DNA from: an uncultured Pelagibacteraceae bacterium
GTDB taxonomy: Bacteria; Pseudomonadota; Alphaproteobacteria; Pelagibacterales; Pelagibacteraceae
NCBI GenBank assembly: GCA_902578775.1
Contig: CACHEF010000003.1
Span: 62,001 to 126,000, forward strand
DNA length: 64,000 nt
Reading direction: 5' to 3'
The notes below the pieces were generated by a model. The model had not been told where the DNA came from, did no database searches, and saw only the letters and a list, made by a program, of their open reading frames with translations. Within the stretch, counting starts at the first letter, position 1. Each line of letters opens with the position of its first letter. This document shows positions 1 through 64,000 of the stretch, one piece after another. A program made the translations under genes and the position numbers.

Positions 1-341
1 GTAATAGATACAATTGCTTTTAAAAAATTATCTCTTTTCCAATCAGTATAAATAATATTATCACAATGTGATCTTCTCCATGGTTGGCTTGCATCAATAT
101 TTGCTGAAATGGTATAAAGTTTATCTAGTGTCACAATACAACCATATGGTCTTCCAAATGAGCAATAAATAAAACCCGTATAATAAGCAATATTATGCAT
201 AGAAGTAAGAATAACCATATCTAAATTTTTTTTATTCATAATAGTTCTGAGACAATCAATTCTATTGTCATATTCTTTTTGTGAAAATGGTAGTTTAACT
301 TTTTCTCCATTTTTTAATGTAAAAAAATCTGGTCTGTCCAT
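1..341 (-). CDS. creatinase-like M24 family hydrolase, N-terminal part
   Basis: This is the first ~113 residues of a protein that runs off the left edge of the window. It starts at the ATG at 341 and is open to base 1. The fragments SFGRPYGCIVT, ISANIDASQPWRRS and IIYTDWKRDNF match the N-terminal domain of creatinase (creatine amidinohydrolase, which yields sarcosine and urea), a member of the pita-bread M24 fold. The catalytic C-terminal domain lies outside the window, so a related M24 function such as a Xaa-Pro dipeptidase is not excluded. It lies 17 bases downstream of a DMT transporter gene on the same strand, so the two may be co-transcribed. Confidence 0.72.
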   Translation of the reverse strand, partial: MDRPDFFTLKNGEKVKLPFSQKEYDNRIDCLRTIMNKKNLDMVILTSMHNIAYYTGFIYCSFGRPYGCIVTLDKLYTISANIDASQPWRRSHCDNIIYTDWKRDNFLKAIVSI

Positions 342-358
342 TTTATTATCCAAATAAA

Positions 359-1264
359 CTAATTGAGACCAATATAGCGTTTATTCCATCTCATGATTAA
401 GCTATAATAGAATAAAGAGATAAATAAAAAAAAGCCACCAATTACTGTATTTGTATCTGGTATTTCATTAATTCCAAATAAAGGAAGCCATACCCAAAAA
501 ATACCACCTATTACCTCAGTTAAAGACAATAAAGTTAGCTCAGCAGCTGGAATTGCTTTAGAGCCTATTGAATATAAAATTAGTCCTGTACAAACTAAAG
601 TACCATGTAAAGAAAATAAAGTACTATTATAACTTGATGAGAAAAAAACTTGTCCTTTAGATAAAATCATTGATGAAGCAAATACAAAACAAAATAGTCC
701 TGCAAAAGCAACAGTTGTAAATTTGGGTGTTTCTTTTCTCCATCTAAGAGTTACTGAAAAAACAGAAAAACCAATTGATGAGGTAATTCCAAAAATAAAT
801 CCAATCAATGAATTTTCACCAGAATTTCCGAAAGCCATTATTATTATTCCAATGGTTGCAATTACAATTGAAATCCAAACATTTATAGAGATTTGTTCTT
901 TTAAGAAAATAAATGCTAAAAGTGCTGTAAAAAAAGGCATTGCAGCTAGACAAAGAAGAGTAATAGCTGCTGTAGTGTTAGTAATTGAATAAATAAATGA
1001 GATCATGGCAATACCAAGACCCGAACCACCTAAAATTCCAGATTTACCTATTTTTAAATAATTTTTCCAAAATTTAGTTCCTTCCTCAAAATATAAATAA
1101 AGATTGAGAATAATAAAGATCGTCAGACCTCTTCCAAATATATACTGCCAAGGCACTTGATCTGGATTGTCCATATATCTGACCACTAAGGGTCCAAATG
1201 ACCAAAGAATTCCAGCAAAAAGAACTACTGGGACAGCAATTTTTGGGTTTTTTAATTCAAGCAT
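359..1264 (-). CDS. EamA/DMT family inner-membrane transporter
   Basis: A 301-residue protein with about ten hydrophobic helices arranged as two similar halves, as in the drug/metabolite (EamA) superfamily. The N-terminal helix carries the typical AGILWSFGPLVVRY pattern and the second half repeats an EamA-like unit near FGITSSIGFSVFSV. The substrate cannot be read from sequence; relatives move amino acids, nucleosides or small metabolites. The creatinase-like gene follows closely on the same strand, which suggests, as inference only, uptake or export of a related nitrogen compound. The start at 1264 fits the first membrane helix and no better start is seen. Confidence 0.8.
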   Translation of the reverse strand: MLELKNPKIAVPVVLFAGILWSFGPLVVRYMDNPDQVPWQYIFGRGLTIFIILNLYLYFEEGTKFWKNYLKIGKSGILGGSGLGIAMISFIYSITNTTAAITLLCLAAMPFFTALLAFIFLKEQISINVWISIVIATIGIIIMAFGNSGENSLIGFIFGITSSIGFSVFSVTLRWRKETPKFTTVAFAGLFCFVFASSMILSKGQVFFSSSYNSTLFSLHGTLVCTGLILYSIGSKAIPAAELTLLSLTEVIGGIFWVWLPLFGINEIPDTNTVIGGFFLFISLFYYSLIMRWNKRYIGLN

Positions 1265-1315
1265 TAAAAGCAGATTAATTCTAAAAATTTATAACTACAA
1301 CAAAATTAAAAATTT

Positions 1316-2570
1316 TTAATTAAATATTTTATTTGTGTTGTTAGGAAAAAAACAATTAATAATTTGACCTTTTTTAAATTTTGATCGTCCATGTGGTAGC
1401 ACTGCCCAGATATTTGATCTAATAAATGAGTTAATTCTAAAAGATTCTTGTCCAGGTAATAACTTTACTTCTAATTTACCATTTTTAGTTGAGTTAAGTT
1501 TGCTTTTTATAAATCTTGTAAATTTTTTATGTTTTTCAAAATTATTTTTTAAATAGGCCTTTATTGGTTTTTCATGTTGAAGATTTAGAATATTTTCAAT
1601 AAATGGATAAACAAAAAATCTAAAACAAGCAGCAGAAGAAATTGGATTTCCTGGTAAACCAAATATTACTTTTTCCTTTCCTTTCATTTTAGCAAATAAA
1701 ATTGGTTTACCTGGTCTTATAGCAACACCCTTAAAATAATTTGATAATCTAAATTTTTTTACAATCTTGGGGATATAATCAAATTTTCCAGCTGAAACAG
1801 CCCCTGAGGTTATTAAAATATCAACTTTCGAATTTATCATTTTACTCAACTGTTTTTCAAAAATAAATTCATCTTTATCTTTTAGAATTCCACCATCTTT
1901 AAGATTAAATGAGAAATTACTTTTTAAAGATTGAATATAATATAAATTCGAATTTCTTACTTTCCAATTAGGAATTTTAAATTGATTAGTAATTTCATTT
2001 CCTGTTGAAAAAAAATAAAATATTTGGAATTTTCTTTACTTTGATATTTTTTATTCCAAGAGTTTTAAAAGCTAAAATGTGATTTGATTTTAGAATAGTT
2101 CCTTTTTTTACAATTAAATCTTTTTTTTTAAAATCTGATCCTTCAAATCTTACATTCTGAAATTTTTTAATTTTTTTATTTATTAATATATATTTTGGTT
2201 TTTTTTTATATGGATAATAAACAATTTGTTCTTTTGGAATAATTGTATCAAAACCCTTGGGTAATAAACCTCCAGTCATAATTTCATAAGTTTTAAATTT
2301 TTGAAATTTTCTATTTATTGGTTTATTACCTGCGGCAATTGAACCAGAAATCAAAAATAATTTACTTTTTTTTTTGTTTAAATTATTTGTATCTCTAGAG
2401 TTAATTGTAAAACCATCAAAAGAAGAATTATTTGCTGAAGGGTAATTCACCTTTGAATAAATATTTTCTGCACTTATTCTATTTAAACTTTTTGAACTTT
2501 TAATGTATTCATCTCCTATTAGAATTTTGCCTCTTTTAAGTATTTTTAATGCTTGGCTATAAGATTTCAT
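1316..2570 (-). pseudogene. moeA: molybdopterin molybdenumtransferase MoeA, interrupted by a frameshift
   Basis: MoeA inserts molybdate into adenylated molybdopterin in molybdenum cofactor synthesis. Two adjacent reading frames (1995-2570 and the frame ending at 1316) are the N- and C-terminal parts of one MoeA of about 417 residues. The N-part has NSSFDGFTI and MTGGLLPKGFDTIIP; the C-part has ITSGAVSAGKFDYIP and FGLPGNPISS. They are joined through a run of eight A bases at 2008-2015. Removing one A restores the family motif STGNE exactly at the join and opens the whole intervening stretch (1850-2007), which has its own stop-free translation. As it stands the protein ends after LFFFNRK. The cause may be true decay, a sequencing or assembly indel, or a slippage-tolerated site. 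The opposite-strand NifU-like gene starts 33 bases away. Confidence 0.82.
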
Positions 2571-2603
2571 GTTTATATTATATAAATAAATACAAAAAAA
2601 TAA

Positions 2604-3086
2604 ATGGATTTAGAGATACTCAACATTGCGTCAGACACAATTAATTATAAAGATATAAAAAAACATACTCATTATTCAAAATTAAAAAATTCTTTATGTG
2701 GTGATGAGATAAAAATAAAATTGATTATAAAAGATGAAAAAATAATTGATTTTGGATATCAAGGAAATTCATGCGTATATTGTCAAGCATCTGCAAGTTT
2801 ACTATCAAAAATCTCAATAAATAGTAAAAAAAACAGAATTAATGAATTATGTGATGCAGCAAAATTATATTTTGATGGTGATGTTAAAATAAAATTAATT
2901 AAATGGGACTCTTTAAAAAGTTTATTCAATAAAAAAAATATTCCTCGTAAAGAATGTATATTATTACCTTTTAAAACTTTAAAAAAAAATAGTAACAAGC
3001 TAAATAGTGGAAAACTTAAAAAAATCTATATTAGCAGGTTTATTTTCTATAATTACCATTGGTGTACTTACAGTTTTAACTTATAA
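2604..3086 (+). CDS. NifU/SufU-like iron-sulfur scaffold protein
   Basis: A small scaffold-family protein. It shows SLCGDEI, then GNSCVYCQASASLLSK, and late in the protein RKECILLPF, which together place the three conserved cysteines of the SufU/IscU family in the right order; these hold a nascent Fe-S cluster or zinc in that family. The last ~28 residues after LLPFKTLKK look foreign to the family and are read from bases that also encode the start of the next gene (80-base overlap). An A9 run at 2981-2989 lies just where the family usually ends; one extra A would give a stop at once. The natural end may therefore be near 2993. Confidence 0.72.
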   Translation: MDLEILNIASDTINYKDIKKHTHYSKLKNSLCGDEIKIKLIIKDEKIIDFGYQGNSCVYCQASASLLSKISINSKKNRINELCDAAKLYFDGDVKIKLIKWDSLKSLFNKKNIPRKECILLPFKTLKKNSNKLNSGKLKKIYISRFIFYNYHWCTYSFNL

Positions 3087-3471
3087 AACTGATTTTGGTG
3101 TATTTTTGTTAGCCTCTTTTGGCTCATCTATGGTTTTACTATATGGTTACCCAGAAAGCCCATTTGCTCAGCCAAAAAATGTTTTTTTTGGTCATCTAAT
3201 AACTACAATCGTAGGTTTGATTGTTCTACAATTCATTCCATTACCACTTTATTTGACTATCCCAATAGCTGTTGGTTTTGGTGTTTGCTCAATGATTTTA
3301 TTAAATGTTACTCACCCGCCTGCTGGAGGCAATCCTATTATTGTTATTATTGGTGGAGTCTCTTTTGAATACTTAATCAGTCCAGTAATAACAGGATCAA
3401 TAATAATAATTATTTTTGCAATAATTCTTAACCGATTTATTTTAAAAAAGTCCTATCCAAGTCAAAAGTAA
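3007..3471 (+). CDS. HPP family integral membrane protein
   Basis: A 154-residue protein with four predicted membrane helices. It contains the family hallmark THPPAGG (HPP) before helix four and an upstream GYPESPFAQPKNVFFGH segment typical of HPP proteins. Some HPP members are implicated in nitrite transport across plastid or cyanobacterial membranes, but bacterial function is mostly unknown. The start is a GTG at 3007, which overlaps the 3' end of the NifU-like frame. Internal starts would remove the first helix, so this one is preferred. Confidence 0.75.
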   Translation: MENLKKSILAGLFSIITIGVLTVLTYKTDFGVFLLASFGSSMVLLYGYPESPFAQPKNVFFGHLITTIVGLIVLQFIPLPLYLTIPIAVGFGVCSMILLNVTHPPAGGNPIIVIIGGVSFEYLISPVITGSIIIIIFAIILNRFILKKSYPSQK

Positions 3472-3534
3472 TTTATTTAAAAGGTGCTTAAAACAAATAT
3501 TAGTTACAGAAAAAAATTCTAACTTTTTAATTCT

Positions 3535-3618
3535 TTATGAAATTATAAAATTATTTTCTATTAGCAAACCGATTAATATTCCAACAATTAATGCAAAAAT
3601 TAATTTCTTCTTATTCAC
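3535..3618 (-). CDS. possible 27-residue membrane microprotein after the ABC permease gene
   Basis: A GTG-started frame overlaps the last 8 bases of the upstream permease gene on the same strand. It reads NKKKLIFALIVGILIGLL followed by a short polar end: three lysines, one hydrophobic helix, then a stop. The layout (positive N-terminus, single helix, placement at the end of an ABC operon) is what a small transporter-associated peptide would look like. There is no homology support, and short hydrophobic frames arise by chance in AT-rich DNA. A similar tiny frame follows the second permease operon at 33026-33097. Confidence 0.35.
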   Translation of the reverse strand: MNKKKLIFALIVGILIGLLIENNFIIS

Positions 3619-4681
3619 TTTTTTGTGCTGAAGATTTTAAACTTTTAGTTCCTGCTGATGATAGTTTGGATTTTATACTTATTTTTAAATTTTCCCAAAG
3701 TTTAGCCATTCCTAAAGGTTCGTAAATCATAAATATAATCATTAAACCACCAAATATTACCTGTTCAATTGATGAAATAATTGTAGCATCAATAGCTCCA
3801 TGAAATACATTGTTTCCTATAGCATTTAAAAGAACTGGAAAAAGCAAAATAAATGCTGCTCCTATAAAAGCACCATTAATTGTGCCAAGTCCTCCAAGAA
3901 TGCACATAAATAATATCTTAAAAGATAATTTAATATCAAAAGCGACTGGCTCTAAAGATTTAAGATAACAAAATGCAAAAAGCGCACCTGCAACTCCACA
4001 ATAAAACGCACTAATAGCAAATGCTTGTACTTTTGTTCTTAATAATGAAACTCCCATCGACTCCGCAGCGATATCCATATCTCTAACTGCCATCCAATTC
4101 CTGCCTGTACTACCCCTAGCCATATTCATCGCTAATAAGGTTAAGACTGTGGTAACAGCTAAACATACAAAATACATAGCTAATGGAGTTGTAAATGGTT
4201 TTCCTAAAATAACTATGTCTTGAGCAGTTATAATTCCTGATGAGTCATAGTTTTTAAACCACCCAAATTTATCTATCATCCATATAATGAAAAACTGTGA
4301 GGCTAATGTTGCTACCATTAGGTAAATTCCTCTTACCTTTAAACTTGGTAAACCAAACAAAATTCCAAAAGCTGCAGCAATTAAACCTGACACTATCAGC
4401 GAGCCCACAAAACCAAGATCAGGTACACGTAAAATAAGGTTGAACATCGCAAAAGCTCCAGCAGCCATAAAGCCAGCAGCTCCTAAAGCTAATTGTCCCG
4501 TGTAACCCATAACAATTTGTTGTCCAATTGTTGCTAAAGCTAAGCAAAGCCAAGGAATTAATATTGAAGTGTACCAATATTCTGTTGTAATAAATGTTGG
4601 TATTACTAATACACTAAGAACCATACAAACAGCTAAGTTAATTAGGTCTTTTTTTGTATATGTCATAAAAACTGGTTTCAT
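3611..4681 (-). CDS. livM: branched-chain amino-acid-type ABC transporter permease (LivM family)
   Basis: A 356-residue inner-membrane permease of the LivM family with about ten hydrophobic helices. It has the family segments MGYTGQLALGAAGFMAAGAF near the N-terminus and the cytoplasmic loop RDMDIAAESMGVSLLRTKVQAFAIS that docks with the ATPases, then GGLGTINGAFIGAAF. It is the last large gene of a five-gene leftward operon, 3 bases after livH. Such transporters import branched-chain amino acids, other amino acids, urea or amides. The exact substrate is not visible. Confidence 0.9.
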   Translation of the reverse strand: MKPVFMTYTKKDLINLAVCMVLSVLVIPTFITTEYWYTSILIPWLCLALATIGQQIVMGYTGQLALGAAGFMAAGAFAMFNLILRVPDLGFVGSLIVSGLIAAAFGILFGLPSLKVRGIYLMVATLASQFFIIWMIDKFGWFKNYDSSGIITAQDIVILGKPFTTPLAMYFVCLAVTTVLTLLAMNMARGSTGRNWMAVRDMDIAAESMGVSLLRTKVQAFAISAFYCGVAGALFAFCYLKSLEPVAFDIKLSFKILFMCILGGLGTINGAFIGAAFILLFPVLLNAIGNNVFHGAIDATIISSIEQVIFGGLMIIFMIYEPLGMAKLWENLKISIKSKLSSAGTKSLKSSAQKSE

Positions 4682-4684
4682 AAA

Positions 4685-5593
4685 TTAAACTCTCCTAATA
4701 ATTTTTTCTCCAAATAAACCTTCAGGTCTATATAATAAAAAGAATATTGCTAATACGTAAGGGGCCCAACCTTCGATAGCGCCACCAAAAAAAGGTCCAA
4801 TGTATACTTCTAATACTTTCTCTACTGCACCTATAATTAAACCACCTATAATAGCTCCTGGAATAGATGAAAAACCACCTATAATTAAAACTGGCAAAGC
4901 TTTTAGAGCTAAGTCAACAAGAGCAAATTGAACACCAGCTCTTGCGCCCCACATACATCCTGCAACTAACGCTACAACCCCTGCAGCAGACCAAACTAAT
5001 AACATTATATGCTTTAAAGGAATTCCAATAGAGCTCGCGGCTCCTGCATCATCTGCAACTGCTCTTAAACCTAATCCAATTTTTGTATATTTGAACAACA
5101 AAAACAAACCGATAATCATTAAAGCTGCAACTAATCCAGCTGTAATATCAAGAGCACTAATAAATAGTTTTAAATTATCAGCGATCCACGGTACTGGAAA
5201 ATCTCCTATACCTAAATCTAGTCTTCTTACTTCTACTCCCCATGCTGCTTGAGCAAGTCCCTCTAGAACATATCCTAGACCAATTGTGGCCATTAGCACT
5301 GTGTCTTCGCTAGCGTTCATCAGAGGTCTTAAAACTAATCTTTCAGTACATAAACCGACCACCACCATTAGAAGAGCAGCCAAAATAAATGCAAGGACAA
5401 AAGGTATGTTAAAGTCTTGCATGAAACCACAAAAAGCAAGTACAGAGAAAAAAACCATAGCCCCTTGTGAAAAGTTAAATGTTGCTGAAGCTTTAAAAAT
5501 TAAAACAAATCCTAAAGCAACTAGAGAGTACATGGTACCGGCAAGCAAACCGCCAACTAAAACTTCCATGAAAAATAGTAATTCATCAACCAT
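4685..5593 (-). CDS. livH: branched-chain amino-acid-type ABC transporter permease (LivH family)
   Basis: A 302-residue permease with about eight helices. LivH signatures are GLLAGTMYSLVALGFVLIFKA at the N-terminus, the ATPase-docking loop RAVADDAGAASSIGIPLK, and GGFSSIPGAIIGGLIIG near the C-terminus. It pairs with the LivM-type permease just downstream to form the membrane channel. It sits 9 bases after the livG ATPase gene in the same operon. The long rightward open frame opposite part of it has no family features and is taken as a shadow. Confidence 0.9.
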   Translation of the reverse strand: MVDELLFFMEVLVGGLLAGTMYSLVALGFVLIFKASATFNFSQGAMVFFSVLAFCGFMQDFNIPFVLAFILAALLMVVVGLCTERLVLRPLMNASEDTVLMATIGLGYVLEGLAQAAWGVEVRRLDLGIGDFPVPWIADNLKLFISALDITAGLVAALMIIGLFLLFKYTKIGLGLRAVADDAGAASSIGIPLKHIMLLVWSAAGVVALVAGCMWGARAGVQFALVDLALKALPVLIIGGFSSIPGAIIGGLIIGAVEKVLEVYIGPFFGGAIEGWAPYVLAIFFLLYRPEGLFGEKIIRRV

Positions 5594-5602
5594 ATCTTTA
5601 TC

Positions 5603-6397
5603 CTAGTGTTCTACTCCTAAATAAGCGTCTATTACTTTTTGATTTGCCATTATTTCATCTGGTGTTCCATCACCAATAACTTTACCATAATCAAGTACAA
5701 CAACTCTGTCTGATATATCCATAACTACTCCCATATCATGCTCAATAAGAACCATAGTTGTACCTAGTTCATCATTTACTTTTAAAATAAATCTACACAT
5801 GTCTCTTTTTTCTTCAACATTCATACCAGCCATAGGCTCATCTAATAAAATTATTGTAGAGTCTGTTGCAAGAGCTCGACCTAATTCTACTTTCTTTTGT
5901 AATCCATAAGGAAGTTTTCCAACTGGTGTATCTTTAATATCTTCAATCTCTAAAAAACTAATTATCTCTTCAGATCTATCTCTATTTAATTTTTCCTCTT
6001 TCTTAACTTTAGGAAGCTGTAAAGCAACCTCTAGGAAGTTTGTTTTTGTGTGAAGTTTTCTACCAACTAAAATATTGTCTAAAACTGACATTCTCTTAAA
6101 AAGAGCTAAGTTTTGAAAAGTTCTAGATAAACCCATTTGAGCCATAATATTTGGAGTAATGTTATCTATTTGTTGACCTCTAAACGAAACAGTTCCTTGT
6201 TGAGGTTTATAAATTCCATTAATGCAATTTAACATCGAGCTTTTTCCAGCGCCATTAGGTCCAATTATAGCTCTAACTTCGTGCTCAAGAACATTAAAAG
6301 AAGTGTCTGTTATTGCCTTAACTCCACCAAAAGAGAGTGAAATATTATTTACCTCCAATATTGGTTTTCCTATTTTAAATTTTCTTTCGTATGTCAT
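5603..6397 (-). CDS. livG: branched-chain amino-acid-type ABC transporter ATP-binding protein (LivG family)
   Basis: A 264-residue ABC ATPase. It shows the Walker A motif GPNGAGKSS, the LivG-type QNLALFKRMSVLDNI segment, Walker B IILLDEPMAGM, and the H-loop LIEHDMGVVMDISDRVVVLDYG. The signature region reads LPYGLQKKVELGRAL, a departure from LSGGQ that is common in LivG proteins. It energises import with its LivF partner, whose gene ends 2 bases upstream. Confidence 0.9.
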   Translation of the reverse strand: MTYERKFKIGKPILEVNNISLSFGGVKAITDTSFNVLEHEVRAIIGPNGAGKSSMLNCINGIYKPQQGTVSFRGQQIDNITPNIMAQMGLSRTFQNLALFKRMSVLDNILVGRKLHTKTNFLEVALQLPKVKKEEKLNRDRSEEIISFLEIEDIKDTPVGKLPYGLQKKVELGRALATDSTIILLDEPMAGMNVEEKRDMCRFILKVNDELGTTMVLIEHDMGVVMDISDRVVVLDYGKVIGDGTPDEIMANQKVIDAYLGVEH

Positions 6398-6399
6398 CT

Positions 6400-7215
6400 T
6401 TAATTACTTTTTTTGTTTAAACTTTCTTCTTTAAGAACATCTCTAAAATTTTTTCTACCTTTTTTTGATATTCCTAAATACAATTCTTTTACTTTATCAT
6501 CATTTAATAAACTTTCTGCAGTCCCATCTAGCATGACTCTGCCTGTCTCAATGATATAACCGTAATCTGAATTTTTAAGTGCAACGTTGGTATTTTGTTC
6601 AGCAAGTAAAATACTTACACCTTCTTTGGTATTTAGTTCTTTTACGATATTAAAAATTTCAGCAACTAACTGAGGTGCGAGACCCATTGTTGGCTCATCT
6701 AATAGTAACATTTTTGGTTTAGCCATCATTGCTCTTGCAACTGCTATCATTTGTTGTTCTCCACCTGAGGTGAATGCTGCTTGACTTTTTCTTCTTTCTT
6801 TAAGTCTTATGAAATAAGTGTAAATTTTCTCTAATTCTTGATTGATATCACCTTTAGATAATTTTCTTGAATATGCTCCTGAGATTATATTTTCCTCTAC
6901 AGTAAGGTGACCAAAACACCTTCTACCCTCTAACACTTGAACCATTCCAAGCCCAACCATTTGCGAAGGAGTTTGTTTATCTATTGAGTTTCCATCATAT
7001 TCAATTGAACCATTTGTAACTTTGCCTCTTTCTGAGGCTAACATAGTTGAAACTGCTTTTAGTGTAGTACTTTTACCTGCTCCATTTGCTCCTAATAATG
7101 CTACAACTTTTCCTTTAGGAACTTTTAAAGATACATCGTGTAAAGCTAAAATAACATTATCATATCTGACTTCAATATTCTTTATGTCTAGAATGTTGGC
7201 TGAATTGTTACTCAT
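6400..7215 (-). CDS. livF: branched-chain amino-acid-type ABC transporter ATP-binding protein (LivF family)
   Basis: A 271-residue ABC ATPase with Walker A GANGAGKST, a TSGGEQQMIAVARAMM signature, Walker B MLLLDEPTMGLAP and the H-loop region LLAEQNTNVALK. These match the LivF half of the ATPase pair. It carries a short charged C-terminal tail (KKGRKNFRDVLKEES) beyond the usual LivF end. It lies about 107 bases downstream of the binding-protein gene, and a strong stem-loop occupies that gap. Confidence 0.9.
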   Translation of the reverse strand: MSNNSANILDIKNIEVRYDNVILALHDVSLKVPKGKVVALLGANGAGKSTTLKAVSTMLASERGKVTNGSIEYDGNSIDKQTPSQMVGLGMVQVLEGRRCFGHLTVEENIISGAYSRKLSKGDINQELEKIYTYFIRLKERRKSQAAFTSGGEQQMIAVARAMMAKPKMLLLDEPTMGLAPQLVAEIFNIVKELNTKEGVSILLAEQNTNVALKNSDYGYIIETGRVMLDGTAESLLNDDKVKELYLGISKKGRKNFRDVLKEESLNKKSN

Positions 7216-7253
7216 TAAGCTTTCTTTTTATATTAAATTAAATTTTATTTAAA

Positions 7254-7290
7254 GGGAGAGTTTAAAATAATTTAAATATTTAAACTCCCC
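7254..7290 (-). promoter_or_regulatory. intercistronic stem-loop between binding-protein and ATPase genes
   Basis: GAGTTTAAA (7258-7266) pairs perfectly with TTTAAACTC (7279-7287). Three further G-C pairs follow across a one-base bulge (7254-7256 with 7288-7290). On the leftward transcript it follows the binding-protein stop and is followed by only three U residues, so it looks like a partial terminator or an RNA-stabilising hairpin. Such elements let binding proteins outnumber the membrane subunits, but that role here is inferred. Confidence 0.6.
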
Positions 7291-7322
7291 CTCTAGTCGA
7301 AATTAATTTATCTCTAAATTAA

Positions 7323-8663
7323 TTATCCACATTTTTTCGGTGTAATGTTGTTCTCTTTAGCAAATTTTGCTGCAGAGTCTTCAACTAGACCTCTAATAAA
7401 TTTAGGATCTAATGGAGCTTCCCAACCAGTTACCTGATTGAATTTAGTTCCATCCCACTGCATTACAGCAAATTTACCAGCACCTTCATGGTTTTCACAT
7501 GAAATAGCGAACGGAGCTAACATTCCTCCAACTCCAAGTTCTTTAAGTCTAGCTTCAGTCATGTTAATCGCTTCATAACCATCTCTAAACTCAGCACCAG
7601 TTACTGCTTTACCAACTTTGTTATGCATTTTTTGAGCATTTCTTAAGCCCTCTATCCACATAACTGCAGCACCTAGTCCTCTATTCCAGTAAACTGAACC
7701 AATCCTATTTGGATCAGCTAAGTTACCTTTTCCAGCACCATATACTTTGTCTTTGATTTCTTTAACCAATGGATATTCTCCTGGCAGAGCATTAGCAACA
7801 GCATAAGTTCCCTTAGCTGCATCACCTGCTGGGTACATATCCTCTTCGGCAGCACCAAATGTTACATACATCATTCTATCTCTTGGGAAATTAATTCTAG
7901 CAGCATTAGTCATAGCTGTTGAATTCATTCCAGAACCTGCTCCCCAGAAAGTAACCCAATCAGGTTTTTCTTTTCTGATTTGCAGCCACTGAGATTGTTG
8001 TTCAAGACCTGGAGGTGGGATTGATATTTCAATCAACTCAACTCCCCAGTCATTACAAATTTTTCTCATTGCTGGTAATGGCTCTCTACCGTAAGCAGAG
8101 TCAATGTGTAAGTGAACGATTTTTTTACCTTTCATCTTATCGATTCCACCTTCGATCTCAGCCATAAATTTTAGTTTAACAGCAATTTGTGACCAGTAGT
8201 GACTTGCAGCATTAAATACCCAAGGCCATACTCTTCCATCAGCACCGTCAGTTCTTCCATAACCATATTGAGCTAAAACAACATTGTCTTTTGCCATACG
8301 GTTAATAACTGCATATGCTCCTGGTGTTCCTAAAGTATCAAACACAACTATTCTCTGACCATCTTTTTCAAGTAGTCTCTGATAACACTCAACTGTTTTT
8401 ACAGCGTTGTATTCAGTTTCACATTCTTGCCATGTAAGCATGACTCCATTCACTCCACCTGTCATATTGACATAATTCATGTAGTCAATTTGTGCCCCAT
8501 AGTAACCAGTACCCATTGCTGAATAAGGTCCAACACGGCTACTTGCTACTGGAAAGTATTGAGTTTCAGCACCAAATACTTTTTGAGGTAAAGCGAGTGA
8601 AGAAAATAAAGCTACGGCTACTGTTAAAGTAGACGCTAGCCTTTTTAACATTTTTGTTAACAT
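7323..8663 (-). CDS. periplasmic substrate-binding protein of the branched-chain amino-acid ABC family
   Basis: A 446-residue type I periplasmic binding protein. The N-terminus is a classic signal peptide (MLTKMLKRLASTLTVAVALF...) with a likely cut after VFGA. The mature part has the receptor-family layout, including the AYAVINRMAKDNVVLAQYGYG and DSAYGREPLPAMRKI segments. It is longer than E. coli LivJ/LivK (about 367 residues), so the ligand may be an amino acid, amide or other small polar compound. AGGGGG lies just before the ATG at 8663 and fixes the start. It is the first gene of the operon. Confidence 0.88.
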   Translation of the reverse strand: MLTKMLKRLASTLTVAVALFSSLALPQKVFGAETQYFPVASSRVGPYSAMGTGYYGAQIDYMNYVNMTGGVNGVMLTWQECETEYNAVKTVECYQRLLEKDGQRIVVFDTLGTPGAYAVINRMAKDNVVLAQYGYGRTDGADGRVWPWVFNAASHYWSQIAVKLKFMAEIEGGIDKMKGKKIVHLHIDSAYGREPLPAMRKICNDWGVELIEISIPPPGLEQQSQWLQIRKEKPDWVTFWGAGSGMNSTAMTNAARINFPRDRMMYVTFGAAEEDMYPAGDAAKGTYAVANALPGEYPLVKEIKDKVYGAGKGNLADPNRIGSVYWNRGLGAAVMWIEGLRNAQKMHNKVGKAVTGAEFRDGYEAINMTEARLKELGVGGMLAPFAISCENHEGAGKFAVMQWDGTKFNQVTGWEAPLDPKFIRGLVEDSAAKFAKENNITPKKCG

Positions 8664-9221
8664 TTTTCCCCCTGTTATGTTAAAGTTTTAAACCTAATTT
8701 AAACACATGAAGCAAGTTTCCGCAAATTTAAATCATTCCAACTCGCAACTAAATGTCGCATACAACTTTAAGGTGAAATAAACTCTTAATTGGAAATAAA
8801 TTATATTTTTAAAATTTTTTTTTTTTTTGAATAAAACAAATTTTCATACGATCTATTTTTAGAAAAAAAATTAATATAAGCTTGAATTTTTTCAATTATT
8901 TAAATCATAATATTAAACTAACTAACATATAAAACTGTACTAGAGTTGTTCATATTGGCCTCTTTTGCATCATAAATGGTCTTCGCTTAATAATTTTATT
9001 TAAAATTTCTCGCCAATCTCTTCTATTGGTTAATTTATTGTGGTCAATATTTTAAAGGATCACTTTTAATAACTAACCAAGTCCTGTAACGTAATTATCT
9101 GTGATATATAATACCAATTTATTTTTTTAAAGTCTTACCCGATTAAAAATAATTCATTGCTTGAAATCCTAAAATGATGTTAGATGCCGTAAATAAATTT
9201 AAATTATATTCAGGAGAATAA
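8664..9221. other. 558-base divergent intergenic region
   Basis: This gap separates the leftward ABC operon from the rightward formate dehydrogenase gene and must hold both promoters. It contains AGGGGG before the binding-protein start, AGGAG at 9212-9216 five bases before the dehydrogenase start, and a run of 14 T bases near 8815-8828. I see no convincing coding frame, tRNA or riboswitch, and no unambiguous promoter pair amid the AT-rich background. Confidence 0.5.
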
Positions 9222-10421
9222 ATGAAAATATTATGTATATTATATGATGATCCTAAAGGTGGAATGCCTAAATCATATGCACTTTCAGAATTACCAAAAA
9301 TAGAAAAATACCCAGATGGAATGACTTTACCTTCACCAAAAGGTAGAGATTATACACCAGGTCAATTACTAGGATGTGTGTCCGGCGAATTAGGACTTAG
9401 AAAATTTTTAGAGAGTAATGGTCATGAGTTAGTTGTAACTAATAGTAAAGATGGAGATGGATGTGAGGCTGACAAACATATTGTTGATGCTGATATAGTA
9501 ATTTCACAACCTTTCTTTCCATATTATTTAACAAAAGAGAGAATTGCTAAAGCCAAAAACCTTAAGATGGCGATCACGGCAGGTATTGGTTCAGACCATG
9601 TTGATTTACAAGCTGCAATGGATAATAAAATTGATGTTGTTGAAGTAACATATTGTAATTCCAGATCTGTAGCCGAACACATTGTGATGATGATCGTTTC
9701 AATGGTAAGAGATTATCATAACCAACATAGAATTGTTAATGAGGGTGGTTGGAATATTGCTGATGCTGTTCAGAGATCATATGATGTTGAAGGAATGCAT
9801 ATAGGAACTGTTGCCGCTGGAAGAATTGGTTTGGATGCACTAAGAAAAATGAAACCTTTTGATACTCATTTGCATTATTTCGATAGACATAGATTGCCTG
9901 ATAGTGTTGAGAAAGAGTTAAATTTAACTTTTCATGAGACAGTGGAGTCAATGGTAAAAGTTTGTGATGTAGTAACAATAAATTGTCCTCTTCATCCAGA
10001 AACTGAAAACTTATTTGATGAAGCAATGATAAGCAAAATGAAAAAAGGCGCTTATATTGTTAATACCGCTAGAGGTAAAATATGTAATCGTGATGCTATT
10101 GCGAATGCATTAAAGAGTGGTCAATTAAGTGGATACGCAGGTGATGTATGGTTTCCACAACCAGCACCTAACGATCACGTGTGGAGAAGTATGCCTCATC
10201 ATGGTATGACACCTCATACTTCAGGAACATCTTTAACTGCTCAAGCAAGATATGCTGATGGTGTTAGAGAAATTTTAGAATGTTTCTTTGAAGGTAAAGA
10301 AATAAGAAATCAATATTTAATTGTTAAAGACGGTCAATTAGCAGGTATGGGAGCTCATTCTTACAGTAAAGGCTCTGCGACTAGCGGTTCCGAAGAAGCA
10401 GCTAAATATAAGAAAAAATAA
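9222..10421 (+). CDS. fdh: NAD-dependent formate dehydrogenase
   Basis: A 399-residue soluble enzyme that oxidises formate to CO2 with reduction of NAD, with no metal or molybdenum cofactor. The long N-terminus up to PSPKGRDYTPGQLLG, the nucleotide-binding turn GTVAAGRIGLDALRKMKPFD, the DRHRLP segment, NTARGKICNRDAI, and the PQPAPNDHVWRSMPHHGMTPHTSGT block with the catalytic histidine are specific to this formate dehydrogenase branch of the D-2-hydroxyacid dehydrogenase family. It supports energy gain from one-carbon units, which fits methyl-compound and glycine oxidation by this organism. AGGAG five bases before the ATG supports the start. It is apparently monocistronic, ending at a strong terminator. 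Confidence 0.93.
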   Translation: MKILCILYDDPKGGMPKSYALSELPKIEKYPDGMTLPSPKGRDYTPGQLLGCVSGELGLRKFLESNGHELVVTNSKDGDGCEADKHIVDADIVISQPFFPYYLTKERIAKAKNLKMAITAGIGSDHVDLQAAMDNKIDVVEVTYCNSRSVAEHIVMMIVSMVRDYHNQHRIVNEGGWNIADAVQRSYDVEGMHIGTVAAGRIGLDALRKMKPFDTHLHYFDRHRLPDSVEKELNLTFHETVESMVKVCDVVTINCPLHPETENLFDEAMISKMKKGAYIVNTARGKICNRDAIANALKSGQLSGYAGDVWFPQPAPNDHVWRSMPHHGMTPHTSGTSLTAQARYADGVREILECFFEGKEIRNQYLIVKDGQLAGMGAHSYSKGSATSGSEEAAKYKKK

Positions 10422-10440
10422 GATTTAATTATAAAAAAAA

Positions 10441-10471
10441 AGCGGTTTATATTAAGTAAACCGCTTTTTTT
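10441..10471 (+). terminator. Rho-independent terminator after formate dehydrogenase
   Basis: AGCGGTTTA (10441-10449) and TAAACCGCT (10457-10465) form a perfect 9-bp stem with a 7-base loop, followed by seven T bases. A tract of A bases precedes it, so it could also act on the other strand. The next start codon begins at 10472, directly against the T run. Confidence 0.88.
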
Positions 10472-11923
10472 ATGAATAAAATAAATTGGAACTTCAAAAA
10501 TACTTATTCAAAATTATCAAATTCATTTAAACAGGATATAGATCCTGAACCAGTTAAAGATCCTCAATTAGTTTTATTTAATAACAAATTAGCAGCTGAA
10601 TTAAATTTAGATATTTCAAAAATAAGTAATGAAGATCTATCTGAATTATTTTCTGGTAATTCTTTACCAGATGGTAGCAGCAGTATTGCTCAAGCTTATG
10701 CAGGACATCAGTTTGGACACTTCACAATGTTAGGAGACGGTAGAGCAGTTTTAATAGGCGAGCATTTATCAAAAAATAATAAAAGATATGATATTCAATT
10801 TAAAGGTTCAGGAAAGACTGCATTTTCCAGAAATGGTGATGGAAGAGCAGCTCTAGGTCCAATGTTAAGGGAATACATTATTAGTGAAGCTATGAATAGC
10901 CTAAAAATACCTACTACGAGAAGTTTAGCAGTTGTAAAAACTGGCGAAGATGTAATTAGAGAGACTTCTTTACCTGGTGCAATCTTAACTAGAGTGGCTT
11001 CAAGTCATATAAGAGTAGGAACTTTTCAATATATAGCTGCAAGAGAGAATATAGACGAACTCAATACATTAGTAAATTATACTATAGATAGACACTATCC
11101 TGAAATAAAGAAATCAAACAACCAATACTTAGATTTATTAAATCTTTTAATAGATAAGCAATGTGATTTAGTAGTAAATTGGATGCGTGTTGGTTTTATT
11201 CATGGTGTTATGAATACAGATAATATGTCTATTTCAGGCGAAACTATCGATTATGGACCCTGCGCTTTTTTAGACATTTACGATCCAAAAACAGTGTTTA
11301 GTTCAATTGATCAAACAGGAAGATATGCTTATTGCAATCAACCCGCCATTACAAAATGGAATTTAGCCAGATTTGCTGAATGTTTAATTCCTTTAATTGA
11401 TAAGGACCAACAAAAAGCTATCAAAATAGCTACTAAGACAATTAATTCTTTTGAGAAAAAATATGAAGAAAAGTGGATGAATATGATGAGAAATAAATTA
11501 GGATTATTTGATATAGATGAAAAAGATAAACTTTTAATTTTAGATCTTTTAACTTGGATGCATGAAAAAAAAGCAGATTATACTAACACTTTTTGCCATT
11601 TAATGGATCTCAATATGGAAAAAAATAAATTATATGACGATAAAGATTTTCTAAATTGGAAAAAAAGGTGGAATGAAAGATTATCAAAAAATAATGTTAC
11701 ATCAATGAAATCTATAGAATTAATGAGAAATAATAATCCATTATTTATACCAAGAAACTATAAAATCGAAGAGGTATTGAAAGCTGCAGAGCAAAATAAT
11801 TTAAAACCGTTTAATAATTTTTTAAAAGTTTTAGAGAAACCTTATGATGAGCAGAAAGGAAAAGAGGAGTATCACTGCCCTTCTACATCAGATGAAAAAT
11901 ATCAAACTTTTTGTGGAACCTAA
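10472..11923 (+). CDS. selO: SelO/YdiU family protein adenylyltransferase
   Basis: A 483-residue member of the SelO (YdiU) pseudokinase family, which transfers AMP from ATP to serine, threonine or tyrosine of target proteins and is linked to redox stress. Visible family blocks are AYAGHQFGHF, LGDGRAVLIGE, FKGSGKTAFSRNGDGRAALGPMLREY, HGVMNTDNMSISGETIDYGPCAFLD and the C-terminal FCGT. The conserved N-terminal NTYSKLSNSF region begins only ten residues in, so the start at 10472 must be close to correct even though it abuts the upstream terminator. Confidence 0.92.
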   Translation: MNKINWNFKNTYSKLSNSFKQDIDPEPVKDPQLVLFNNKLAAELNLDISKISNEDLSELFSGNSLPDGSSSIAQAYAGHQFGHFTMLGDGRAVLIGEHLSKNNKRYDIQFKGSGKTAFSRNGDGRAALGPMLREYIISEAMNSLKIPTTRSLAVVKTGEDVIRETSLPGAILTRVASSHIRVGTFQYIAARENIDELNTLVNYTIDRHYPEIKKSNNQYLDLLNLLIDKQCDLVVNWMRVGFIHGVMNTDNMSISGETIDYGPCAFLDIYDPKTVFSSIDQTGRYAYCNQPAITKWNLARFAECLIPLIDKDQQKAIKIATKTINSFEKKYEEKWMNMMRNKLGLFDIDEKDKLLILDLLTWMHEKKADYTNTFCHLMDLNMEKNKLYDDKDFLNWKKRWNERLSKNNVTSMKSIELMRNNNPLFIPRNYKIEEVLKAAEQNNLKPFNNFLKVLEKPYDEQKGKEEYHCPSTSDEKYQTFCGT

Positions 11924-11926
11924 TTA

Positions 11927-13030
11927 TTAGAGAACATAAGGTTCTGGTCTTGCTTTTTTACCCAGAACTCTTTCTACTGCCATATTAGATATATCAATTG
12001 ATTGGTACGCCCCTGTCGTAATTAATTCTGTTAGCGCTCTTCCTATTCCTGGGGCTTGCATTAGACCTCTGCCAGTAAATCCAGTCGCTAAATAAACATT
12101 ATCAAATTTAGGGTGTTTACCAACAACAGCATTATTATCTAGTCTATTACAATCATAGTAACCAGCCCACCCTCCAGTTAATTTAAGTTCCTCCATAGCG
12201 GGTATTCTTTGTGCTAATGCGGGCCAAACTAATTCCTCAAAATCATCCCATGCTGGCTCTAAATCTTCTGCATCAAAAACTGATTTTGGCGACCCTGCTA
12301 AATATTCTTTTCCTTCGGGTCTCCAATAAACTCCTGTTGTCAGATCACCTGTTAGTGGCATTTCGGGAAAATGTTTTGGACACTTTACTCTAAACACTGT
12401 GTGTTTTTGAGGTTCAACAGGAATATCCTCTAATAATTCTTTTGTCCAACAACCTGCTGCTGAAATAATTGTTTTAGCTTTTATCTCAGAAAGTGATTTT
12501 ACTTCACCTTTTGTAAACTCAGCACCAAGCTCAGTTGCTTTGCTTTTTAAAGCACTATGAAACATAAAAGGATCTATCCAACCTTCACTCTGGTTGTCAG
12601 TAAATGTTGCGGTTTCAATTCCCGCACTGTTAATATATGGAAAATATTTTTGTAATTCTGATCCTTTTATATTTTTTGTTCCAGCTTCACAAGCTTTGTG
12701 GTTTTCTAAAGCTTTATATTGTTCTTCTGCATGCTCAGGTCCAAACATCAATAGATAACCATTTGTTACCATGCTTGCAGTTGGGTTGGGATTTTTTTTA
12801 GTTTTAAGTAATTCTGGAATTTGAAAAATAAATTCCCTAGCAAATTTTCCTAATAAAATATTTTCAGTCTGAAAAAATTGTCTTCTAAAACCACCGAGCG
12901 AAAGTGGAAAGGAAGCATTTTTATAAGTTGGATCTCTTTCAATTACTTTTACCTTTCTACCTTCTTTAGATAAAAAATAAGCTGAAGCAGCTCCAATTAT
13001 ACCTCCTCCGACTATTACTACATCATCCAT
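11927..13030 (-). CDS. FAD-dependent oxidoreductase of the DAO family
   Basis: A 367-residue flavoprotein. It opens with the dinucleotide-binding motif VVIVGGGIIGAASAYFLSKEG and has the family's late FAD motif ATGFTGRGLMQAPGIGRA. The fold is that of sarcosine oxidase, glycine oxidase, dimethylglycine dehydrogenase and D-amino-acid oxidase. No folate-binding C-terminal domain is present, so it is a single-domain amine or amino-acid oxidase/dehydrogenase. The substrate cannot be told from sequence. It ends 3 bases from the convergent selO stop and lies just downstream of tspO on the same strand. Confidence 0.85.
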   Translation of the reverse strand: MDDVVIVGGGIIGAASAYFLSKEGRKVKVIERDPTYKNASFPLSLGGFRRQFFQTENILLGKFAREFIFQIPELLKTKKNPNPTASMVTNGYLLMFGPEHAEEQYKALENHKACEAGTKNIKGSELQKYFPYINSAGIETATFTDNQSEGWIDPFMFHSALKSKATELGAEFTKGEVKSLSEIKAKTIISAAGCWTKELLEDIPVEPQKHTVFRVKCPKHFPEMPLTGDLTTGVYWRPEGKEYLAGSPKSVFDAEDLEPAWDDFEELVWPALAQRIPAMEELKLTGGWAGYYDCNRLDNNAVVGKHPKFDNVYLATGFTGRGLMQAPGIGRALTELITTGAYQSIDISNMAVERVLGKKARPEPYVL

Positions 13031-13032
13031 TT

Positions 13033-13515
13033 TTAATTTAATAAGAATAAGTTAAGATTCAGAAATAGTGCATAGCAACTCCAAAGTAAATAGGGAATCA
13101 TTAAATAATAACTTACAATATTGACACGTTTAAATCGTAAAATAAGAATAATTATAAATAAAATTAATACAATTAATACAATCAAAGCTAAAAATATTTG
13201 ATGTAAACCAAAAAAAACAATACTCCAAGTTGCATTAGTTATAATATGAATAAAATATAAATTAACAGTATTCATGTCTCTATTTTTACTGTGCCAAAAA
13301 AACCAAACTGCAAAAGTCATCATCAAATATAGTGTTGTCCAAACTGGAGCAAAAACCCAATCTGGTGGATTAAAGTTAGATTTAGCAAGCTGTGAATACC
13401 AAGGTTCTTTGAAATTAATAGATACAAAACCCCCAATAAATGATGATGAAAATGTAATTAAAAAAAAAAGAAAGAATGATAGAATTTTATTTTTAAGCAT
13501 AATCATAATATACAT
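13033..13515 (-). CDS. tspO: TspO/MBR family membrane protein
   Basis: A 160-residue five-helix protein. PWYSQLAKSNFNPPDWVFAPVWTTLY is the family core, with the conserved prolines and tryptophans. TspO binds tetrapyrroles and is tied to oxidative or light stress signalling in alphaproteobacteria. Three in-frame ATG codons (13515, 13506, 13500) are possible starts; the one at 13500 (MLKNKILSFF) would leave more room for a promoter against the divergent SDR gene, which begins at 13525. Confidence 0.87.
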   Translation of the reverse strand: MYIMIMLKNKILSFFLFFLITFSSSFIGGFVSINFKEPWYSQLAKSNFNPPDWVFAPVWTTLYLMMTFAVWFFWHSKNRDMNTVNLYFIHIITNATWSIVFFGLHQIFLALIVLIVLILFIIILILRFKRVNIVSYYLMIPYLLWSCYALFLNLNLFLLN

Positions 13516-13524
13516 GAATATAAA

Positions 13525-14286
13525 ATGAATAAAAAAACTATTTGGATTACCGGGGCTAGCACTGGTATTGGAAAAGCACTAGCTATTAGATTTGCCGAAA
13601 ACGGTTGGGAAGTAGCAGCTTCAGCTAGAAGAGAAGAACTGTTAAAAGAATTAAATAAATTAAATGAAAATATTCACTCCTATCCATTAGATGTAACAAA
13701 CATTGATAATTGTAAATCTACTGCAGAGTCAATTATTAAAAATTTGGGGAAAATTGATATTTGTGTTTTTGGTACCGGAATGCACGACCCAAAATCTGAA
13801 AAAAAATTCAATTTAGAAAAAATTAGACAAATAATGGAAGTTAATTATTTTGGGACAATGAATTGTATAAATTCAGTTTATAAATATTTTTCTGAAAGAA
13901 AAAGTGGCCAAATTTCTATTATTTCCTCTGTAGCTGGTTATAGAGGATTACCTGCTGCAGGAGCCTACTGCGCATCTAAATCAGCATTAATTAGTTTTGC
14001 TGAAAGTTTATATTTTGACATGAAAAGAAAGAATGTAAAAGTTTCAGTAATATCACCAGGATTTATAAAAACACCAATGACTGATCAAAATGATTTTCCA
14101 ATGCCGATGATAAAATCAGCAGAATATGCTGCAGATAAAATTTTTTCAGGTCTTTTAAAAAAAAATGGATTTGAAATTCATTTTCCAAAAACTTTTACAT
14201 TTTTAATGAAAATAATTCAAATTTTACCTAATTGGTTATATTTTGGAGCTATAAATTTTGGTAATAAGTTTATGAAAAGGGACTAA
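13525..14286 (+). CDS. short-chain dehydrogenase/reductase (SDR)
   Basis: A 253-residue classical SDR. It has the cofactor motif TGASTGIGKALA, a NYFGT substrate-wall motif, and the catalytic triad in SISIISSVAGYRG-type context with YCASK (Y and K). PGFIKTPMTD is the usual tail of the binding site. The basic residues of the ASARR segment suggest NADP preference. The substrate is unknown. Similar SDRs are found next to Cfa, DUF1365 and FAD amine-oxidase-like genes in other proteobacteria; here those partners are about 4 kb away across a four-gene cassette. Confidence 0.88.
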   Translation: MNKKTIWITGASTGIGKALAIRFAENGWEVAASARREELLKELNKLNENIHSYPLDVTNIDNCKSTAESIIKNLGKIDICVFGTGMHDPKSEKKFNLEKIRQIMEVNYFGTMNCINSVYKYFSERKSGQISIISSVAGYRGLPAAGAYCASKSALISFAESLYFDMKRKNVKVSVISPGFIKTPMTDQNDFPMPMIKSAEYAADKIFSGLLKKNGFEIHFPKTFTFLMKIIQILPNWLYFGAINFGNKFMKRD

Positions 14287-14289
14287 TAT

Positions 14290-15609
14290 ATGAGAATACT
14301 TATTTTAGATCCTGAAAAAAAAGTAACACACAGAATTTCAAAAGATACTAGTGGTGGGTATGGAACGGGTAATGATTTTGGTGACACCTTTATTCCTGTT
14401 TTTTTAAAAAAGACTTTAAAAAAAGTTCATGATTGGCCTCCAATGTTTGCTGTGTATACAATGTCTGCACTTAAAAAAAATGGTCATGAAGTAGATTATC
14501 ATAAAAATTTTCCTAAAGATTATGATCAATATGATCTATTTATAGTTGTATCTTCTATAGTTTGTTGTGAGACTGAATGTAAATATATTAAGAAATTGTC
14601 TGAACTAGGAAAGAAAATATTTGTAATAGGACCATATGCTACAAATATGCCTGAAAAATACATTGAGGCAGGAGGGCAAGTAATTTCGGGTGAACCAGAA
14701 TTTTTTTTCTTAAAACCTCAAGATCTAAATTCGATTGGAAATGATAAATCTATAATTTTTAACCATAACTATAATTTAGATGACTTACCTTATCCAGATT
14801 GGAGTAATTCAGTTAAAAATAATAAAACTAGTTTATTATTTGGAACAGAAAAATCATTACCAATTTTAGCAACAAGGGGGTGTCCATACTCTTGTTTTAA
14901 ATATTGTGTTTATCCTTTGCAGCAAGGACGAAAACCTCGTCAAAGAGATCCTAAGTTGATTGTTGATGAGCTTGAATATTGGAGTAAAAATTTTAATGTC
15001 AAAATGTTTATTTTTAGAGATCCAGTTTTTTCAATAAATAAAAAACATACAATGGAATTCTGTGATTTATTAATAAGAAGAAATCTGAGTATTAAATTTG
15101 TTATCGAAACACATTTAAGAATTTTAGATACAGAACTGATTGATGTTTTAAAAAAAGCTGGTTTAAAAGCAGTCAAAGTTGGCGTAGAAAGTTTTGACGA
15201 TAATGTACGTAAAGAATCAGGAAGATTTTCAGTCTCAAACGATCAACAACTCGAAAAAATAAGAGAACTTGAAAAAAAAAATATACAAGTCTCAGCGATG
15301 TATATTTTAGGATTTCCAACAGATACTGACGAAACGATAAATAAAACAATAAATTATTCTAAAAAATTAAATACCACCTATGCTCAATTTAGTGTTTGGA
15401 CACCCTACCCAGGCACACCAGTTTTCTCAGAGTACAAAGATAAAATAAATGTGGAGAAATATGAAAATTTTGATCAATATCAGTTAGTTTATAATCATAA
15501 GTTATTTAACAAAGATGAAATACGAAAATATCTCTCAAAAGCATATACAGCTTATTATTTAAGAATAAATTGGTTAATGAAATATATAAAGTCGTTTATA
15601 ACAGTTTAA
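14290..15609 (+). CDS. B12-binding-type radical SAM protein with CX3CX3C cluster motif
   Basis: A 439-residue protein. The N-terminal ~150 residues resemble a cobalamin-binding-type Rossmann domain (RILILDPEKK..., IFVIGPYATNMPEKY, ISGEPEFFF) but no DXHXXG motif is seen. The radical SAM core follows, with ATRGCPYSCFKYC at residues 194-206. The three cysteines (198, 202, 206) are spaced CX3CX3C instead of the usual CX3CX2C. Downstream are the GVESFD and YILGFPTDT elements of the barrel. It is probably a methylase or cyclase acting on a lipid or sugar, but the substrate is unknown. It starts 3 bases after the SDR and overlaps the next gene by one base. Confidence 0.8.
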   Translation: MRILILDPEKKVTHRISKDTSGGYGTGNDFGDTFIPVFLKKTLKKVHDWPPMFAVYTMSALKKNGHEVDYHKNFPKDYDQYDLFIVVSSIVCCETECKYIKKLSELGKKIFVIGPYATNMPEKYIEAGGQVISGEPEFFFLKPQDLNSIGNDKSIIFNHNYNLDDLPYPDWSNSVKNNKTSLLFGTEKSLPILATRGCPYSCFKYCVYPLQQGRKPRQRDPKLIVDELEYWSKNFNVKMFIFRDPVFSINKKHTMEFCDLLIRRNLSIKFVIETHLRILDTELIDVLKKAGLKAVKVGVESFDDNVRKESGRFSVSNDQQLEKIRELEKKNIQVSAMYILGFPTDTDETINKTINYSKKLNTTYAQFSVWTPYPGTPVFSEYKDKINVEKYENFDQYQLVYNHKLFNKDEIRKYLSKAYTAYYLRINWLMKYIKSFITV

Positions 15610-16292
15610 TGAAACTAAGCATAATCATTCCTTGCTATAATGAAAACTCAACTATTGAGAAAATAATTGACAAAATAAATAATCAGAAAAATTTTAATAA
15701 AGAGATTATTGTAATTGATGACTGCTCAACTGATGGAACTACTGAAATTTTAAATAATTTAAAAGATAAGATTAGCTATCTAACTATTAATGAGAAAAAT
15801 TATGGAAAAGGTTTTTGCATAAAAAAGGGTATTGAAAAAGCGACAGGAGATATAATTTTAATTCAAGACGCTGATTTAGAATATGATCCAAATGATTACG
15901 AAAAATTGGTAAGGCCAATTATAGATGATAATGCAGATGTTGTTTATGGTTCAAGATTTATAGGATCAGATCAAAAAAGAGTACTATTTTTTTGGCACTC
16001 GCTTGGTAATAAATTTTTAACTCTGCTATCAAATATGTTTACCAATTTAAATTTAACAGACATGGAATGTTGTTATAAAACGTTTAGATCAGAGGTATTA
16101 AAAGATATAAATTTAAAAGAAAATAGATTTGGATTTGAACCAGAAGTTACTGCAAAAATATCAAAAAAAGATATTAGGGTTTATGAAGTTGGTATTAAAT
16201 ATTTTGGCAGAAAATATTCCGAAGGCAAAAAAATTACATGGAGAGATGGCTTTCGTGCAATTTATTGTATTGTTTATTATAATTTATTTTGA
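15609..16292 (+). CDS. family 2 glycosyltransferase (polyprenyl-phosphate sugar synthase-like)
   Basis: A GT-A fold transferase of about 227 residues starting at the ATG at 15609, which overlaps the stop of the radical SAM gene (TAATG). It has IIIPCYNENSTIEKII, VIDDCSTDGT, the metal-binding QDADLEYDP and YGSRFIG, the pattern of dolichyl- or undecaprenyl-phosphate sugar transferases. It lacks a C-terminal membrane anchor. A likely role is loading a sugar onto a lipid carrier for the membrane protein encoded two genes downstream. Confidence 0.87.
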   Translation: MKLSIIIPCYNENSTIEKIIDKINNQKNFNKEIIVIDDCSTDGTTEILNNLKDKISYLTINEKNYGKGFCIKKGIEKATGDIILIQDADLEYDPNDYEKLVRPIIDDNADVVYGSRFIGSDQKRVLFFWHSLGNKFLTLLSNMFTNLNLTDMECCYKTFRSEVLKDINLKENRFGFEPEVTAKISKKDIRVYEVGIKYFGRKYSEGKKITWRDGFRAIYCIVYYNLF

Positions 16293-16297
16293 TTCAC

Positions 16298-16759
16298 ATG
16301 TCTTTGTCTGATATTTTAACTAATAAAAAAAAGTCTAAAAAAATTAATCATAAAAATTTTTTAAATATTGTTTTAATTTTAATTATTTTTTTCGTTTTTA
16401 CTCAAGAATTTAAAGTCTTTAAAAATTTATATAATTTATTAAATAAAGATTATTACGCAAGAGCTACAGATGCATATAAAAAAACTTTTTTTTCTGGTTA
16501 TTGCAAAGGTTCATCTCATGGTTTTTTATTCCATATAAAAAATAAATATTCAAAAAGATTCAATAAAGATGAAATACCAAAAATAATAAATAATTTTAAT
16601 GGGAAAAAAGAATATTGGGTTTTTTTTAATGTAAATGCAAAAATAAATAACGATCAAATAATAATTCTAAATAATAAAGATAAAATAGATTACAAAAAAT
16701 ATAATATTATTGAGCAAACTGAAAACAAATGCTTTTTTATAGAAAAGAAAAATGATTGA
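16298..16759 (+). CDS. single-helix membrane protein of unknown function
   Basis: About 153 residues; a TTG at 16289 would add three more. A lysine-rich cytoplasmic head is followed by one hydrophobic helix (FLNIVLILIIFFVF) and a ~100-residue, lysine- and asparagine-rich domain likely on the outer face of the membrane. No family is recognised. It lies between a glycosyltransferase and a large membrane protein and overlaps the latter by 8 bases, so it probably belongs to the same glycan or lipid pathway. The composition is very AT-rich (AAA/AAT codons), more so than the housekeeping genes nearby. Confidence 0.65.
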   Translation: MSLSDILTNKKKSKKINHKNFLNIVLILIIFFVFTQEFKVFKNLYNLLNKDYYARATDAYKKTFFSGYCKGSSHGFLFHIKNKYSKRFNKDEIPKIINNFNGKKEYWVFFNVNAKINNDQIIILNNKDKIDYKKYNIIEQTENKCFFIEKKND

Positions 16760-18080
16760 AATTTTTTTTATATTAACACAATTTTTTATTATTTATTTTT
16801 TACTCTCATTTAACGTATGTGCTTTAAATAAAGAGTTTTTTAAATTTTATAAATTATCACTCCCTGAAAATATCGCTCTAAATTCTATAGTATTTTTAAA
16901 TTTTATCTTATTGATCTCTTTTTTTAATCTAGATCTTTATATAATTATTTCTAGCTATTTTTTGTATTTATTTTCTTTAATAGCAATTTATATTTATAGA
17001 TTTAAATCCCTCTATATTTCATCTAAAGATAATTTTTTTTATTTCATTTTGTTGTTTATCACTTCAACTATAATTTTTTTGGAGGTTTCAAACAATCTTG
17101 TTATCGGTTGGGATGCACAAAAGTTTTGGATATATAAAACTCTAAATTTTTATAATGGAAACACTATTACAAACTTATCAAGTTTAGAAAATCCATGGTA
17201 TCCATATTTAGGCAGTCTTTCTTGGTCTTTTTTTTGGAAAGTGAGTTTTCTTGAACATGAATATTCAGGAAGACTTTTTTATGTCTTTTTTTATCTCTCT
17301 TCATTACTTTTATTAATTAATAATTTCAAATTTTCTAACTTTTATAAATTTATTTTTTTTATTACATTAATTTTAATTTCTTATGATCATACTTATCAAG
17401 CAAATTGGAGTATGTTTTCTGGCAATCAAGAAATATTAGTATTTTCACTAATATCAATTGCCATGCACTTTTTATACAGTTTATCAAAAAATGAAGCCAA
17501 GTTAGAAAACCTAAATATAATATCTATTTTGCTAATTTGTAATTTATTAGTATGGATTAAACATGAGGGTTTCGTATTTTCTCTTTCTTTAATTTTAACT
17601 TTAATTTTCTTTTTTAATTTAACACCAAAAAAAAAATTTTATATTTTTGTGTTTTTTTTAGGAACAATTTTTTTAAGATTTTTAATTTTTGATTATTATA
17701 ATCTAAATCCAGATGGAGTTTATCATGCAGGGTTTGAGCAAACTAATATTATTACAATGATCGAAAAAATTTCTTTAGAGAGAATTATCATAATCATAAA
17801 ATTTTTATCAATTACTCTTTTATCAAATTATTTAATATTAATTGGGATATTTCTTTTGTTGATGTTGATCATTTTAAAAAAGAAATTAAAGAAGCTATTT
17901 TATATAATTTTCTTTGCTTTATTTAATGTGATAATTTTTTGTGGCATATATTTAATAACAGACGCTAATTTAGTATTAATGTTGAAAACTGGAATAGATA
18001 GAGTAATTTATCAATTCTCTCCATTTGCTGTCATCATTCTTATAGAGCTATATAATTCGAGAAAAGTTTTCTTTAAATAA
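16752..18080 (+). CDS. polytopic membrane protein, possible GT-C type glycosyltransferase
   Basis: A 442-residue protein with about eleven hydrophobic segments. The first loop carries NNLVIGWDAQKFWIYK, and the acidic and aromatic residues after an early helix, with later LENPWYPYLGSLSW, are reminiscent of GT-C transferases that take sugar from a polyprenyl carrier. I see no motif that proves this. It is the last gene of the rightward SDR - radical SAM - GT2 - membrane gene set and ends 1 base from the convergent DUF3833 stop. Confidence 0.68.
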   Translation: MIEIFFILTQFFIIYFLLSFNVCALNKEFFKFYKLSLPENIALNSIVFLNFILLISFFNLDLYIIISSYFLYLFSLIAIYIYRFKSLYISSKDNFFYFILLFITSTIIFLEVSNNLVIGWDAQKFWIYKTLNFYNGNTITNLSSLENPWYPYLGSLSWSFFWKVSFLEHEYSGRLFYVFFYLSSLLLLINNFKFSNFYKFIFFITLILISYDHTYQANWSMFSGNQEILVFSLISIAMHFLYSLSKNEAKLENLNIISILLICNLLVWIKHEGFVFSLSLILTLIFFFNLTPKKKFYIFVFFLGTIFLRFLIFDYYNLNPDGVYHAGFEQTNIITMIEKISLERIIIIIKFLSITLLSNYLILIGIFLLLMLIILKKKLKKLFYIIFFALFNVIIFCGIYLITDANLVLMLKTGIDRVIYQFSPFAVIILIELYNSRKVFFK

Positions 18081-18081
18081 A

Positions 18082-18630
18082 TTAATCTTTAACAAATACA
18101 ACTGTCAATTCAGCAACTTTGAAGCCAAACTTTGTCATAGTAGCTCTATTTATTGCAACCTTGTCATCTTGTTTGAAAATCCAATCATCAAAAGTTATTT
18201 TTAGATTTTTTCCTTTTACTGGAACTAACAATACATATTCAAATTTAAAAGCCGGTCCATAAGAATACCCTATTGCTTTTCCAACAACATCTCCTGCGGT
18301 ACCTTCATAATTATGTTCATCTACTTTTGTGATAGTCCATTCTCTATTTTGAATTTCACCATCATCCCAATTAAATTTTTCTTTAAGAATTAAATTTTTG
18401 CCATCCCAGGTCCCATTCAAATCAGCAGAAAATTGCCTCGTCACTTTTCCGGATCTATTTTGTAAAACACCCCAAGCTTTCACACTCCCAGCTAAATATT
18501 CTTCAATGATAAGTCTTGGTTCTTTATTTTTAAAATCTTCTGGTTTCATAGAGCTATTATTTGAGCAACTTGTAATTAAGAATAATGAAATTATCAATGA
18601 AATTGACTTCATGGTTTTAAAATAACGCAT
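18082..18630 (-). CDS. DUF3833 family lipoprotein
   Basis: A ~182-residue protein with a signal peptide ending in the lipobox LITSC, so it is expected to be lipid-anchored in the envelope. NGTWDGKNLILKEKFNWDDGE and REWTI are typical of DUF3833. Three in-frame ATGs exist (18642, 18630, 18612); GGAG lies 6 bases before the one at 18630, which favours it. DUF3833 genes commonly sit beside Cfa-like methyltransferases, as here (6-18 bases downstream of it). The biochemical role is unknown. Confidence 0.83.
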   Translation of the reverse strand: MRYFKTMKSISLIISLFLITSCSNNSSMKPEDFKNKEPRLIIEEYLAGSVKAWGVLQNRSGKVTRQFSADLNGTWDGKNLILKEKFNWDDGEIQNREWTITKVDEHNYEGTAGDVVGKAIGYSYGPAFKFEYVLLVPVKGKNLKITFDDWIFKQDDKVAINRATMTKFGFKVAELTVVFVKD

Positions 18631-18648
18631 TAAAATCTCCATAGTTTA

Positions 18649-19827
18649 TTATTTATTTTGCATAGAAAATTGTATTAGATCTATGTTTTTTGATTTAAAA
18701 CCAGCCTCACAATAGGATAGATAAAACTCCCACATTCTTTTGAAAGTTAAGTCGAAACCTTGATTTTTTATTATATCCCATTTTTTTAAAAACTCATTTC
18801 TCCATATAGCTAGAGTGCTTGCATAATGATCTGCATAAGAAACATAAGAATTAATAGTTAATCCGTTTTCAGAAACATACCGATTAATATTATTTTTATT
18901 TGGTAAAAAACCTCCTGGAAAAATGTATTTTTGTATAAAATCTTGCTTATTTTTATATCTGTCAAACAGTCTATCATCTATTGTAATTGCTTGAATAGCA
19001 GCTTTTCCACCATCAGAAAGGTTATTTTTTATAGTTTTAAAATATCCTTTTAAATAATTTTGGCCAACTGCCTCTATCATTTCTATTGAGGCTACTGAGT
19101 CGTATTTGCCTTTAAGATCTCTATAATCCTTTATTTCAATATTAACTTTTTCATTTAAACCACATTTAAAAATTCTTTCTTTAGCAAATTCAAATTGTTT
19201 TTTTGATATTGTTATACAATCAAGTTGTACTTCATATTTTTTGCCTAAATATTCAGCAAAACCACCCCAACCACATCCTATTTCTAAAACTTTATCACCA
19301 TTTTTAGGTCTAATTAGATCTATTAATTTTTGATATTTATTATTCTGAGCCTCTGTAAGATTTTTTGATTTACCATCAAATATAGCACTAGAATAAGTTA
19401 ATGTATCATCTAACCAAACAGAAAAAAAATCATTTCCTAAATCGTAATGTTTAGCAATATTTTTTTTACTCTGGTTTTTCGTATTTTTTATTATTTTGTT
19501 TCTTAAAAAATTTATTATTGGAAAATCAAGAAGTCCTGAAAACTTATATATCACTTGAATATTTCTGGCAGTTAGTTCAATTAAATTTGATAAATTATCA
19601 GTCTCAAATTCACCTCTCATATAACTCTCTGCAAATCCGATGCTGCCACCTTTAATGAGATTATAGTTAAAATTTGGTTTTTTTATTATAATATTCGCTT
19701 TGAGTTTCTCATTTGAATTACCAAATTTTAAAAACTTTCCATCAACAGTTGTCAGTTCAAGGTATCCATAATTAATTTTACTTAAAAATTTAAAAACTAA
19801 CTTATCTGCTGTTTTATCTAAAAACAT
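18649..19827 (-). CDS. cfa: cyclopropane-fatty-acyl-phospholipid synthase family methyltransferase
   Basis: A 392-residue SAM-dependent enzyme. The N-terminal lipid-interacting domain is followed by NIAKHYDLGNDFFSVWLDDTLTYSSAIF, the SAM motif VLEIGCGWGGFAEYL, and SIEMIEAVGQ, which match cyclopropane synthase and related fatty-acyl methyltransferases. It modifies unsaturated acyl chains in membrane lipids. In Rhodobacter a comparable gene group takes part in the response to singlet oxygen, and related enzymes make methylated or furan fatty acids, so a plain cyclopropane product is not certain. Its start overlaps the DUF1365 stop by one base. Confidence 0.88.
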   Translation of the reverse strand: MFLDKTADKLVFKFLSKINYGYLELTTVDGKFLKFGNSNEKLKANIIIKKPNFNYNLIKGGSIGFAESYMRGEFETDNLSNLIELTARNIQVIYKFSGLLDFPIINFLRNKIIKNTKNQSKKNIAKHYDLGNDFFSVWLDDTLTYSSAIFDGKSKNLTEAQNNKYQKLIDLIRPKNGDKVLEIGCGWGGFAEYLGKKYEVQLDCITISKKQFEFAKERIFKCGLNEKVNIEIKDYRDLKGKYDSVASIEMIEAVGQNYLKGYFKTIKNNLSDGGKAAIQAITIDDRLFDRYKNKQDFIQKYIFPGGFLPNKNNINRYVSENGLTINSYVSYADHYASTLAIWRNEFLKKWDIIKNQGFDLTFKRMWEFYLSYCEAGFKSKNIDLIQFSMQNK

Positions 19828-20591
19828 TAATTTTCTACTGTAATATTATTTTTAATTTTTAATTTTTTTTTCACAAATTTAATTCCTTTAATCCATAATT
19901 TAAACGCTTCAAAATGTATCGCAGAAATTATTTTAAATGTCATTAAGGGGTGTTTTATATAAGAATTCATTAAATTTTTACTTGTCAAATCAAATCTTCT
20001 TCCATCTTGAGATGCAAAAAGAATTTTTCCTTCTTGATCATACTGATTTATTTTAACTGATAGATTTTCTCCTGGGTTTGATATCGTAAAGAAATAATCA
20101 CAATTCATTTCAATAAATGGTGATACATGAAATTTTTTTGAACAATTATTCTTTATTAACTTATTTTCTCTTTCAATCTTGAATACATAAGTATGTTGTT
20201 CTCCGAAGGTATTTTTAACTTCATATAAAATAGAAATTAAATTTTCATTTTTATCATATATAAAAAAAATACTCAGTGGATTAAAAACATAACCTAATAT
20301 TCTTGGATAGCATAAAAGTTTTATTTTTATATTTTCAGTAATTATATTGTTATTACGTAAATTAAATTTTACCCAACTGAAAAGAGATGAGCCATCACGC
20401 TCGCCATGGTCTTTCTCATAGAAACTGATCAGATTAAATTTATTTATAGAAAAAAATTTTAATTTATCATTGAGCTCATTAAGTTCTGACAGATCAATAA
20501 GTAAAGAGAATACTTTATATTTAAAAAAATGCTCTTTTGGCTTAAATCTTTTATGAATTACACTTCCATTATATATACAAGAATTAGTCAT
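19827..20591 (-). CDS. DUF1365 family protein
   Basis: A 254-residue protein with the DUF1365 opening SCIYNGSVIHKRFKPKEHFFKYKVF and the blocks LLCYPRILGYVFNPLSIFFIYD and FHVSPFIEMNCDYFF. Its biochemical role is unknown. Across proteobacteria it is almost always flanked by a Cfa-like methyltransferase and an FAD amine-oxidase-like protein, as here, so it is inferred to act on the same acyl substrate. It overlaps the FAD gene by 8 bases and the cfa gene by one base, so the three are translationally coupled. Confidence 0.86.
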   Translation of the reverse strand: MTNSCIYNGSVIHKRFKPKEHFFKYKVFSLLIDLSELNELNDKLKFFSINKFNLISFYEKDHGERDGSSLFSWVKFNLRNNNIITENIKIKLLCYPRILGYVFNPLSIFFIYDKNENLISILYEVKNTFGEQHTYVFKIERENKLIKNNCSKKFHVSPFIEMNCDYFFTISNPGENLSVKINQYDQEGKILFASQDGRRFDLTSKNLMNSYIKHPLMTFKIISAIHFEAFKLWIKGIKFVKKKLKIKNNITVEN

Positions 20592-21825
20592 TCAGGTTTT
20601 TTAGCATTTCAATAGATGATTTTATTCCATCTTCATGAAATCCGTAACCAAAATAACTCCCACAAAAAAGTAAATCTTTTTGATCTTGTATTTTTACAAG
20701 CTCAGATTGAGCATCTAATGCTTTTTGATCATAATAAGGATGAGTAAATTTTACTTTTCTCAATATTTTTTTCTCATCAATTTTGAAGTAAGGATTTAGT
20801 GTTAAAAAAATATTTTCATCACACTTTAAATTTTGTAATAAATTTAACCAGTATGTAATTGAATTTTTCTCTAGATTCTTGTCATCTATTGAAGAATTCC
20901 ATGAAGACCAGGCTTTTTTGTTTTTTGGCATAGCCCGCTGATCTGTATGTATATAAGCTACATTTTCTTTGTAGCTGAAATTTGAGAGAATTTTTTTCTC
21001 ATCATCAGTCGGATTTTCAATTAACTTTAAGGCTTCATCAGCATGCGTAGCTAATATCACTTTATCATAATCAAAAAATTCATTTTCTCCACCATAGTAA
21101 AGATCTAGTCCTGATGATTTTCTTTTAACTTTTGTTACTTTGTAATTTTTGTAGTGTTCACCGCTTATTTGGGAAAGTATTTTATTTACATAAGTTCTGC
21201 TTCTACTAGTCACAGTATACCACTGTGGTCTATTTTTTAATTTAAACAAACCGTGGTTTTGAAAAAATCTCAGAAAAAAACTAAAAGGCATCTTGCTTGC
21301 TTCTAAAGAAGACATAGACCAAATAGCAGATACCATGGGTATTATGTGATAATCAATAAATGTTTTAGATAATTTATTAATTTTTAAATATTCACCTAGA
21401 GTTATTTTATCATTCGATATATTTGCTTGATCGCTTTTTTTATAGAATTTAATTATATCGATAAACATCATCAGGAATTCTATGTTAAATAGATTTTTTT
21501 TATTAGAGAAAATTCCACTTAATCCTTTTCCACAGTATTCAAAATTTGTATTATCCACTGAAACTGAAAAAGACATATTGCTTTTTTCAATTTTGATATC
21601 ATTTTCCTTGAAAAAATTAATCAAATTAGGATAAGTTTGAAAATTAAAAACAATAAATCCAATATCTACTGAAACTTTTTTTTCATCAAAAAACAAATCT
21701 ATTGTGTGAGAGTGTCCACCAAAATGATCCTCTTTCTCGAAAAGATCTACATGGTATTTTTTTGATAAATAATATGCTGCACTCAATCCTGAAATTCCCG
21801 ACCCGACAACAGCAATTTTCATCAA
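20584..21825 (-). CDS. FAD-dependent amine-oxidase-like protein (COG2907 type)
   Basis: A 413-residue flavoprotein with the N-terminal FAD motif IAVVGSGISGLSAAYYLSKKY and the second ribityl-binding stretch GGHSHTIDL. The late motif LFCGSYFGYGFHEDGIKSSIEM is specific to the group found beside DUF1365 and Cfa. Relatives are amine oxidases and phytoene-desaturase-like enzymes; a dehydrogenation or isomerisation on a fatty acyl chain is a reasonable guess. Starts at 21825 and 21822 (two consecutive ATG) are equivalent. Confidence 0.84.
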   Translation of the reverse strand: MMKIAVVGSGISGLSAAYYLSKKYHVDLFEKEDHFGGHSHTIDLFFDEKKVSVDIGFIVFNFQTYPNLINFFKENDIKIEKSNMSFSVSVDNTNFEYCGKGLSGIFSNKKNLFNIEFLMMFIDIIKFYKKSDQANISNDKITLGEYLKINKLSKTFIDYHIIPMVSAIWSMSSLEASKMPFSFFLRFFQNHGLFKLKNRPQWYTVTSRSRTYVNKILSQISGEHYKNYKVTKVKRKSSGLDLYYGGENEFFDYDKVILATHADEALKLIENPTDDEKKILSNFSYKENVAYIHTDQRAMPKNKKAWSSWNSSIDDKNLEKNSITYWLNLLQNLKCDENIFLTLNPYFKIDEKKILRKVKFTHPYYDQKALDAQSELVKIQDQKDLLFCGSYFGYGFHEDGIKSSIEMLKNLND

Positions 21826-21828
21826 TGA

Positions 21829-24699
21829 TTATGCTGCATCTTCTTTAAACTCATCCATACTTGGACAAGTACAAAAAATATTTTTATCTCCATATACATT
21901 GTCTACTCTTGCAACTGGGGGCCAAAATTTGTTTACTTTTAAAAATTTTGCTGGATACGCAGCTTGCTCTCTAGAGTATTTATGTTCCCATTTGTCTGAA
22001 GCTAATTCCATATCAGTATGTGGAGCATTTTTGATTGGGTTATCTGCTTTGTCAAATTTACCCAACTTGATCATATCTATCTCTGATTTAATGCTAATTA
22101 AAGTATCACAAAATCTATCTAGTTCAGATAAACTTTCACTTTCAGTTGGTTCAATCATAATTGTACCAGCTACTGGCCACGACATAGTTGGGGCGTGAAA
22201 ACCATAATCTATCAGTCTTTTAGCTATATCTTCTTCAGTAATTCCTGTTTCACTTTTAATTGGTCTAATATCAATTATACATTCATGAGCCACATTTCCG
22301 TTTGAGCCCTTATAAAGAATTGGAAAGTGATCTTTAAGTCTATTAGCTATATAATTTGCATTTAAAATTGCTACTTGAGTAGCTAGTTTTAAACCTTCAG
22401 ACCCCATCATTTTAATATACATCCAAGAAATTGATAAAATACTTGAACTTCCCCATGGTGCTGCTGAAACTGCTCCTATTCCAGTGGCAGGTCCACAGTC
22501 TTTAACAACTGGGTGATTAGGCAAATAAACTTGTAAATGTCTCTTACATGCGATCGGCCCCATTCCAGGTCCTCCTCCACCATGTGGAATACAGAATGTT
22601 TTGTGTAAATTAATATGACATACATCTGGACCAAAATTTCCAGGTCTTGCTATGCCTACAAGTGCATTTAAATTTGCACCATCCATATAAACTTGACCTC
22701 CATGTTTATGAATTAGCTCGCATATGTCTGTTATTTTTTCCTCAAATACGCCATGCGTTGATGGATATGTAACCATTAAGGCTCCAAGATTATCAGAATG
22801 CAATTCTGCTTTTTTCTTTAAATCCTCGAAATCAACATTTCCTTCTTTGTCACAATCAACAACGACAACTTTCATTCCAACCATTTGTGCACTAGCAGGA
22901 TTTGTTCCATGAGCTGAGCTTGGTATTAAACATATTTTTCTATTTTCATCACCTCTATCTAAATGATACTTTCTAATGACCATTAATCCCGCATACTCTC
23001 CTTGAGCACCTGCGTTTGGTTGAAGTGAAACTCCAGAAAAACCAGTAATTGATCTTAGCCAATTTTTAAGATCAGTAAATAAATCTCTATAGCCTTCCAT
23101 CTGTTCAATGGGCACAAATGGATGTGGCTCCGCTAATTCTCTCCATGAAATAGGTATCATTTCTGCAGTAGCGTTTAATTTCATAGTACATGACCCAAGT
23201 GCAATCATAGTTCTGTTGAGTGCTATATCTTTATCTTCTAATTTTTTTAAATATCTAAGCATCTCAGTTTCAGAATGATATGAATTAAAAACGGGATGTT
23301 CTAAATATTTTGAAGTTCTTAATAAATTTTTTGGTAAATTAGGTAAACTAACTGTTGGGTCTTCTTTTTTAATTGACTCAGCCGCGTTAAATATTTTTAA
23401 TAATTGATTTACTCTATAAACATTTTTCTTTTCATCGAAAGAAACTGCTAACATTTCAGAATTTACTTTTCTGATATTTACTTTTTGGTCTAGAGCATTT
23501 TTATAGATTTGATCAGTTTTGTCTTTAGTTACAATTGCAACTGTATCAAAAAAATGATCTGAATAAATCTCATATCCTGATTGTTTTAATTTATCTGCAA
23601 AGTTTTTAGTTAATTGTGAAACTCTCTCTGCAATAGTTTTGATACCCTCTGGGCCGTGATAAATAGCATATGCTGCTGACACGATTGCCAATAAAGCTTG
23701 GGCGGTACAAATATTACTTGTGGCTTTGTCTCTTCTTATGTGCTGTTCCCTAGTTTGTAATGACAATCTATATGCTTTATTTCCATGTCTATCAACAGAG
23801 ACCCCTACAATTCTTCCTGGCATAGATCTTTTATATTCATCTTTAGTTGCAAAAAATGCTGCATGAGGCCCACCATAACCCATTGGAATACCAAATCTTT
23901 GAGAACTTCCTACAGCAATATCCGCTCCTAATTCTCTTGGTGTTTTTAACTTAGCAAGAGCTAATAAATCACAGGCTAATATTGCTTTACCATTTTTTTT
24001 ATGAATTTTACTTATTGCTTCACTTGGATCTTTTATATCTCCTAAAGTTCCTGGATATTGCAATATACCACAAACCAAATCCTCTTTTAATTGGTCCAAC
24101 ACTTTCTCTTCATTACCAACAAGCACCTTTAATCCCATTGGCTCTGCTCTTGTTTGAATTACATTAATTGTTTGTGGATGACAATTTTCTGAGACAAAAA
24201 CTAGATTACTATCCTTTTTATTTAATCTATGACTTAATCCCATAGCTTCTGCAGCCGCTGTTCCTTCATCTAATAAAGAAGCATTTGCAATATCCATCCC
24301 TGTAAAATCTACTATCATTTGTTGGAAATTAAGTAGCATTTCCAATCTTCCTTGAGCCACCTCGGGCTGATAGGGCGTATAAGAGGTATACCAACCTGGG
24401 TTTTCTAAAATATTTCTTAGAATTACATATGGTGTATAGGTTCCATAGTAACCCATTCCAATAAAATTTGAGTAAATTTGATTTTTTTTTGAAATTGCTT
24501 TTAATTTTCTTAAGGCTTCATACTCTGAATTTGACTCACCAATATTTAATTTATCTTTCAATTGAATCTTCTCTGGAACTGTACTTTTAATTAAATCATC
24601 TAGTGATTTATAATTAAGTTCCTTAAGCATTTTATTTTGATCTTCATCTGAAGGTCCAATGTGTCTTTTTAAAAAATCTTTTTGAGAATTGTGTAACAT
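21829..24699 (-). CDS. gcvP: glycine dehydrogenase (decarboxylating), P protein
   Basis: A 956-residue single-chain P protein of the glycine cleavage system. It decarboxylates glycine with pyridoxal phosphate and passes the aminomethyl group to lipoyl-GcvH. The N-terminal half begins FLKRHIGPSDEDQ and the C-terminal half holds the cofactor lysine in HKTFCIPHGGGGPG near residue 699. Length and both halves are intact. The start codon shares one base with the gcvH stop, completing the order T-H-P under one riboswitch. Confidence 0.96.
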   Translation of the reverse strand: MLHNSQKDFLKRHIGPSDEDQNKMLKELNYKSLDDLIKSTVPEKIQLKDKLNIGESNSEYEALRKLKAISKKNQIYSNFIGMGYYGTYTPYVILRNILENPGWYTSYTPYQPEVAQGRLEMLLNFQQMIVDFTGMDIANASLLDEGTAAAEAMGLSHRLNKKDSNLVFVSENCHPQTINVIQTRAEPMGLKVLVGNEEKVLDQLKEDLVCGILQYPGTLGDIKDPSEAISKIHKKNGKAILACDLLALAKLKTPRELGADIAVGSSQRFGIPMGYGGPHAAFFATKDEYKRSMPGRIVGVSVDRHGNKAYRLSLQTREQHIRRDKATSNICTAQALLAIVSAAYAIYHGPEGIKTIAERVSQLTKNFADKLKQSGYEIYSDHFFDTVAIVTKDKTDQIYKNALDQKVNIRKVNSEMLAVSFDEKKNVYRVNQLLKIFNAAESIKKEDPTVSLPNLPKNLLRTSKYLEHPVFNSYHSETEMLRYLKKLEDKDIALNRTMIALGSCTMKLNATAEMIPISWRELAEPHPFVPIEQMEGYRDLFTDLKNWLRSITGFSGVSLQPNAGAQGEYAGLMVIRKYHLDRGDENRKICLIPSSAHGTNPASAQMVGMKVVVVDCDKEGNVDFEDLKKKAELHSDNLGALMVTYPSTHGVFEEKITDICELIHKHGGQVYMDGANLNALVGIARPGNFGPDVCHINLHKTFCIPHGGGGPGMGPIACKRHLQVYLPNHPVVKDCGPATGIGAVSAAPWGSSSILSISWMYIKMMGSEGLKLATQVAILNANYIANRLKDHFPILYKGSNGNVAHECIIDIRPIKSETGITEEDIAKRLIDYGFHAPTMSWPVAGTIMIEPTESESLSELDRFCDTLISIKSEIDMIKLGKFDKADNPIKNAPHTDMELASDKWEHKYSREQAAYPAKFLKVNKFWPPVARVDNVYGDKNIFCTCPSMDEFKEDAA

Positions 24700-25079
24700 T
24701 AGCTAGCGCTCTCCTTTGCAAATTTGTCATATTCTTCTTTGTTCATAAGACTATCCATTTCAGACTGATCTTTCATTTTAAGTTTGAAAAACCATGCTGA
24801 ACCTTCTGGATCTTCGTTAATTTTAGAAGGATCATCTACTATTGCTTGATTAGTATCTACCACCTCTCCACTTACTGGAGTATATACATCACTAGCTGCT
24901 TTTGTAGACTCTACTACCCCTGCAGTGCCATCTTTTTCAACATTAGATCCTTTTTCGGGAAGTTCTGCAAAAACTATATCACCAAGCATTTCTGTTGCAT
25001 GTTTTGTAATTCCTATGGTGGCTACATCTCCCTCTAAAGTAATCCACTCATGTTCTTTTGAAAATTTTACATCGCTCAT
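24699..25079 (-). CDS. gcvH: glycine cleavage system H protein
   Basis: A 126-residue lipoyl carrier. KFSKEHEWI opens the fold and the lipoylation lysine is K60 in VVESTKAAS. It shuttles the aminomethyl arm between GcvP, GcvT and dihydrolipoamide dehydrogenase. It overlaps the stop of gcvT and the start of gcvP by one base each, which indicates tight coupling. Confidence 0.96.
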
Positions 25080-26182
25080 TAATTTAATCCTTTCACATAA
25101 TTTTTTTTATAAAACGGTAACGCACAAATATTTGCTGGGTGTTTTTTTCCTCTTACCTCTAGAAAAATTTTAGTATCAACTTTTGAAAATTCTTTATCAA
25201 CATAACCCATCGCTATAGGACCCTTTACACTTGGTCCAAACGTTCCACTAGTTATCTCGCCAATTTGTTTATCTTCATTATCAAATATTTTAGTTTTTTC
25301 TCTAGCAATCAGTCTTCCTTCAGGTTTAATCCCTACTCTTAATTGGCTTGATCCATCTCGCATTTGGTCCATAATTTTTTTTGATCCAATAAATCCTCCA
25401 TTTGATAATCTAGATTTTGAGATTGCCCATCTAAGATTTGCCTCAACTGGTGTTTTATTAATATCTAATTCATGACCATATAAACATAATCCAGCTTCTA
25501 ATCTCAAGGTATCTCTTGCCCCAAGTCCTATAAGTTGTGCTCCTTTTTCCATTAAATTTTCAACAAATTTTTCAGCTTTATCGTTAGAAATTGAAATTTC
25601 AAATCCATCTTCTCCTGTATAACCAGATCTTGTTATAAATAATTTTTGATTATCAGAATCAAACCAATTTCCTGTCATAAAATTTAGTTGATCTATTCCA
25701 TTTATAATTGAGTTTAAAATTTCAACAGACTTAGGTCCTTGTATTGCTATTAATGATCTATTGTTATCTAAATTCATTTTAAATTTAGAACCTAATAAAT
25801 TTGATAAAATCTCAAAATCTTTATCTTTACATGCAGCATTAAGTATAATTAAAAAGCCTTCTTCAATTTTAGTAATAATTAAATCATCGTAGATTCCAGC
25901 ATCCTCATTCATTAAAAAACTATACTTAGAGCTATTTTGTTTTAGATTTTTTAAATCTAGTGGAAAGATTTTTTCTAATTCCTCTGTTAAACTTTCGTTA
26001 CCATATATAAATAACTGGCCCATGTGAGATACGTCAAATATCCCAGAGTGCAATCTTGTAAATTTATGTTCTTCAATAATGCCTTTGCTATACTGAATAG
26101 GCATTTCATAGCCAGCAAATTCCACAAATTTGGCTTTGTTAATTTGATGAAGTTTATTTAAAGATGTTTTTTTTATTTCCAT
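25079..26182 (-). CDS. gcvT: aminomethyltransferase, glycine cleavage T protein
   Basis: A 367-residue T protein that moves the one-carbon unit from lipoyl-GcvH to tetrahydrofolate, making 5,10-methylene-THF and ammonia. Family blocks are [43 protein letters not shown] and [21 protein letters not shown]. It is the first gene of gcvTHP; the tandem glycine riboswitch ends about 14 bases before its ATG, so translation or transcription is glycine-controlled. Confidence 0.96.
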
Positions 26183-26195
26183 ATTAACTCTTTGT

Positions 26196-26343
26196 ACCCA
26201 TCTGTATATTTGCCTGAGAGTTTTGCTCCTTCGGCGAGAATTTAATCTCTTTCCAGAGTTAATACGCTACGGTCCGTTTTGCCTGAGAGATTCCTGGGTA
26301 GTTGCTCCTTCGGCGCTACAATAATTTGTAGTCTCTCCCGTAG
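26196..26343 (-). promoter_or_regulatory. tandem glycine riboswitch upstream of gcvT
   Basis: On the leftward strand two copies of the glycine-aptamer core occur in series, each with GCCGAAGGAGCAA followed shortly by CTCTCAGGCAAA. The first aptamer covers about 26343-26266 and begins with GGGAGAGACTAC; the second covers about 26262-26196. This is the classic two-aptamer, glycine-sensing arrangement that activates gcv genes. Glycine riboswitches controlling glycine use are well known in SAR11. Confidence 0.95.
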
Positions 26344-26347
26344 ATCA

Positions 26348-26376
26348 ATAATCTTACAAGTAAGAACGAATGTCAA
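26348..26376 (-). promoter_or_regulatory. probable promoter of the riboswitch-gcvTHP transcript
   Basis: On the leftward strand TTGACA (26376-26371) is followed after 17 bases by GATTAT (26353-26348), a perfect -35 and a 4-of-6 -10 match. Transcription would start near 26341-26342, just where the first aptamer helix begins. The -35 overlaps the stop codon of the preceding transporter gene. Confidence 0.6.
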
Positions 26377-27251
26377 TTAGAAACACTTTTTTTATTCTTT
26401 CTTAAAAGTGAATAAAACTGTAATAAAACTGCAAACAGAATGATGGCCCCTCCCATTATTCCAAAGAATGATGGTCTTTCACTCACAAATAAAAAAGCCC
26501 ATATGGGGCCTAATACAGATTCGGACAACATAATTACGCCAACTATAGCAGAAGGAGTTGTTCTTGCTCCAATTGTAATAAATATAAAACCAAAACCGAC
26601 TTGAAAAAAACCAGCTAAGAAACCTAAAAAAATATCACTAGGCGATATCATTAGTTTAGTTGAAAGTAAAAATCCGACTAAACATGAACATACTCCAGCT
26701 ACAAATTGAGCTGGCACCATATCTACATTTGGATATTTTCTTATTATAATAATTAAAATTGCAAAAACTATAGGCATTGAAAATGCTGCTAGATTTCCAG
26801 ATAATTCACCTGGTGAAAGTGAATTTCCAACCATCAATAAAACACCTGTCATTGCTAAAAAAATTGAAATCAGAGTTATAACACTAATTTTTTCTTTTAA
26901 AAAAAAATATCCAAAAATAGCTAAAAACAATATTTGAAGTGAAATAATAAAGTTTGTATTAGCAACAGTAGTATTATACATGGCAAAAACATATCCACAG
27001 AATCCAATAGATAAAATTATTCCACCTAGGAACCCAGGTAAACCCGACACATAAAATGATTTAAAAGTATCTTTTTTATAACTGATTATTAGAAATGCTA
27101 AAACTGTAAGAGTAAAAAAAAATGATCTCCAAAATAATATTTGCCATAAAGTTGCTCCCTCAAATGATTTTACAATAAGTCCACCAAAACTTAAGCTTAA
27201 TGCCCCTAAAAAAATTAATAATGGGCCTGGAAGTTTTGTAATTATATTCAT
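26373..27251 (-). CDS. EamA/DMT family transporter
   Basis: A 292-residue, ten-helix DMT protein with the internal duplication of two EamA domains (GALSLSFGGLIVKS near the start; QVGFGFIFITIGARTTPSAIVGVIMLSE in the second half). Its ATG shares bases with the pxpC stop, so it is translated from the 5-oxoprolinase operon. Movement of 5-oxoproline or a related amino acid is a context-based guess. The substrate is not readable from sequence. Confidence 0.84.
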   Translation of the reverse strand: MNIITKLPGPLLIFLGALSLSFGGLIVKSFEGATLWQILFWRSFFFTLTVLAFLIISYKKDTFKSFYVSGLPGFLGGIILSIGFCGYVFAMYNTTVANTNFIISLQILFLAIFGYFFLKEKISVITLISIFLAMTGVLLMVGNSLSPGELSGNLAAFSMPIVFAILIIIIRKYPNVDMVPAQFVAGVCSCLVGFLLSTKLMISPSDIFLGFLAGFFQVGFGFIFITIGARTTPSAIVGVIMLSESVLGPIWAFLFVSERPSFFGIMGGAIILFAVLLQFYSLLRKNKKSVSN

Positions 27252-28195
27252 TATATTTGATTTAATAAATTCTGAGTTTCCATCTCATACATCTTAAAAA
27301 GAGTTTCTGCATCTGATAAATCAATTTGTTGAAATTTTATTTTAGATCCAGATGGTAATTGAACTAAACGATCATAATCCGCACTTATTACAACCCCAAT
27401 TTTAGGATAGCCACCAATTGTACCATGATCTGACAACATTATGATTGGATTTCCATCACCTGGGACCTGAATAACGCCTTTAATTAAACCTTCCGACTTA
27501 ATATTCGTACTGTTAATATTTTCTAATTTAGGTCCTTCAAGTCTTGTGCCCATTCTGTCAGATAATTTTGAAATTTTAAATTCTTTTTTAAAAAAATTGT
27601 TTATAGCTATTTCTGAAAAATAATTAAAATTGGTTCCTTTTATAACTCTAATTTTTTCTATTTTTGTATTTATATAATTAATTCTTTTTTTATTAAAATT
27701 TTTATTAATTTTAGAAATATTAATTATTTGTCCATTTTGAAATTTTTTTCCATTATTTGCGCCGATGTTAGACTTCGTGTTCGTTGAGCAACTACCCCAT
27801 TGATAATCCACATCAAACTTTCCACTTAAAGATAAATAACCATAAACTGATTTATTAGTTGACAATATATCTATCTCATCTTCATTATTTATCTCATATG
27901 TTTCATAACAATTTCCATCGATTTCAGAAGTTTTTGATTTAATTTTAAACGAGACATCACCAGTTATTGTAAATCTAATTTTGTCTCCTATGTATTTTAA
28001 AAGAGGACCTTGGTATGCAAATTCTATAACAGGATTATTCAAATCATTTTCAGCAAGCTTATTTGCTAATAGATAATTTCTATTATCCATGGCTCCACTA
28101 AATGGAATACCTAAATGATACAAGTTTGATCTGCCTTTATCTTGAAAGGTCGAATTTATTCCAGAACGAATTACTTTAAAATAATTACTACTCAT
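27251..28195 (-). CDS. pxpC: 5-oxoprolinase subunit C (biotin-dependent carboxyltransferase-like)
   Basis: A 314-residue protein of the KipA/PxpC family. Visible blocks are YFKVIRSGINSTFQDKGR, the HLGIPFSGAMDNRNYLLAN segment, SDRMGTRLEGP, and MLSDHGTIGGYPKIGVV. With PxpA and PxpB it forms the prokaryotic ATP-dependent 5-oxoprolinase, which opens 5-oxoproline to glutamate and prevents build-up of this damage product. It overlaps pxpB by 8 bases. The basic N-rich middle is longer and less conserved than usual. Confidence 0.9.
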   Translation of the reverse strand: MSSNYFKVIRSGINSTFQDKGRSNLYHLGIPFSGAMDNRNYLLANKLAENDLNNPVIEFAYQGPLLKYIGDKIRFTITGDVSFKIKSKTSEIDGNCYETYEINNEDEIDILSTNKSVYGYLSLSGKFDVDYQWGSCSTNTKSNIGANNGKKFQNGQIINISKINKNFNKKRINYINTKIEKIRVIKGTNFNYFSEIAINNFFKKEFKISKLSDRMGTRLEGPKLENINSTNIKSEGLIKGVIQVPGDGNPIIMLSDHGTIGGYPKIGVVISADYDRLVQLPSGSKIKFQQIDLSDAETLFKMYEMETQNLLNQI

Positions 28196-28859
28196 AATTT
28201 GAATATTCTTTTTTGCTTATTTCTGTAAAAATCACTGTATCTCCGGGATTAATCAAATTTGGTTTATCTTCTTTTGAATTATCAAAAACTTTCATTGGCG
28301 TGTTGCCAATAATGTTCCAGCCTCCTGGACTTTCAAAAGTATAAATATTTGCAAATTGTTCTGTTATTCCTATAGATCCTTTAGGTACTTTGACTCTTGG
28401 TGTTTCTAATCTTTGAACTCTCATATTTTCATCCAAATCTCCCAAAAATGGCATACCAGCGATAAAACCAGTCATGTAGCAAAAATATTTTTTATTAAAA
28501 AAATTTTTAAGGATTTGTTCTTTGCTTAATTTAAGTTTTTCTTCAAGTCTATAAAAGTCTAAGGAATAAGGTTCTTCACAGCAAATAGGTATTTCTAAAA
28601 TTTTTTTATTAAGAGTTTCATCTTTATCTATCTGAATTTTTTCTATTAAATTTTTTAAATCATTGTACTTAATTTTTTTTAAATCAAAGGATATAATTAG
28701 CTTATTATATGAAGGAGTAATATTGTTTATGCAGTCTATTTTTAATTGTTGAAGTTTATTAAAATATTTAATCACATATGAATTAATTTCTCTATTAATA
28801 TCTTGTCCAAAATCACAGTATAAAGCTGCATCACCAAGATTTGATATATTTTTAATCAT
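28188..28859 (-). CDS. pxpB: 5-oxoprolinase subunit B
   Basis: A 223-residue KipI/PxpB protein. NLGDAALYCDFG opens it, and FCYMTGFIAGMPFLGDLD, RLETPRVKVPKGSIGI and ESPGGWNIIGNTPMKVFD are family hallmarks. It partners PxpC. Its start at 28859 is only about 21 bases from the start of the divergently transcribed pxpA. Confidence 0.92.
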   Translation of the reverse strand: MIKNISNLGDAALYCDFGQDINREINSYVIKYFNKLQQLKIDCINNITPSYNKLIISFDLKKIKYNDLKNLIEKIQIDKDETLNKKILEIPICCEEPYSLDFYRLEEKLKLSKEQILKNFFNKKYFCYMTGFIAGMPFLGDLDENMRVQRLETPRVKVPKGSIGITEQFANIYTFESPGGWNIIGNTPMKVFDNSKEDKPNLINPGDTVIFTEISKKEYSNYE

Positions 28860-28864
28860 GACAT

Positions 28865-28872
28865 GTTATACT
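28865..28872. promoter_or_regulatory. overlapping divergent -10 elements between pxpB and pxpA
   Basis: The near-symmetric sequence GTTATACT holds TATACT on the + strand (28867-28872, 8 bases before the ATG at 28881) and TATAAC on the - strand (28870-28865, 5 bases before the pxpB ATG at 28859). Both would give leaderless or nearly leaderless mRNAs. No -35 is clear. This is read from sequence only. Confidence 0.45.
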
Positions 28873-28880
28873 TAACAAAT

Positions 28881-29660
28881 ATGAGTATGGAAATTAATAT
28901 AAATTGCGATCTAGGAGAAAAATCAAAACATCATTCAAATAAATATGATCCTGATTTATTAGAAATTGTAAATTCTGCAAATATTGCGTGTGGATTTCAT
29001 GCAGGTGATGAAGAAACGATGCATCAAACAATTAAAATTTCAAAAAAAAATGGAGTAAGTATTGGTGCTCATCCATCATTTAACGATCCAGAAAATTTTG
29101 GAAGATCTAGAATAAACTTAACAAAGGAAGAGATAAGAAAACTTATTATAGATCAATATGAAATTTTGCAAAATATTGCATTAAAACATGATGAGATAGT
29201 AAGTCATATTAAGCCACATGGGGCTTTGAATAATATGGCCTGTGAGGATATTGAGCTAGCAACTATTATTGCAGAAACCATAAATGAAATAAGCAAAGAT
29301 TTGATATATCTTGTTCCAACTGGTTCTAAGATGGAACAGGCAGCAAAAAAATTAAATATGAAAATAGCCTGTGAAATATTTGCAGATAGAAATTATGAGG
29401 ATGACGGAAATTTAGTTTCTAGAAAAAAATCTAATGCTTTAATAACAGATCCTGAAATTGCGAAAAAACACGTATTAAATATGATTAAAAATCAGTCGCT
29501 TAATTGTCACACTGGAAAGCAAATACCTTGTGAAATCGACTCCGTGTGCATACATGGAGATAACATTAGTTCATTAGCTACTGCTAAATCTATAAAAGAT
29601 AATTTGCTTAAAAATGGACTTATATTAAAAAAACTAACTAATTTAAAAAAATTTTTATGA
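28881..29660 (+). CDS. pxpA: 5-oxoprolinase subunit A (LamB/YcsF family)
   Basis: About 259 residues. The opening MEININCDLGE, SANIACGFHAGDEETM, IGAHPSFNDPENFGR, HIKPHGALNN and CIHGDN are the conserved family blocks. It is the catalytic subunit of 5-oxoprolinase together with PxpB and PxpC. In-frame starts exist at 28863, 28881 and 28887; the family alignment fits 28881 or 28887, since residues before MEIN are not conserved. It shares the divergent promoter region with pxpBC. Confidence 0.92.
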   Translation: MSMEININCDLGEKSKHHSNKYDPDLLEIVNSANIACGFHAGDEETMHQTIKISKKNGVSIGAHPSFNDPENFGRSRINLTKEEIRKLIIDQYEILQNIALKHDEIVSHIKPHGALNNMACEDIELATIIAETINEISKDLIYLVPTGSKMEQAAKKLNMKIACEIFADRNYEDDGNLVSRKKSNALITDPEIAKKHVLNMIKNQSLNCHTGKQIPCEIDSVCIHGDNISSLATAKSIKDNLLKNGLILKKLTNLKKFL

Positions 29661-30151
29661 TTATAAAAAAAATACTTGCAACACTAATTCTAACAACAGG
29701 CTTAATCACAAATTCATATGCAGCTGGTTCAAGCGATAGTGGTTCTTCTAAAACTAAAACACAATACGATATGGCTGTATCTCATATTGTAGCTGCAAAA
29801 AAATTTGAAGAAAAAGATAAACTAAAAAAAGCAAAAAAGAGATATGAAAAGGCTCAAAAATTACTTTTGCAATCTAACAAAAAATTCCCAAATAAAGCTG
29901 ACACTTTAAATTATTTAGGTTTTACTACGAGAAAACTTGGTGATTTTGAAAATGGAGAAAAATATTATCTTCAAGGGTTAGCTATCAATCCATACCATAT
30001 CGGTATTAACGAATATCTAGGTGAACTTTATGTAGCAACAAAAAGACACAATCTTGCAGTTGAAAGATTAGAGGTTTTGAAAGGTTGTGATTGTAAAGAA
30101 TATGATGATCTAAAAGCGATTATAGCTGGAGAAAAAGTTTCAAAATACTAA
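29657..30151 (+). CDS. secreted TPR-repeat protein
   Basis: A 164-residue protein with an N-terminal signal peptide (KKILATLILTTGLITNSYA, likely cut after AYA-type end). The mature protein holds about two to three tetratricopeptide helices, for example NYLGFTTRKLGDFENGEKYYLQGLAINPYH and EYLGELYVATKRHNLAVERLEVL, followed by a CDCKEY end with a close cysteine pair. TPR units mediate protein contacts. It overlaps the pxpA stop (ATGA) but has no obvious functional link. Confidence 0.8.
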   Translation: MIIKKILATLILTTGLITNSYAAGSSDSGSSKTKTQYDMAVSHIVAAKKFEEKDKLKKAKKRYEKAQKLLLQSNKKFPNKADTLNYLGFTTRKLGDFENGEKYYLQGLAINPYHIGINEYLGELYVATKRHNLAVERLEVLKGCDCKEYDDLKAIIAGEKVSKY

Positions 30152-30236
30152 TTTTTTTCAGACGTTTGAGACCAAATCTGTAATAAAAAATTGAATAAAT
30201 TGAATTTACTCAATTAATTTATTATAAGTTGTTACT

Positions 30237-30848
30237 TTGATTGAAGAACTTGTAATTTTAACAAAAATTATCTTTATCACAATTATTCTTACTGCCGATA
30301 ATGCTGTGATAGTTGGTTCCATAGCTGCAAATTTTGTTCCCAAAAATAGAAAACAAATTATTCTATGGGGAGTAATAGGTGCATTTGTTTTCAAAATTTT
30401 TTTTGCAATATTTGCTACATATTTATTTGAATTTTATTTTATTAAAATTTTAGGTGGTATTTTATTAATTTGGATAGTTAATGATTTAAGAAAAGACTTA
30501 GTAGATATTAAAAAAGTAAGATCTCAAACAAAAAAGGCTAAGGAGCCTTCATATATAAATAGTATTGGTAAAGTTTTATTTGCAGATATCATGATAAGTT
30601 TTGATAATGTAATTGGTGTTGTGGCTGCTGCAAAAGGATACTTTGGATTTATGATATTTGGTTTAATGTTATCGGTTGTGTTGACAGGAGCTTTAGCAAC
30701 ATATTTAGCGCATTACATACAAAAACATTTATGGATAGTTTATGTTGGTCTAGGATTTATTTTATTGGTAGCATTACAACTTATTATTGGAGGACTAAAT
30801 GATTATGGAGTATTGTCTATCAATGAAACATTCAAACAGTACTTTTAA
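30237..30848 (+). CDS. TerC/YjbE family integral membrane protein
   Basis: A 203-residue protein with about seven helices and the TerC hallmarks ADNAVIVG near the start and SFDNVIGVVAAAKG in the second half; the aspartates of these two motifs are thought to bind metal. Relatives export manganese or aid metal loading of exported enzymes. The start appears to be a TTG at 30237, because no ATG lies before the first conserved helix. Confidence 0.85.
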   Translation: MIEELVILTKIIFITIILTADNAVIVGSIAANFVPKNRKQIILWGVIGAFVFKIFFAIFATYLFEFYFIKILGGILLIWIVNDLRKDLVDIKKVRSQTKKAKEPSYINSIGKVLFADIMISFDNVIGVVAAAKGYFGFMIFGLMLSVVLTGALATYLAHYIQKHLWIVYVGLGFILLVALQLIIGGLNDYGVLSINETFKQYF

Positions 30849-30858
30849 TAAAAAATAA

Positions 30859-31716
30859 TTGCCATTAAAACATTTATTAATCTTAATCTTTATTATGATT
30901 GCTCATGGAAGTGCATTCCCAGTAGCAAAATTAGCTTTAAATAATTCAGTACCTCCAATCTTGATGGCTTCATTAAGAATGTTTTTAGTTTTCCTTATTT
31001 TAATCCCTTTTTGGAGATTTCGAATACCAAATAAAAAATTTTTTAAACCTCTTTTAATTTTTTCTATTTCAATGGGGGTATTGGTCTACGTATTTATGAA
31101 TTTATCCTTATACCATTCCTCAATTATTTCACCTATTATCTTAGGATCTCAACTTGCAATACCTTTTGGTATCGTATCAAGTGCATTAATCCTTAACGAA
31201 AATATTAGTAATAACAAGTGGTTTTTAATTTTAGCTTCATTTATTGGGATATTGATTATTTTCTTTGACCCAAAACTTAATGAAAATTATTTAGGATTAT
31301 TTTTTGCAAGTTTAATGGCACTTTTTTTTGGTTTAGCTCAAGTTTATTCTAGACAACTTAAAGAGTTACCAACTAGTATGATAAATGCTAGTACAGGAAT
31401 TTTTGGTTTTTCTATCTTATTAATCTTATCTATGATATTTGAGGGAAACATTTACAAAAACATCGAACAAATAAATATAAACTCTTGGATTTTAATTTCT
31501 TATCAGGCAATAATAGTCTCTTTATGTGCCCATTTATTAATGTTTTATCTCTACAAGTTTTATACTGTAGGTGAAATATTTCCTTTTTATTCTTTATTCC
31601 CCATATTTGGAATAATCCTTTCTTACTTAACTTTTGGTGAAGTCCCTACATTGATGTTCATATTAGGTGGTATTATTGTGATATCCTCTGTTTTTTTACT
31701 ACATAAAATAGAATAA
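30859..31716 (+). CDS. EamA/DMT family transporter
   Basis: A 285-residue DMT protein with about ten helices, opening LILIFIMIAHGSAFPVAKLAL with two EamA repeats. A TTG at 30859 is the apparent start, 10 bases after the TerC-like stop, so the two are probably co-transcribed. The substrate is unknown. It is one of four DMT transporters in this window. Confidence 0.82.
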   Translation: MPLKHLLILIFIMIAHGSAFPVAKLALNNSVPPILMASLRMFLVFLILIPFWRFRIPNKKFFKPLLIFSISMGVLVYVFMNLSLYHSSIISPIILGSQLAIPFGIVSSALILNENISNNKWFLILASFIGILIIFFDPKLNENYLGLFFASLMALFFGLAQVYSRQLKELPTSMINASTGIFGFSILLILSMIFEGNIYKNIEQININSWILISYQAIIVSLCAHLLMFYLYKFYTVGEIFPFYSLFPIFGIILSYLTFGEVPTLMFILGGIIVISSVFLLHKIE

Positions 31717-31790
31717 TTTGCTTATTGAAAAATTATTTAAATAGGCTTTAATTTATCTTTTATAAATTGTTAACAATAAAGAGGAAGATA

Positions 31791-32972
31791 ATGAAAAAAC
31801 TATTTATCGCTGCATTTATGTTTGTTTCAATTTTTGGAACAAAAGTAATGGCAGATATTAAAATGGGAATCATATTAGGTTTTACTGGTCCCATTGAATC
31901 ACTTACTCCAGCTATGGCGGCCTCAGCAGAGCTAGCTTTTAAAGAAGCTTCTGACTCAGGTTCTTTATTAGGTGGAAAAAAAATTGAGGCAATAAGAGCA
32001 GACTCAACTTGTGTGGATTCAGCAGCAGCAACAGCAGCAGCTGAAGGTGTAATTTCACAAGGTGTAGCGGCTATTATGGGAGCAGACTGTTCAGGTGTAA
32101 CTGGTGCTATAGCATCAAATGTTGCTGTGCCAAATGGTGTAGTAATGATTTCACCATCAGCTACTTCTCCAGGTTTAACAACTTTAGATGATAATGGATA
32201 TTTCTTTAGAACTGCTCCGTCTGATGCAAGAGGTGGTCAAATTTTAGCTGATATTACTAAAGATAGAAAAGTTAAAAGTGTTGCAATCACTTATACAAAT
32301 AATGACTATGGAAAAGGTTTAGCAGATGTTTATAAAGCAGCTGTTGAAGCTCACGGGATTAAAGTAACAACTGTTAATGCTCATGAAGATGGAAAAGCAG
32401 ACTATTCTTCTGAAGTAGCAACTCTCGCTTCTGCAGGTGGTGACGCTGTTGCTGTGATCGGTTACCTAGACCAAGGTGGAAAAGGAATTATCCAAGCCTC
32501 ATTGGATTCAGGCGCATTTGATAGATTTATTTTATCAGATGGTATGATCGGTCAATCTTTAGTTGATGCTTTTGGAAAAGATTTAAGTAAATCTTTTGGT
32601 TCAATGCCTGGATCAACTGGTAAAGGTTCGGGTGTATTTGCTAAAGTAGCAAGTGCAGCTGGAATTGACAGTTCAGGTCCATACACTGGTGAGTCTTACG
32701 ATGCTGCTGCGTTGATTGTTTTAGCAATGCAAGCAGGTAACTCAGCTGATAGAGCGTCTATTGCAAAAAATGTAATGGATGTTGCTAACGGTCCTGGAAC
32801 TAAAATTTACCCGGGCCAGCTTAAAAAAGGTTTAGATTTACTAGCGAAAGGTAAGAAAGTTGACTATGAAGGTGCAACTGGAGTTACATTTACTAGCGTC
32901 GGTGAAGCTGAAGGTTCTTTCTTAGAACAAGAAGTTAAAGGTGGAAAATTCAAAACTAAAAAACAAAGATAA
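31791..32972 (+). CDS. livJ: branched-chain amino-acid ABC transporter substrate-binding protein
   Basis: About 393 residues after the ATG at 31791, which follows GAGGAAG at good spacing; an in-frame TTG at 31767 is less likely. The signal peptide (KKLFIAAFMFVSIFGTKVMA) is cut after VMA. The mature chain has the LivJ/receptor fold with MGIILGFTGPIESLTPAMAASAELA and GADCSGVTGAIAS ligand-loop features. GC content and codon use are higher than neighbours, as expected for an abundantly made protein. Its permease and ATPase genes lie convergently downstream. Confidence 0.9.
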   Translation: MKKLFIAAFMFVSIFGTKVMADIKMGIILGFTGPIESLTPAMAASAELAFKEASDSGSLLGGKKIEAIRADSTCVDSAAATAAAEGVISQGVAAIMGADCSGVTGAIASNVAVPNGVVMISPSATSPGLTTLDDNGYFFRTAPSDARGGQILADITKDRKVKSVAITYTNNDYGKGLADVYKAAVEAHGIKVTTVNAHEDGKADYSSEVATLASAGGDAVAVIGYLDQGGKGIIQASLDSGAFDRFILSDGMIGQSLVDAFGKDLSKSFGSMPGSTGKGSGVFAKVASAAGIDSSGPYTGESYDAAALIVLAMQAGNSADRASIAKNVMDVANGPGTKIYPGQLKKGLDLLAKGKKVDYEGATGVTFTSVGEAEGSFLEQEVKGGKFKTKKQR

Positions 32973-32992
32973 TTTTTTATCTTAAAAGAATT

Positions 32993-33027
32993 AAACCCCT
33001 GACATCTTTGATGTTGGGGGTTTTTTT
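32993..33027 (+). terminator. Rho-independent terminator after livJ
   Basis: AACCCCTGACATC and GATGTTGGGGGTT pair across a short loop around TTT, with one mismatch, and are followed by seven T bases. It ends the rightward livJ transcript. Its T run touches the 3' end of the leftward operon's last small frame. Confidence 0.85.
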
Positions 33028-33097
33028 AAAAAAATAAATACTTATCTGCCATATACAAAGCCCAAGCTATAGCAGCACCTGTAATAATATATTTCAT
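33026..33097 (-). CDS. possible 23-residue membrane microprotein after the second ABC permease gene
   Basis: An ATG-started frame begins 4 bases after the LivM-family stop on the same strand and reads MKYIITGAAIAWALYMADKY plus three more residues. It is a single hydrophobic helix with a charged end. Its position is the same as that of the 27-residue frame at 3535-3618 in the first ABC operon, although the sequences are not alike. There is no Shine-Dalgarno site and no homology evidence. Confidence 0.42.
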   Translation of the reverse strand: MKYIITGAAIAWALYMADKYLFF

Positions 33098-33101
33098 AAA
33101 C

Positions 33102-34472
33102 TTATTTTATTTCTATTTTTTCAGGAAGTATACCTTTTGGTCTGTATCTCATAATTAATAATAGACCTGCGCCCATCATTAAAAATCTAAAATATGGTAC
33201 ACTTTCAATTAAATGAACTTTTAAAAAATGAGTATCGTCTAAACCTGCGGTTGTTAAATTTACTAAATATAATCCTATTGGTGCAGACTCAATCCATAAG
33301 AACCAAACTACAAAACCTCCAAGGATTGCTCCAAAGTTATTCCCACTTCCGCCAACAATTACCATTACCCAAATTAAAAAAGTATATCTCATTGGTCTAT
33401 AACTACCTGGAGTAAACAATCCATCTTGAGTTACAAGCATTGCTCCTGCTATTCCAACTATTGCTGAACCTAAAACAAATATTAATAGATGTTGTTTAAC
33501 AACATTTTTTCCCATTGCATTTGCTGCCTCCTCATTGTCTCTTATAGCTCTCATCATTCTTCCCCAAGGAGAGTAAAGAGCTTTCTGAGTCAAAATTAAT
33601 AGTATAATCACAACGACTAAAAATAATCCTGAGTAACAAAGTTTTACGAAAACTGATGATCCTTCGATTACTAACTGATTTAGAGCAGATTGTCTGTCTG
33701 TCAAATCTGAAATCAAGCTTAATTTACCAGAATTAAACTTTTCAACTAAATTAATAAACCAGTCTGTTTGTTGTAAGTTTACCTCGTAAGGTGCAGGACG
33801 CTTTAGTCCTATCACGTTCTTTACACCTCTTGTAAGCCAGTCTTCATGTTTGATAATTGCAATAACAATTTCAGAAATTAATAAAGTAGCTATTGCTAAA
33901 TAATCTGCTCTCAAACCTAAAGCAACTTTACCTATAATAAATGCTAAACCACCAGCGAATACAGCTCCCACAATCCAAGAAAAAATAATTGGTAGACCGA
34001 AACCCCCTAAAAAACCAGTTTTTGCAGGATCTACTTCCTCAATTGCTTCAATGCCAGGCTCAGATACAAATCTTATTATGATAATTCCAAGGATAATAAT
34101 TGTAGCAATAACGTAAGTTCTATTCTTAGATTTTTCATATTTTTTTAAAACATATCTAACAGCTAATACCATCCCAATGATCAAGAATAGACTTAACAAA
34201 ATATTTAAACCTCCTGCACTCCAGGCCTCCTGAACTGGATTCACAGAAATTAAAACTGCTGCTAAACCACCCAACGCTGTATAGCCCATTATTCCAAAAT
34301 TAATAAGGCCAGCATAGCCCCATTGAATATTGGCACCCATTGTCATTACTGCTGAAATAAGGCAAAGATTAAATATCGATAAAGCAATGTTCCAAGATTG
34401 AAATATTCCTACAAGAATGATCAATCCCATCATAATACTGTAGGCAGCAATCACGTTTAAATTTTTTCTCAC
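33102..34472 (-). CDS. livM: branched-chain amino-acid-type ABC transporter permease (LivM family)
   Basis: A 456-residue permease, larger than usual for LivM because of an inserted segment of about 80-100 residues around TRGVKNVIGLKRPAPYEVNLQQ and NLVEKFNSGKLSLISDL. Family blocks are AGLINFGIMGYTALGG, the docking loop RDNEEAANAMGKNVVKQHLLIFVLGSA, and VGGSGNNFGAILGGF. It overlaps livH by 4 bases. The inserted region may be an extra periplasmic loop that contacts the binding protein; this is inference. Confidence 0.89.
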   Translation of the reverse strand: MRKNLNVIAAYSIMMGLIILVGIFQSWNIALSIFNLCLISAVMTMGANIQWGYAGLINFGIMGYTALGGLAAVLISVNPVQEAWSAGGLNILLSLFLIIGMVLAVRYVLKKYEKSKNRTYVIATIIILGIIIIRFVSEPGIEAIEEVDPAKTGFLGGFGLPIIFSWIVGAVFAGGLAFIIGKVALGLRADYLAIATLLISEIVIAIIKHEDWLTRGVKNVIGLKRPAPYEVNLQQTDWFINLVEKFNSGKLSLISDLTDRQSALNQLVIEGSSVFVKLCYSGLFLVVVIILLILTQKALYSPWGRMMRAIRDNEEAANAMGKNVVKQHLLIFVLGSAIVGIAGAMLVTQDGLFTPGSYRPMRYTFLIWVMVIVGGSGNNFGAILGGFVVWFLWIESAPIGLYLVNLTTAGLDDTHFLKVHLIESVPYFRFLMMGAGLLLIMRYRPKGILPEKIEIK

Positions 34473-35488
34473 AATACCTTGCCTTTAAATATTCCGGATG
34501 GTCGGTATAACAATACAATAACCAATATAGAGAATGATACTGCAAATTTATAATCAGTTGAAAGTAATTGAATTAAACCATCTGGTTCCATACTTTGAGG
34601 TAAAACGTACATAAAAAATTTCTTATAAGCATATGTTAAAAGTATTTCTGAAAAAGCAATTACATAACCTCCCAAAAAAGCACCAAAAGGATTTCCTATT
34701 CCACCAACGATTGCTGCAGCAAATATTGGCAACATATTATTAAAGTAGGTAAATGGTTTAAAACTTTTATCTAAACCGTAAAGAGCTCCCCCTATAGTTG
34801 CTAAGATTCCTGCTATAATCCATGTAATAATTACTATTTTTTTTGGATCGATTCCTGAAAGTAACGCCAAATCCTCATTATCAGAATAAGCTCGCATACT
34901 TTTTCCAGTTTTTGTTTTATTTAAAAACCAAAAAAGAGCAGAGACAAGAATTATGGTCACAAAAATTGTAATAACTTGTGTAGATTTAATTGCTAATCCT
35001 TCATTCAAACCTGTAATTTCTTTAAACTCACCTGCTTTAATTAAAAACTTTTCACCATCAAAGAATCTTCGATCAGAAGGGCCTATTATTATTCTAACTA
35101 CAGCTTGAGTAACAAACATCACACCAATACTAACCATTGCTAATTGAACTGGTGGACTTTTATTTGCTCTATAATATTTGAAAACAAATTTATCTATTAA
35201 AAGCATATATCCAATCATAAAAAATACTGCGAATGGAATTGCTAACAATGCTGTAGGTAATATTCCAAGACCAATGCCAACAGATTGAAAATACCATGTA
35301 AATAAAATTGTAAACATAGTCCCAAAAGACATCATGTCTCCTGTTGCAAAGTTTGCAAATCGTAAAATTCCATAAATTAGAGTTACAAAAATTGCTCCAA
35401 GTGCCAATTGAGATCCATATGCTAATGCTGGAACAAAAATATAATTTAATAAAAGTATAATTGCGTTAATAAAATCCATATTATCCAC
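34469..35488 (-). CDS. livH: branched-chain amino-acid-type ABC transporter permease (LivH family)
   Basis: A 339-residue permease with LivH features: LALGAIFVTLIYGILRFANFATGDMMSFG, the docking loop RAYSDNEDLALLSGIDPKK, and GGIGNPFGAFLGGYVI. It overlaps the ATPase gene upstream by 8 bases and livM downstream by 4, so the operon is tightly coupled. It pairs with the LivM-type permease to form the channel. Confidence 0.89.
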   Translation of the reverse strand: MDNMDFINAIILLLNYIFVPALAYGSQLALGAIFVTLIYGILRFANFATGDMMSFGTMFTILFTWYFQSVGIGLGILPTALLAIPFAVFFMIGYMLLIDKFVFKYYRANKSPPVQLAMVSIGVMFVTQAVVRIIIGPSDRRFFDGEKFLIKAGEFKEITGLNEGLAIKSTQVITIFVTIILVSALFWFLNKTKTGKSMRAYSDNEDLALLSGIDPKKIVIITWIIAGILATIGGALYGLDKSFKPFTYFNNMLPIFAAAIVGGIGNPFGAFLGGYVIAFSEILLTYAYKKFFMYVLPQSMEPDGLIQLLSTDYKFAVSFSILVIVLLYRPSGIFKGKVL

Positions 35489-36188
35489 CTAAAAAAGAGC
35501 TTCTTACTCTTGGATCGTTTAATAATTCTTCTCCTGTTCCAGAATATCGATTTTCACCAGTGACAAGTACATAACCTCTATCTGAAATATTCAATGCTTG
35601 TTTTGCATTTTGTTCAACCATCAAAATAGCAACATTAGTTCTTTTAACTTTAATTATATGATCAAATAATTCATCCATGACTATTGGTGACACACCTGCT
35701 GTTGGCTCATCTAGCATCAAAACTGATGGTTTGATCATTAATGCCCTACCAAGAGCAACTTGTTGCCTTTGTCCTCCCGATAATTCACCAACTAACTGAT
35801 TTCTTTTTTCTTTAAGTATTGGAAATAAATCATAAATTTCATCAATGATTGTCATATAATTTTTATTAATTAAGAAAGCTCCCATTTCTAAATTTTCCTC
35901 AACTGTCATTCCCGCAAAAACATTTTTATTTTGTGGTACAAATGAAATTCCCTCTTTTACTCTGTCTTGAGGTGAAAGGTTTGTAATATTTTTCCCATTG
36001 ATGGTTACTGATCCTGATTTCAAATTTAGTAAACCTAACATTGCCTTCATTGCTGTAGATTTTCCTGCACCATTAGGTCCGAGAATTGAAACTATCTCTC
36101 CTCTATCAACATTTACAGAACATGCATTAATTATATCTGGACCATTTCCATATCCACCAGTCATATTGCTACCTTCAAAAAATGCCAT
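35481..36188 (-). CDS. livF: branched-chain amino-acid-type ABC transporter ATP-binding protein (LivF family)
   Basis: A 235-residue ATPase with Walker A GPNGAGKST, LVGELSGGQRQQVALGRALM signature, Walker B VLMLDEPTAGVSP and H-loop MVEQNAKQAL. Length and motifs match LivF. It lies 2 bases after the livG stop and overlaps the livH start. Confidence 0.9.
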   Translation of the reverse strand: MAFFEGSNMTGGYGNGPDIINACSVNVDRGEIVSILGPNGAGKSTAMKAMLGLLNLKSGSVTINGKNITNLSPQDRVKEGISFVPQNKNVFAGMTVEENLEMGAFLINKNYMTIIDEIYDLFPILKEKRNQLVGELSGGQRQQVALGRALMIKPSVLMLDEPTAGVSPIVMDELFDHIIKVKRTNVAILMVEQNAKQALNISDRGYVLVTGENRYSGTGEELLNDPRVRSSFLGG

Positions 36189-36190
36189 AA

Positions 36191-36976
36191 TTAGTTATCC
36201 TTCAATTTTGAACCTCTGCCTAAATAACTTTCAATTACTTTTTCATCTTTTTTTGCATCTTCAACTGATCCTTCAAAAAGAACGGACCCCTCAGCCATAA
36301 CAATAACTGGATCACACAATCTTCCGATAAAATCCATATCATGCTCAATCATACAAAATGTATAGCCTTTTTCTTTATTAAGCTTTTCTATAGCTGTTCC
36401 AAGATCTTTTAATAAAGTTCTGTTAACACCTGCACCAACCTCATCCAACAAAACTAATTTTGCATCAACCATCATTGTTCGACCAAGTTCTAACAATTTT
36501 TTTTGTCCACCTGATAAATTTCCAGCTAATTCATTTTTTAAATGACTTAAATTTAGAAAATCTATTACCTCCATAGCCTTTTCTTTAATTTGAATTTCCT
36601 CCTTTGCAACTAATGAAGGTTTTAATAGAGCATTCATTAGTTTTTCACCAGATTGGTTACCTGGAACCATCATCAAATTCTCTAAAACTGATAAATTAGT
36701 AAATTCATGAGCTATTTGAAAAGTTCTAAGTAATCCTTTTGAAAATAACTCATAGGAGGGAACATCAGTAATATTTTCATTATTAAACAAGACATTACCT
36801 GCTGATGACTTTAAATTTCCTGCAATTAAATTAAATAATGTTGTTTTTCCAGATCCATTAGGTCCAATAATACCTGTTATAGTTCCTTGTTTAACTTTTA
36901 GTGAGCAATTTGAAACTGCAGCCAATCCCCCAAAATATTTTGATAAATTATTAATTTCTAGAATGATCTTTGACAC
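36191..36976 (-). CDS. livG: branched-chain amino-acid-type ABC transporter ATP-binding protein (LivG family)
   Basis: A 261-residue ATPase with Walker A GPNGSGKTT, NLSGGQKKLLELGRTMM, and H-loop MIEHDMDFIGRL. The Walker B end reads LVLLDEVGAGV, where most relatives have DEPTAG; the catalytic glutamate is kept. It lies 1 base after the ProC-like stop. Confidence 0.9.
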   Translation of the reverse strand: MSKIILEINNLSKYFGGLAAVSNCSLKVKQGTITGIIGPNGSGKTTLFNLIAGNLKSSAGNVLFNNENITDVPSYELFSKGLLRTFQIAHEFTNLSVLENLMMVPGNQSGEKLMNALLKPSLVAKEEIQIKEKAMEVIDFLNLSHLKNELAGNLSGGQKKLLELGRTMMVDAKLVLLDEVGAGVNRTLLKDLGTAIEKLNKEKGYTFCMIEHDMDFIGRLCDPVIVMAEGSVLFEGSVEDAKKDEKVIESYLGRGSKLKDN

Positions 36977-36977
36977 T

Positions 36978-37754
36978 TTATTTATCTAATCTTTTATAAA
37001 TACTATTTAAAGTCTTTGTTAAAGATTTATATACACCCTTTTTTCTCATTTCCTTTAAACCTTGTTCATTCAATCCACGTGTTGTTTGAGATTCTTTTAC
37101 TAAATATCTTAAGTCAACTTTTGAATTAAAAACTGCATCTTCTGATAAAGCTAAAAATAATGAAGTTATATATCTTTGAGCATCTGATCTTTTTATTTTT
37201 TTCTTGACCAACCAATCACTCATCACTTTTAAAAATTCATAATAAGAGGCCATGATCCCTGAAGTCGACCAAAAATTTATTGATAATTTTTCATTTTTGA
37301 TCTCAATTGTTGAGCCAATTTTATCAAAAAAATTTTTAACTTTTTTGTTAGGAGGACAAATTGGAATAGGTCCTTTTTTTAAAGATATTGGTGGTAAAGG
37401 TATAGCTCTTACAATATCAGAATTTACTCTGATCATTCTTTTTAATTGTGGTATCGTAATAGTTGAAATAAAACTTATTATTGTTTGGTTTGACCTAAAA
37501 TTAAGTTCTTTAATTATCTTCATTCCTACTGTTGGTGTAACTGCTAAAAAAATCCAATTACATTTATCTACAATTTTTTGATTACTTTTTTCAATAGAGA
37601 TTTTTTTGAATTTTATTTTTAATTTTTTTGATAATTTGTTATTTCTTGATGATATTATTATTTTATTATATTTTATTGAAGAATTGCAAATTCCATTAAT
37701 TACAGATGATGCTATTTTGCCTGTTCCTATAAAACCTAATTTCATTTTACTCAC
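36978..37754 (-). CDS. pyrroline-5-carboxylate reductase-like protein
   Basis: A 258-residue protein with the NADP-binding opening KLGFIGTGKIASSVINGI and the ProC-like middle FLAVTPTVG (usual AVKP). P5C reductase makes proline from pyrroline-5-carboxylate. The C-terminal dimerisation signature, usually SPGGTT followed by GL, is read here as KESQTTRGLNEQGLKEM, lacking the PGG. It may therefore have changed substrate, such as another cyclic imine. It heads the second ABC operon, 1 base before livG. A start at 37745 (MKLGF) is as likely as 37754. Confidence 0.72.
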   Translation of the reverse strand: MSKMKLGFIGTGKIASSVINGICNSSIKYNKIIISSRNNKLSKKLKIKFKKISIEKSNQKIVDKCNWIFLAVTPTVGMKIIKELNFRSNQTIISFISTITIPQLKRMIRVNSDIVRAIPLPPISLKKGPIPICPPNKKVKNFFDKIGSTIEIKNEKLSINFWSTSGIMASYYEFLKVMSDWLVKKKIKRSDAQRYITSLFLALSEDAVFNSKVDLRYLVKESQTTRGLNEQGLKEMRKKGVYKSLTKTLNSIYKRLDK

Positions 37755-37783
37755 TATATCAACAAAACTTAAATAGTTTAGGC

Positions 37784-37813
37784 AAAAAAAAAGCCCCTCT
37801 AATTAGAGGGGCT
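37784..37813 (-). terminator. Rho-independent terminator after the outer-membrane protein gene
   Basis: A perfect 22-base palindrome, AGCCCCTCTAATTAGAGGGGCT (9-10 bp stem), lies at 37792-37813 with a run of nine A bases to its left, which becomes the U tract of the leftward transcript. It ends the leftward barrel-protein gene and insulates the ProC-ABC operon. Confidence 0.9.
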
Positions 37814-37837
37814 TTTTAAATTTAATATCTTTAGTTA

Positions 37838-38500
37838 TTAGAATGCTTTACCGATAGATACTTTACCTGTTACACCATCTAAATTTTTAAGTGTTACAGT
37901 CATATCACCTTGAGTTAGAGATGTTCCATCAAAATTCATGTAATTTCCCTCTAATCTGTAAAATACACCGTTGTCCATAGTTTTGTTGTAACCAATACCT
38001 ATAGCAGTACCATCTAAATCCGTATTACCATATGAACCACCTGTTCCTAATGACTCGTTAGTAATTACGTCTACTGTTACCATTCCAGCTTTTACATAAG
38101 CATTTTCAGTTACCATAAGTCCAACATATAAAGTTGTTAGATCCTCAAAGTCAACTTGGATTTTGTTTTCTACACTTGATGCAGTTGCAGAAGAAGTTTT
38201 ATCTTTTCTTACTGACTCTACAGTGTCTGTTGATAATGCGCTAGGTACATAATCCATTCCGATCATGAATCTATCTTGTATCATTGCTTCAACGAAAACA
38301 GATGCATAACCTACTTCACCCATTTCAGTATCTGATACCTTATAATTCCCAGCTGAAGCTGATTGAGTAGCGTCCGAATGTTTTTCATTACCGGTTGCTA
38401 CAAAAAGACCAGCTTGACCAGAAATACCTATATTCACACCAGCATAGGAAGTAAAACTATAAATACATGCTATGAACGTAGTTATTAAAAGTTTTTTCAT
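37838..38500 (-). CDS. small outer-membrane beta-barrel protein
   Basis: A 220-residue exported protein. The signal peptide KKLLITTFIACIYSFTSYA is cut before GVNIG. The rest is glycine- and aromatic-rich with alternating strands, and it ends in phenylalanine (KVSIGKAF), the outer-membrane assembly signal. The size suits an eight-stranded barrel. No specific ligand or family is recognised. It is monocistronic with its own terminator; a long leader (38501 onward) precedes it. Confidence 0.78.
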   Translation of the reverse strand: MKKLLITTFIACIYSFTSYAGVNIGISGQAGLFVATGNEKHSDATQSASAGNYKVSDTEMGEVGYASVFVEAMIQDRFMIGMDYVPSALSTDTVESVRKDKTSSATASSVENKIQVDFEDLTTLYVGLMVTENAYVKAGMVTVDVITNESLGTGGSYGNTDLDGTAIGIGYNKTMDNGVFYRLEGNYMNFDGTSLTQGDMTVTLKNLDGVTGKVSIGKAF

Positions 38501-39005
38501 ATTATTTTCCTTTATTTATATATATATAATTAAGTTTATATCTTTTATATTCTAAGACTTAAAAATTAAATAAATAATTGCTGATTTAAAATTTATTTGA
38601 CTTATGTTGCAGAAATACAACATAATAATTAGCTATTTACCTAGCTTTTAGGCTTTTGATTTAATTATAATGTATTTCAACCATAAGTTTAATGTTTTCA
38701 GGGGCAAAGTAAATAAGACTCAATTTTTTTAAAAATCTCGATTCAAAAGCTCAATCACTTTAAATAATTTCCTATCATATTGCTAAAAATAATTGTTTGC
38801 TAAAATAATAGAAGAAACGAAAAGTAATTTCTTTGAATTTCTTATATTTTACTGACTTCTAATACAGTAGATAATTTTAGTGAAAATGTCCCTTATTGAT
38901 ATTTTTGCTTTTCAAGTAAAGACCTATGGTTTTTTTCCACATCACAAAAAAAACAAATAATCTTATTTTAAGAATTGCAAAGTTTTTGTGAAAATAGAAA
39001 ATTGA
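38501..39005. other. non-coding stretch before the structured leader
   Basis: About 500 AT-rich bases between the leftward barrel gene and the leader of the TIGR03643 gene. It must carry the barrel-gene promoter. I see no coding frame of note, no tRNA and no known riboswitch. Several short A or T runs and weak inverted repeats occur, none convincing. Confidence 0.45.
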
Positions 39006-39054
39006 AGATAGTCCTTAAAAACCGGGAGCTAAAGATGGCTAAGAAGGACTATCT
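39006..39054 (+). promoter_or_regulatory. stem-loop leader enclosing a ribosome-binding site
   Basis: AGATAGTCCTT (39006-39016) pairs perfectly over 11 bp with AAGGACTATCT (39044-39054). The 27-base loop carries GGGAG (39024-39028) six bases before an ATG (39035), plus a small AGC/GCT inner pair. It looks like a translational switch or thermometer-like element. No known riboswitch class is recognised. Confidence 0.5.
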
Positions 39055-39109
39055 GGATGAATATAGCATATCCTCAAATAAATGCATTATCTATTTTTTT
39101 CAAATATAA
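39035..39109 (+). CDS. possible 24-residue leader peptide
   Basis: The ATG at 39035 has a good Shine-Dalgarno (GGGAG, 6-base spacing), which is rare in this genome. The frame reads MAKKDYLDEYSISSNKCIIY and ends in FFQI at a TAA, 7 bases before the TIGR03643 start. The first codons lie within the right arm of the 11-bp stem. It could be a leader peptide, a remnant, or chance. Confidence 0.4.
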   Translation: MAKKDYLDEYSISSNKCIIYFFQI

Positions 39110-39116
39110 AGGATTT

Positions 39117-39413
39117 ATGAAAAAAAAAGGTCACAGGCCTGTTACAAAGGTCAAAAACCCTGAGCCAAATACTGAGGATCCAGATTGGGTCATCTGGGCT
39201 GCTTGGGCTGACCGTATAACCTTTGAAGAAATTGAAAAAAAAACTGGCCATACAGAGTCTGATGTAATCAAAATAATGAGAAGATCGCTTAAACCGAGTT
39301 CATTTAGATTATGGAGAAAAAGGGTAAATCAAAAAAGTATTAAGCATAGAAAAAAGTTTGAATACTCTAGAAAAGAAATAACTAGTAAAATTAAAAAAGG
39401 TGATTATTTATAA
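39117..39413 (+). CDS. TIGR03643 family protein
   Basis: A 98-residue basic protein. DPDWVIWAAWADRITFEEIEKK and IKIMRRSLKPSSFRLWRKRV are the signature of TIGR03643, a small conserved family often found near photolyase/cryptochrome and DUF2256 genes. Function is unknown; a helix-turn-helix-like character is possible. An upstream in-frame ATG at 39057 would add a non-conserved 20 residues lying within the leader hairpin, so 39117 is preferred. It is 3 bases before the glutaredoxin gene. Confidence 0.82.
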   Translation: MKKKGHRPVTKVKNPEPNTEDPDWVIWAAWADRITFEEIEKKTGHTESDVIKIMRRSLKPSSFRLWRKRVNQKSIKHRKKFEYSRKEITSKIKKGDYL

Positions 39414-39416
39414 AAA

Positions 39417-39671
39417 ATGAAAAAAGTTACAATTTATACAGGTCCTCTTTGTAATTATTGTGAAGCTGCTAAAAGATTATTTAAGAGAAATAACGTAACA
39501 TTCGATGAAATAGATATTGCAAAAGTAGATGGCGCAATGGATGAAATGATAAAAAAAGCTAACGGAAAAAGAACAATACCTCAAATATTTTTTGACGATC
39601 AACACATTGGTGGTTACGACGATGCACGCGCTCTAGAAAAAGAAAATAAATTACTAGAAATATTAAAATAA
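39417..39671 (+). CDS. grxC: glutaredoxin 3 family
   Basis: An 84-residue redox protein. The active site is CNYC near residues 12-15 (GPLCNYCEAAKRLF), followed by the cis-proline TIPQIFF and the GGYDDARAL glutathione-binding loop. It reduces disulfides with glutathione. It ends directly against the msrB stop on the opposite strand, with no gap. Confidence 0.92.
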   Translation: MKKVTIYTGPLCNYCEAAKRLFKRNNVTFDEIDIAKVDGAMDEMIKKANGKRTIPQIFFDDQHIGGYDDARALEKENKLLEILK

Positions 39672-40040
39672 TTATTTTGGTTTAAAAGATAAACAAATAC
39701 CATTATTACAATATCTTTTACCTGTTGGCTGTGGTCCATCATCAAATATATGACCATGGTGGGCATTACAATTTTTACAATGATATTCTGTACGAGCATA
39801 ACCTAATAAGTGATCTGTTTTGGTTTCAAAAACATCTGGTAAAGACTTATAAAATGAAGGCCAACCTGATCCACTTTCATACTTTGTATTGGACTCAAAT
39901 AATTTTATTCCACAATTAGCACAATGATAGGTTCCATCTCTTTTTTCATTATTTAACTCACTTGAACCTGGTGGTTCTGTTCCGTCTTCAAACATTACTA
40001 ATTTTTGTTCAGCGGTAAGATTTAAATTTTTTTTTCTCAT
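39672..40040 (-). CDS. msrB: peptide-methionine (R)-S-oxide reductase
   Basis: A 122-residue MsrB that repairs methionine-R-sulfoxide. Two zinc-binding pairs (CANC and CKNC), SGSGWPSF, HHGHIFDDGPQPTGKRYCNNG and the nucleophilic cysteine in RYC are visible. A second cysteine lies three residues later in NNGIC, a departure from the usual NS. It starts at 40040, immediately after the deacetylase gene stop. Confidence 0.93.
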   Translation of the reverse strand: MRKKNLNLTAEQKLVMFEDGTEPPGSSELNNEKRDGTYHCANCGIKLFESNTKYESGSGWPSFYKSLPDVFETKTDHLLGYARTEYHCKNCNAHHGHIFDDGPQPTGKRYCNNGICLSFKPK

Positions 40041-40937
40041 TTATCTTAATAATTTAGCACACGATTGATGTAAAATAGAATGTAATTCAACAAGTTTATT
40101 AAAATCTTTATTGTAACCACCTCCTAAAACCCCACAAAGTGGGATACCTTTTGAAAAAAAATTTTCTGTCACAATTTCATCTCTTTTTTTTATTCCCTCA
40201 TCAGAAATTTTCAATTTTCCCAATCTATCATTAAAATGAATATCAACACCTGCAACATAAAAAACAAAATCAAAATTTTCCTCATTTAATTGACTTAAAT
40301 AAAATTTAAGTATTCTTAAATATTCTTTATCTTCTGTATCGTTTTCGAGTTCTACATCACAGTCACTAATTGATTTTTTTGCTGGATAATTTGATTTTGA
40401 GTGCATGCTAAAAGTAAATACATTATTATTACCTTTAAATATATCCGCACTTCCATTACCTTGATGTACATCTAAATCAATAATTAATATTCTTCCAGCT
40501 AGACCTCGATCTAGTAAATATTGAGCAGCCACAGCAACATCATTAAATACGCAATAACCCGCTCCACTATCAAAATTAGCGTGATGACTACCCCCAGCAG
40601 TATTACATGCAACACCGTTTTTAATTGCAAGCTTTGCTGCAAGAACTGTTCCACCAGTTGCAACTAAAGATCTTCTAACTACACTATCTACTAATGGAAA
40701 ACCGATTTTTTTCACAGCTCTTTGATCTAGCGTTTTATCTTTAATATGTTTGATATAACCTTCTGAATGAACTCTTTTTAAAGTCTCATCAGAGCATGCA
40801 TATGGTTTATAAAATTTTTCAACTATCTTTTTTTTTTTTAGATAGTTTGCAATTTCTCCAAATTTATCAATTGGAAATTTATGATCATCACCAATTTTTG
40901 CAAAATAATCCTCGTGATTTACAACTGATAAATCCAT
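40041..40937 (-). CDS. histone deacetylase-like (AcuC/HDAC family) hydrolase
   Basis: A 298-residue zinc-dependent amidohydrolase of the HDAC superfamily. GSHHANFDSGAGYCVFNDVAVAA has the paired histidines, DLDVHQGNGSADIF the metal-binding Asp-x-His, and YVAGVDIHFNDRLG the second aspartate. Bacterial members act on acetyl-lysine, acetylpolyamines or acetoin-related substrates. The substrate is unknown. It is 2 bases downstream of the hydroxyacid dehydrogenase gene and abuts msrB. Confidence 0.88.
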   Translation of the reverse strand: MDLSVVNHEDYFAKIGDDHKFPIDKFGEIANYLKKKKIVEKFYKPYACSDETLKRVHSEGYIKHIKDKTLDQRAVKKIGFPLVDSVVRRSLVATGGTVLAAKLAIKNGVACNTAGGSHHANFDSGAGYCVFNDVAVAAQYLLDRGLAGRILIIDLDVHQGNGSADIFKGNNNVFTFSMHSKSNYPAKKSISDCDVELENDTEDKEYLRILKFYLSQLNEENFDFVFYVAGVDIHFNDRLGKLKISDEGIKKRDEIVTENFFSKGIPLCGVLGGGYNKDFNKLVELHSILHQSCAKLLR

Positions 40938-40939
40938 AA

Positions 40940-41890
40940 TTATTCTATTACACGAATTGGCTTACCTTTGGCACAAGCTTCAAGTGACTCTATCATTTGA
41001 CTGTAATACACATTATAATTTTCTGCTGTCACATATCCTAAGTGGGGTGTTAATAAAGCATTAGGTAAAAATCTTAATTTATTATTTTCTGGTAATGGCT
41101 CTTTTTCATATACATCGATCCCAGCCCCAGCGATAATATTTGTTGATAAGGCAATAATCAGATCATCTTCATTTATAATTGGTCCACGAGAAGTATTGAT
41201 AATAAAAGCCGTTTTTTTCATTTTGTCTAATTCCTTCAAGGAAATACAATTTTTATATCTTTCTCCTCCTTGAACATGGATAGACAAAAAATCTGAGTTT
41301 GAAATTAAATCTTCTTTAGTGCAAGGTAAGACGTCTAACTCTTTACATTTATTTAGATCTAAATTTTCACTCCAAGCCATAACTTGCATACCAAAAGCTT
41401 TTCCTATCTTGGCTACTTGTGAACCTACTTTTCCAAGCCCAATAAGTCCAAGAATTTTTCCTTTTAGTTCAACACCAACTGTTGTTTGCCAATAACCTTG
41501 ATACATATTATCTATCTCTTCTTTGATATTTCTGGCTAATCCAAGAATTAGAGCCCAAGTTAATTCTGGAGTTGGGTTAAGATTACTCTCTGTTCCACTA
41601 ACAATAATCTTTCTTTTTTTTGCAGCAATTAAATCAATAGAATTATTTTTTAATCCACTGGTAATAATAAATTTTAATTTATTTAAATTTTCTATTATAT
41701 TTTTTGTAATTGGTGTCCTTTCTCTCATGACAAGTAAAGCTTCGAAATCACTCAATTTATTTATTGTATCATCTTCATCCTCAAATGGTTCGCTAAAAAT
41801 TTTAATTTCATATTTTCCTGAAAGTTTTTCAAGATCTACAAATTGATGAGAAACATTTTGATAATCGTCTAATATTGCAACTTTAAGCAT
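40940..41890 (-). CDS. D-isomer-specific 2-hydroxyacid dehydrogenase
   Basis: About 316 residues when started at the ATG at 41890 (MLKVAILDDYQN), which overlaps the DMT gene by 8 bases; an upstream in-frame ATG would add a non-conserved tail. GLIGLGKVGSQVAKIGKAFGM is the NAD site, and INTSRGPIINEDDL, GIDVYEKEPLP and TPHLGY carry the catalytic Arg, Glu and His. It may act on hydroxypyruvate, glyoxylate or another 2-keto acid. Confidence 0.86.
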   Translation of the reverse strand: MLKVAILDDYQNVSHQFVDLEKLSGKYEIKIFSEPFEDEDDTINKLSDFEALLVMRERTPITKNIIENLNKLKFIITSGLKNNSIDLIAAKKRKIIVSGTESNLNPTPELTWALILGLARNIKEEIDNMYQGYWQTTVGVELKGKILGLIGLGKVGSQVAKIGKAFGMQVMAWSENLDLNKCKELDVLPCTKEDLISNSDFLSIHVQGGERYKNCISLKELDKMKKTAFIINTSRGPIINEDDLIIALSTNIIAGAGIDVYEKEPLPENNKLRFLPNALLTPHLGYVTAENYNVYYSQMIESLEACAKGKPIRVIE

Positions 41891-42776
41891 TTTTAATTTC
41901 CTTATTTGATAAAAACAAACCTGATACAATTAAAATTGCTCCAATCAAGTGAAAAAATTGAAACTGTTCTTTATAGAAGGATATTGCCATTATCGTACTA
42001 AATAAAGGTATCAAAGATAAAAAAATTCCAGCTCTGTTAGCTCCAATAATAGAAACAGCTCCTGCCCAACAATAATAAGATCCTATGCTAGGAAATAAAG
42101 CTAGAAAAATAAGAATATAAAATAAATTAGTATTAAATTCTATAAATTGTCCTTGTGAAAATTCATAATAGAACTGTGGAAATACACAAATTAATCCAAA
42201 AGTACATATAACATGAACTAATGAGAGAAGAGGTAGTGTAAATTTTTTTTTCTTTAAAAGAGTTGAGTATATACCCCAAGTAATAACTCCTCCTATCATT
42301 ATAATATCACCTTTATTAAAATCTAATGAAAGAAAAATCTTAATATCAAGTTTGGTTACAATTGATAAAATTCCTAATACTGAAATAATTAGCCCTAAAA
42401 TTTGAAATTTATTTGTTTTTTCAATTTTAAATAAAAAACACAATAAAATTATTACTGCTGGAATTGCTGTATTGAAAAGAGTTGAATTAATAACTTGAGT
42501 ATGGATTAAAGATAAATAGGTAAAAGAATTAAACAAACCAACACTTGTGAAACCTAAAAAAAATAATATGGGTAAATTATTTAAAATTATATCTTTATGT
42601 TTTAATATTTCTTTAAAAGTAAAAGGAAGTAATATAAGCCACACGAGCGACCATCTATAAAAAACTAATGACAATGGAGGAATATTTTCTAAGAAAGCAA
42701 ATTTTCCAACTATGAAGTTACCAGACCAAAATAATGTTGCACAAACCAACATTATATAAGCTTTGGTATTTTGCAT
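41883..42776 (-). CDS. EamA/DMT family transporter
   Basis: A 297-residue DMT protein with ten helices in two EamA repeats; FWSGNFIVGKFAFLENIPPLSLVFYRW is a classic opening of the group. It lies 3 bases after the DadA-like gene and overlaps the hydroxyacid dehydrogenase by 8 bases, so it probably moves a substrate or product of those enzymes. The compound is unknown. Confidence 0.84.
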   Translation of the reverse strand: MQNTKAYIMLVCATLFWSGNFIVGKFAFLENIPPLSLVFYRWSLVWLILLPFTFKEILKHKDIILNNLPILFFLGFTSVGLFNSFTYLSLIHTQVINSTLFNTAIPAVIILLCFLFKIEKTNKFQILGLIISVLGILSIVTKLDIKIFLSLDFNKGDIIMIGGVITWGIYSTLLKKKKFTLPLLSLVHVICTFGLICVFPQFYYEFSQGQFIEFNTNLFYILIFLALFPSIGSYYCWAGAVSIIGANRAGIFLSLIPLFSTIMAISFYKEQFQFFHLIGAILIVSGLFLSNKEIKNA

Positions 42777-42779
42777 GTA

Positions 42780-44021
42780 TTAGTTAAATCTTGCTGAACT
42801 ATAAGGATCTATATCTAAATTAGTGTTTTCTTCAGCAATCATTCCTGAAACGATCTTCCCTGAAATTGGACCAAGAGTCCAGCCCAAATGATGATGCCCA
42901 AAGCAATAAAATACATTTTTGTAATTTTTTGAAGGACCCATTACAGGTAAAAAATCTGGCAGGGTGGGTCTAAACCCCAACCATTCATCTTCGTGTTCAG
43001 GTAAATCTCCCAGCATATATTTTGCATTATTGATAAGATTTTTAATTCTTGATTTTGATAAAGGATTTTCTAAACCTCCAAACTCAACTGTTCCAACCAC
43101 TCTTAAACCCTGCTCCATCGGTGTAATACCAAACCCTCTATTCGAGAAAATTACTGGTCTTGAGAGTAAGTGATCGCAATTTTTAAAATGTACATGATAT
43201 CCCCTTTCAGTATCTAAAGGAATTTTTTCTCCAAGATTGTCCGTCAACTTTTTAGAAAATGCACCACATGTAATAACAATTTTGTCAAACTTATATTCGG
43301 CAATATTAGTTTTAAAAATTGGTTTTTCATTATCAAATTTAATTTCTTGAATATTTGACTTTTCAAATTTTCCACCTTTTTTTAAAAAAAGTTCAAATAA
43401 TTTTTGAAGAATCTTTTTTGGATTTCTAGCATGTCTAGCATATGAGTAATAAACACCAGCATGATAAAATGGCTTTATATTTGGTTCTAAATCATGAATT
43501 TCCTTTTTATTTACCAATTGTTGTTTTACACCTAATTCATTTCTGACTTTTATTTCGAGCTCTCTACTTTTAAGATCTTTATCGTTCCAAATATATAATA
43601 TTCCTTTATTTTCAACCAATCCTTCTAATTCTATTTCTTCGAATAATTCATCATAAGCCGGTAATGCGAGATCTAAAATTTGATGCATGTATTTTGCTGT
43701 ATGCATCATTTTTTTTTTTGAGGTATTTAGTATGAATTTAAAAAACCATGGTATCATTTTAGGCACATAATTCCATTTAAGGGCTAGAGGACCCGTGGAA
43801 CTTAATAACATTGCTGGTACATCAGCTAAAACATCTGTTCTATTTAAAGATAAAGATGCATATGGGGAAAAATGACCAGCATTACCATAAGAAGCTACTG
43901 GACTTCCAGGCTGGTCTCTGTCAAATAAAGTTACTTCAAATCCTTTTTTTTGTAAAAATAAAGCATTTGAAACTCCTTGTATTCCTGCACCTACTATTCC
44001 TATTTTAGAATTATTTAACAT
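42780..44021 (-). CDS. DadA-like FAD-dependent D-amino-acid dehydrogenase
   Basis: A 413-residue flavoprotein with KIGIVGAGIQGVSNALFLQKKGFEVTLFDRD, then the DadA-type GSPVASYGNAGHFSP and VPKMIPWFFKF, and GFRPTLPDFLPVMGPS and CFGHHHLGWTLGP at the C-terminus. These match D-amino-acid or hydroxyproline dehydrogenase relatives that pass electrons to the respiratory chain. It begins an operon with a DMT transporter, hydroxyacid dehydrogenase, HDAC-like gene and msrB, suggesting use of an amino-acid-derived compound. Confidence 0.87.
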   Translation of the reverse strand: MLNNSKIGIVGAGIQGVSNALFLQKKGFEVTLFDRDQPGSPVASYGNAGHFSPYASLSLNRTDVLADVPAMLLSSTGPLALKWNYVPKMIPWFFKFILNTSKKKMMHTAKYMHQILDLALPAYDELFEEIELEGLVENKGILYIWNDKDLKSRELEIKVRNELGVKQQLVNKKEIHDLEPNIKPFYHAGVYYSYARHARNPKKILQKLFELFLKKGGKFEKSNIQEIKFDNEKPIFKTNIAEYKFDKIVITCGAFSKKLTDNLGEKIPLDTERGYHVHFKNCDHLLSRPVIFSNRGFGITPMEQGLRVVGTVEFGGLENPLSKSRIKNLINNAKYMLGDLPEHEDEWLGFRPTLPDFLPVMGPSKNYKNVFYCFGHHHLGWTLGPISGKIVSGMIAEENTNLDIDPYSSARFN

Positions 44022-44070
44022 TTGGAAAGTATACTGTTATTCTTTAAATTTTTTTAGCGACAAATTATAC

Positions 44071-45198
44071 TTAGGCTATCGATTGCTTACTGTGTATCTT
44101 TGCGCTCATAACAATTCCGAAACCAATCATTGTAGCCAACATTGAAGAGCCTCCATATGACATTATTGGTAATGGAGAGCCAACAATAGGTAATAAACCC
44201 AAAACCATACTCATATTTATTATTATGTAGACAAATAAAGATGCTCCATAACTATAGCAAAATAGTTTTGCAAAATAACTTCTAGAAATAGCACCTATCT
44301 TGATCACACGATAAATTATAATTGCATATAATAATAAAAGTAAGACTGATCCTATAAAACCAAATTCTTCTGAAAAAAGAGTAAATATAAAATCTGTATG
44401 TTTTTCTGGCAAAAATTCTAGATAACTTTGGGTCCCCTTTAAAAAACCTTTCCCAAATAATCCTCCAGAACCAACAGCAATTTTTGATTGAATAATTTGA
44501 TAACCAGCACCAAGTGGATCTCTATCTGGATTTAAAAAAGTTAATACCCTCAATTTTTGATAGGGTTTTAGAAAAGATATTATAAAAGGAAATGATAAGA
44601 GAGACATTAAAAAAGAGTAAAAAAAATACTTGTGATTTAAACCTGCAAACCACATAACTAAAATACCACTTATCGAAATTAATATTGATGTTCCCAAATC
44701 AGGCTGAATAATTACTAAACTCATTGGTAAAAATATAATTATAGTTGATACTATTATTGAATAAAATGAATTCACATTTTCTAGACGTTTTCTATGAAAG
44801 TATTTTGCCAAACATAAAATGATAAAAATTTTCATTAACTCAGAAGGTTGAATATTGATAAAATATAAATTAATCCATCTTTGAGAGCCTGAGGCAGTGA
44901 CCCCGAAATTAATAGTCCAAATCAACATCAAAATAACTACTAAATAAAAAACATAGCTAAATGAAAACCATAATCTTATATTAAAGAAGGAAATTATTAA
45001 CATTAATATCGTAAAAATTATAAATTTAACGAAATGACTTTTTGTATGAAAAAGTAATTGACCACCGTCAGTTGAATACATTGTAGCAAAACTAATAAAG
45101 CCCAAAGACAAAATACTTATTAGTAAAACAAAATCTAAATCCCTAATTTTTTGAAAAAAATTATTACTCTTGTTGTTTAATCTATTATGTAAGTACAT
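44071..45198 (-). CDS. rodA: rod-shape-determining SEDS glycosyltransferase RodA
   Basis: A 375-residue polytopic SEDS protein that polymerises peptidoglycan glycan strands with PBP2. Visible blocks are QPDLGTSILISISGILVMWFAG, FLPEKHTDFIFTLFSEEFGFIG (with the catalytic region) and LPIMSYGGSSMLATMIGFGI. It starts directly after the mrdA stop and ends the long shape and amino-acid gene run. It lies about 50 bases before the DadA-like gene, which is on the same strand. Confidence 0.94.
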   Translation of the reverse strand: MYLHNRLNNKSNNFFQKIRDLDFVLLISILSLGFISFATMYSTDGGQLLFHTKSHFVKFIIFTILMLIISFFNIRLWFSFSYVFYLVVILMLIWTINFGVTASGSQRWINLYFINIQPSELMKIFIILCLAKYFHRKRLENVNSFYSIIVSTIIIFLPMSLVIIQPDLGTSILISISGILVMWFAGLNHKYFFYSFLMSLLSFPFIISFLKPYQKLRVLTFLNPDRDPLGAGYQIIQSKIAVGSGGLFGKGFLKGTQSYLEFLPEKHTDFIFTLFSEEFGFIGSVLLLLLYAIIIYRVIKIGAISRSYFAKLFCYSYGASLFVYIIINMSMVLGLLPIVGSPLPIMSYGGSSMLATMIGFGIVMSAKIHSKQSIA

Positions 45199-47073
45199 TT
45201 ATATATTCAAATATTTTTTAGTTTCAAAATTTTTTCTAATTTCATGTCGATCAACAATTTTCTTAAATAACTTTTTGGCAATCGGTGCAGCAACTGTGCT
45301 ACCTGATCCCCCATGCTCAACTAAAATACTTACTGCATATCTTGGGCTCTTGTATGGTCCAAAAGCTATATATAAAGCATGGTCTCTTTCTTCATATGGA
45401 ATCTCTGAAGTTTCAAGGTCTAATTCACGATCTCTTTCAGTAATTTTTTTAACCTGAGCTGTACCAGTCTTTCCAGCAAATTGATATTTAGGATCTTCTA
45501 TACGAGATCTGTAAGATGTTCCTCTTATTTCATTTGTAGAGCTAAACATCGCATCTTGAATTAATTTGATATTTTTTTTATTTTTTACAACTGGCATAAA
45601 TTTATCATCATCAATGTCATTACTGTTTAAAATAATTTTTGGATAAATTTTATGACCACCATTAGCAATTTGGGCAGTCATTAAACAAAGTTGTATTGGT
45701 GTAGTTTGAATATAACCTTGGCCAATTCCAGTAATAATAGTTTCTCCTAATAACCAACCTCTTCCAAGAGCATTTTTCTTCCAAGTCGTGCTTGGTATTA
45801 ACCCATTTTTTTCAATATCAAAAAGATCTCCAAAAACCTTTTTACCTAAACCAAATTTTTTTGCTGTTTCGCTTAATCTATCTACACCGAGTCTTCGCGA
45901 AACTTCATAAAAATATGTATCACAAGACTGCTTCATTGCTTCTTTCAAATTTACAAATCCATGTCCCTCTTTTTTCCAACAATGATAGGTTTGACCATAT
46001 AACTCCAAAGGATTTTTATGTCCCCTACAATTAACTGTAAATTTTGTACTAACAATTTCATTTTCTAAAGCTGATAGAGCTACAATAGGTTTAATTGTTG
46101 AGCCTGGAGAATAATTTCCTGACAGGGATTTATTAACTAAAGGCTTCATTGGATTATTTCTAATTAATTGCCAATCATCTTCACTTATACCAAATACAAA
46201 TTTATTAGGATCAAAGGAAGGTGAAGAATGCATTGCGATAACATGGCCAGTAAAGATATCCATTACACATATAGAGCCAGCTTTTTCGTATAATAACTCG
46301 TTGGCTAACTTTTGTATCTCAGTATCAACAGTTAATTTTATCATCTTACCTTGATCACCTTTTTGAAAAGCCAATTGGCTTATTCGTCTTCCATAAGCAT
46401 TAACTTCATATCTCTCTATGGAATTACTCCCAATCAGATCATTTTCAAAAGTTTTTTCTAAACCAATTTTTCCAACTTTAAGACCTTGAACAAATTTTTC
46501 TTTTATTGTCTCATTTAATAAAACGTCCTCTTTATTTGCTTGACTCACATAACCAAGAATATGAGTATAATTTTCCTTAAATGGATAGCTTCTAGATATA
46601 GAGATTACGGGCTTTACACCATTTAAATCATACAAATTATTATTTATTTTTGAGAAATTTTCCCAAGTAAGATTATTAGCAACTATAAGTGTTTCCCATG
46701 ACTTAATCTCTTTTTTTTTCTTTAGAATTTTTTGAAATTGATTTTCTGATAATCCAAGAATATTTTTTATTCGATTTATTGTATATCTAAAATTTTCTAC
46801 CTCCTCAGGAATAAGATGTAATTGGTAAGCCTCAAAATTTCCTGCAATAGTATTTCCAAAATAATCCTGAAAACTTCCTCTAATTGGCGGAAGTTTCCAT
46901 TCTCTTATTCTATTTTTGTCTGAAAGAGTTAAATATTTTTTATTTTCTTTAACTTGTAAAAAAAATAATCTACTTATAATTCCCCCTAAAATTATTACTT
47001 TAGCTACCCCTAAAATAAACATTCTTCTATTAATAGAGCTTAATTTCATTACGTTATCGCTCTGATTAATCAT
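45199..47073 (-). CDS. mrdA: penicillin-binding protein 2
   Basis: A 624-residue class B transpeptidase. One N-terminal helix (FILGVAKVIILGGIISRLFFLQV) anchors it. The catalytic serine is in SPGSTIKP, followed by KQSCDTYFYEV and KTGTAQVKK, the three PBP motifs. It cross-links the lateral wall with RodA. A start at 47049 (MKLSS) is possible as well. The overlap with mreD is 8 bases. Confidence 0.95.
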   Translation of the reverse strand: MINQSDNVMKLSSINRRMFILGVAKVIILGGIISRLFFLQVKENKKYLTLSDKNRIREWKLPPIRGSFQDYFGNTIAGNFEAYQLHLIPEEVENFRYTINRIKNILGLSENQFQKILKKKKEIKSWETLIVANNLTWENFSKINNNLYDLNGVKPVISISRSYPFKENYTHILGYVSQANKEDVLLNETIKEKFVQGLKVGKIGLEKTFENDLIGSNSIERYEVNAYGRRISQLAFQKGDQGKMIKLTVDTEIQKLANELLYEKAGSICVMDIFTGHVIAMHSSPSFDPNKFVFGISEDDWQLIRNNPMKPLVNKSLSGNYSPGSTIKPIVALSALENEIVSTKFTVNCRGHKNPLELYGQTYHCWKKEGHGFVNLKEAMKQSCDTYFYEVSRRLGVDRLSETAKKFGLGKKVFGDLFDIEKNGLIPSTTWKKNALGRGWLLGETIITGIGQGYIQTTPIQLCLMTAQIANGGHKIYPKIILNSNDIDDDKFMPVVKNKKNIKLIQDAMFSSTNEIRGTSYRSRIEDPKYQFAGKTGTAQVKKITERDRELDLETSEIPYEERDHALYIAFGPYKSPRYAVSILVEHGGSGSTVAAPIAKKLFKKIVDRHEIRKNFETKKYLNI

Positions 47074-47572
47074 TGATAGCCTTTAAATAATTGTCAAAAA
47101 AAATAGTCACTGGTATATAAAATAAAAAAGTGAAAAAATTATTTATAACATAAAACATAATGTCTAACTCGAAAGAAAAAAAGAAAAATAAAACTGTATA
47201 ATTAATTGAATTAATTAAACTAATTACAAATAAAAAATAAAACCAATCTTTAATTAAATGAGGTCTTATAGTTATATTTCTTAAATACGAGGCAAATATA
47301 CAAACTAAAATATATGAAAAAGAGCTTATACCTAAAGGTAAACCTATAACTGTATCGTTAATTAAACCAGCTATAAAAACTAAAAAAAAATCAAACCTAC
47401 TGTATTCTTTTAGAGCAAAAAAGAACACAAGTATAAATGGAAAATTGAATGAAAAATACTCTATATCTATATAGTTAAAATCAAATTCATTTAATACTGA
47501 AATATAAAGAATTAAAACAGGCAACCAAGTATAAACTTTATATAAAAAATTTTTCTTTTTAAAACTAATCAC
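47066..47572 (-). CDS. mreD: rod-shape-determining protein MreD
   Basis: A 168-residue hydrophobic protein with about five helices. FDFFLVFIAGLINDTVIGLPLGISSFSYILV matches the MreD pattern of a conserved aspartate and glycine in the middle helices. It is identified mostly by this block and by its place between mreC and mrdA. It starts 1 base after mreC ends. Confidence 0.87.
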   Translation of the reverse strand: MISFKKKNFLYKVYTWLPVLILYISVLNEFDFNYIDIEYFSFNFPFILVFFFALKEYSRFDFFLVFIAGLINDTVIGLPLGISSFSYILVCIFASYLRNITIRPHLIKDWFYFLFVISLINSINYTVLFFFFSFELDIMFYVINNFFTFLFYIPVTIFFDNYLKAIND

Positions 47573-48784
47573 CTAAAAATTTCCTTTTCTTAATATGCAT
47601 TTCTTATACTCAGGCGTCCCGACTTTATAACCTTTTTTAAAAGTACTTTTTGAACATTTAGAACTATAGAGTAAATTCAATCTTAAAAATTCTAATTCTT
47701 TTTGATCTATCTTATTTTGATTAATTTCACTAATTTGCTCTTCGATAATATTTTTTAAATTATCATTTTCAAGATCTAGATCTTTAAACTTTAAAATCAA
47801 GTTTTGATTTTCCTCTATAAATTTTTTGTTAGTTTCATCAAGAATTTTTATTTGATCATTTAATAATTTTAATTGTATTTTTTCTGTTGTTTGATCTAAA
47901 TTATTTTCATCACTTGACTCTAAAGCTAAAATATCAGTATCAATTTCCTTTTTTTCAATTTCTGCAAAAACATATTTTAATTGAGTAAAATCACTATAAA
48001 AATCTAGATAATACTTATCATTACCTGTATTAAGTCTGCCCACGGGAATACCACTTTTAAAAAGATCACCAGTTCCAGAGGTATATCCAATACTTTGATC
48101 TTCTATATTTTCAATTAAATTATCTTTTATATATTTGATTTCTCCTGAATTTTTTCCATCGCCAATTACAATAGCTTGAATATTTCCAGGAGTAATTGAA
48201 ATTGGAACACTTGAGTTAAGATCTGATAAAAGTAAAACTCTCGAAGATTTAAAATTCAATTCAATCACCCTTCCTACAAGATAGTTTTTATCGTAAATAT
48301 TTGTTCCTAATTTTAAACCATCTGCGCTACCTTTATTTATTATTATTGTTTTTAAAAAAGGGCTATTATGATCAACTATAACTTTTGCTAAAACTTTACT
48401 TGATGTAAAAGTAAAATCCTCTATTAAATTTTTTAATTCTTTATTTTCACTTATAATGATCTCATTTAGCACTACTTGTGATTTTAAATTACTTAATTCT
48501 TCTTTATTTATTTTATATTTGTTATAAAAATTTAAATAATCAGTAATTTTGTAATAAGAGTTAATAATCGCATTTTCTGGTATAGACACAATAAATGATG
48601 ACCTATAAACAATTTCATTTATTACAGCTCTTGTATCTTTTATAATTTTTAAATTTAAATTTGATAAAATAATTATTACAATAGATAAAATAATAAGAGT
48701 TAATAAAGAAAATTTTTGTTGAGTTTCTTTTTTTAAAAAAGCAGACCGAATCGCTATAATAAAGTCATCTCTGCTTGAGGCCAT
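47573..48784 (-). CDS. mreC: rod-shape-determining protein MreC with an extended C-terminus
   Basis: A 403-residue inner-membrane protein, about 100 residues longer than typical MreC. One N-terminal helix (FSLLTLIILSIVIIILSNL) and a short coiled coil precede the beta-barrel core (KVIVDHNSPFLKTIIINKGS, LLSDLNSSVPI, GDLFKSGIPVG). Beyond residue ~290 is a long predicted coiled coil, then a ~30-residue tail with two cysteines (377 and 396) around KVGTPEYKKC. That tail is unusual for MreC. It scaffolds the elongasome in the periplasm. It follows mreB by 5 bases. Confidence 0.88.
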   Translation of the reverse strand: MASSRDDFIIAIRSAFLKKETQQKFSLLTLIILSIVIIILSNLNLKIIKDTRAVINEIVYRSSFIVSIPENAIINSYYKITDYLNFYNKYKINKEELSNLKSQVVLNEIIISENKELKNLIEDFTFTSSKVLAKVIVDHNSPFLKTIIINKGSADGLKLGTNIYDKNYLVGRVIELNFKSSRVLLLSDLNSSVPISITPGNIQAIVIGDGKNSGEIKYIKDNLIENIEDQSIGYTSGTGDLFKSGIPVGRLNTGNDKYYLDFYSDFTQLKYVFAEIEKKEIDTDILALESSDENNLDQTTEKIQLKLLNDQIKILDETNKKFIEENQNLILKFKDLDLENDNLKNIIEEQISEINQNKIDQKELEFLRLNLLYSSKCSKSTFKKGYKVGTPEYKKCILRKGNF

Positions 48785-48789
48785 TAGTT

Positions 48790-49824
<1,035 letters not shown>

Positions 49825-51402
49825 TTAAACTCCTCCTTTTACTTTTTGATGTTGAATACCTTGAGACAATGATTTTTTCTCTCTCTTAATTAACATTTTA
49901 TTTAATGCATTTAAATAAGCATTAGCAGATGCCACCAAAGTATCTGTATCTGCTGATTGCCCAACTGTTGTTCTATCATTTTCTTCAATTTTGACACTAA
50001 CTGTTGCTTGAGCATCTGTACCCTCGGTTACAGCATGAACCTGATAAAGAGATAGTTTGACATCGTGTGGATATAAATCTTTAATACATTTAAAAATTGC
50101 ATCCACAGGGCCATCACCAGTTTGGGACGTTTTTTTTATTTCACCGAAAACATCTAATGTCATATCTGCCCTTTGTGGTTCACCAGTTCCAGCAAATACT
50201 TTTAAAGACTTTAGATTTATGGCATTAATCTTATTGTCAATAATTAAACTGTCATCTACCAAAGCAACAATATCTTCATCATATATATGTTTTTTTTTAT
50301 CAGCTAAAATCTTAAATTTACCAAAAGCAGCCTGAACAACATCATCTGTTACATCTGTGTACCCTAAATCACTTAATTTATCTTTAAACGCATGTCTTCC
50401 TGAGTGTTTACCCATCACTAAAGAAGTTTTTTTAACTCCAACACTTTCTGGAGTCATAATTTCGTAGGTTTCTCTATTTTTTAGCATACCATCTTGATGA
50501 ATTCCTGATTCATGAGCAAAAGCATTTTTTCCGACAATCGCTTTATTGAATTGAACAGGGAAACCAGTTGCATTTGAAACAATTTTAGATGCCTTGCTAA
50601 TCAATTCTGTTTTAATTCCTGTTTCGTACGGTAATAGATCTTCCCTAGTTTTAATCGCCATCACAATTTCTTCAAGTGCAGCATTTCCTGCTCTTTCACC
50701 AATTCCATTAATAGTACATTCTATTTGTCTTACTCCAGCTGACAATCCTGATAATGCATTAGCCACAGCTAATCCAAGATCATTATGGCAGTGTGCAGAA
50801 ATAATTGCCTTATCAATATTTGGTACATTATTTTTAATTGAAGTTATAGTTTTTGCAAATTCTTCTGGTATAGAATATCCTACAGTGTCAGGTATATTAA
50901 TTGTTTTTGCACCACAATTAATTGCAAGTTCAATTGTTTTAAACATAAAATCTAAATCTGTTCTGGTACCATCTTCACAAGACCACTCTACATCATCAGT
51001 AAAATTTCTAGCATAGGTCACACTTTCTTTTATAGCTCCTAATACTTGATCATTTGTCATATTAAGTTTGTGTTTCATATGAACGGGACTTGTAGAAATG
51101 AAAGTGTGTATCCTAAATCTTTTTGCAAACTTTAAAGACTCATGACAAGCATCAATATCTTTTTTGGTGGCTCTGGCCAATCCGCAAGGAATTGAATTTT
51201 TTATACTTTTACTTATTGCACTAACTGCTTCAAAATCTCCTGGGGAAGATATTGGAAAACCTGCTTCAATTATATCAATACCCATCTCATCAAAAACTCT
51301 AGATATCTGAATTTTTTCCTCTACGCTCATAGATGCGCCTGGTGATTGTTCACCATCTCGCATGGTCGTATCAAATATAAAAACTTTATCTTTATCACTC
51401 AT
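49825..51402 (-). CDS. leuA: 2-isopropylmalate synthase
   Basis: A 525-residue enzyme for the first leucine-specific step, condensing 2-ketoisovalerate with acetyl-CoA. FDTTMRDGEQSPGASM holds the catalytic arginine and metal aspartate; SAHCHNDLGLAVANALSG, GIGERAGNAALEE and HESGIHQDG are family blocks. The C-terminal ~130 residues are the LeuA allosteric domain. It follows the ilv genes after a 105-base gap that shows no leader peptide or clear attenuator, and abuts mreB. Confidence 0.95.
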   Translation of the reverse strand: MSDKDKVFIFDTTMRDGEQSPGASMSVEEKIQISRVFDEMGIDIIEAGFPISSPGDFEAVSAISKSIKNSIPCGLARATKKDIDACHESLKFAKRFRIHTFISTSPVHMKHKLNMTNDQVLGAIKESVTYARNFTDDVEWSCEDGTRTDLDFMFKTIELAINCGAKTINIPDTVGYSIPEEFAKTITSIKNNVPNIDKAIISAHCHNDLGLAVANALSGLSAGVRQIECTINGIGERAGNAALEEIVMAIKTREDLLPYETGIKTELISKASKIVSNATGFPVQFNKAIVGKNAFAHESGIHQDGMLKNRETYEIMTPESVGVKKTSLVMGKHSGRHAFKDKLSDLGYTDVTDDVVQAAFGKFKILADKKKHIYDEDIVALVDDSLIIDNKINAINLKSLKVFAGTGEPQRADMTLDVFGEIKKTSQTGDGPVDAIFKCIKDLYPHDVKLSLYQVHAVTEGTDAQATVSVKIEENDRTTVGQSADTDTLVASANAYLNALNKMLIKREKKSLSQGIQHQKVKGGV

Positions 51403-51507
51403 ATCAATTTTTTTTAGAAAAACTATAATACAATCTATGAGTGAGATTGCAAAATAAATGTTAAATTTTAGGTTATTTAGCTGATCTTTTTGGGTTTATT
51501 TTTTTAT

Positions 51508-53103
<1,596 letters not shown>

Positions 53104-53104
<1 letters not shown>

Positions 53105-54870
53105 TAAACTAACGACTTTCCTTTTCCAGTAATCTTATTGTCCTCTTTATCGTTTGGTCCTAAAATCATTTGATTATGTGGTTTTCCTGATGGAATCATA
53201 GGAAAACAATTTTCATTTGGATCAACTTGGCAGTCAAATATTACCGGCCCGGCGTGACTTATCATCTCTCTTATTTTCTCATCTAACTCATTTGGATTGT
53301 CAGCTTTAATTCCTTTGCACCCATATGCTTCGGCTAATTTTACAAAATCTGGTAATGCCTCTGAATAGCTTTCTGAGTAATTTTTTTCATGAAGTAATTC
53401 CTGCCATTGTCTTACCATTCCCATATACTGATTATTTAATACAAAAATTTTAATTGGTAAATTATATTGTACTGCAGTAGACATTTCTTGCATTGTCATT
53501 AAAACAGATGCCTCACCAGCAATATCAATTACAAGTTTATCTGGATGAGCTATCTGAACTCCTACAGCAGCAGGAAGTCCATAACCCATAGTTCCAAGAC
53601 CACCAGAAGTCATCCATCTATTTGGCTTATTAAATTTATAATGTTGTGCTGCCCACATTTGATGTTGGCCTACTTCTGTAGTAACAAAAGTATCTTGATT
53701 TTTTGTTAATTCATATAGTCTCTGAACAGCATACTGAGGTTTAATCGTCTTATCACTATTAATAAATCCTAACGAATTTTTAGTTCTCCATTTTTGGATT
53801 TGTTCCCACCATTTAGATATTTTTTGTTTATTTGAAGTTTTAAAACCATTTTGTTTTTTATTTATCTTTTTTATAGTCATTTTAAGAACTTCGTTAACAT
53901 CACCAACAATAGCTAAATCAACTTTTATAATTTTATTAATAGATGATGGATCGATATCAATATGAACTTTTTTAGACCTTGGTGAGAACTCATCTATCTT
54001 ACCAGTTATCCTATCATCAAATCGTGCTCCAATATTAATTAATAAATCACAATCATGCATCGCATTATTTGCTTCATATGTTCCGTGCATTCCCAACATT
54101 CCTATAAATTGGTTATCATCTCCAGGGAATGCTCCCAAACCCTGTAAAGTAGATGTGATTGGAAAACCAATTAGTCTAACAAACTCTCTTAGTGACTCAC
54201 TTGCTTTTGGACCAGAGTTAATAACTCCTCCACCAGTATAAATTACGGGTTTCTTCGCTTTTGAAATTAGATTTATTAGTTCTTCTATTTCAATTTGGGA
54301 AAACTTATTATGTATCTTTCCATTAAACTTACTTTCTTTTTTAGGTTTAGAATAACTTGTTTTTGCAAATTGAATATCTTTCGGTATATCAATTAAAACC
54401 GGACCTGGTCTCCCAGTTGTAGCAACATGAAATGCCTCATGAATAATTTTTGATAGATCTTTAACATCTTTAATTAACCAATTATGTTTTGTGCAAGGTC
54501 TAGTAATTCCAGTTGTATCACATTCTTGAAATGCATCAGTGCCAATCAAATGGGTTGGTACTTGACCAGAAATACAAACTAATGGCACGGAGTCCATGTA
54601 TGCATCTGTTAGAGCAGTAACAACATTTGTTGCACCAGGTCCTGAAGTAACTAATACCACTCCTGGTTTACCTGACGATCTTGCATATCCTTCAGCTGCA
54701 TGACCTGCACCTTGTTCATGTCGTACCAAAATATGTTTTATAGTTTTATGATTTTTTAGTTCATCATATATTGGTAAGACTGCACCACCTGGATATCCAA
54801 AAATATGTTTCACATCTTGGTCTTCAAGACATTTAAAAACTATTTCTGCTCCTGTTAATAATTTTGGCAT
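53104..54870 (-). CDS. ilvB: acetolactate synthase large (catalytic) subunit
   Basis: A 588-residue ThDP enzyme that forms acetolactate or acetohydroxybutyrate. The N-terminal [14 protein letters not shown], the ThDP-activating glutamate in [16 protein letters not shown], and the ThDP-binding [26 protein letters not shown] block are present; the first residue of the usual GDG motif is IAGEA here. It starts the branched-chain amino-acid run. Confidence 0.95.
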
Positions 54871-54922
54871 TTCGCAATCTAGCTGAAGTTGTGCTGATTG
54901 GTCAAGTTATACTAAAGAAATT

Positions 54923-55831
54923 TTAAATTTTTTTTAGAAAATTTTTAAGTCTATTTTTATTTATTTTTTTCCAACCCGCCATATGGCCTCTGGCCCAAGT
55001 CACTTGTCTTTTAGCGTATTGCCTTGTCTTTATTGATATTTTGTCTGCTAAATCATCTTTTACAGCTGATTTGTTCAAATATTCTTTTATTTCATAAACA
55101 CCTATTGCTTTCGAAATACTTTTATCTTTTGAAATTTTGAGCTTAAGAAAATTTTTTACCTCAGATATTGCTCCTTTTTCTATCATTTTGATAGATCTAG
55201 CATTAATTTGTTCAATTAATTCTTGGCGTGGAAAATCTATAATTATCTTATAAAAATCTTTTTTTTTAAAATTTGATTTCGTGCACTTATACCATCTCAA
55301 GATAGACTTGTTTGTAAACATTTTCACTTCATAAGCTCTTATAGATCTTTGAGTATCAGTAGATTTAATATAATCAATTAAAGCAGGATCATTTTTTAAA
55401 AGATTTTTATAAAATGTTTTTTGACCAATATTTTTATGCAATTTTCTAATTTTGTTTCTAAATGTTGAAGGTATTGTAGGTATTTTTACTAAGCCATCAA
55501 CTAAGGCTTTGTAATATAGACCTGTTCCACCAACTAAAATTGGAATTTTTTTTCTTCTTTTTATTTCATCAATTTTTTTCGTAGCAAGTTTTAACCAATC
55601 ACCAGTTGAAAAAATCTTTTTTCCATTATGAAATCCATAAAGATGATGTCTAATATTTTGATGATATTTTTTTAGAGGCCTAGCTGTTAAAATCTTTAAA
55701 TCTTTATAAACTTGCATACTATCAGCATTAACTATTTCACCTTTAATCTTTTTAGCTAATTGAATTGCAAAATTAGATTTTCCAGATGCTGTAGGTCCAT
55801 AAATCAAAATAATTTTGGATTTTAAATCCAT
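54923..55831 (-). CDS. miaA: tRNA dimethylallyltransferase
   Basis: A 302-residue enzyme that adds a dimethylallyl group to A37 of certain tRNAs. IYGPTASGKSNFAIQLAKKIKGEIVNADSMQVYKDL is the P-loop and substrate region, and VGGTGLYYKALVDGL and RQYAKRQVTWARG complete the family pattern. It lies between degP and ilvB, the usual alphaproteobacterial order. Confidence 0.93.
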   Translation of the reverse strand: MDLKSKIILIYGPTASGKSNFAIQLAKKIKGEIVNADSMQVYKDLKILTARPLKKYHQNIRHHLYGFHNGKKIFSTGDWLKLATKKIDEIKRRKKIPILVGGTGLYYKALVDGLVKIPTIPSTFRNKIRKLHKNIGQKTFYKNLLKNDPALIDYIKSTDTQRSIRAYEVKMFTNKSILRWYKCTKSNFKKKDFYKIIIDFPRQELIEQINARSIKMIEKGAISEVKNFLKLKISKDKSISKAIGVYEIKEYLNKSAVKDDLADKISIKTRQYAKRQVTWARGHMAGWKKINKNRLKNFLKKI

Positions 55832-55833
55832 CT

Positions 55834-57237
55834 TTATTTTAATTTGACACCAATATATCTTCTCTGGTTTTGACTATTATAAACAACTAATAAAATTGTT
55901 TTTTGATTTGTTTTTAAAACTTGATCTACAATTTGTTTTAATTCTTTTGCAGAAATAATTTTTTTCTTTTGAGCTTCTACAATAATACTATTTACTTCAA
56001 TTGAATTAAATAAGGGACTTTTGTTTTCAATTTTTGTAATTACAAGCCCTCTAGTTTGATTAGGAAGTTTTCTTTGTCTAATATCATCCTCATTCAGTTT
56101 TCTAACTGTGATTTTTAAATTTTCAATCTCAATTTCTGTGGGTGATGATTTCTGCGTAACTTTAAAATCTTCAGAAGTTTCTAATCTTCCTAAAGTAACT
56201 GTTTTAATTATTTCTTTCTTATTTCTCCATATTTTAACATCAACTTTTTTTCCTACTTCAGTTCTAGCAACTATCATAGGTAACTCTTTCATTTCTTTAA
56301 TTTGTTCATTATTAAATTCTAAAATTATATCTCCCGCTTTAATACCAGCTTTATCGGAAGGACTTCCATCAGCAACGCTTGCAACTAATGCGCCTCTAGG
56401 ATTATTTAATTTTTCAACCTCAGCAATTTCTTTAGTAACATCTTGGATTCTAACTCCAAGCCATCCTCTTTTGGTTTCTCCAAATTTTATAAGTTGGTCT
56501 ATTACAATTTTTGCACTATTGGATGGAATTGAAAATCCAATTCCTATGGAACCATTTCTACCTAAGATCGCAGTATTTATTCCAATAACATCTCCATTCA
56601 TATCAAATAGAGGTCCACCTGAATTACCTGAGTTTATAGATGCATCAGTTTGAATATAATCCTCATATCTTGATAATCCAATAGATCTGTTTCTTGCTGA
56701 TATGATACCAGAAGTTACAGTTCCTCCGAGTCCGAAAGGATTTCCTATAGCAATAACCCAATCACCAATTCTAGCTTTATCTGAGTCTCCAAATTTAACA
56801 GGAGTAAATTTTACTTTAGTTTCTAATTGTAAAACTGCAATATCAGACAATGGATCGGCTCCAATTACTTTTGCTTTAAACTCTTTATCTCCATCAACTC
56901 TTACAATGATGTCTTCAGCATCCTGTATTACGTGATTATTTGTTACAACAATACCATTTTCATCAATTATAAATCCAGATCCCAATGCTGAGGATTTTCT
57001 TTCCTGAGGTGTTCCAAATTCTTTAAACATATCTTCAAATGGTGAGCCTGGAGGAAATTGAAAAGGAAATGGATTAGAGTTTGTAACTACAGTCTGAGTT
57101 GTTGAAATATTTACTACGGATGGCATTAATTTCTCTGCCAGGTCTGCGAAAGACTCGGGAACACTTTTCGAAAAAGACTGAGTATTAAAGCTGCAAATTA
57201 TTAATAATGTTGCAAAATATGTTTTAAGTTTTTTCAT
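55834..57237 (-). CDS. degP: Do/DegP-family periplasmic serine protease
   Basis: A 467-residue envelope protease and chaperone. A signal peptide (LKTYFATLLIICSFNTQSFS) precedes the trypsin-like domain with His in VTNNHVI, Asp in DPLSDIAVL and Ser in NSGNSGGPL. One clear PDZ domain (GWLGVRIQDVTKEIA, ALVASVADGSPSDKAGIKAGDIIL) and a weaker second one follow. It degrades misfolded exported proteins. It overlaps the DUF2065 gene by one base and sits with hflKC as usual. Confidence 0.93.
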   Translation of the reverse strand: MKKLKTYFATLLIICSFNTQSFSKSVPESFADLAEKLMPSVVNISTTQTVVTNSNPFPFQFPPGSPFEDMFKEFGTPQERKSSALGSGFIIDENGIVVTNNHVIQDAEDIIVRVDGDKEFKAKVIGADPLSDIAVLQLETKVKFTPVKFGDSDKARIGDWVIAIGNPFGLGGTVTSGIISARNRSIGLSRYEDYIQTDASINSGNSGGPLFDMNGDVIGINTAILGRNGSIGIGFSIPSNSAKIVIDQLIKFGETKRGWLGVRIQDVTKEIAEVEKLNNPRGALVASVADGSPSDKAGIKAGDIILEFNNEQIKEMKELPMIVARTEVGKKVDVKIWRNKKEIIKTVTLGRLETSEDFKVTQKSSPTEIEIENLKITVRKLNEDDIRQRKLPNQTRGLVITKIENKSPLFNSIEVNSIIVEAQKKKIISAKELKQIVDQVLKTNQKTILLVVYNSQNQRRYIGVKLK

Positions 57238-57425
57238 TATTCAGATTTTAAATAATAAATAATTATAAACCCCAATGTTACAAAGATTAATCCACCTACT
57301 CTTAGTTGGGTATCTTTAAGTAAATCTAATTTTTTTAACATACTTTTCATTTTTGATGGAAATAAGGCGTACAAAATACCTTCAATGAATAGAAATAAGC
57401 CAAAAGCTATTAGTAGCTCTTTCAT
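57237..57425 (-). CDS. DUF2065 family small membrane protein
   Basis: A 62-residue protein with two helices around a short basic loop (LFIEGILYALFPSKMKSMLKKL, QLRVGGLIFVTLGFIIIYYL). It is the DUF2065 protein that lies between hflC and degP in many proteobacteria. Its function is not known; the steady link suggests a part in HflKC or FtsH-related membrane quality control. Confidence 0.87.
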   Translation of the reverse strand: MKELLIAFGLFLFIEGILYALFPSKMKSMLKKLDLLKDTQLRVGGLIFVTLGFIIIYYLKSE

Positions 57426-57428
57426 TTT

Positions 57429-58301
57429 TTATTGTTGAATTTCAGGCTTTATATTTCCAAAAAATTTAAAAAATTCAGAGTCAGGAGATAAAATTAAAGA
57501 AGTTTCGCCTCCAATTAAAGCTTTCTCGTAAGCTTGCATTGCTCTATAAAATGCAAAAAACTCCGGATCTTGACCAAAAGCATCCGCAAATATTTTATTT
57601 CTCGCTCCATCACCTTCACCCTTCATTATTTCAGATTGCTTTTGAGCATCTGCTAAAATAACAGTAACTTCTTTATCCGCTGTTGATGTAATTGTTACTG
57701 CCATCTCTGCACCCTCAGCTCTAAACTCTTTTGCTTCCCTTTCTCTTTCAGTTTGCATTCTTCTATAGATTGCCTCACTATTAGCTTGAGGAAGGTCGGC
57801 TCTTTTAATTCTCACGTCAACAATATTTATTCCAAAATTTTGCGCCTCATTATTTACACCCTCTTTGATCAAAGACATTTGCTTAGACCTATCTTTTGAT
57901 AGCAGTGTTTGAAGCTCTTCTTGACCTAAGACATTTCTTATTCTTGAATTAATAATAGTTGACAATCTTGATCTAGCTACTCTCTCATCACCTACAGAAA
58001 TATAAAATTTTAATGGATCTACGATTTGAAATCTTGCAAAAGCATCAACAATTAATCTTTTTTGATCTGAGGCAATAACTTCTTCTGGTGGTGTATCTAA
58101 ATTTAATATTCGTTTATCTAAGTAAACGACATTTTGAATGAAAGGAATTTTAAAATTTAATCCAGGTTTAGTGATAATTCTTTTTGGATCACCAAATTGA
58201 AGAATTATTGCTTGATTAACCTCTTTAACAATTATTATTGATAAAAAAGCTAAAACTATAATTGCCACTATTGACGCCAATAATATTTTTGCAGCTTTCA
58301 T
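57429..58301 (-). CDS. hflC: FtsH protease modulator HflC
   Basis: A 290-residue SPFH-domain protein with one N-terminal helix and the bulk in the periplasm. VKEVNQAIILQFGDPKRIITKPGLNFKIPFIQNVVYLDKRIL and RMQTEREREAKEFRAEGAE are HflC features. With HflK it forms a cage around FtsH in the membrane. It starts directly after hflK. Confidence 0.93.
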   Translation of the reverse strand: MKAAKILLASIVAIIVLAFLSIIIVKEVNQAIILQFGDPKRIITKPGLNFKIPFIQNVVYLDKRILNLDTPPEEVIASDQKRLIVDAFARFQIVDPLKFYISVGDERVARSRLSTIINSRIRNVLGQEELQTLLSKDRSKQMSLIKEGVNNEAQNFGINIVDVRIKRADLPQANSEAIYRRMQTEREREAKEFRAEGAEMAVTITSTADKEVTVILADAQKQSEIMKGEGDGARNKIFADAFGQDPEFFAFYRAMQAYEKALIGGETSLILSPDSEFFKFFGNIKPEIQQ

Positions 58302-59405
58302 TTAATTAGTCACTTTCTTTTTCAATTCAGGCAAAGGCAAGTATGGTACAACTCCAGATCCTGCATTTTTTTCAATAATAACTTTATCAATATCAGCTAG
58401 AACTTTTTCCATAGTCTCTAAATACATTCTTTCTTGTGTTACAACTTTTGCATTTTTATACTCATTGTATATCGCTAAAAATCTACTAGCTTCACCTTCG
58501 GCTTTAGCTACAACTTCTTTTTTGTAAGCTTCTGCTGCTTGAAGTATTTTTTGAGCTTCCCCTCTAGCTCTTGGGATTACATCGTTTGCGTAAGCTTCGG
58601 CTTCATTTTTTGATCTTTCCATATCTGCTCTTGCAGCTTGTACGTCTCTAAACGCATCAATAACTTGATCTGGTGGATCTGCTTTTTGAGTTTGAACTTG
58701 TGTTATTTGAATACCACTCTCATAATCATCTAAGATCGCTTGAATAATTTCTTGTGTTTCAAGTTCAATTTTTGATCGTCCTTCAGTTAAAATTGGCTGA
58801 ATATCACTTTTTGCAATAACTTCTCTCATTGCTGTTTCTGCAGCTGCTTTAACTGTTCCTTCAGGATCTTGAATTTTAAATAAAAAGTTTCCAGCATCTT
58901 TAATTACCCAAAAAACTGAAAAATCAATATTTACTATATTTTCATCTCCAGTTAACATTAAACTTTCTTGAGGCACATCGGCAACACCACCACCTGAAGA
59001 GAATCCACTGTCTCTCTCAGATCTAAAACCAATATCCATTCGGTTTACTTTTGTGACTTTAGGTGTTTTGACTGTTTCAACAGGAAAAGGTATGTGATAA
59101 TTCAAACCTGGTTGAGTAGTTTTTACGAATTTACCAAACCTTAAAACAACCCCTTGTTCATCTGGCAATACCCTGTAAAGGCCGCTAGCTAACCAAATAA
59201 ATCCTACTATTAATAAACCTAATATTATTGGTTTACTTCCTGAAGATGTTCCGCCTGGTAAAAATTTTTTAATTTTATCCTGTAATTCTCTTATTATTTT
59301 ATCAATGTCTGGTGGTGTCGGTCCTCTTCCAGACCCATTTCCACCTCCTCCACCTGGGGGCGATCCCCATGGACTACCTCCACTTTGCTTAAAATCATCT
59401 GACAT
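58302..59405 (-). CDS. hflK: FtsH protease modulator HflK
   Basis: A 367-residue SPFH-domain protein. The N-terminus is glycine- and proline-rich (GGSPWGSPPGGGGGNGSGRGP), then one helix (IILGLLIVGFIWLASGLYRVL) and the core VLRFGKFVKTTQPGLNYHIPFPVETV. It pairs with HflC. The divergent mrp gene begins about 51 bases away, so both promoters lie in that gap. Confidence 0.93.
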   Translation of the reverse strand: MSDDFKQSGGSPWGSPPGGGGGNGSGRGPTPPDIDKIIRELQDKIKKFLPGGTSSGSKPIILGLLIVGFIWLASGLYRVLPDEQGVVLRFGKFVKTTQPGLNYHIPFPVETVKTPKVTKVNRMDIGFRSERDSGFSSGGGVADVPQESLMLTGDENIVNIDFSVFWVIKDAGNFLFKIQDPEGTVKAAAETAMREVIAKSDIQPILTEGRSKIELETQEIIQAILDDYESGIQITQVQTQKADPPDQVIDAFRDVQAARADMERSKNEAEAYANDVIPRARGEAQKILQAAEAYKKEVVAKAEGEASRFLAIYNEYKNAKVVTQERMYLETMEKVLADIDKVIIEKNAGSGVVPYLPLPELKKKVTN

Positions 59406-59456
59406 ATGGCAATCTATATAATGTCTTTATTTGGAAAAACAAGTTAAGATCTAAAT

Positions 59457-60281
59457 ATGCCAAAGGAAAAACCAGAATTAAGTGACGCAATGAAGGCAAG
59501 ATTGAGCAAAAAAACGCCTGAGAAAAACCCAATTAAAGGAACAAAGTTTACTATTGCAATTTCTAGTGCAAAAGGAGGGGTTGGTAAGTCAACTTTTGCA
59601 ACAAATCTTGCTTTAGGATTAAAAAAAATTGGATGTAAGGTGGGTTTGCTTGATGCTGACATTTATGGTCCATCGATTCCTAAAATGTTTGATATTAATG
59701 AAAAACCAAAAAGTGACGGGCAAAAATTAGATCCAATCATAAAATATGATATTCAATGTATGTCTATAGGTTTTTTAGCAGATCAACAAACACCTATGAT
59801 CTGGAGAGGTCCTATGGTTACTAGTGCTATAAAAACTTTTACACAAAAAGTTAATTGGAAAAATTTAGATTTTATCATTGTAGATATGCCTCCAGGAACA
59901 GGAGATACACAATTAACATTTTCACAAGAAATTAAAATGGATGGAGCAATTATTGTTTCAACACCTCAAGAAGTAGCATTATTAGACGTAAAAAGAGGTA
60001 TCAAAATGTTTGATAAGCTTGATGTAAAAATTTTAGGCTTAGTTGATAATATGAGTTTTTTTAGAGGCGATGATGGAAAAAATTATAAAATTTTTGGTGA
60101 TGGTGGTGTGAAAAGGACTGCTGAGGAATTTAATAAAGAATTTTTGGGTGAAATTCCAATTAATCCTGCGGTTGGTATAGCTGGTGATAATGGAAAACCA
60201 ATAGTTGAAGAAAATTCAGATCACGAAATTTCAAAAATATATTTAGAATTTTCTAAAAAAATTAAATCAATTTATCTTTAA
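59457..60281 (+). CDS. mrp: Mrp/NBP35-type Fe-S cluster carrier ATPase
   Basis: A 274-residue P-loop protein. [10 protein letters not shown] at residues 37-46 is the deviant Walker [30 protein letters not shown] and GLVDNMSFF follow. It carries and hands over iron-sulfur clusters. The short N-terminus lacks the common DUF59 (FeS-assembly P) domain, and the usual CxxC late motif reads DNMSFFRGD here, without the two cysteines. Its end overlaps the convergent thyX end by 20 bases. Confidence 0.87.
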
Positions 60282-61209
60282 GATCAAAAGCTTCCATCAG
60301 TTCGTTCCATTCTCTTTTTGAAAGTCCAGAGCCTTCTAAAGATATTTCTTCACCCTTAATTAATTTTTGTATGATAATTTTACCTTTAGCTGAAACTTCT
60401 GTTCCACCAACTCTATAATCCATAAAAGCCTCATAAGTAATTGGAACCCATTTTTTTAAAGTATCTAGCATTATATCTGCATAAACTCTTATTTCATATT
60501 GAGCATGACTATCAGCTCTCAATCTTAAAAAATTCATCAAATTCAATAAGTCTGTTTTCCAATACCATTGGGTGTAAGTATTAAGAGTGAGATTCATTCT
60601 CGCAAGTTCTCTTGCTAGCCCTTTTTCATTTTCATTTATTATAGAACCATCGTATCTCTCATTTAACATTGTCTCATAATTATCATAAGTTCTTTCAGCA
60701 TCATTTTTCAAAAGTTCTAATACTTTATTAGCTTGTTCGCCCTCAAGAACCTCACCTCTGCCTTGTCTATTACTTGTAGATTGAGCCGCTAAATTTTCTT
60801 TTGATGGTAAATAAAATTCTTTATCTAGAATTGAATAACGAGCAGAGTATTCGTTAACGTTTGCAGTCCTGTGTCTTATCCATTGTCTTGCTATAAAAAT
60901 TGGTAATTTTATATGATATTTTATTTCACACATTTCAAAAGGTGTGCTGTGCCAATGTCGCATAAGATATTTTATAAGACCTTTGTCAGTTGATACTTGT
61001 TTTGTCCCTTTTCCATAAGATACTCTTGCTGACTGGACAATTGATGAGTCATCACCCATATAATCTATAACTCTTACAAAACCGTGATCTAAAGCAGGGA
61101 TAGCCTCATATAATATTTTTTCTAGTTCAGGTGAGGTTACTCTTTTGGTCTCATTCTTTTGTGACTGAGAGTTTTTTATTTCGTCTAACTGTTCTTTTGT
61201 AAGTTTCAA
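60262..61209 (-). CDS. thyX: FAD-dependent thymidylate synthase
   Basis: A 315-residue flavin enzyme that makes dTMP from dUMP with methylene-THF. The ThyX signature [13 protein letters not shown] lies at residues 112-124, preceded by [25 protein letters not shown]. Its use instead of ThyA spares dihydrofolate reductase. The methyl donor is a product of the glycine cleavage genes in this window. Confidence 0.95.
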
Positions 61210-61223
61210 AAAAATTCCAATTT

Positions 61224-62483
61224 TTAATAATTTTTCAGTATGCCTATATCGCCAGTTCTTTCTAGAGCCACAACAATAAAATTTAATTTATCAACATACT
61301 TAATATCCCTAATTCTCTCACCAATATATATTTCTTCGATATAGATAATCTTGTTAAAAGTTTTATCCTCAAATTTAACTCTATAAATAGTTCTTCCATT
61401 AAGTGAGGTTACCAATGCACTTGTTTGCCACTCTGAGTTGAATTTATCTGGCAGTATAATTAATTGAGAGATTCCAATGGAGGGCACGAATGCATAAAGT
61501 GGTTCTTCAAACCCATTATCTTTATGACTTTTCAAATATTTAATTTTTTTTTTATAAGATTTTCCATAAGAGACTATCGGCCATCCATAATTTTTTTTAA
61601 ACTCAATCTTGTTTATTTCATCTCCCCCCCTGGGGCCATGCTCGGTAGATAAAACAATATCGTCCTTCACAAAAAGTCCTTGAGCATTTCGATGTCCTTT
61701 TGAAAAAATTTCAAATTCTTTAGTTTTAATATCAATAAATAATATTTTTCCAAATATTGAATCATCATTTTGTGGCTTTACACCTGGTTGATCATTGTCA
61801 GCATCATGAGTTGTTACCAAAAGTCCATCTTTATCATTAAATTTAAAAGCTTCAATTCTACTTGTGCCAGTTCCAATAGTAATACACTCATCAAAAGATT
61901 TAAAAATTTTAAAGTCAAATTTTTTTTCTATTTTTGCGGAATATATTTCAAATTTTTCACAATCATTATATTTGGTTCGTGTTGTCACATAAATAGAATC
62001 ATTTAAAATAAGTGAATCAAAAATAAATCTTTTTGTATTAAATGCTTCATTAATTTTGTATTTAGTCAATTTAATTTTTTTATCCTCCTTCTCTAACTCA
62101 GAAAGTTTTATATTGTAAAATTCATTATTTTTACGAGTGATAATTAAATTTTCCTTGTAAACATCAATGTAAAAAGAATTTCTATTCAACTTTTTATAGT
62201 CAATTTTTTTTCTTTCAAAGTTAAGGTTGATATATTGAGTCTCAGGTAAAAATTTAATGTTATAATCATTAAATAAGTTAGAAAATGATCTTCTGCCACT
62301 CAAAATCATGACACTAGATTTAACAATGTCAGGTAAATAAAAGAATTTATTTGTGATTACCGAACTAATTTTATTTTGATATTTTGGGGTATTAACAGCT
62401 TTGTCGAAAATAAAAATAGTTATTCCAAAGAATAAAACAATAAAAACAATGGTTATTATAAAAATTATTTTTTTTTTTGACAT
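61224..62483 (-). CDS. membrane-anchored quinoprotein glucose/sorbosone dehydrogenase-like beta-propeller
   Basis: A 419-residue protein with one N-terminal helix ([21 protein letters not shown]) and a propeller-like outer domain. [21 protein letters not shown] and [11 protein letters not shown] match the GSDH (soluble PQQ glucose dehydrogenase/Hhip-like) family, and the Arg-Asn pair that contacts PQQ is kept. Whether this genome makes PQQ is unknown, so the catalytic role is unproven. The first ~200 residues are poorly conserved. It starts about 40 bases from the tmRNA gene on the opposite strand. Confidence 0.76.
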
Positions 62484-62523
62484 TATAGCTTGTATTAGTG
62501 AATGATTGTTTTTATATTATTTA

Positions 62524-62785
62524 TGTTGGGTTTCCAACTATGACGATAAACGAATTTCGTAATAACCATTGCGGACGTGGGGGCAGTACCCACCACCTCC
62601 ACCATTACAACCTATGGGGGTGAACCAGAATCGACGAATGTCTAAAAGCTATTCTTTCGTTCGGAATTGTTCCTCCGTAAAGGGCTAATTTATAATTGCT
62701 AACGAAAGTTATGCACTTGCTGCTTAATTAACTTAGTTAATTAAGTAAACGGGGTCTGGGGCACCTGGCAACAGAACGCCCCTAC
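62524..62785 (+). ncRNA. ssrA: permuted two-piece tmRNA
   Basis: The + strand carries an alphaproteobacterial permuted tmRNA. The acceptor piece ends with a T-arm-like hairpin (GTGGG at 62577-62581 with CCCAC at 62589-62593), CACCTCC (62594-62600), A and CCA (62602-62604). Only 11 bases later the coding piece begins GGGGGTG (62616-62622), which pairs fully with CACCTCC (one G-U) to form the acceptor stem, followed by the D-like ATCGACG. The tag frame starts at 62698. A conserved-looking CACCTGGCAACAGAACG stretch and a GGGGC/GCCCC hairpin (62758-62782) close it. The 5' end is an estimate. tmRNA frees stalled ribosomes. Confidence 0.9.
62698..62727 (+). other. tmRNA tag-peptide reading frame
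   Basis: GCT at 62698 resumes translation and the frame encodes ANESYALAA before TAA at 62725-62727. The LAA ending is the usual protease-recognition signal. Directly after it CTTAATTAAC (62723-62732) and GTTAATTAAG (62736-62745) form a perfect 10-bp hairpin with a TTA loop that includes the stop codon. Confidence 0.88.
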
Positions 62786-62788
62786 TTT

Positions 62789-64000
62789 TTACTTTTTATT
62801 TATTTCAGCTTGTGCAGCAGCAAGTCTTGCAATTGGAACTCTGTAAGGAGAACATGATACATAATCTAAACCAACTCTTGAACAGAAATATATGCTTTTA
62901 GGGTCACCTCCATGTTCGCCACAAATTCCTAACTTTATTTTTTTATTCTGTTTTTTTCCTTTATTTACCGCAAGTTCAACTAATTCCTCAACTCCTTCAT
63001 CAATTGAAACAAAAGGATCAATAGTAAAAATCTTATTTTCAATATAGTCGTTTAAAAACTTACCGCTATCATCTCTACTTATTCCAAAAGTTGTTTGTGT
63101 TAAATCATTTGTGCCAAAGCTAAAAAATTCAGCATGTTTTGCTATGTCTTTTGCTTTTATGGCTGCTCTTGGGAGTTCAATCATGGTTCCAACCATATAA
63201 TCTATTTTTACTTTGTTTTCTTTTTGAACTGTCTTGGCTATATTTTTTACTAGATCCTTCATTAATTTAATTTCAGCTTCTGTAGAAATTAGTGGTATCA
63301 TTATTTCAGGAAATGCTGATTTAATATTTTTTTTTCTTAATTCAACTAAAGCCTCGAATATTGCCCTACATTGCATCTCGTAAATTTCTGGATGAGAGAT
63401 ACCTAATCTGCATCCCCTATGACCAAGCATAGGATTTTGTTCATGTAACTCTGATATTCTAGATTTAACCTCTGTAAAGTCTGCACCAATTACATTTGCA
63501 ATTTCTGATATTTCTTTATCTGAACTAGGTAAGAACTCATGGAGTGGTGGATCTAATAACCTTATGGTAACAGGCAATCCATTCATTATCTTAAAAATTT
63601 TCACAAAATCGTTTTTTTGATGAGGTAATAATTTTGAAAGTGCTTTTGCTCTATCTTCTTTTGTTTTTGATAATATCATCTCTCTGACTGACAAAATTCT
63701 CTCTTCATCAAAAAACATGTGTTCCGTTCTACAAAGACCAATGCCTTCTGCACCAAAATCTCTTGCTGTTTTTGTGTCAGCAGGTGTTTCTGAATTAGTT
63801 CTAACTTTTAATTTTCTAATATTATCAGCCCAATACATCAGTTTAGAGAAATCTCCTGAAATTTCAGGTTTTAAGGTTGGCACATTTCCTAAAATTACTC
63901 TACCTGTTGAACCATCAATTGTAATTATATCCCCTTCAGAAACTTCTACATCAGTGGTTTTAAAAACTTTTCTTTCATAACTTATATCTATTTCACTTGA
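62789..64000 (-). CDS. ppdK: pyruvate, phosphate dikinase, C-terminal part
   Basis: The C-terminal ~403 residues; the frame is open to the right window edge, so the start lies outside. EGIGLCRTEHMFF, IRLLDPPLHEFLP, NPMLGHRGCRLGISHPEIYEMQ and the catalytic cysteine in KLGICGEHGGDP are those of the PEP-binding domain. PPDK interconverts pyruvate and PEP with ATP and phosphate. The stop lies in the T-rich 3' region of the convergent ssrA gene. Confidence 0.93.
   Translation of the reverse strand, partial: SSEIDISYERKVFKTTDVEVSEGDIITIDGSTGRVILGNVPTLKPEISGDFSKLMYWADNIRKLKVRTNSETPADTKTARDFGAEGIGLCRTEHMFFDEERILSVREMILSKTKEDRAKALSKLLPHQKNDFVKIFKIMNGLPVTIRLLDPPLHEFLPSSDKEISEIANVIGADFTEVKSRISELHEQNPMLGHRGCRLGISHPEIYEMQCRAIFEALVELRKKNIKSAFPEIMIPLISTEAEIKLMKDLVKNIAKTVQKENKVKIDYMVGTMIELPRAAIKAKDIAKHAEFFSFGTNDLTQTTFGISRDDSGKFLNDYIENKIFTIDPFVSIDEGVEELVELAVNKGKKQNKKIKLGICGEHGGDPKSIYFCSRVGLDYVSCSPYRVPIARLAAAQAEINKK

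Follow-up and report, generated by a model that had tools for sequence, protein, structure and literature searches.

The closest described counterparts of the gene analysed here are frameshifted genes with poly(A)/poly(T) tracts in Blochmannia and Buchnera, which resemble it in having an AT-rich genome, a single indel in an A/T run and a gene that is otherwise intact (PMC3017870). In Blochmannia vafer, eight genes carry frameshifts in such runs, and the four that were tested show no acceleration of rate (PMC3017870); earlier work cited in the same paper puts full-length transcripts at 30%. For a human A8 run, cited in PMC1088944, about a tenth of the product is full length, and that paper finds that, for a large share of genomes, selection against runs sets in at nine. 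In genome-wide data on RNA errors from E. coli and Buchnera, most slippage within runs is by insertion. Runs hold 151 of 157 Buchnera insertions, against only 16 of 57 deletions; run deletions also increase with run length, and no restored frame was detected (PMC5574713).

Within SAR11, mutS and mutL are described as missing in subclades Ic and IIa.A (PMC12374537), and two genera are described as having no molybdenum cofactor (Moco) genes, for which streamlining is the authors' hypothesis (PMC12636525). A superficial survey of the SAR11/Pelagibacter literature on homopolymer frameshifts or slippage turned up nothing on the present case. The window, by which we mean the whole 64,000-nucleotide stretch of DNA analysed (G000:C3:62001-126000), differs from the Blochmannia and Buchnera cases in coming from a free-living marine lineage, in a frame that needs -1 or +2 to be restored, and in evidence drawn from sequence. 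Its run is also shorter, at eight bases, whereas PMC3017870 counts tracts of at least nine, with one named case of 11.

The moeA break and its site in relatives

The window belongs to a 1.13-Mb genome in 24 contigs that is 88.7% complete. In its moeA gene, a T8 run with one T too many breaks the reading frame (Table 1). The first-pass annotation had described two MoeA halves in different frames meeting at this run, and direct reading together with Pfam matches on both ORFs bears this out. The MoeA_N (2.1e-30), MoCF_biosynth (6.7e-15) and MoeA_C (5.2e-08) domains are present in order, the first in the N-terminal ORF and the other two in the C-terminal ORF, whose match begins inside the MoCF domain at profile position 55 of 144. 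One continuous moeA reading frame is absent from the assembled window sequence. Replacing T8 with T7 yields a single open MoeA frame of 417 aa containing ILFFSTGNEIT, so that dropping one base does join the halves and restore the STGNE motif, as had been proposed; the region between the early stop (1995-1997) and the TTG at 1849 is likewise open in the restored frame. Adding two T also restores the frame, while adding one does not and meets stops soon after. Since the window holds 87 A/T runs of at least eight, the T8 run itself is unremarkable, and the frame break is the unusual part.

Table 1. Positions in the window of the moeA and sufU-like features.
Feature	Position	Strand	Basis
moeA, molybdopterin molybdotransferase, in two frames	1316..2570	-	Pfam MoeA_N, MoCF_biosynth, MoeA_C; relatives
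N-terminal ORF, 191 aa, premature stop right after T8	1995..2570	-	ORF list, Pfam
C-terminal ORF, 177 aa, first internal TTG (1849) as start	1316..1849	-	ORF list, Pfam
T8 on coding strand (A8 on +)	2008..2015	-	Direct reading; frame edits; 52 relatives
sufU-like gene, 160 aa	2604..3086	+	NCBIfam SUF_scaf_2
A9 run in sufU-like gene	2981..2989	+	A8 at same place in L034

Near-full-length moeA relatives are 48-84% identical. The nearest named relative found is the uncultured Pelagibacteraceae record AG-461-O10 (L034), with 84% identity in MoeA, on which basis we assign the lineage to SAR11; AG- record names of this kind we take to denote single-cell genomes. Its intact MoeA matches NCBIfam PRK10680 (1.7e-76) with 257.6 bits, under the curated cut-off of 440. 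With the read-through MoeA as query, 83 of the 201 genomes surveyed in the genus gave a moeA match (the window's genome counted), of which 68 hold a near-full-length single-frame copy, two a split copy (G000, the window's genome, and G159) and 13 a partial copy. The resulting split rate of 2/70 omits the 13 partial copies; the G006 and G153 copies end at contig edges. Four of the 68 single-frame copies (G192, G101, G158 and G200) have one TAA each, after residue 407.

The site of the run was compared in 52 copies, namely 49 of the 82 matching relatives plus three named records (L034-L036), and all 52 are in frame there; an out-of-frame slippery run conserved among these relatives was not found. 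By longest T run, 34 copies have seven bases there, eight have six, four have four, three have nine, two have eight and one has five. In L034 the site reads TTG TTT TTT TCA, and in L021 the T7 sits two bases earlier. The split moeA of G159 (L037, C14) keeps its frame at the window's site; its break lies in another part of the gene, at a T6A6 run, and looks like a +1 change. Seven bases in relatives had been set in advance as the sign of an error, and they occur in 34 of 52 copies, the nearest relative included; the same pattern also fits a fresh mutation.

Constraint on moeA and state of the Moco pathway

Between the window and L034, residues 1-185 have a dN/dS of 0.170 and residues 186-417 one of 0.147; in residues 186-239, from the break to the first internal start, it is 0.119. 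Against the more distant G132 and G167, the window gives 0.142 and 0.201 in the N-terminal half, 0.218 and 0.247 in the C-terminal half, and 0.322 and 0.571 in residues 186-239 alone; for L034 the C-terminal half gives 0.130 and 0.167, and residues 186-239 give 0.115 and 0.275. Nonsynonymous differences in residues 186-239 against G132/G167 are nearly equal, at 34.2/36.8 for L034 and 34.2/33.0 for the window. A relative-rate count, taken where G132 and G167 agree, found four window-only changes in the N-terminal half and 13 in the C-terminal half, with 11 and six L034-only changes (Fisher p 0.037 for the asymmetry), which leans towards slight relaxation of the C-terminal half. In the second half of moeA, every column that is at least 93% conserved in the 52 aligned sequences is kept, and no second lesion was found in the gene. 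Measured against L034, moeA appears little decayed, or not at all.

The remaining pathway genes examined, moaA, moaC, moaE and moaB, are open and intact in the window's genome. MoaA and MoaC score above NCBIfam cut-offs, MoaE is over the Pfam and under the NCBIfam cut-off, and MoaB, at 219 bits, falls just under its cut-off of 222.4. A survey of Moco enzymes, as the first-pass annotation had suggested, located two intact in this genome: a SorT-like sulfite dehydrogenase adjoining moaA (541 bits, cut-off 570) and MsrP, which together with MsrQ is intact on another contig, both above cut-offs. Because it keeps these two Oxidored_molyb enzymes, Moco still has users. It appears that Moco is in use and that a null moeA would be costly; such an allele would waste intact Moco genes and enzymes, which supports an intact moeA in the cell. 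Taken with the little or no decay of moeA, these intact genes and enzymes indicate that the break is either very recent or not real.

Neither MoCoBD_1 enzymes nor a formate-dehydrogenase-sized PF00384 protein was found in this genome (88.7% complete); its only PF00384 frame, of 679 aa, is presumably NuoG, judging from its size. In this it differs from SAR11 strain HTCC1062, whose moeA (SAR11_0685) belongs to the same family, is annotated for Moco synthesis and lies near fdhF, fdsB, fdhD and mobA (PMC3160333). Loss of formate dehydrogenase was considered as a cause of moeA decay and rejected, given the two Oxidored_molyb enzymes retained in the window's genome and the two also present in the nearest relative, where moeA is intact.

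Other lesions in Moco-related genes were seen in the genus. The MsrP gene of G167 (L125, C23) has an in-frame TAA inside it, and in the partial moeA of G022 (L042, C12) an in-frame TGA lies close to the end. Moco genes with real damage therefore exist in the genus or in its assemblies. A MoCoBD_1 gene of the xanthine-dehydrogenase family in G150 (L116, C11) is also split, apparently not at a homopolymer.

Homopolymer breaks in other genes and on the contig

The cell-wall gene mraY is expected to be essential, so that a split copy should reflect either an error or some form of rescue. It was matched in 137 of 201 genomes, with 130 full-length single-frame, two split and five partial copies. The mraY split rate omits the five partial copies, and the G200 copy ends at a contig edge; the assembled part of the window's genome has no mraY match, so this control consists of relatives only. 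In G012, a genome in a single contig with a listed completeness of 100%, mraY (L129, C1:185370-186453; identified by NCBIfam TIGR00445) is split by a surplus A in an A9 run, and in G128 (L127, C23) it is split at a T8 where T7 keeps the frame. Homopolymer splits thus affect two of 132 usable mraY copies and two of 70 moeA copies (Fisher p 0.61, with counts small enough to miss a moderate difference). A moeA split rate that is not above the mraY baseline favours an ordinary cause, as do the +1 change in sufU and the lack of a MutS match described below. A further homopolymer split was seen in moaC of G153 (L115, C38), where T7 breaks the frame and T6 keeps it, one case among the 82 of 201 genomes with a moaC match, many of these genomes being incomplete. 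Six homopolymer breaks were inspected in all, two in the window's genome and four in relatives, and five are +1 by comparison; the bias has p 0.06 for 5/5 and p 0.03 for 6/6 if G159 is counted. The G150 split was left out of this tally as not homopolymer-like.

Divergent from moeA lies a sufU-like gene (1.7e-14 and 54 bits against SUF_scaf_2, under the curated cut-off of 92.5) of 160 aa, versus 131-136 aa in the relatives listed. An A8 version of its A9 run ends the protein at 132 aa, and the ORF as assembled runs 28 aa beyond the end of L034's, overlapping the next ORF. Two random coding runs of at least eight fall within 1 kb of each other with a probability of 0.023. The two +1 runs, about 1 kb apart, hint at a local cause, a hint that is weakened by the locus itself being rich in long runs.

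Elsewhere on contig C3, 113 other coding A/T runs of at least eight, a tally that excludes moeA's own three other such runs, lie inside uninterrupted ortholog matches, so that moeA and sufU make 2/115. The assembly is therefore not generally bad at homopolymers, and a general failure of this kind, considered as a candidate, was not seen on C3. Among 97 ortholog-covered ORFs of at least 100 aa on C3, only moeA was found to be internally split, in a survey that would miss a break close to the end of a gene, the sufU one included. Applied to G012, the same survey brought up its split mraY; a second G012 match, of 102 aa, was set aside, and one G132 match was dropped as antisense. The inner-stop search filtered out proteins of 150 aa or less, and its rows at C3:12662, 32711 and 54849 were taken to be antisense or to start upstream of the gene. 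Of 22 other inner-stop rows that were dropped, three were inspected (window 9664, twice, and 11930) and proved to be an antisense ORF or an upstream start; the other 19, of 80-132 aa, were judged antisense or spurious uninspected.

Origin of the extra T and its meaning

At the run, the window's moeA differs from that of relatives by a single base, coding potential is intact on both sides of the break, and the split rate does not exceed that of mraY. Nothing seen at the break requires an unusual mechanism. Of the explanations weighed, an error of sequencing or assembly ranks first, ahead of a fresh null allele that is real, with rescue by slippage third. A homopolymer-length error in the contig is our leading explanation, held at even strength and partly as a matter of judgement. 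The moeA of the cell would then be intact, with T7, and the extra T would exist only in the assembled contig, having arisen in sequencing or assembly rather than in the cell, with low local read depth, amplification or assembly as its possible source; the A9 run of sufU would be a second error of the same kind. Several observations argue against an error: the split mraY in the single-contig G012, listed as complete, the homopolymers intact elsewhere on C3, the lack of a MutS match, the breaks outside homopolymers, and a C-terminal half that is less constrained against distant relatives.

A real and very recent T7 to T8 replication slippage, in a lineage that lacks mismatch repair and with a null moeA in this cell or strain as the outcome, is a tenable though less probable explanation. 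A search of 61 genomes from the genus, of which 10 have a completeness of at least 90%, gave no MutS match (controls 11/14 positive). This makes real homopolymer indels by replication slippage plausible, and mutS/mutL loss in two SAR11 subclades is published. The patchy occurrence of Moco genes (moeA 83/201, moaC 82/201, in genomes many of which are incomplete; two SAR11 genera without them), the relative-rate asymmetry of the C-terminal half and the in-frame stops in G022 moeA and G167 MsrP are further points for a fresh null. However, the Moco genes examined are intact, moeA carries no second lesion, the asymmetric changes spare conserved columns, and moeA is split no more often than mraY. 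A real null allele would leave Moco synthesis unfinished and the two Moco enzymes without activity.

It is unlikely that T8 is real and that some full-length MoeA is made by slippage, through RNA polymerase (-1 U or +2) or a +1 ribosomal shift. Constraint that carries on past the break against L034, the Blochmannia vafer precedents proposed for AT-rich endosymbionts (PMC3017870), the human A8 case (PMC1088944) and the rise of Buchnera run deletions with length (PMC5574713) speak for it, and the +1 split mraY of G012, if real, would need such rescue. Yet -1 or +2 is required here, +1 meeting stops soon, whereas slippage in Buchnera runs is mostly insertion and frame restoration is not among the results reported there (PMC5574713); T8 is also shorter than the nine bases from which, for a large share of genomes, such runs are selected against (PMC1088944), and the site is in frame in 52/52 relatives. 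The first-pass annotation had offered a fresh null, an error and slippage side by side: what stands is a single surplus base that either arose very recently or is not real, and slippage gained no positive support. We think it quite improbable that free-living SAR11 bacteria without mismatch repair harbour real +1 homopolymer frameshifts, as in mraY and moeA, that may be tolerated through partial frame restoration by transcript or ribosome, a tolerance that has until now been proposed for endosymbionts of insects. A MoeA that functions in two pieces, or programmed frameshifting that is conserved, is very improbable, as both halves being open is the only point for it, while 52 relatives are single-frame at the site and the C-terminal ORF starts inside the MoCF domain.

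Should the extra T be an error, as we favour, it is an annotation issue: in the three genes tallied, 2/70 moeA copies, 2/132 mraY copies and 1/82 genomes with moaC look split at homopolymers, and caution is called for when Moco or other pathways are scored as present or absent. Should it be real, the lack of MutS would make the homopolymers of a streamlined genome frequent sites of loss of function.
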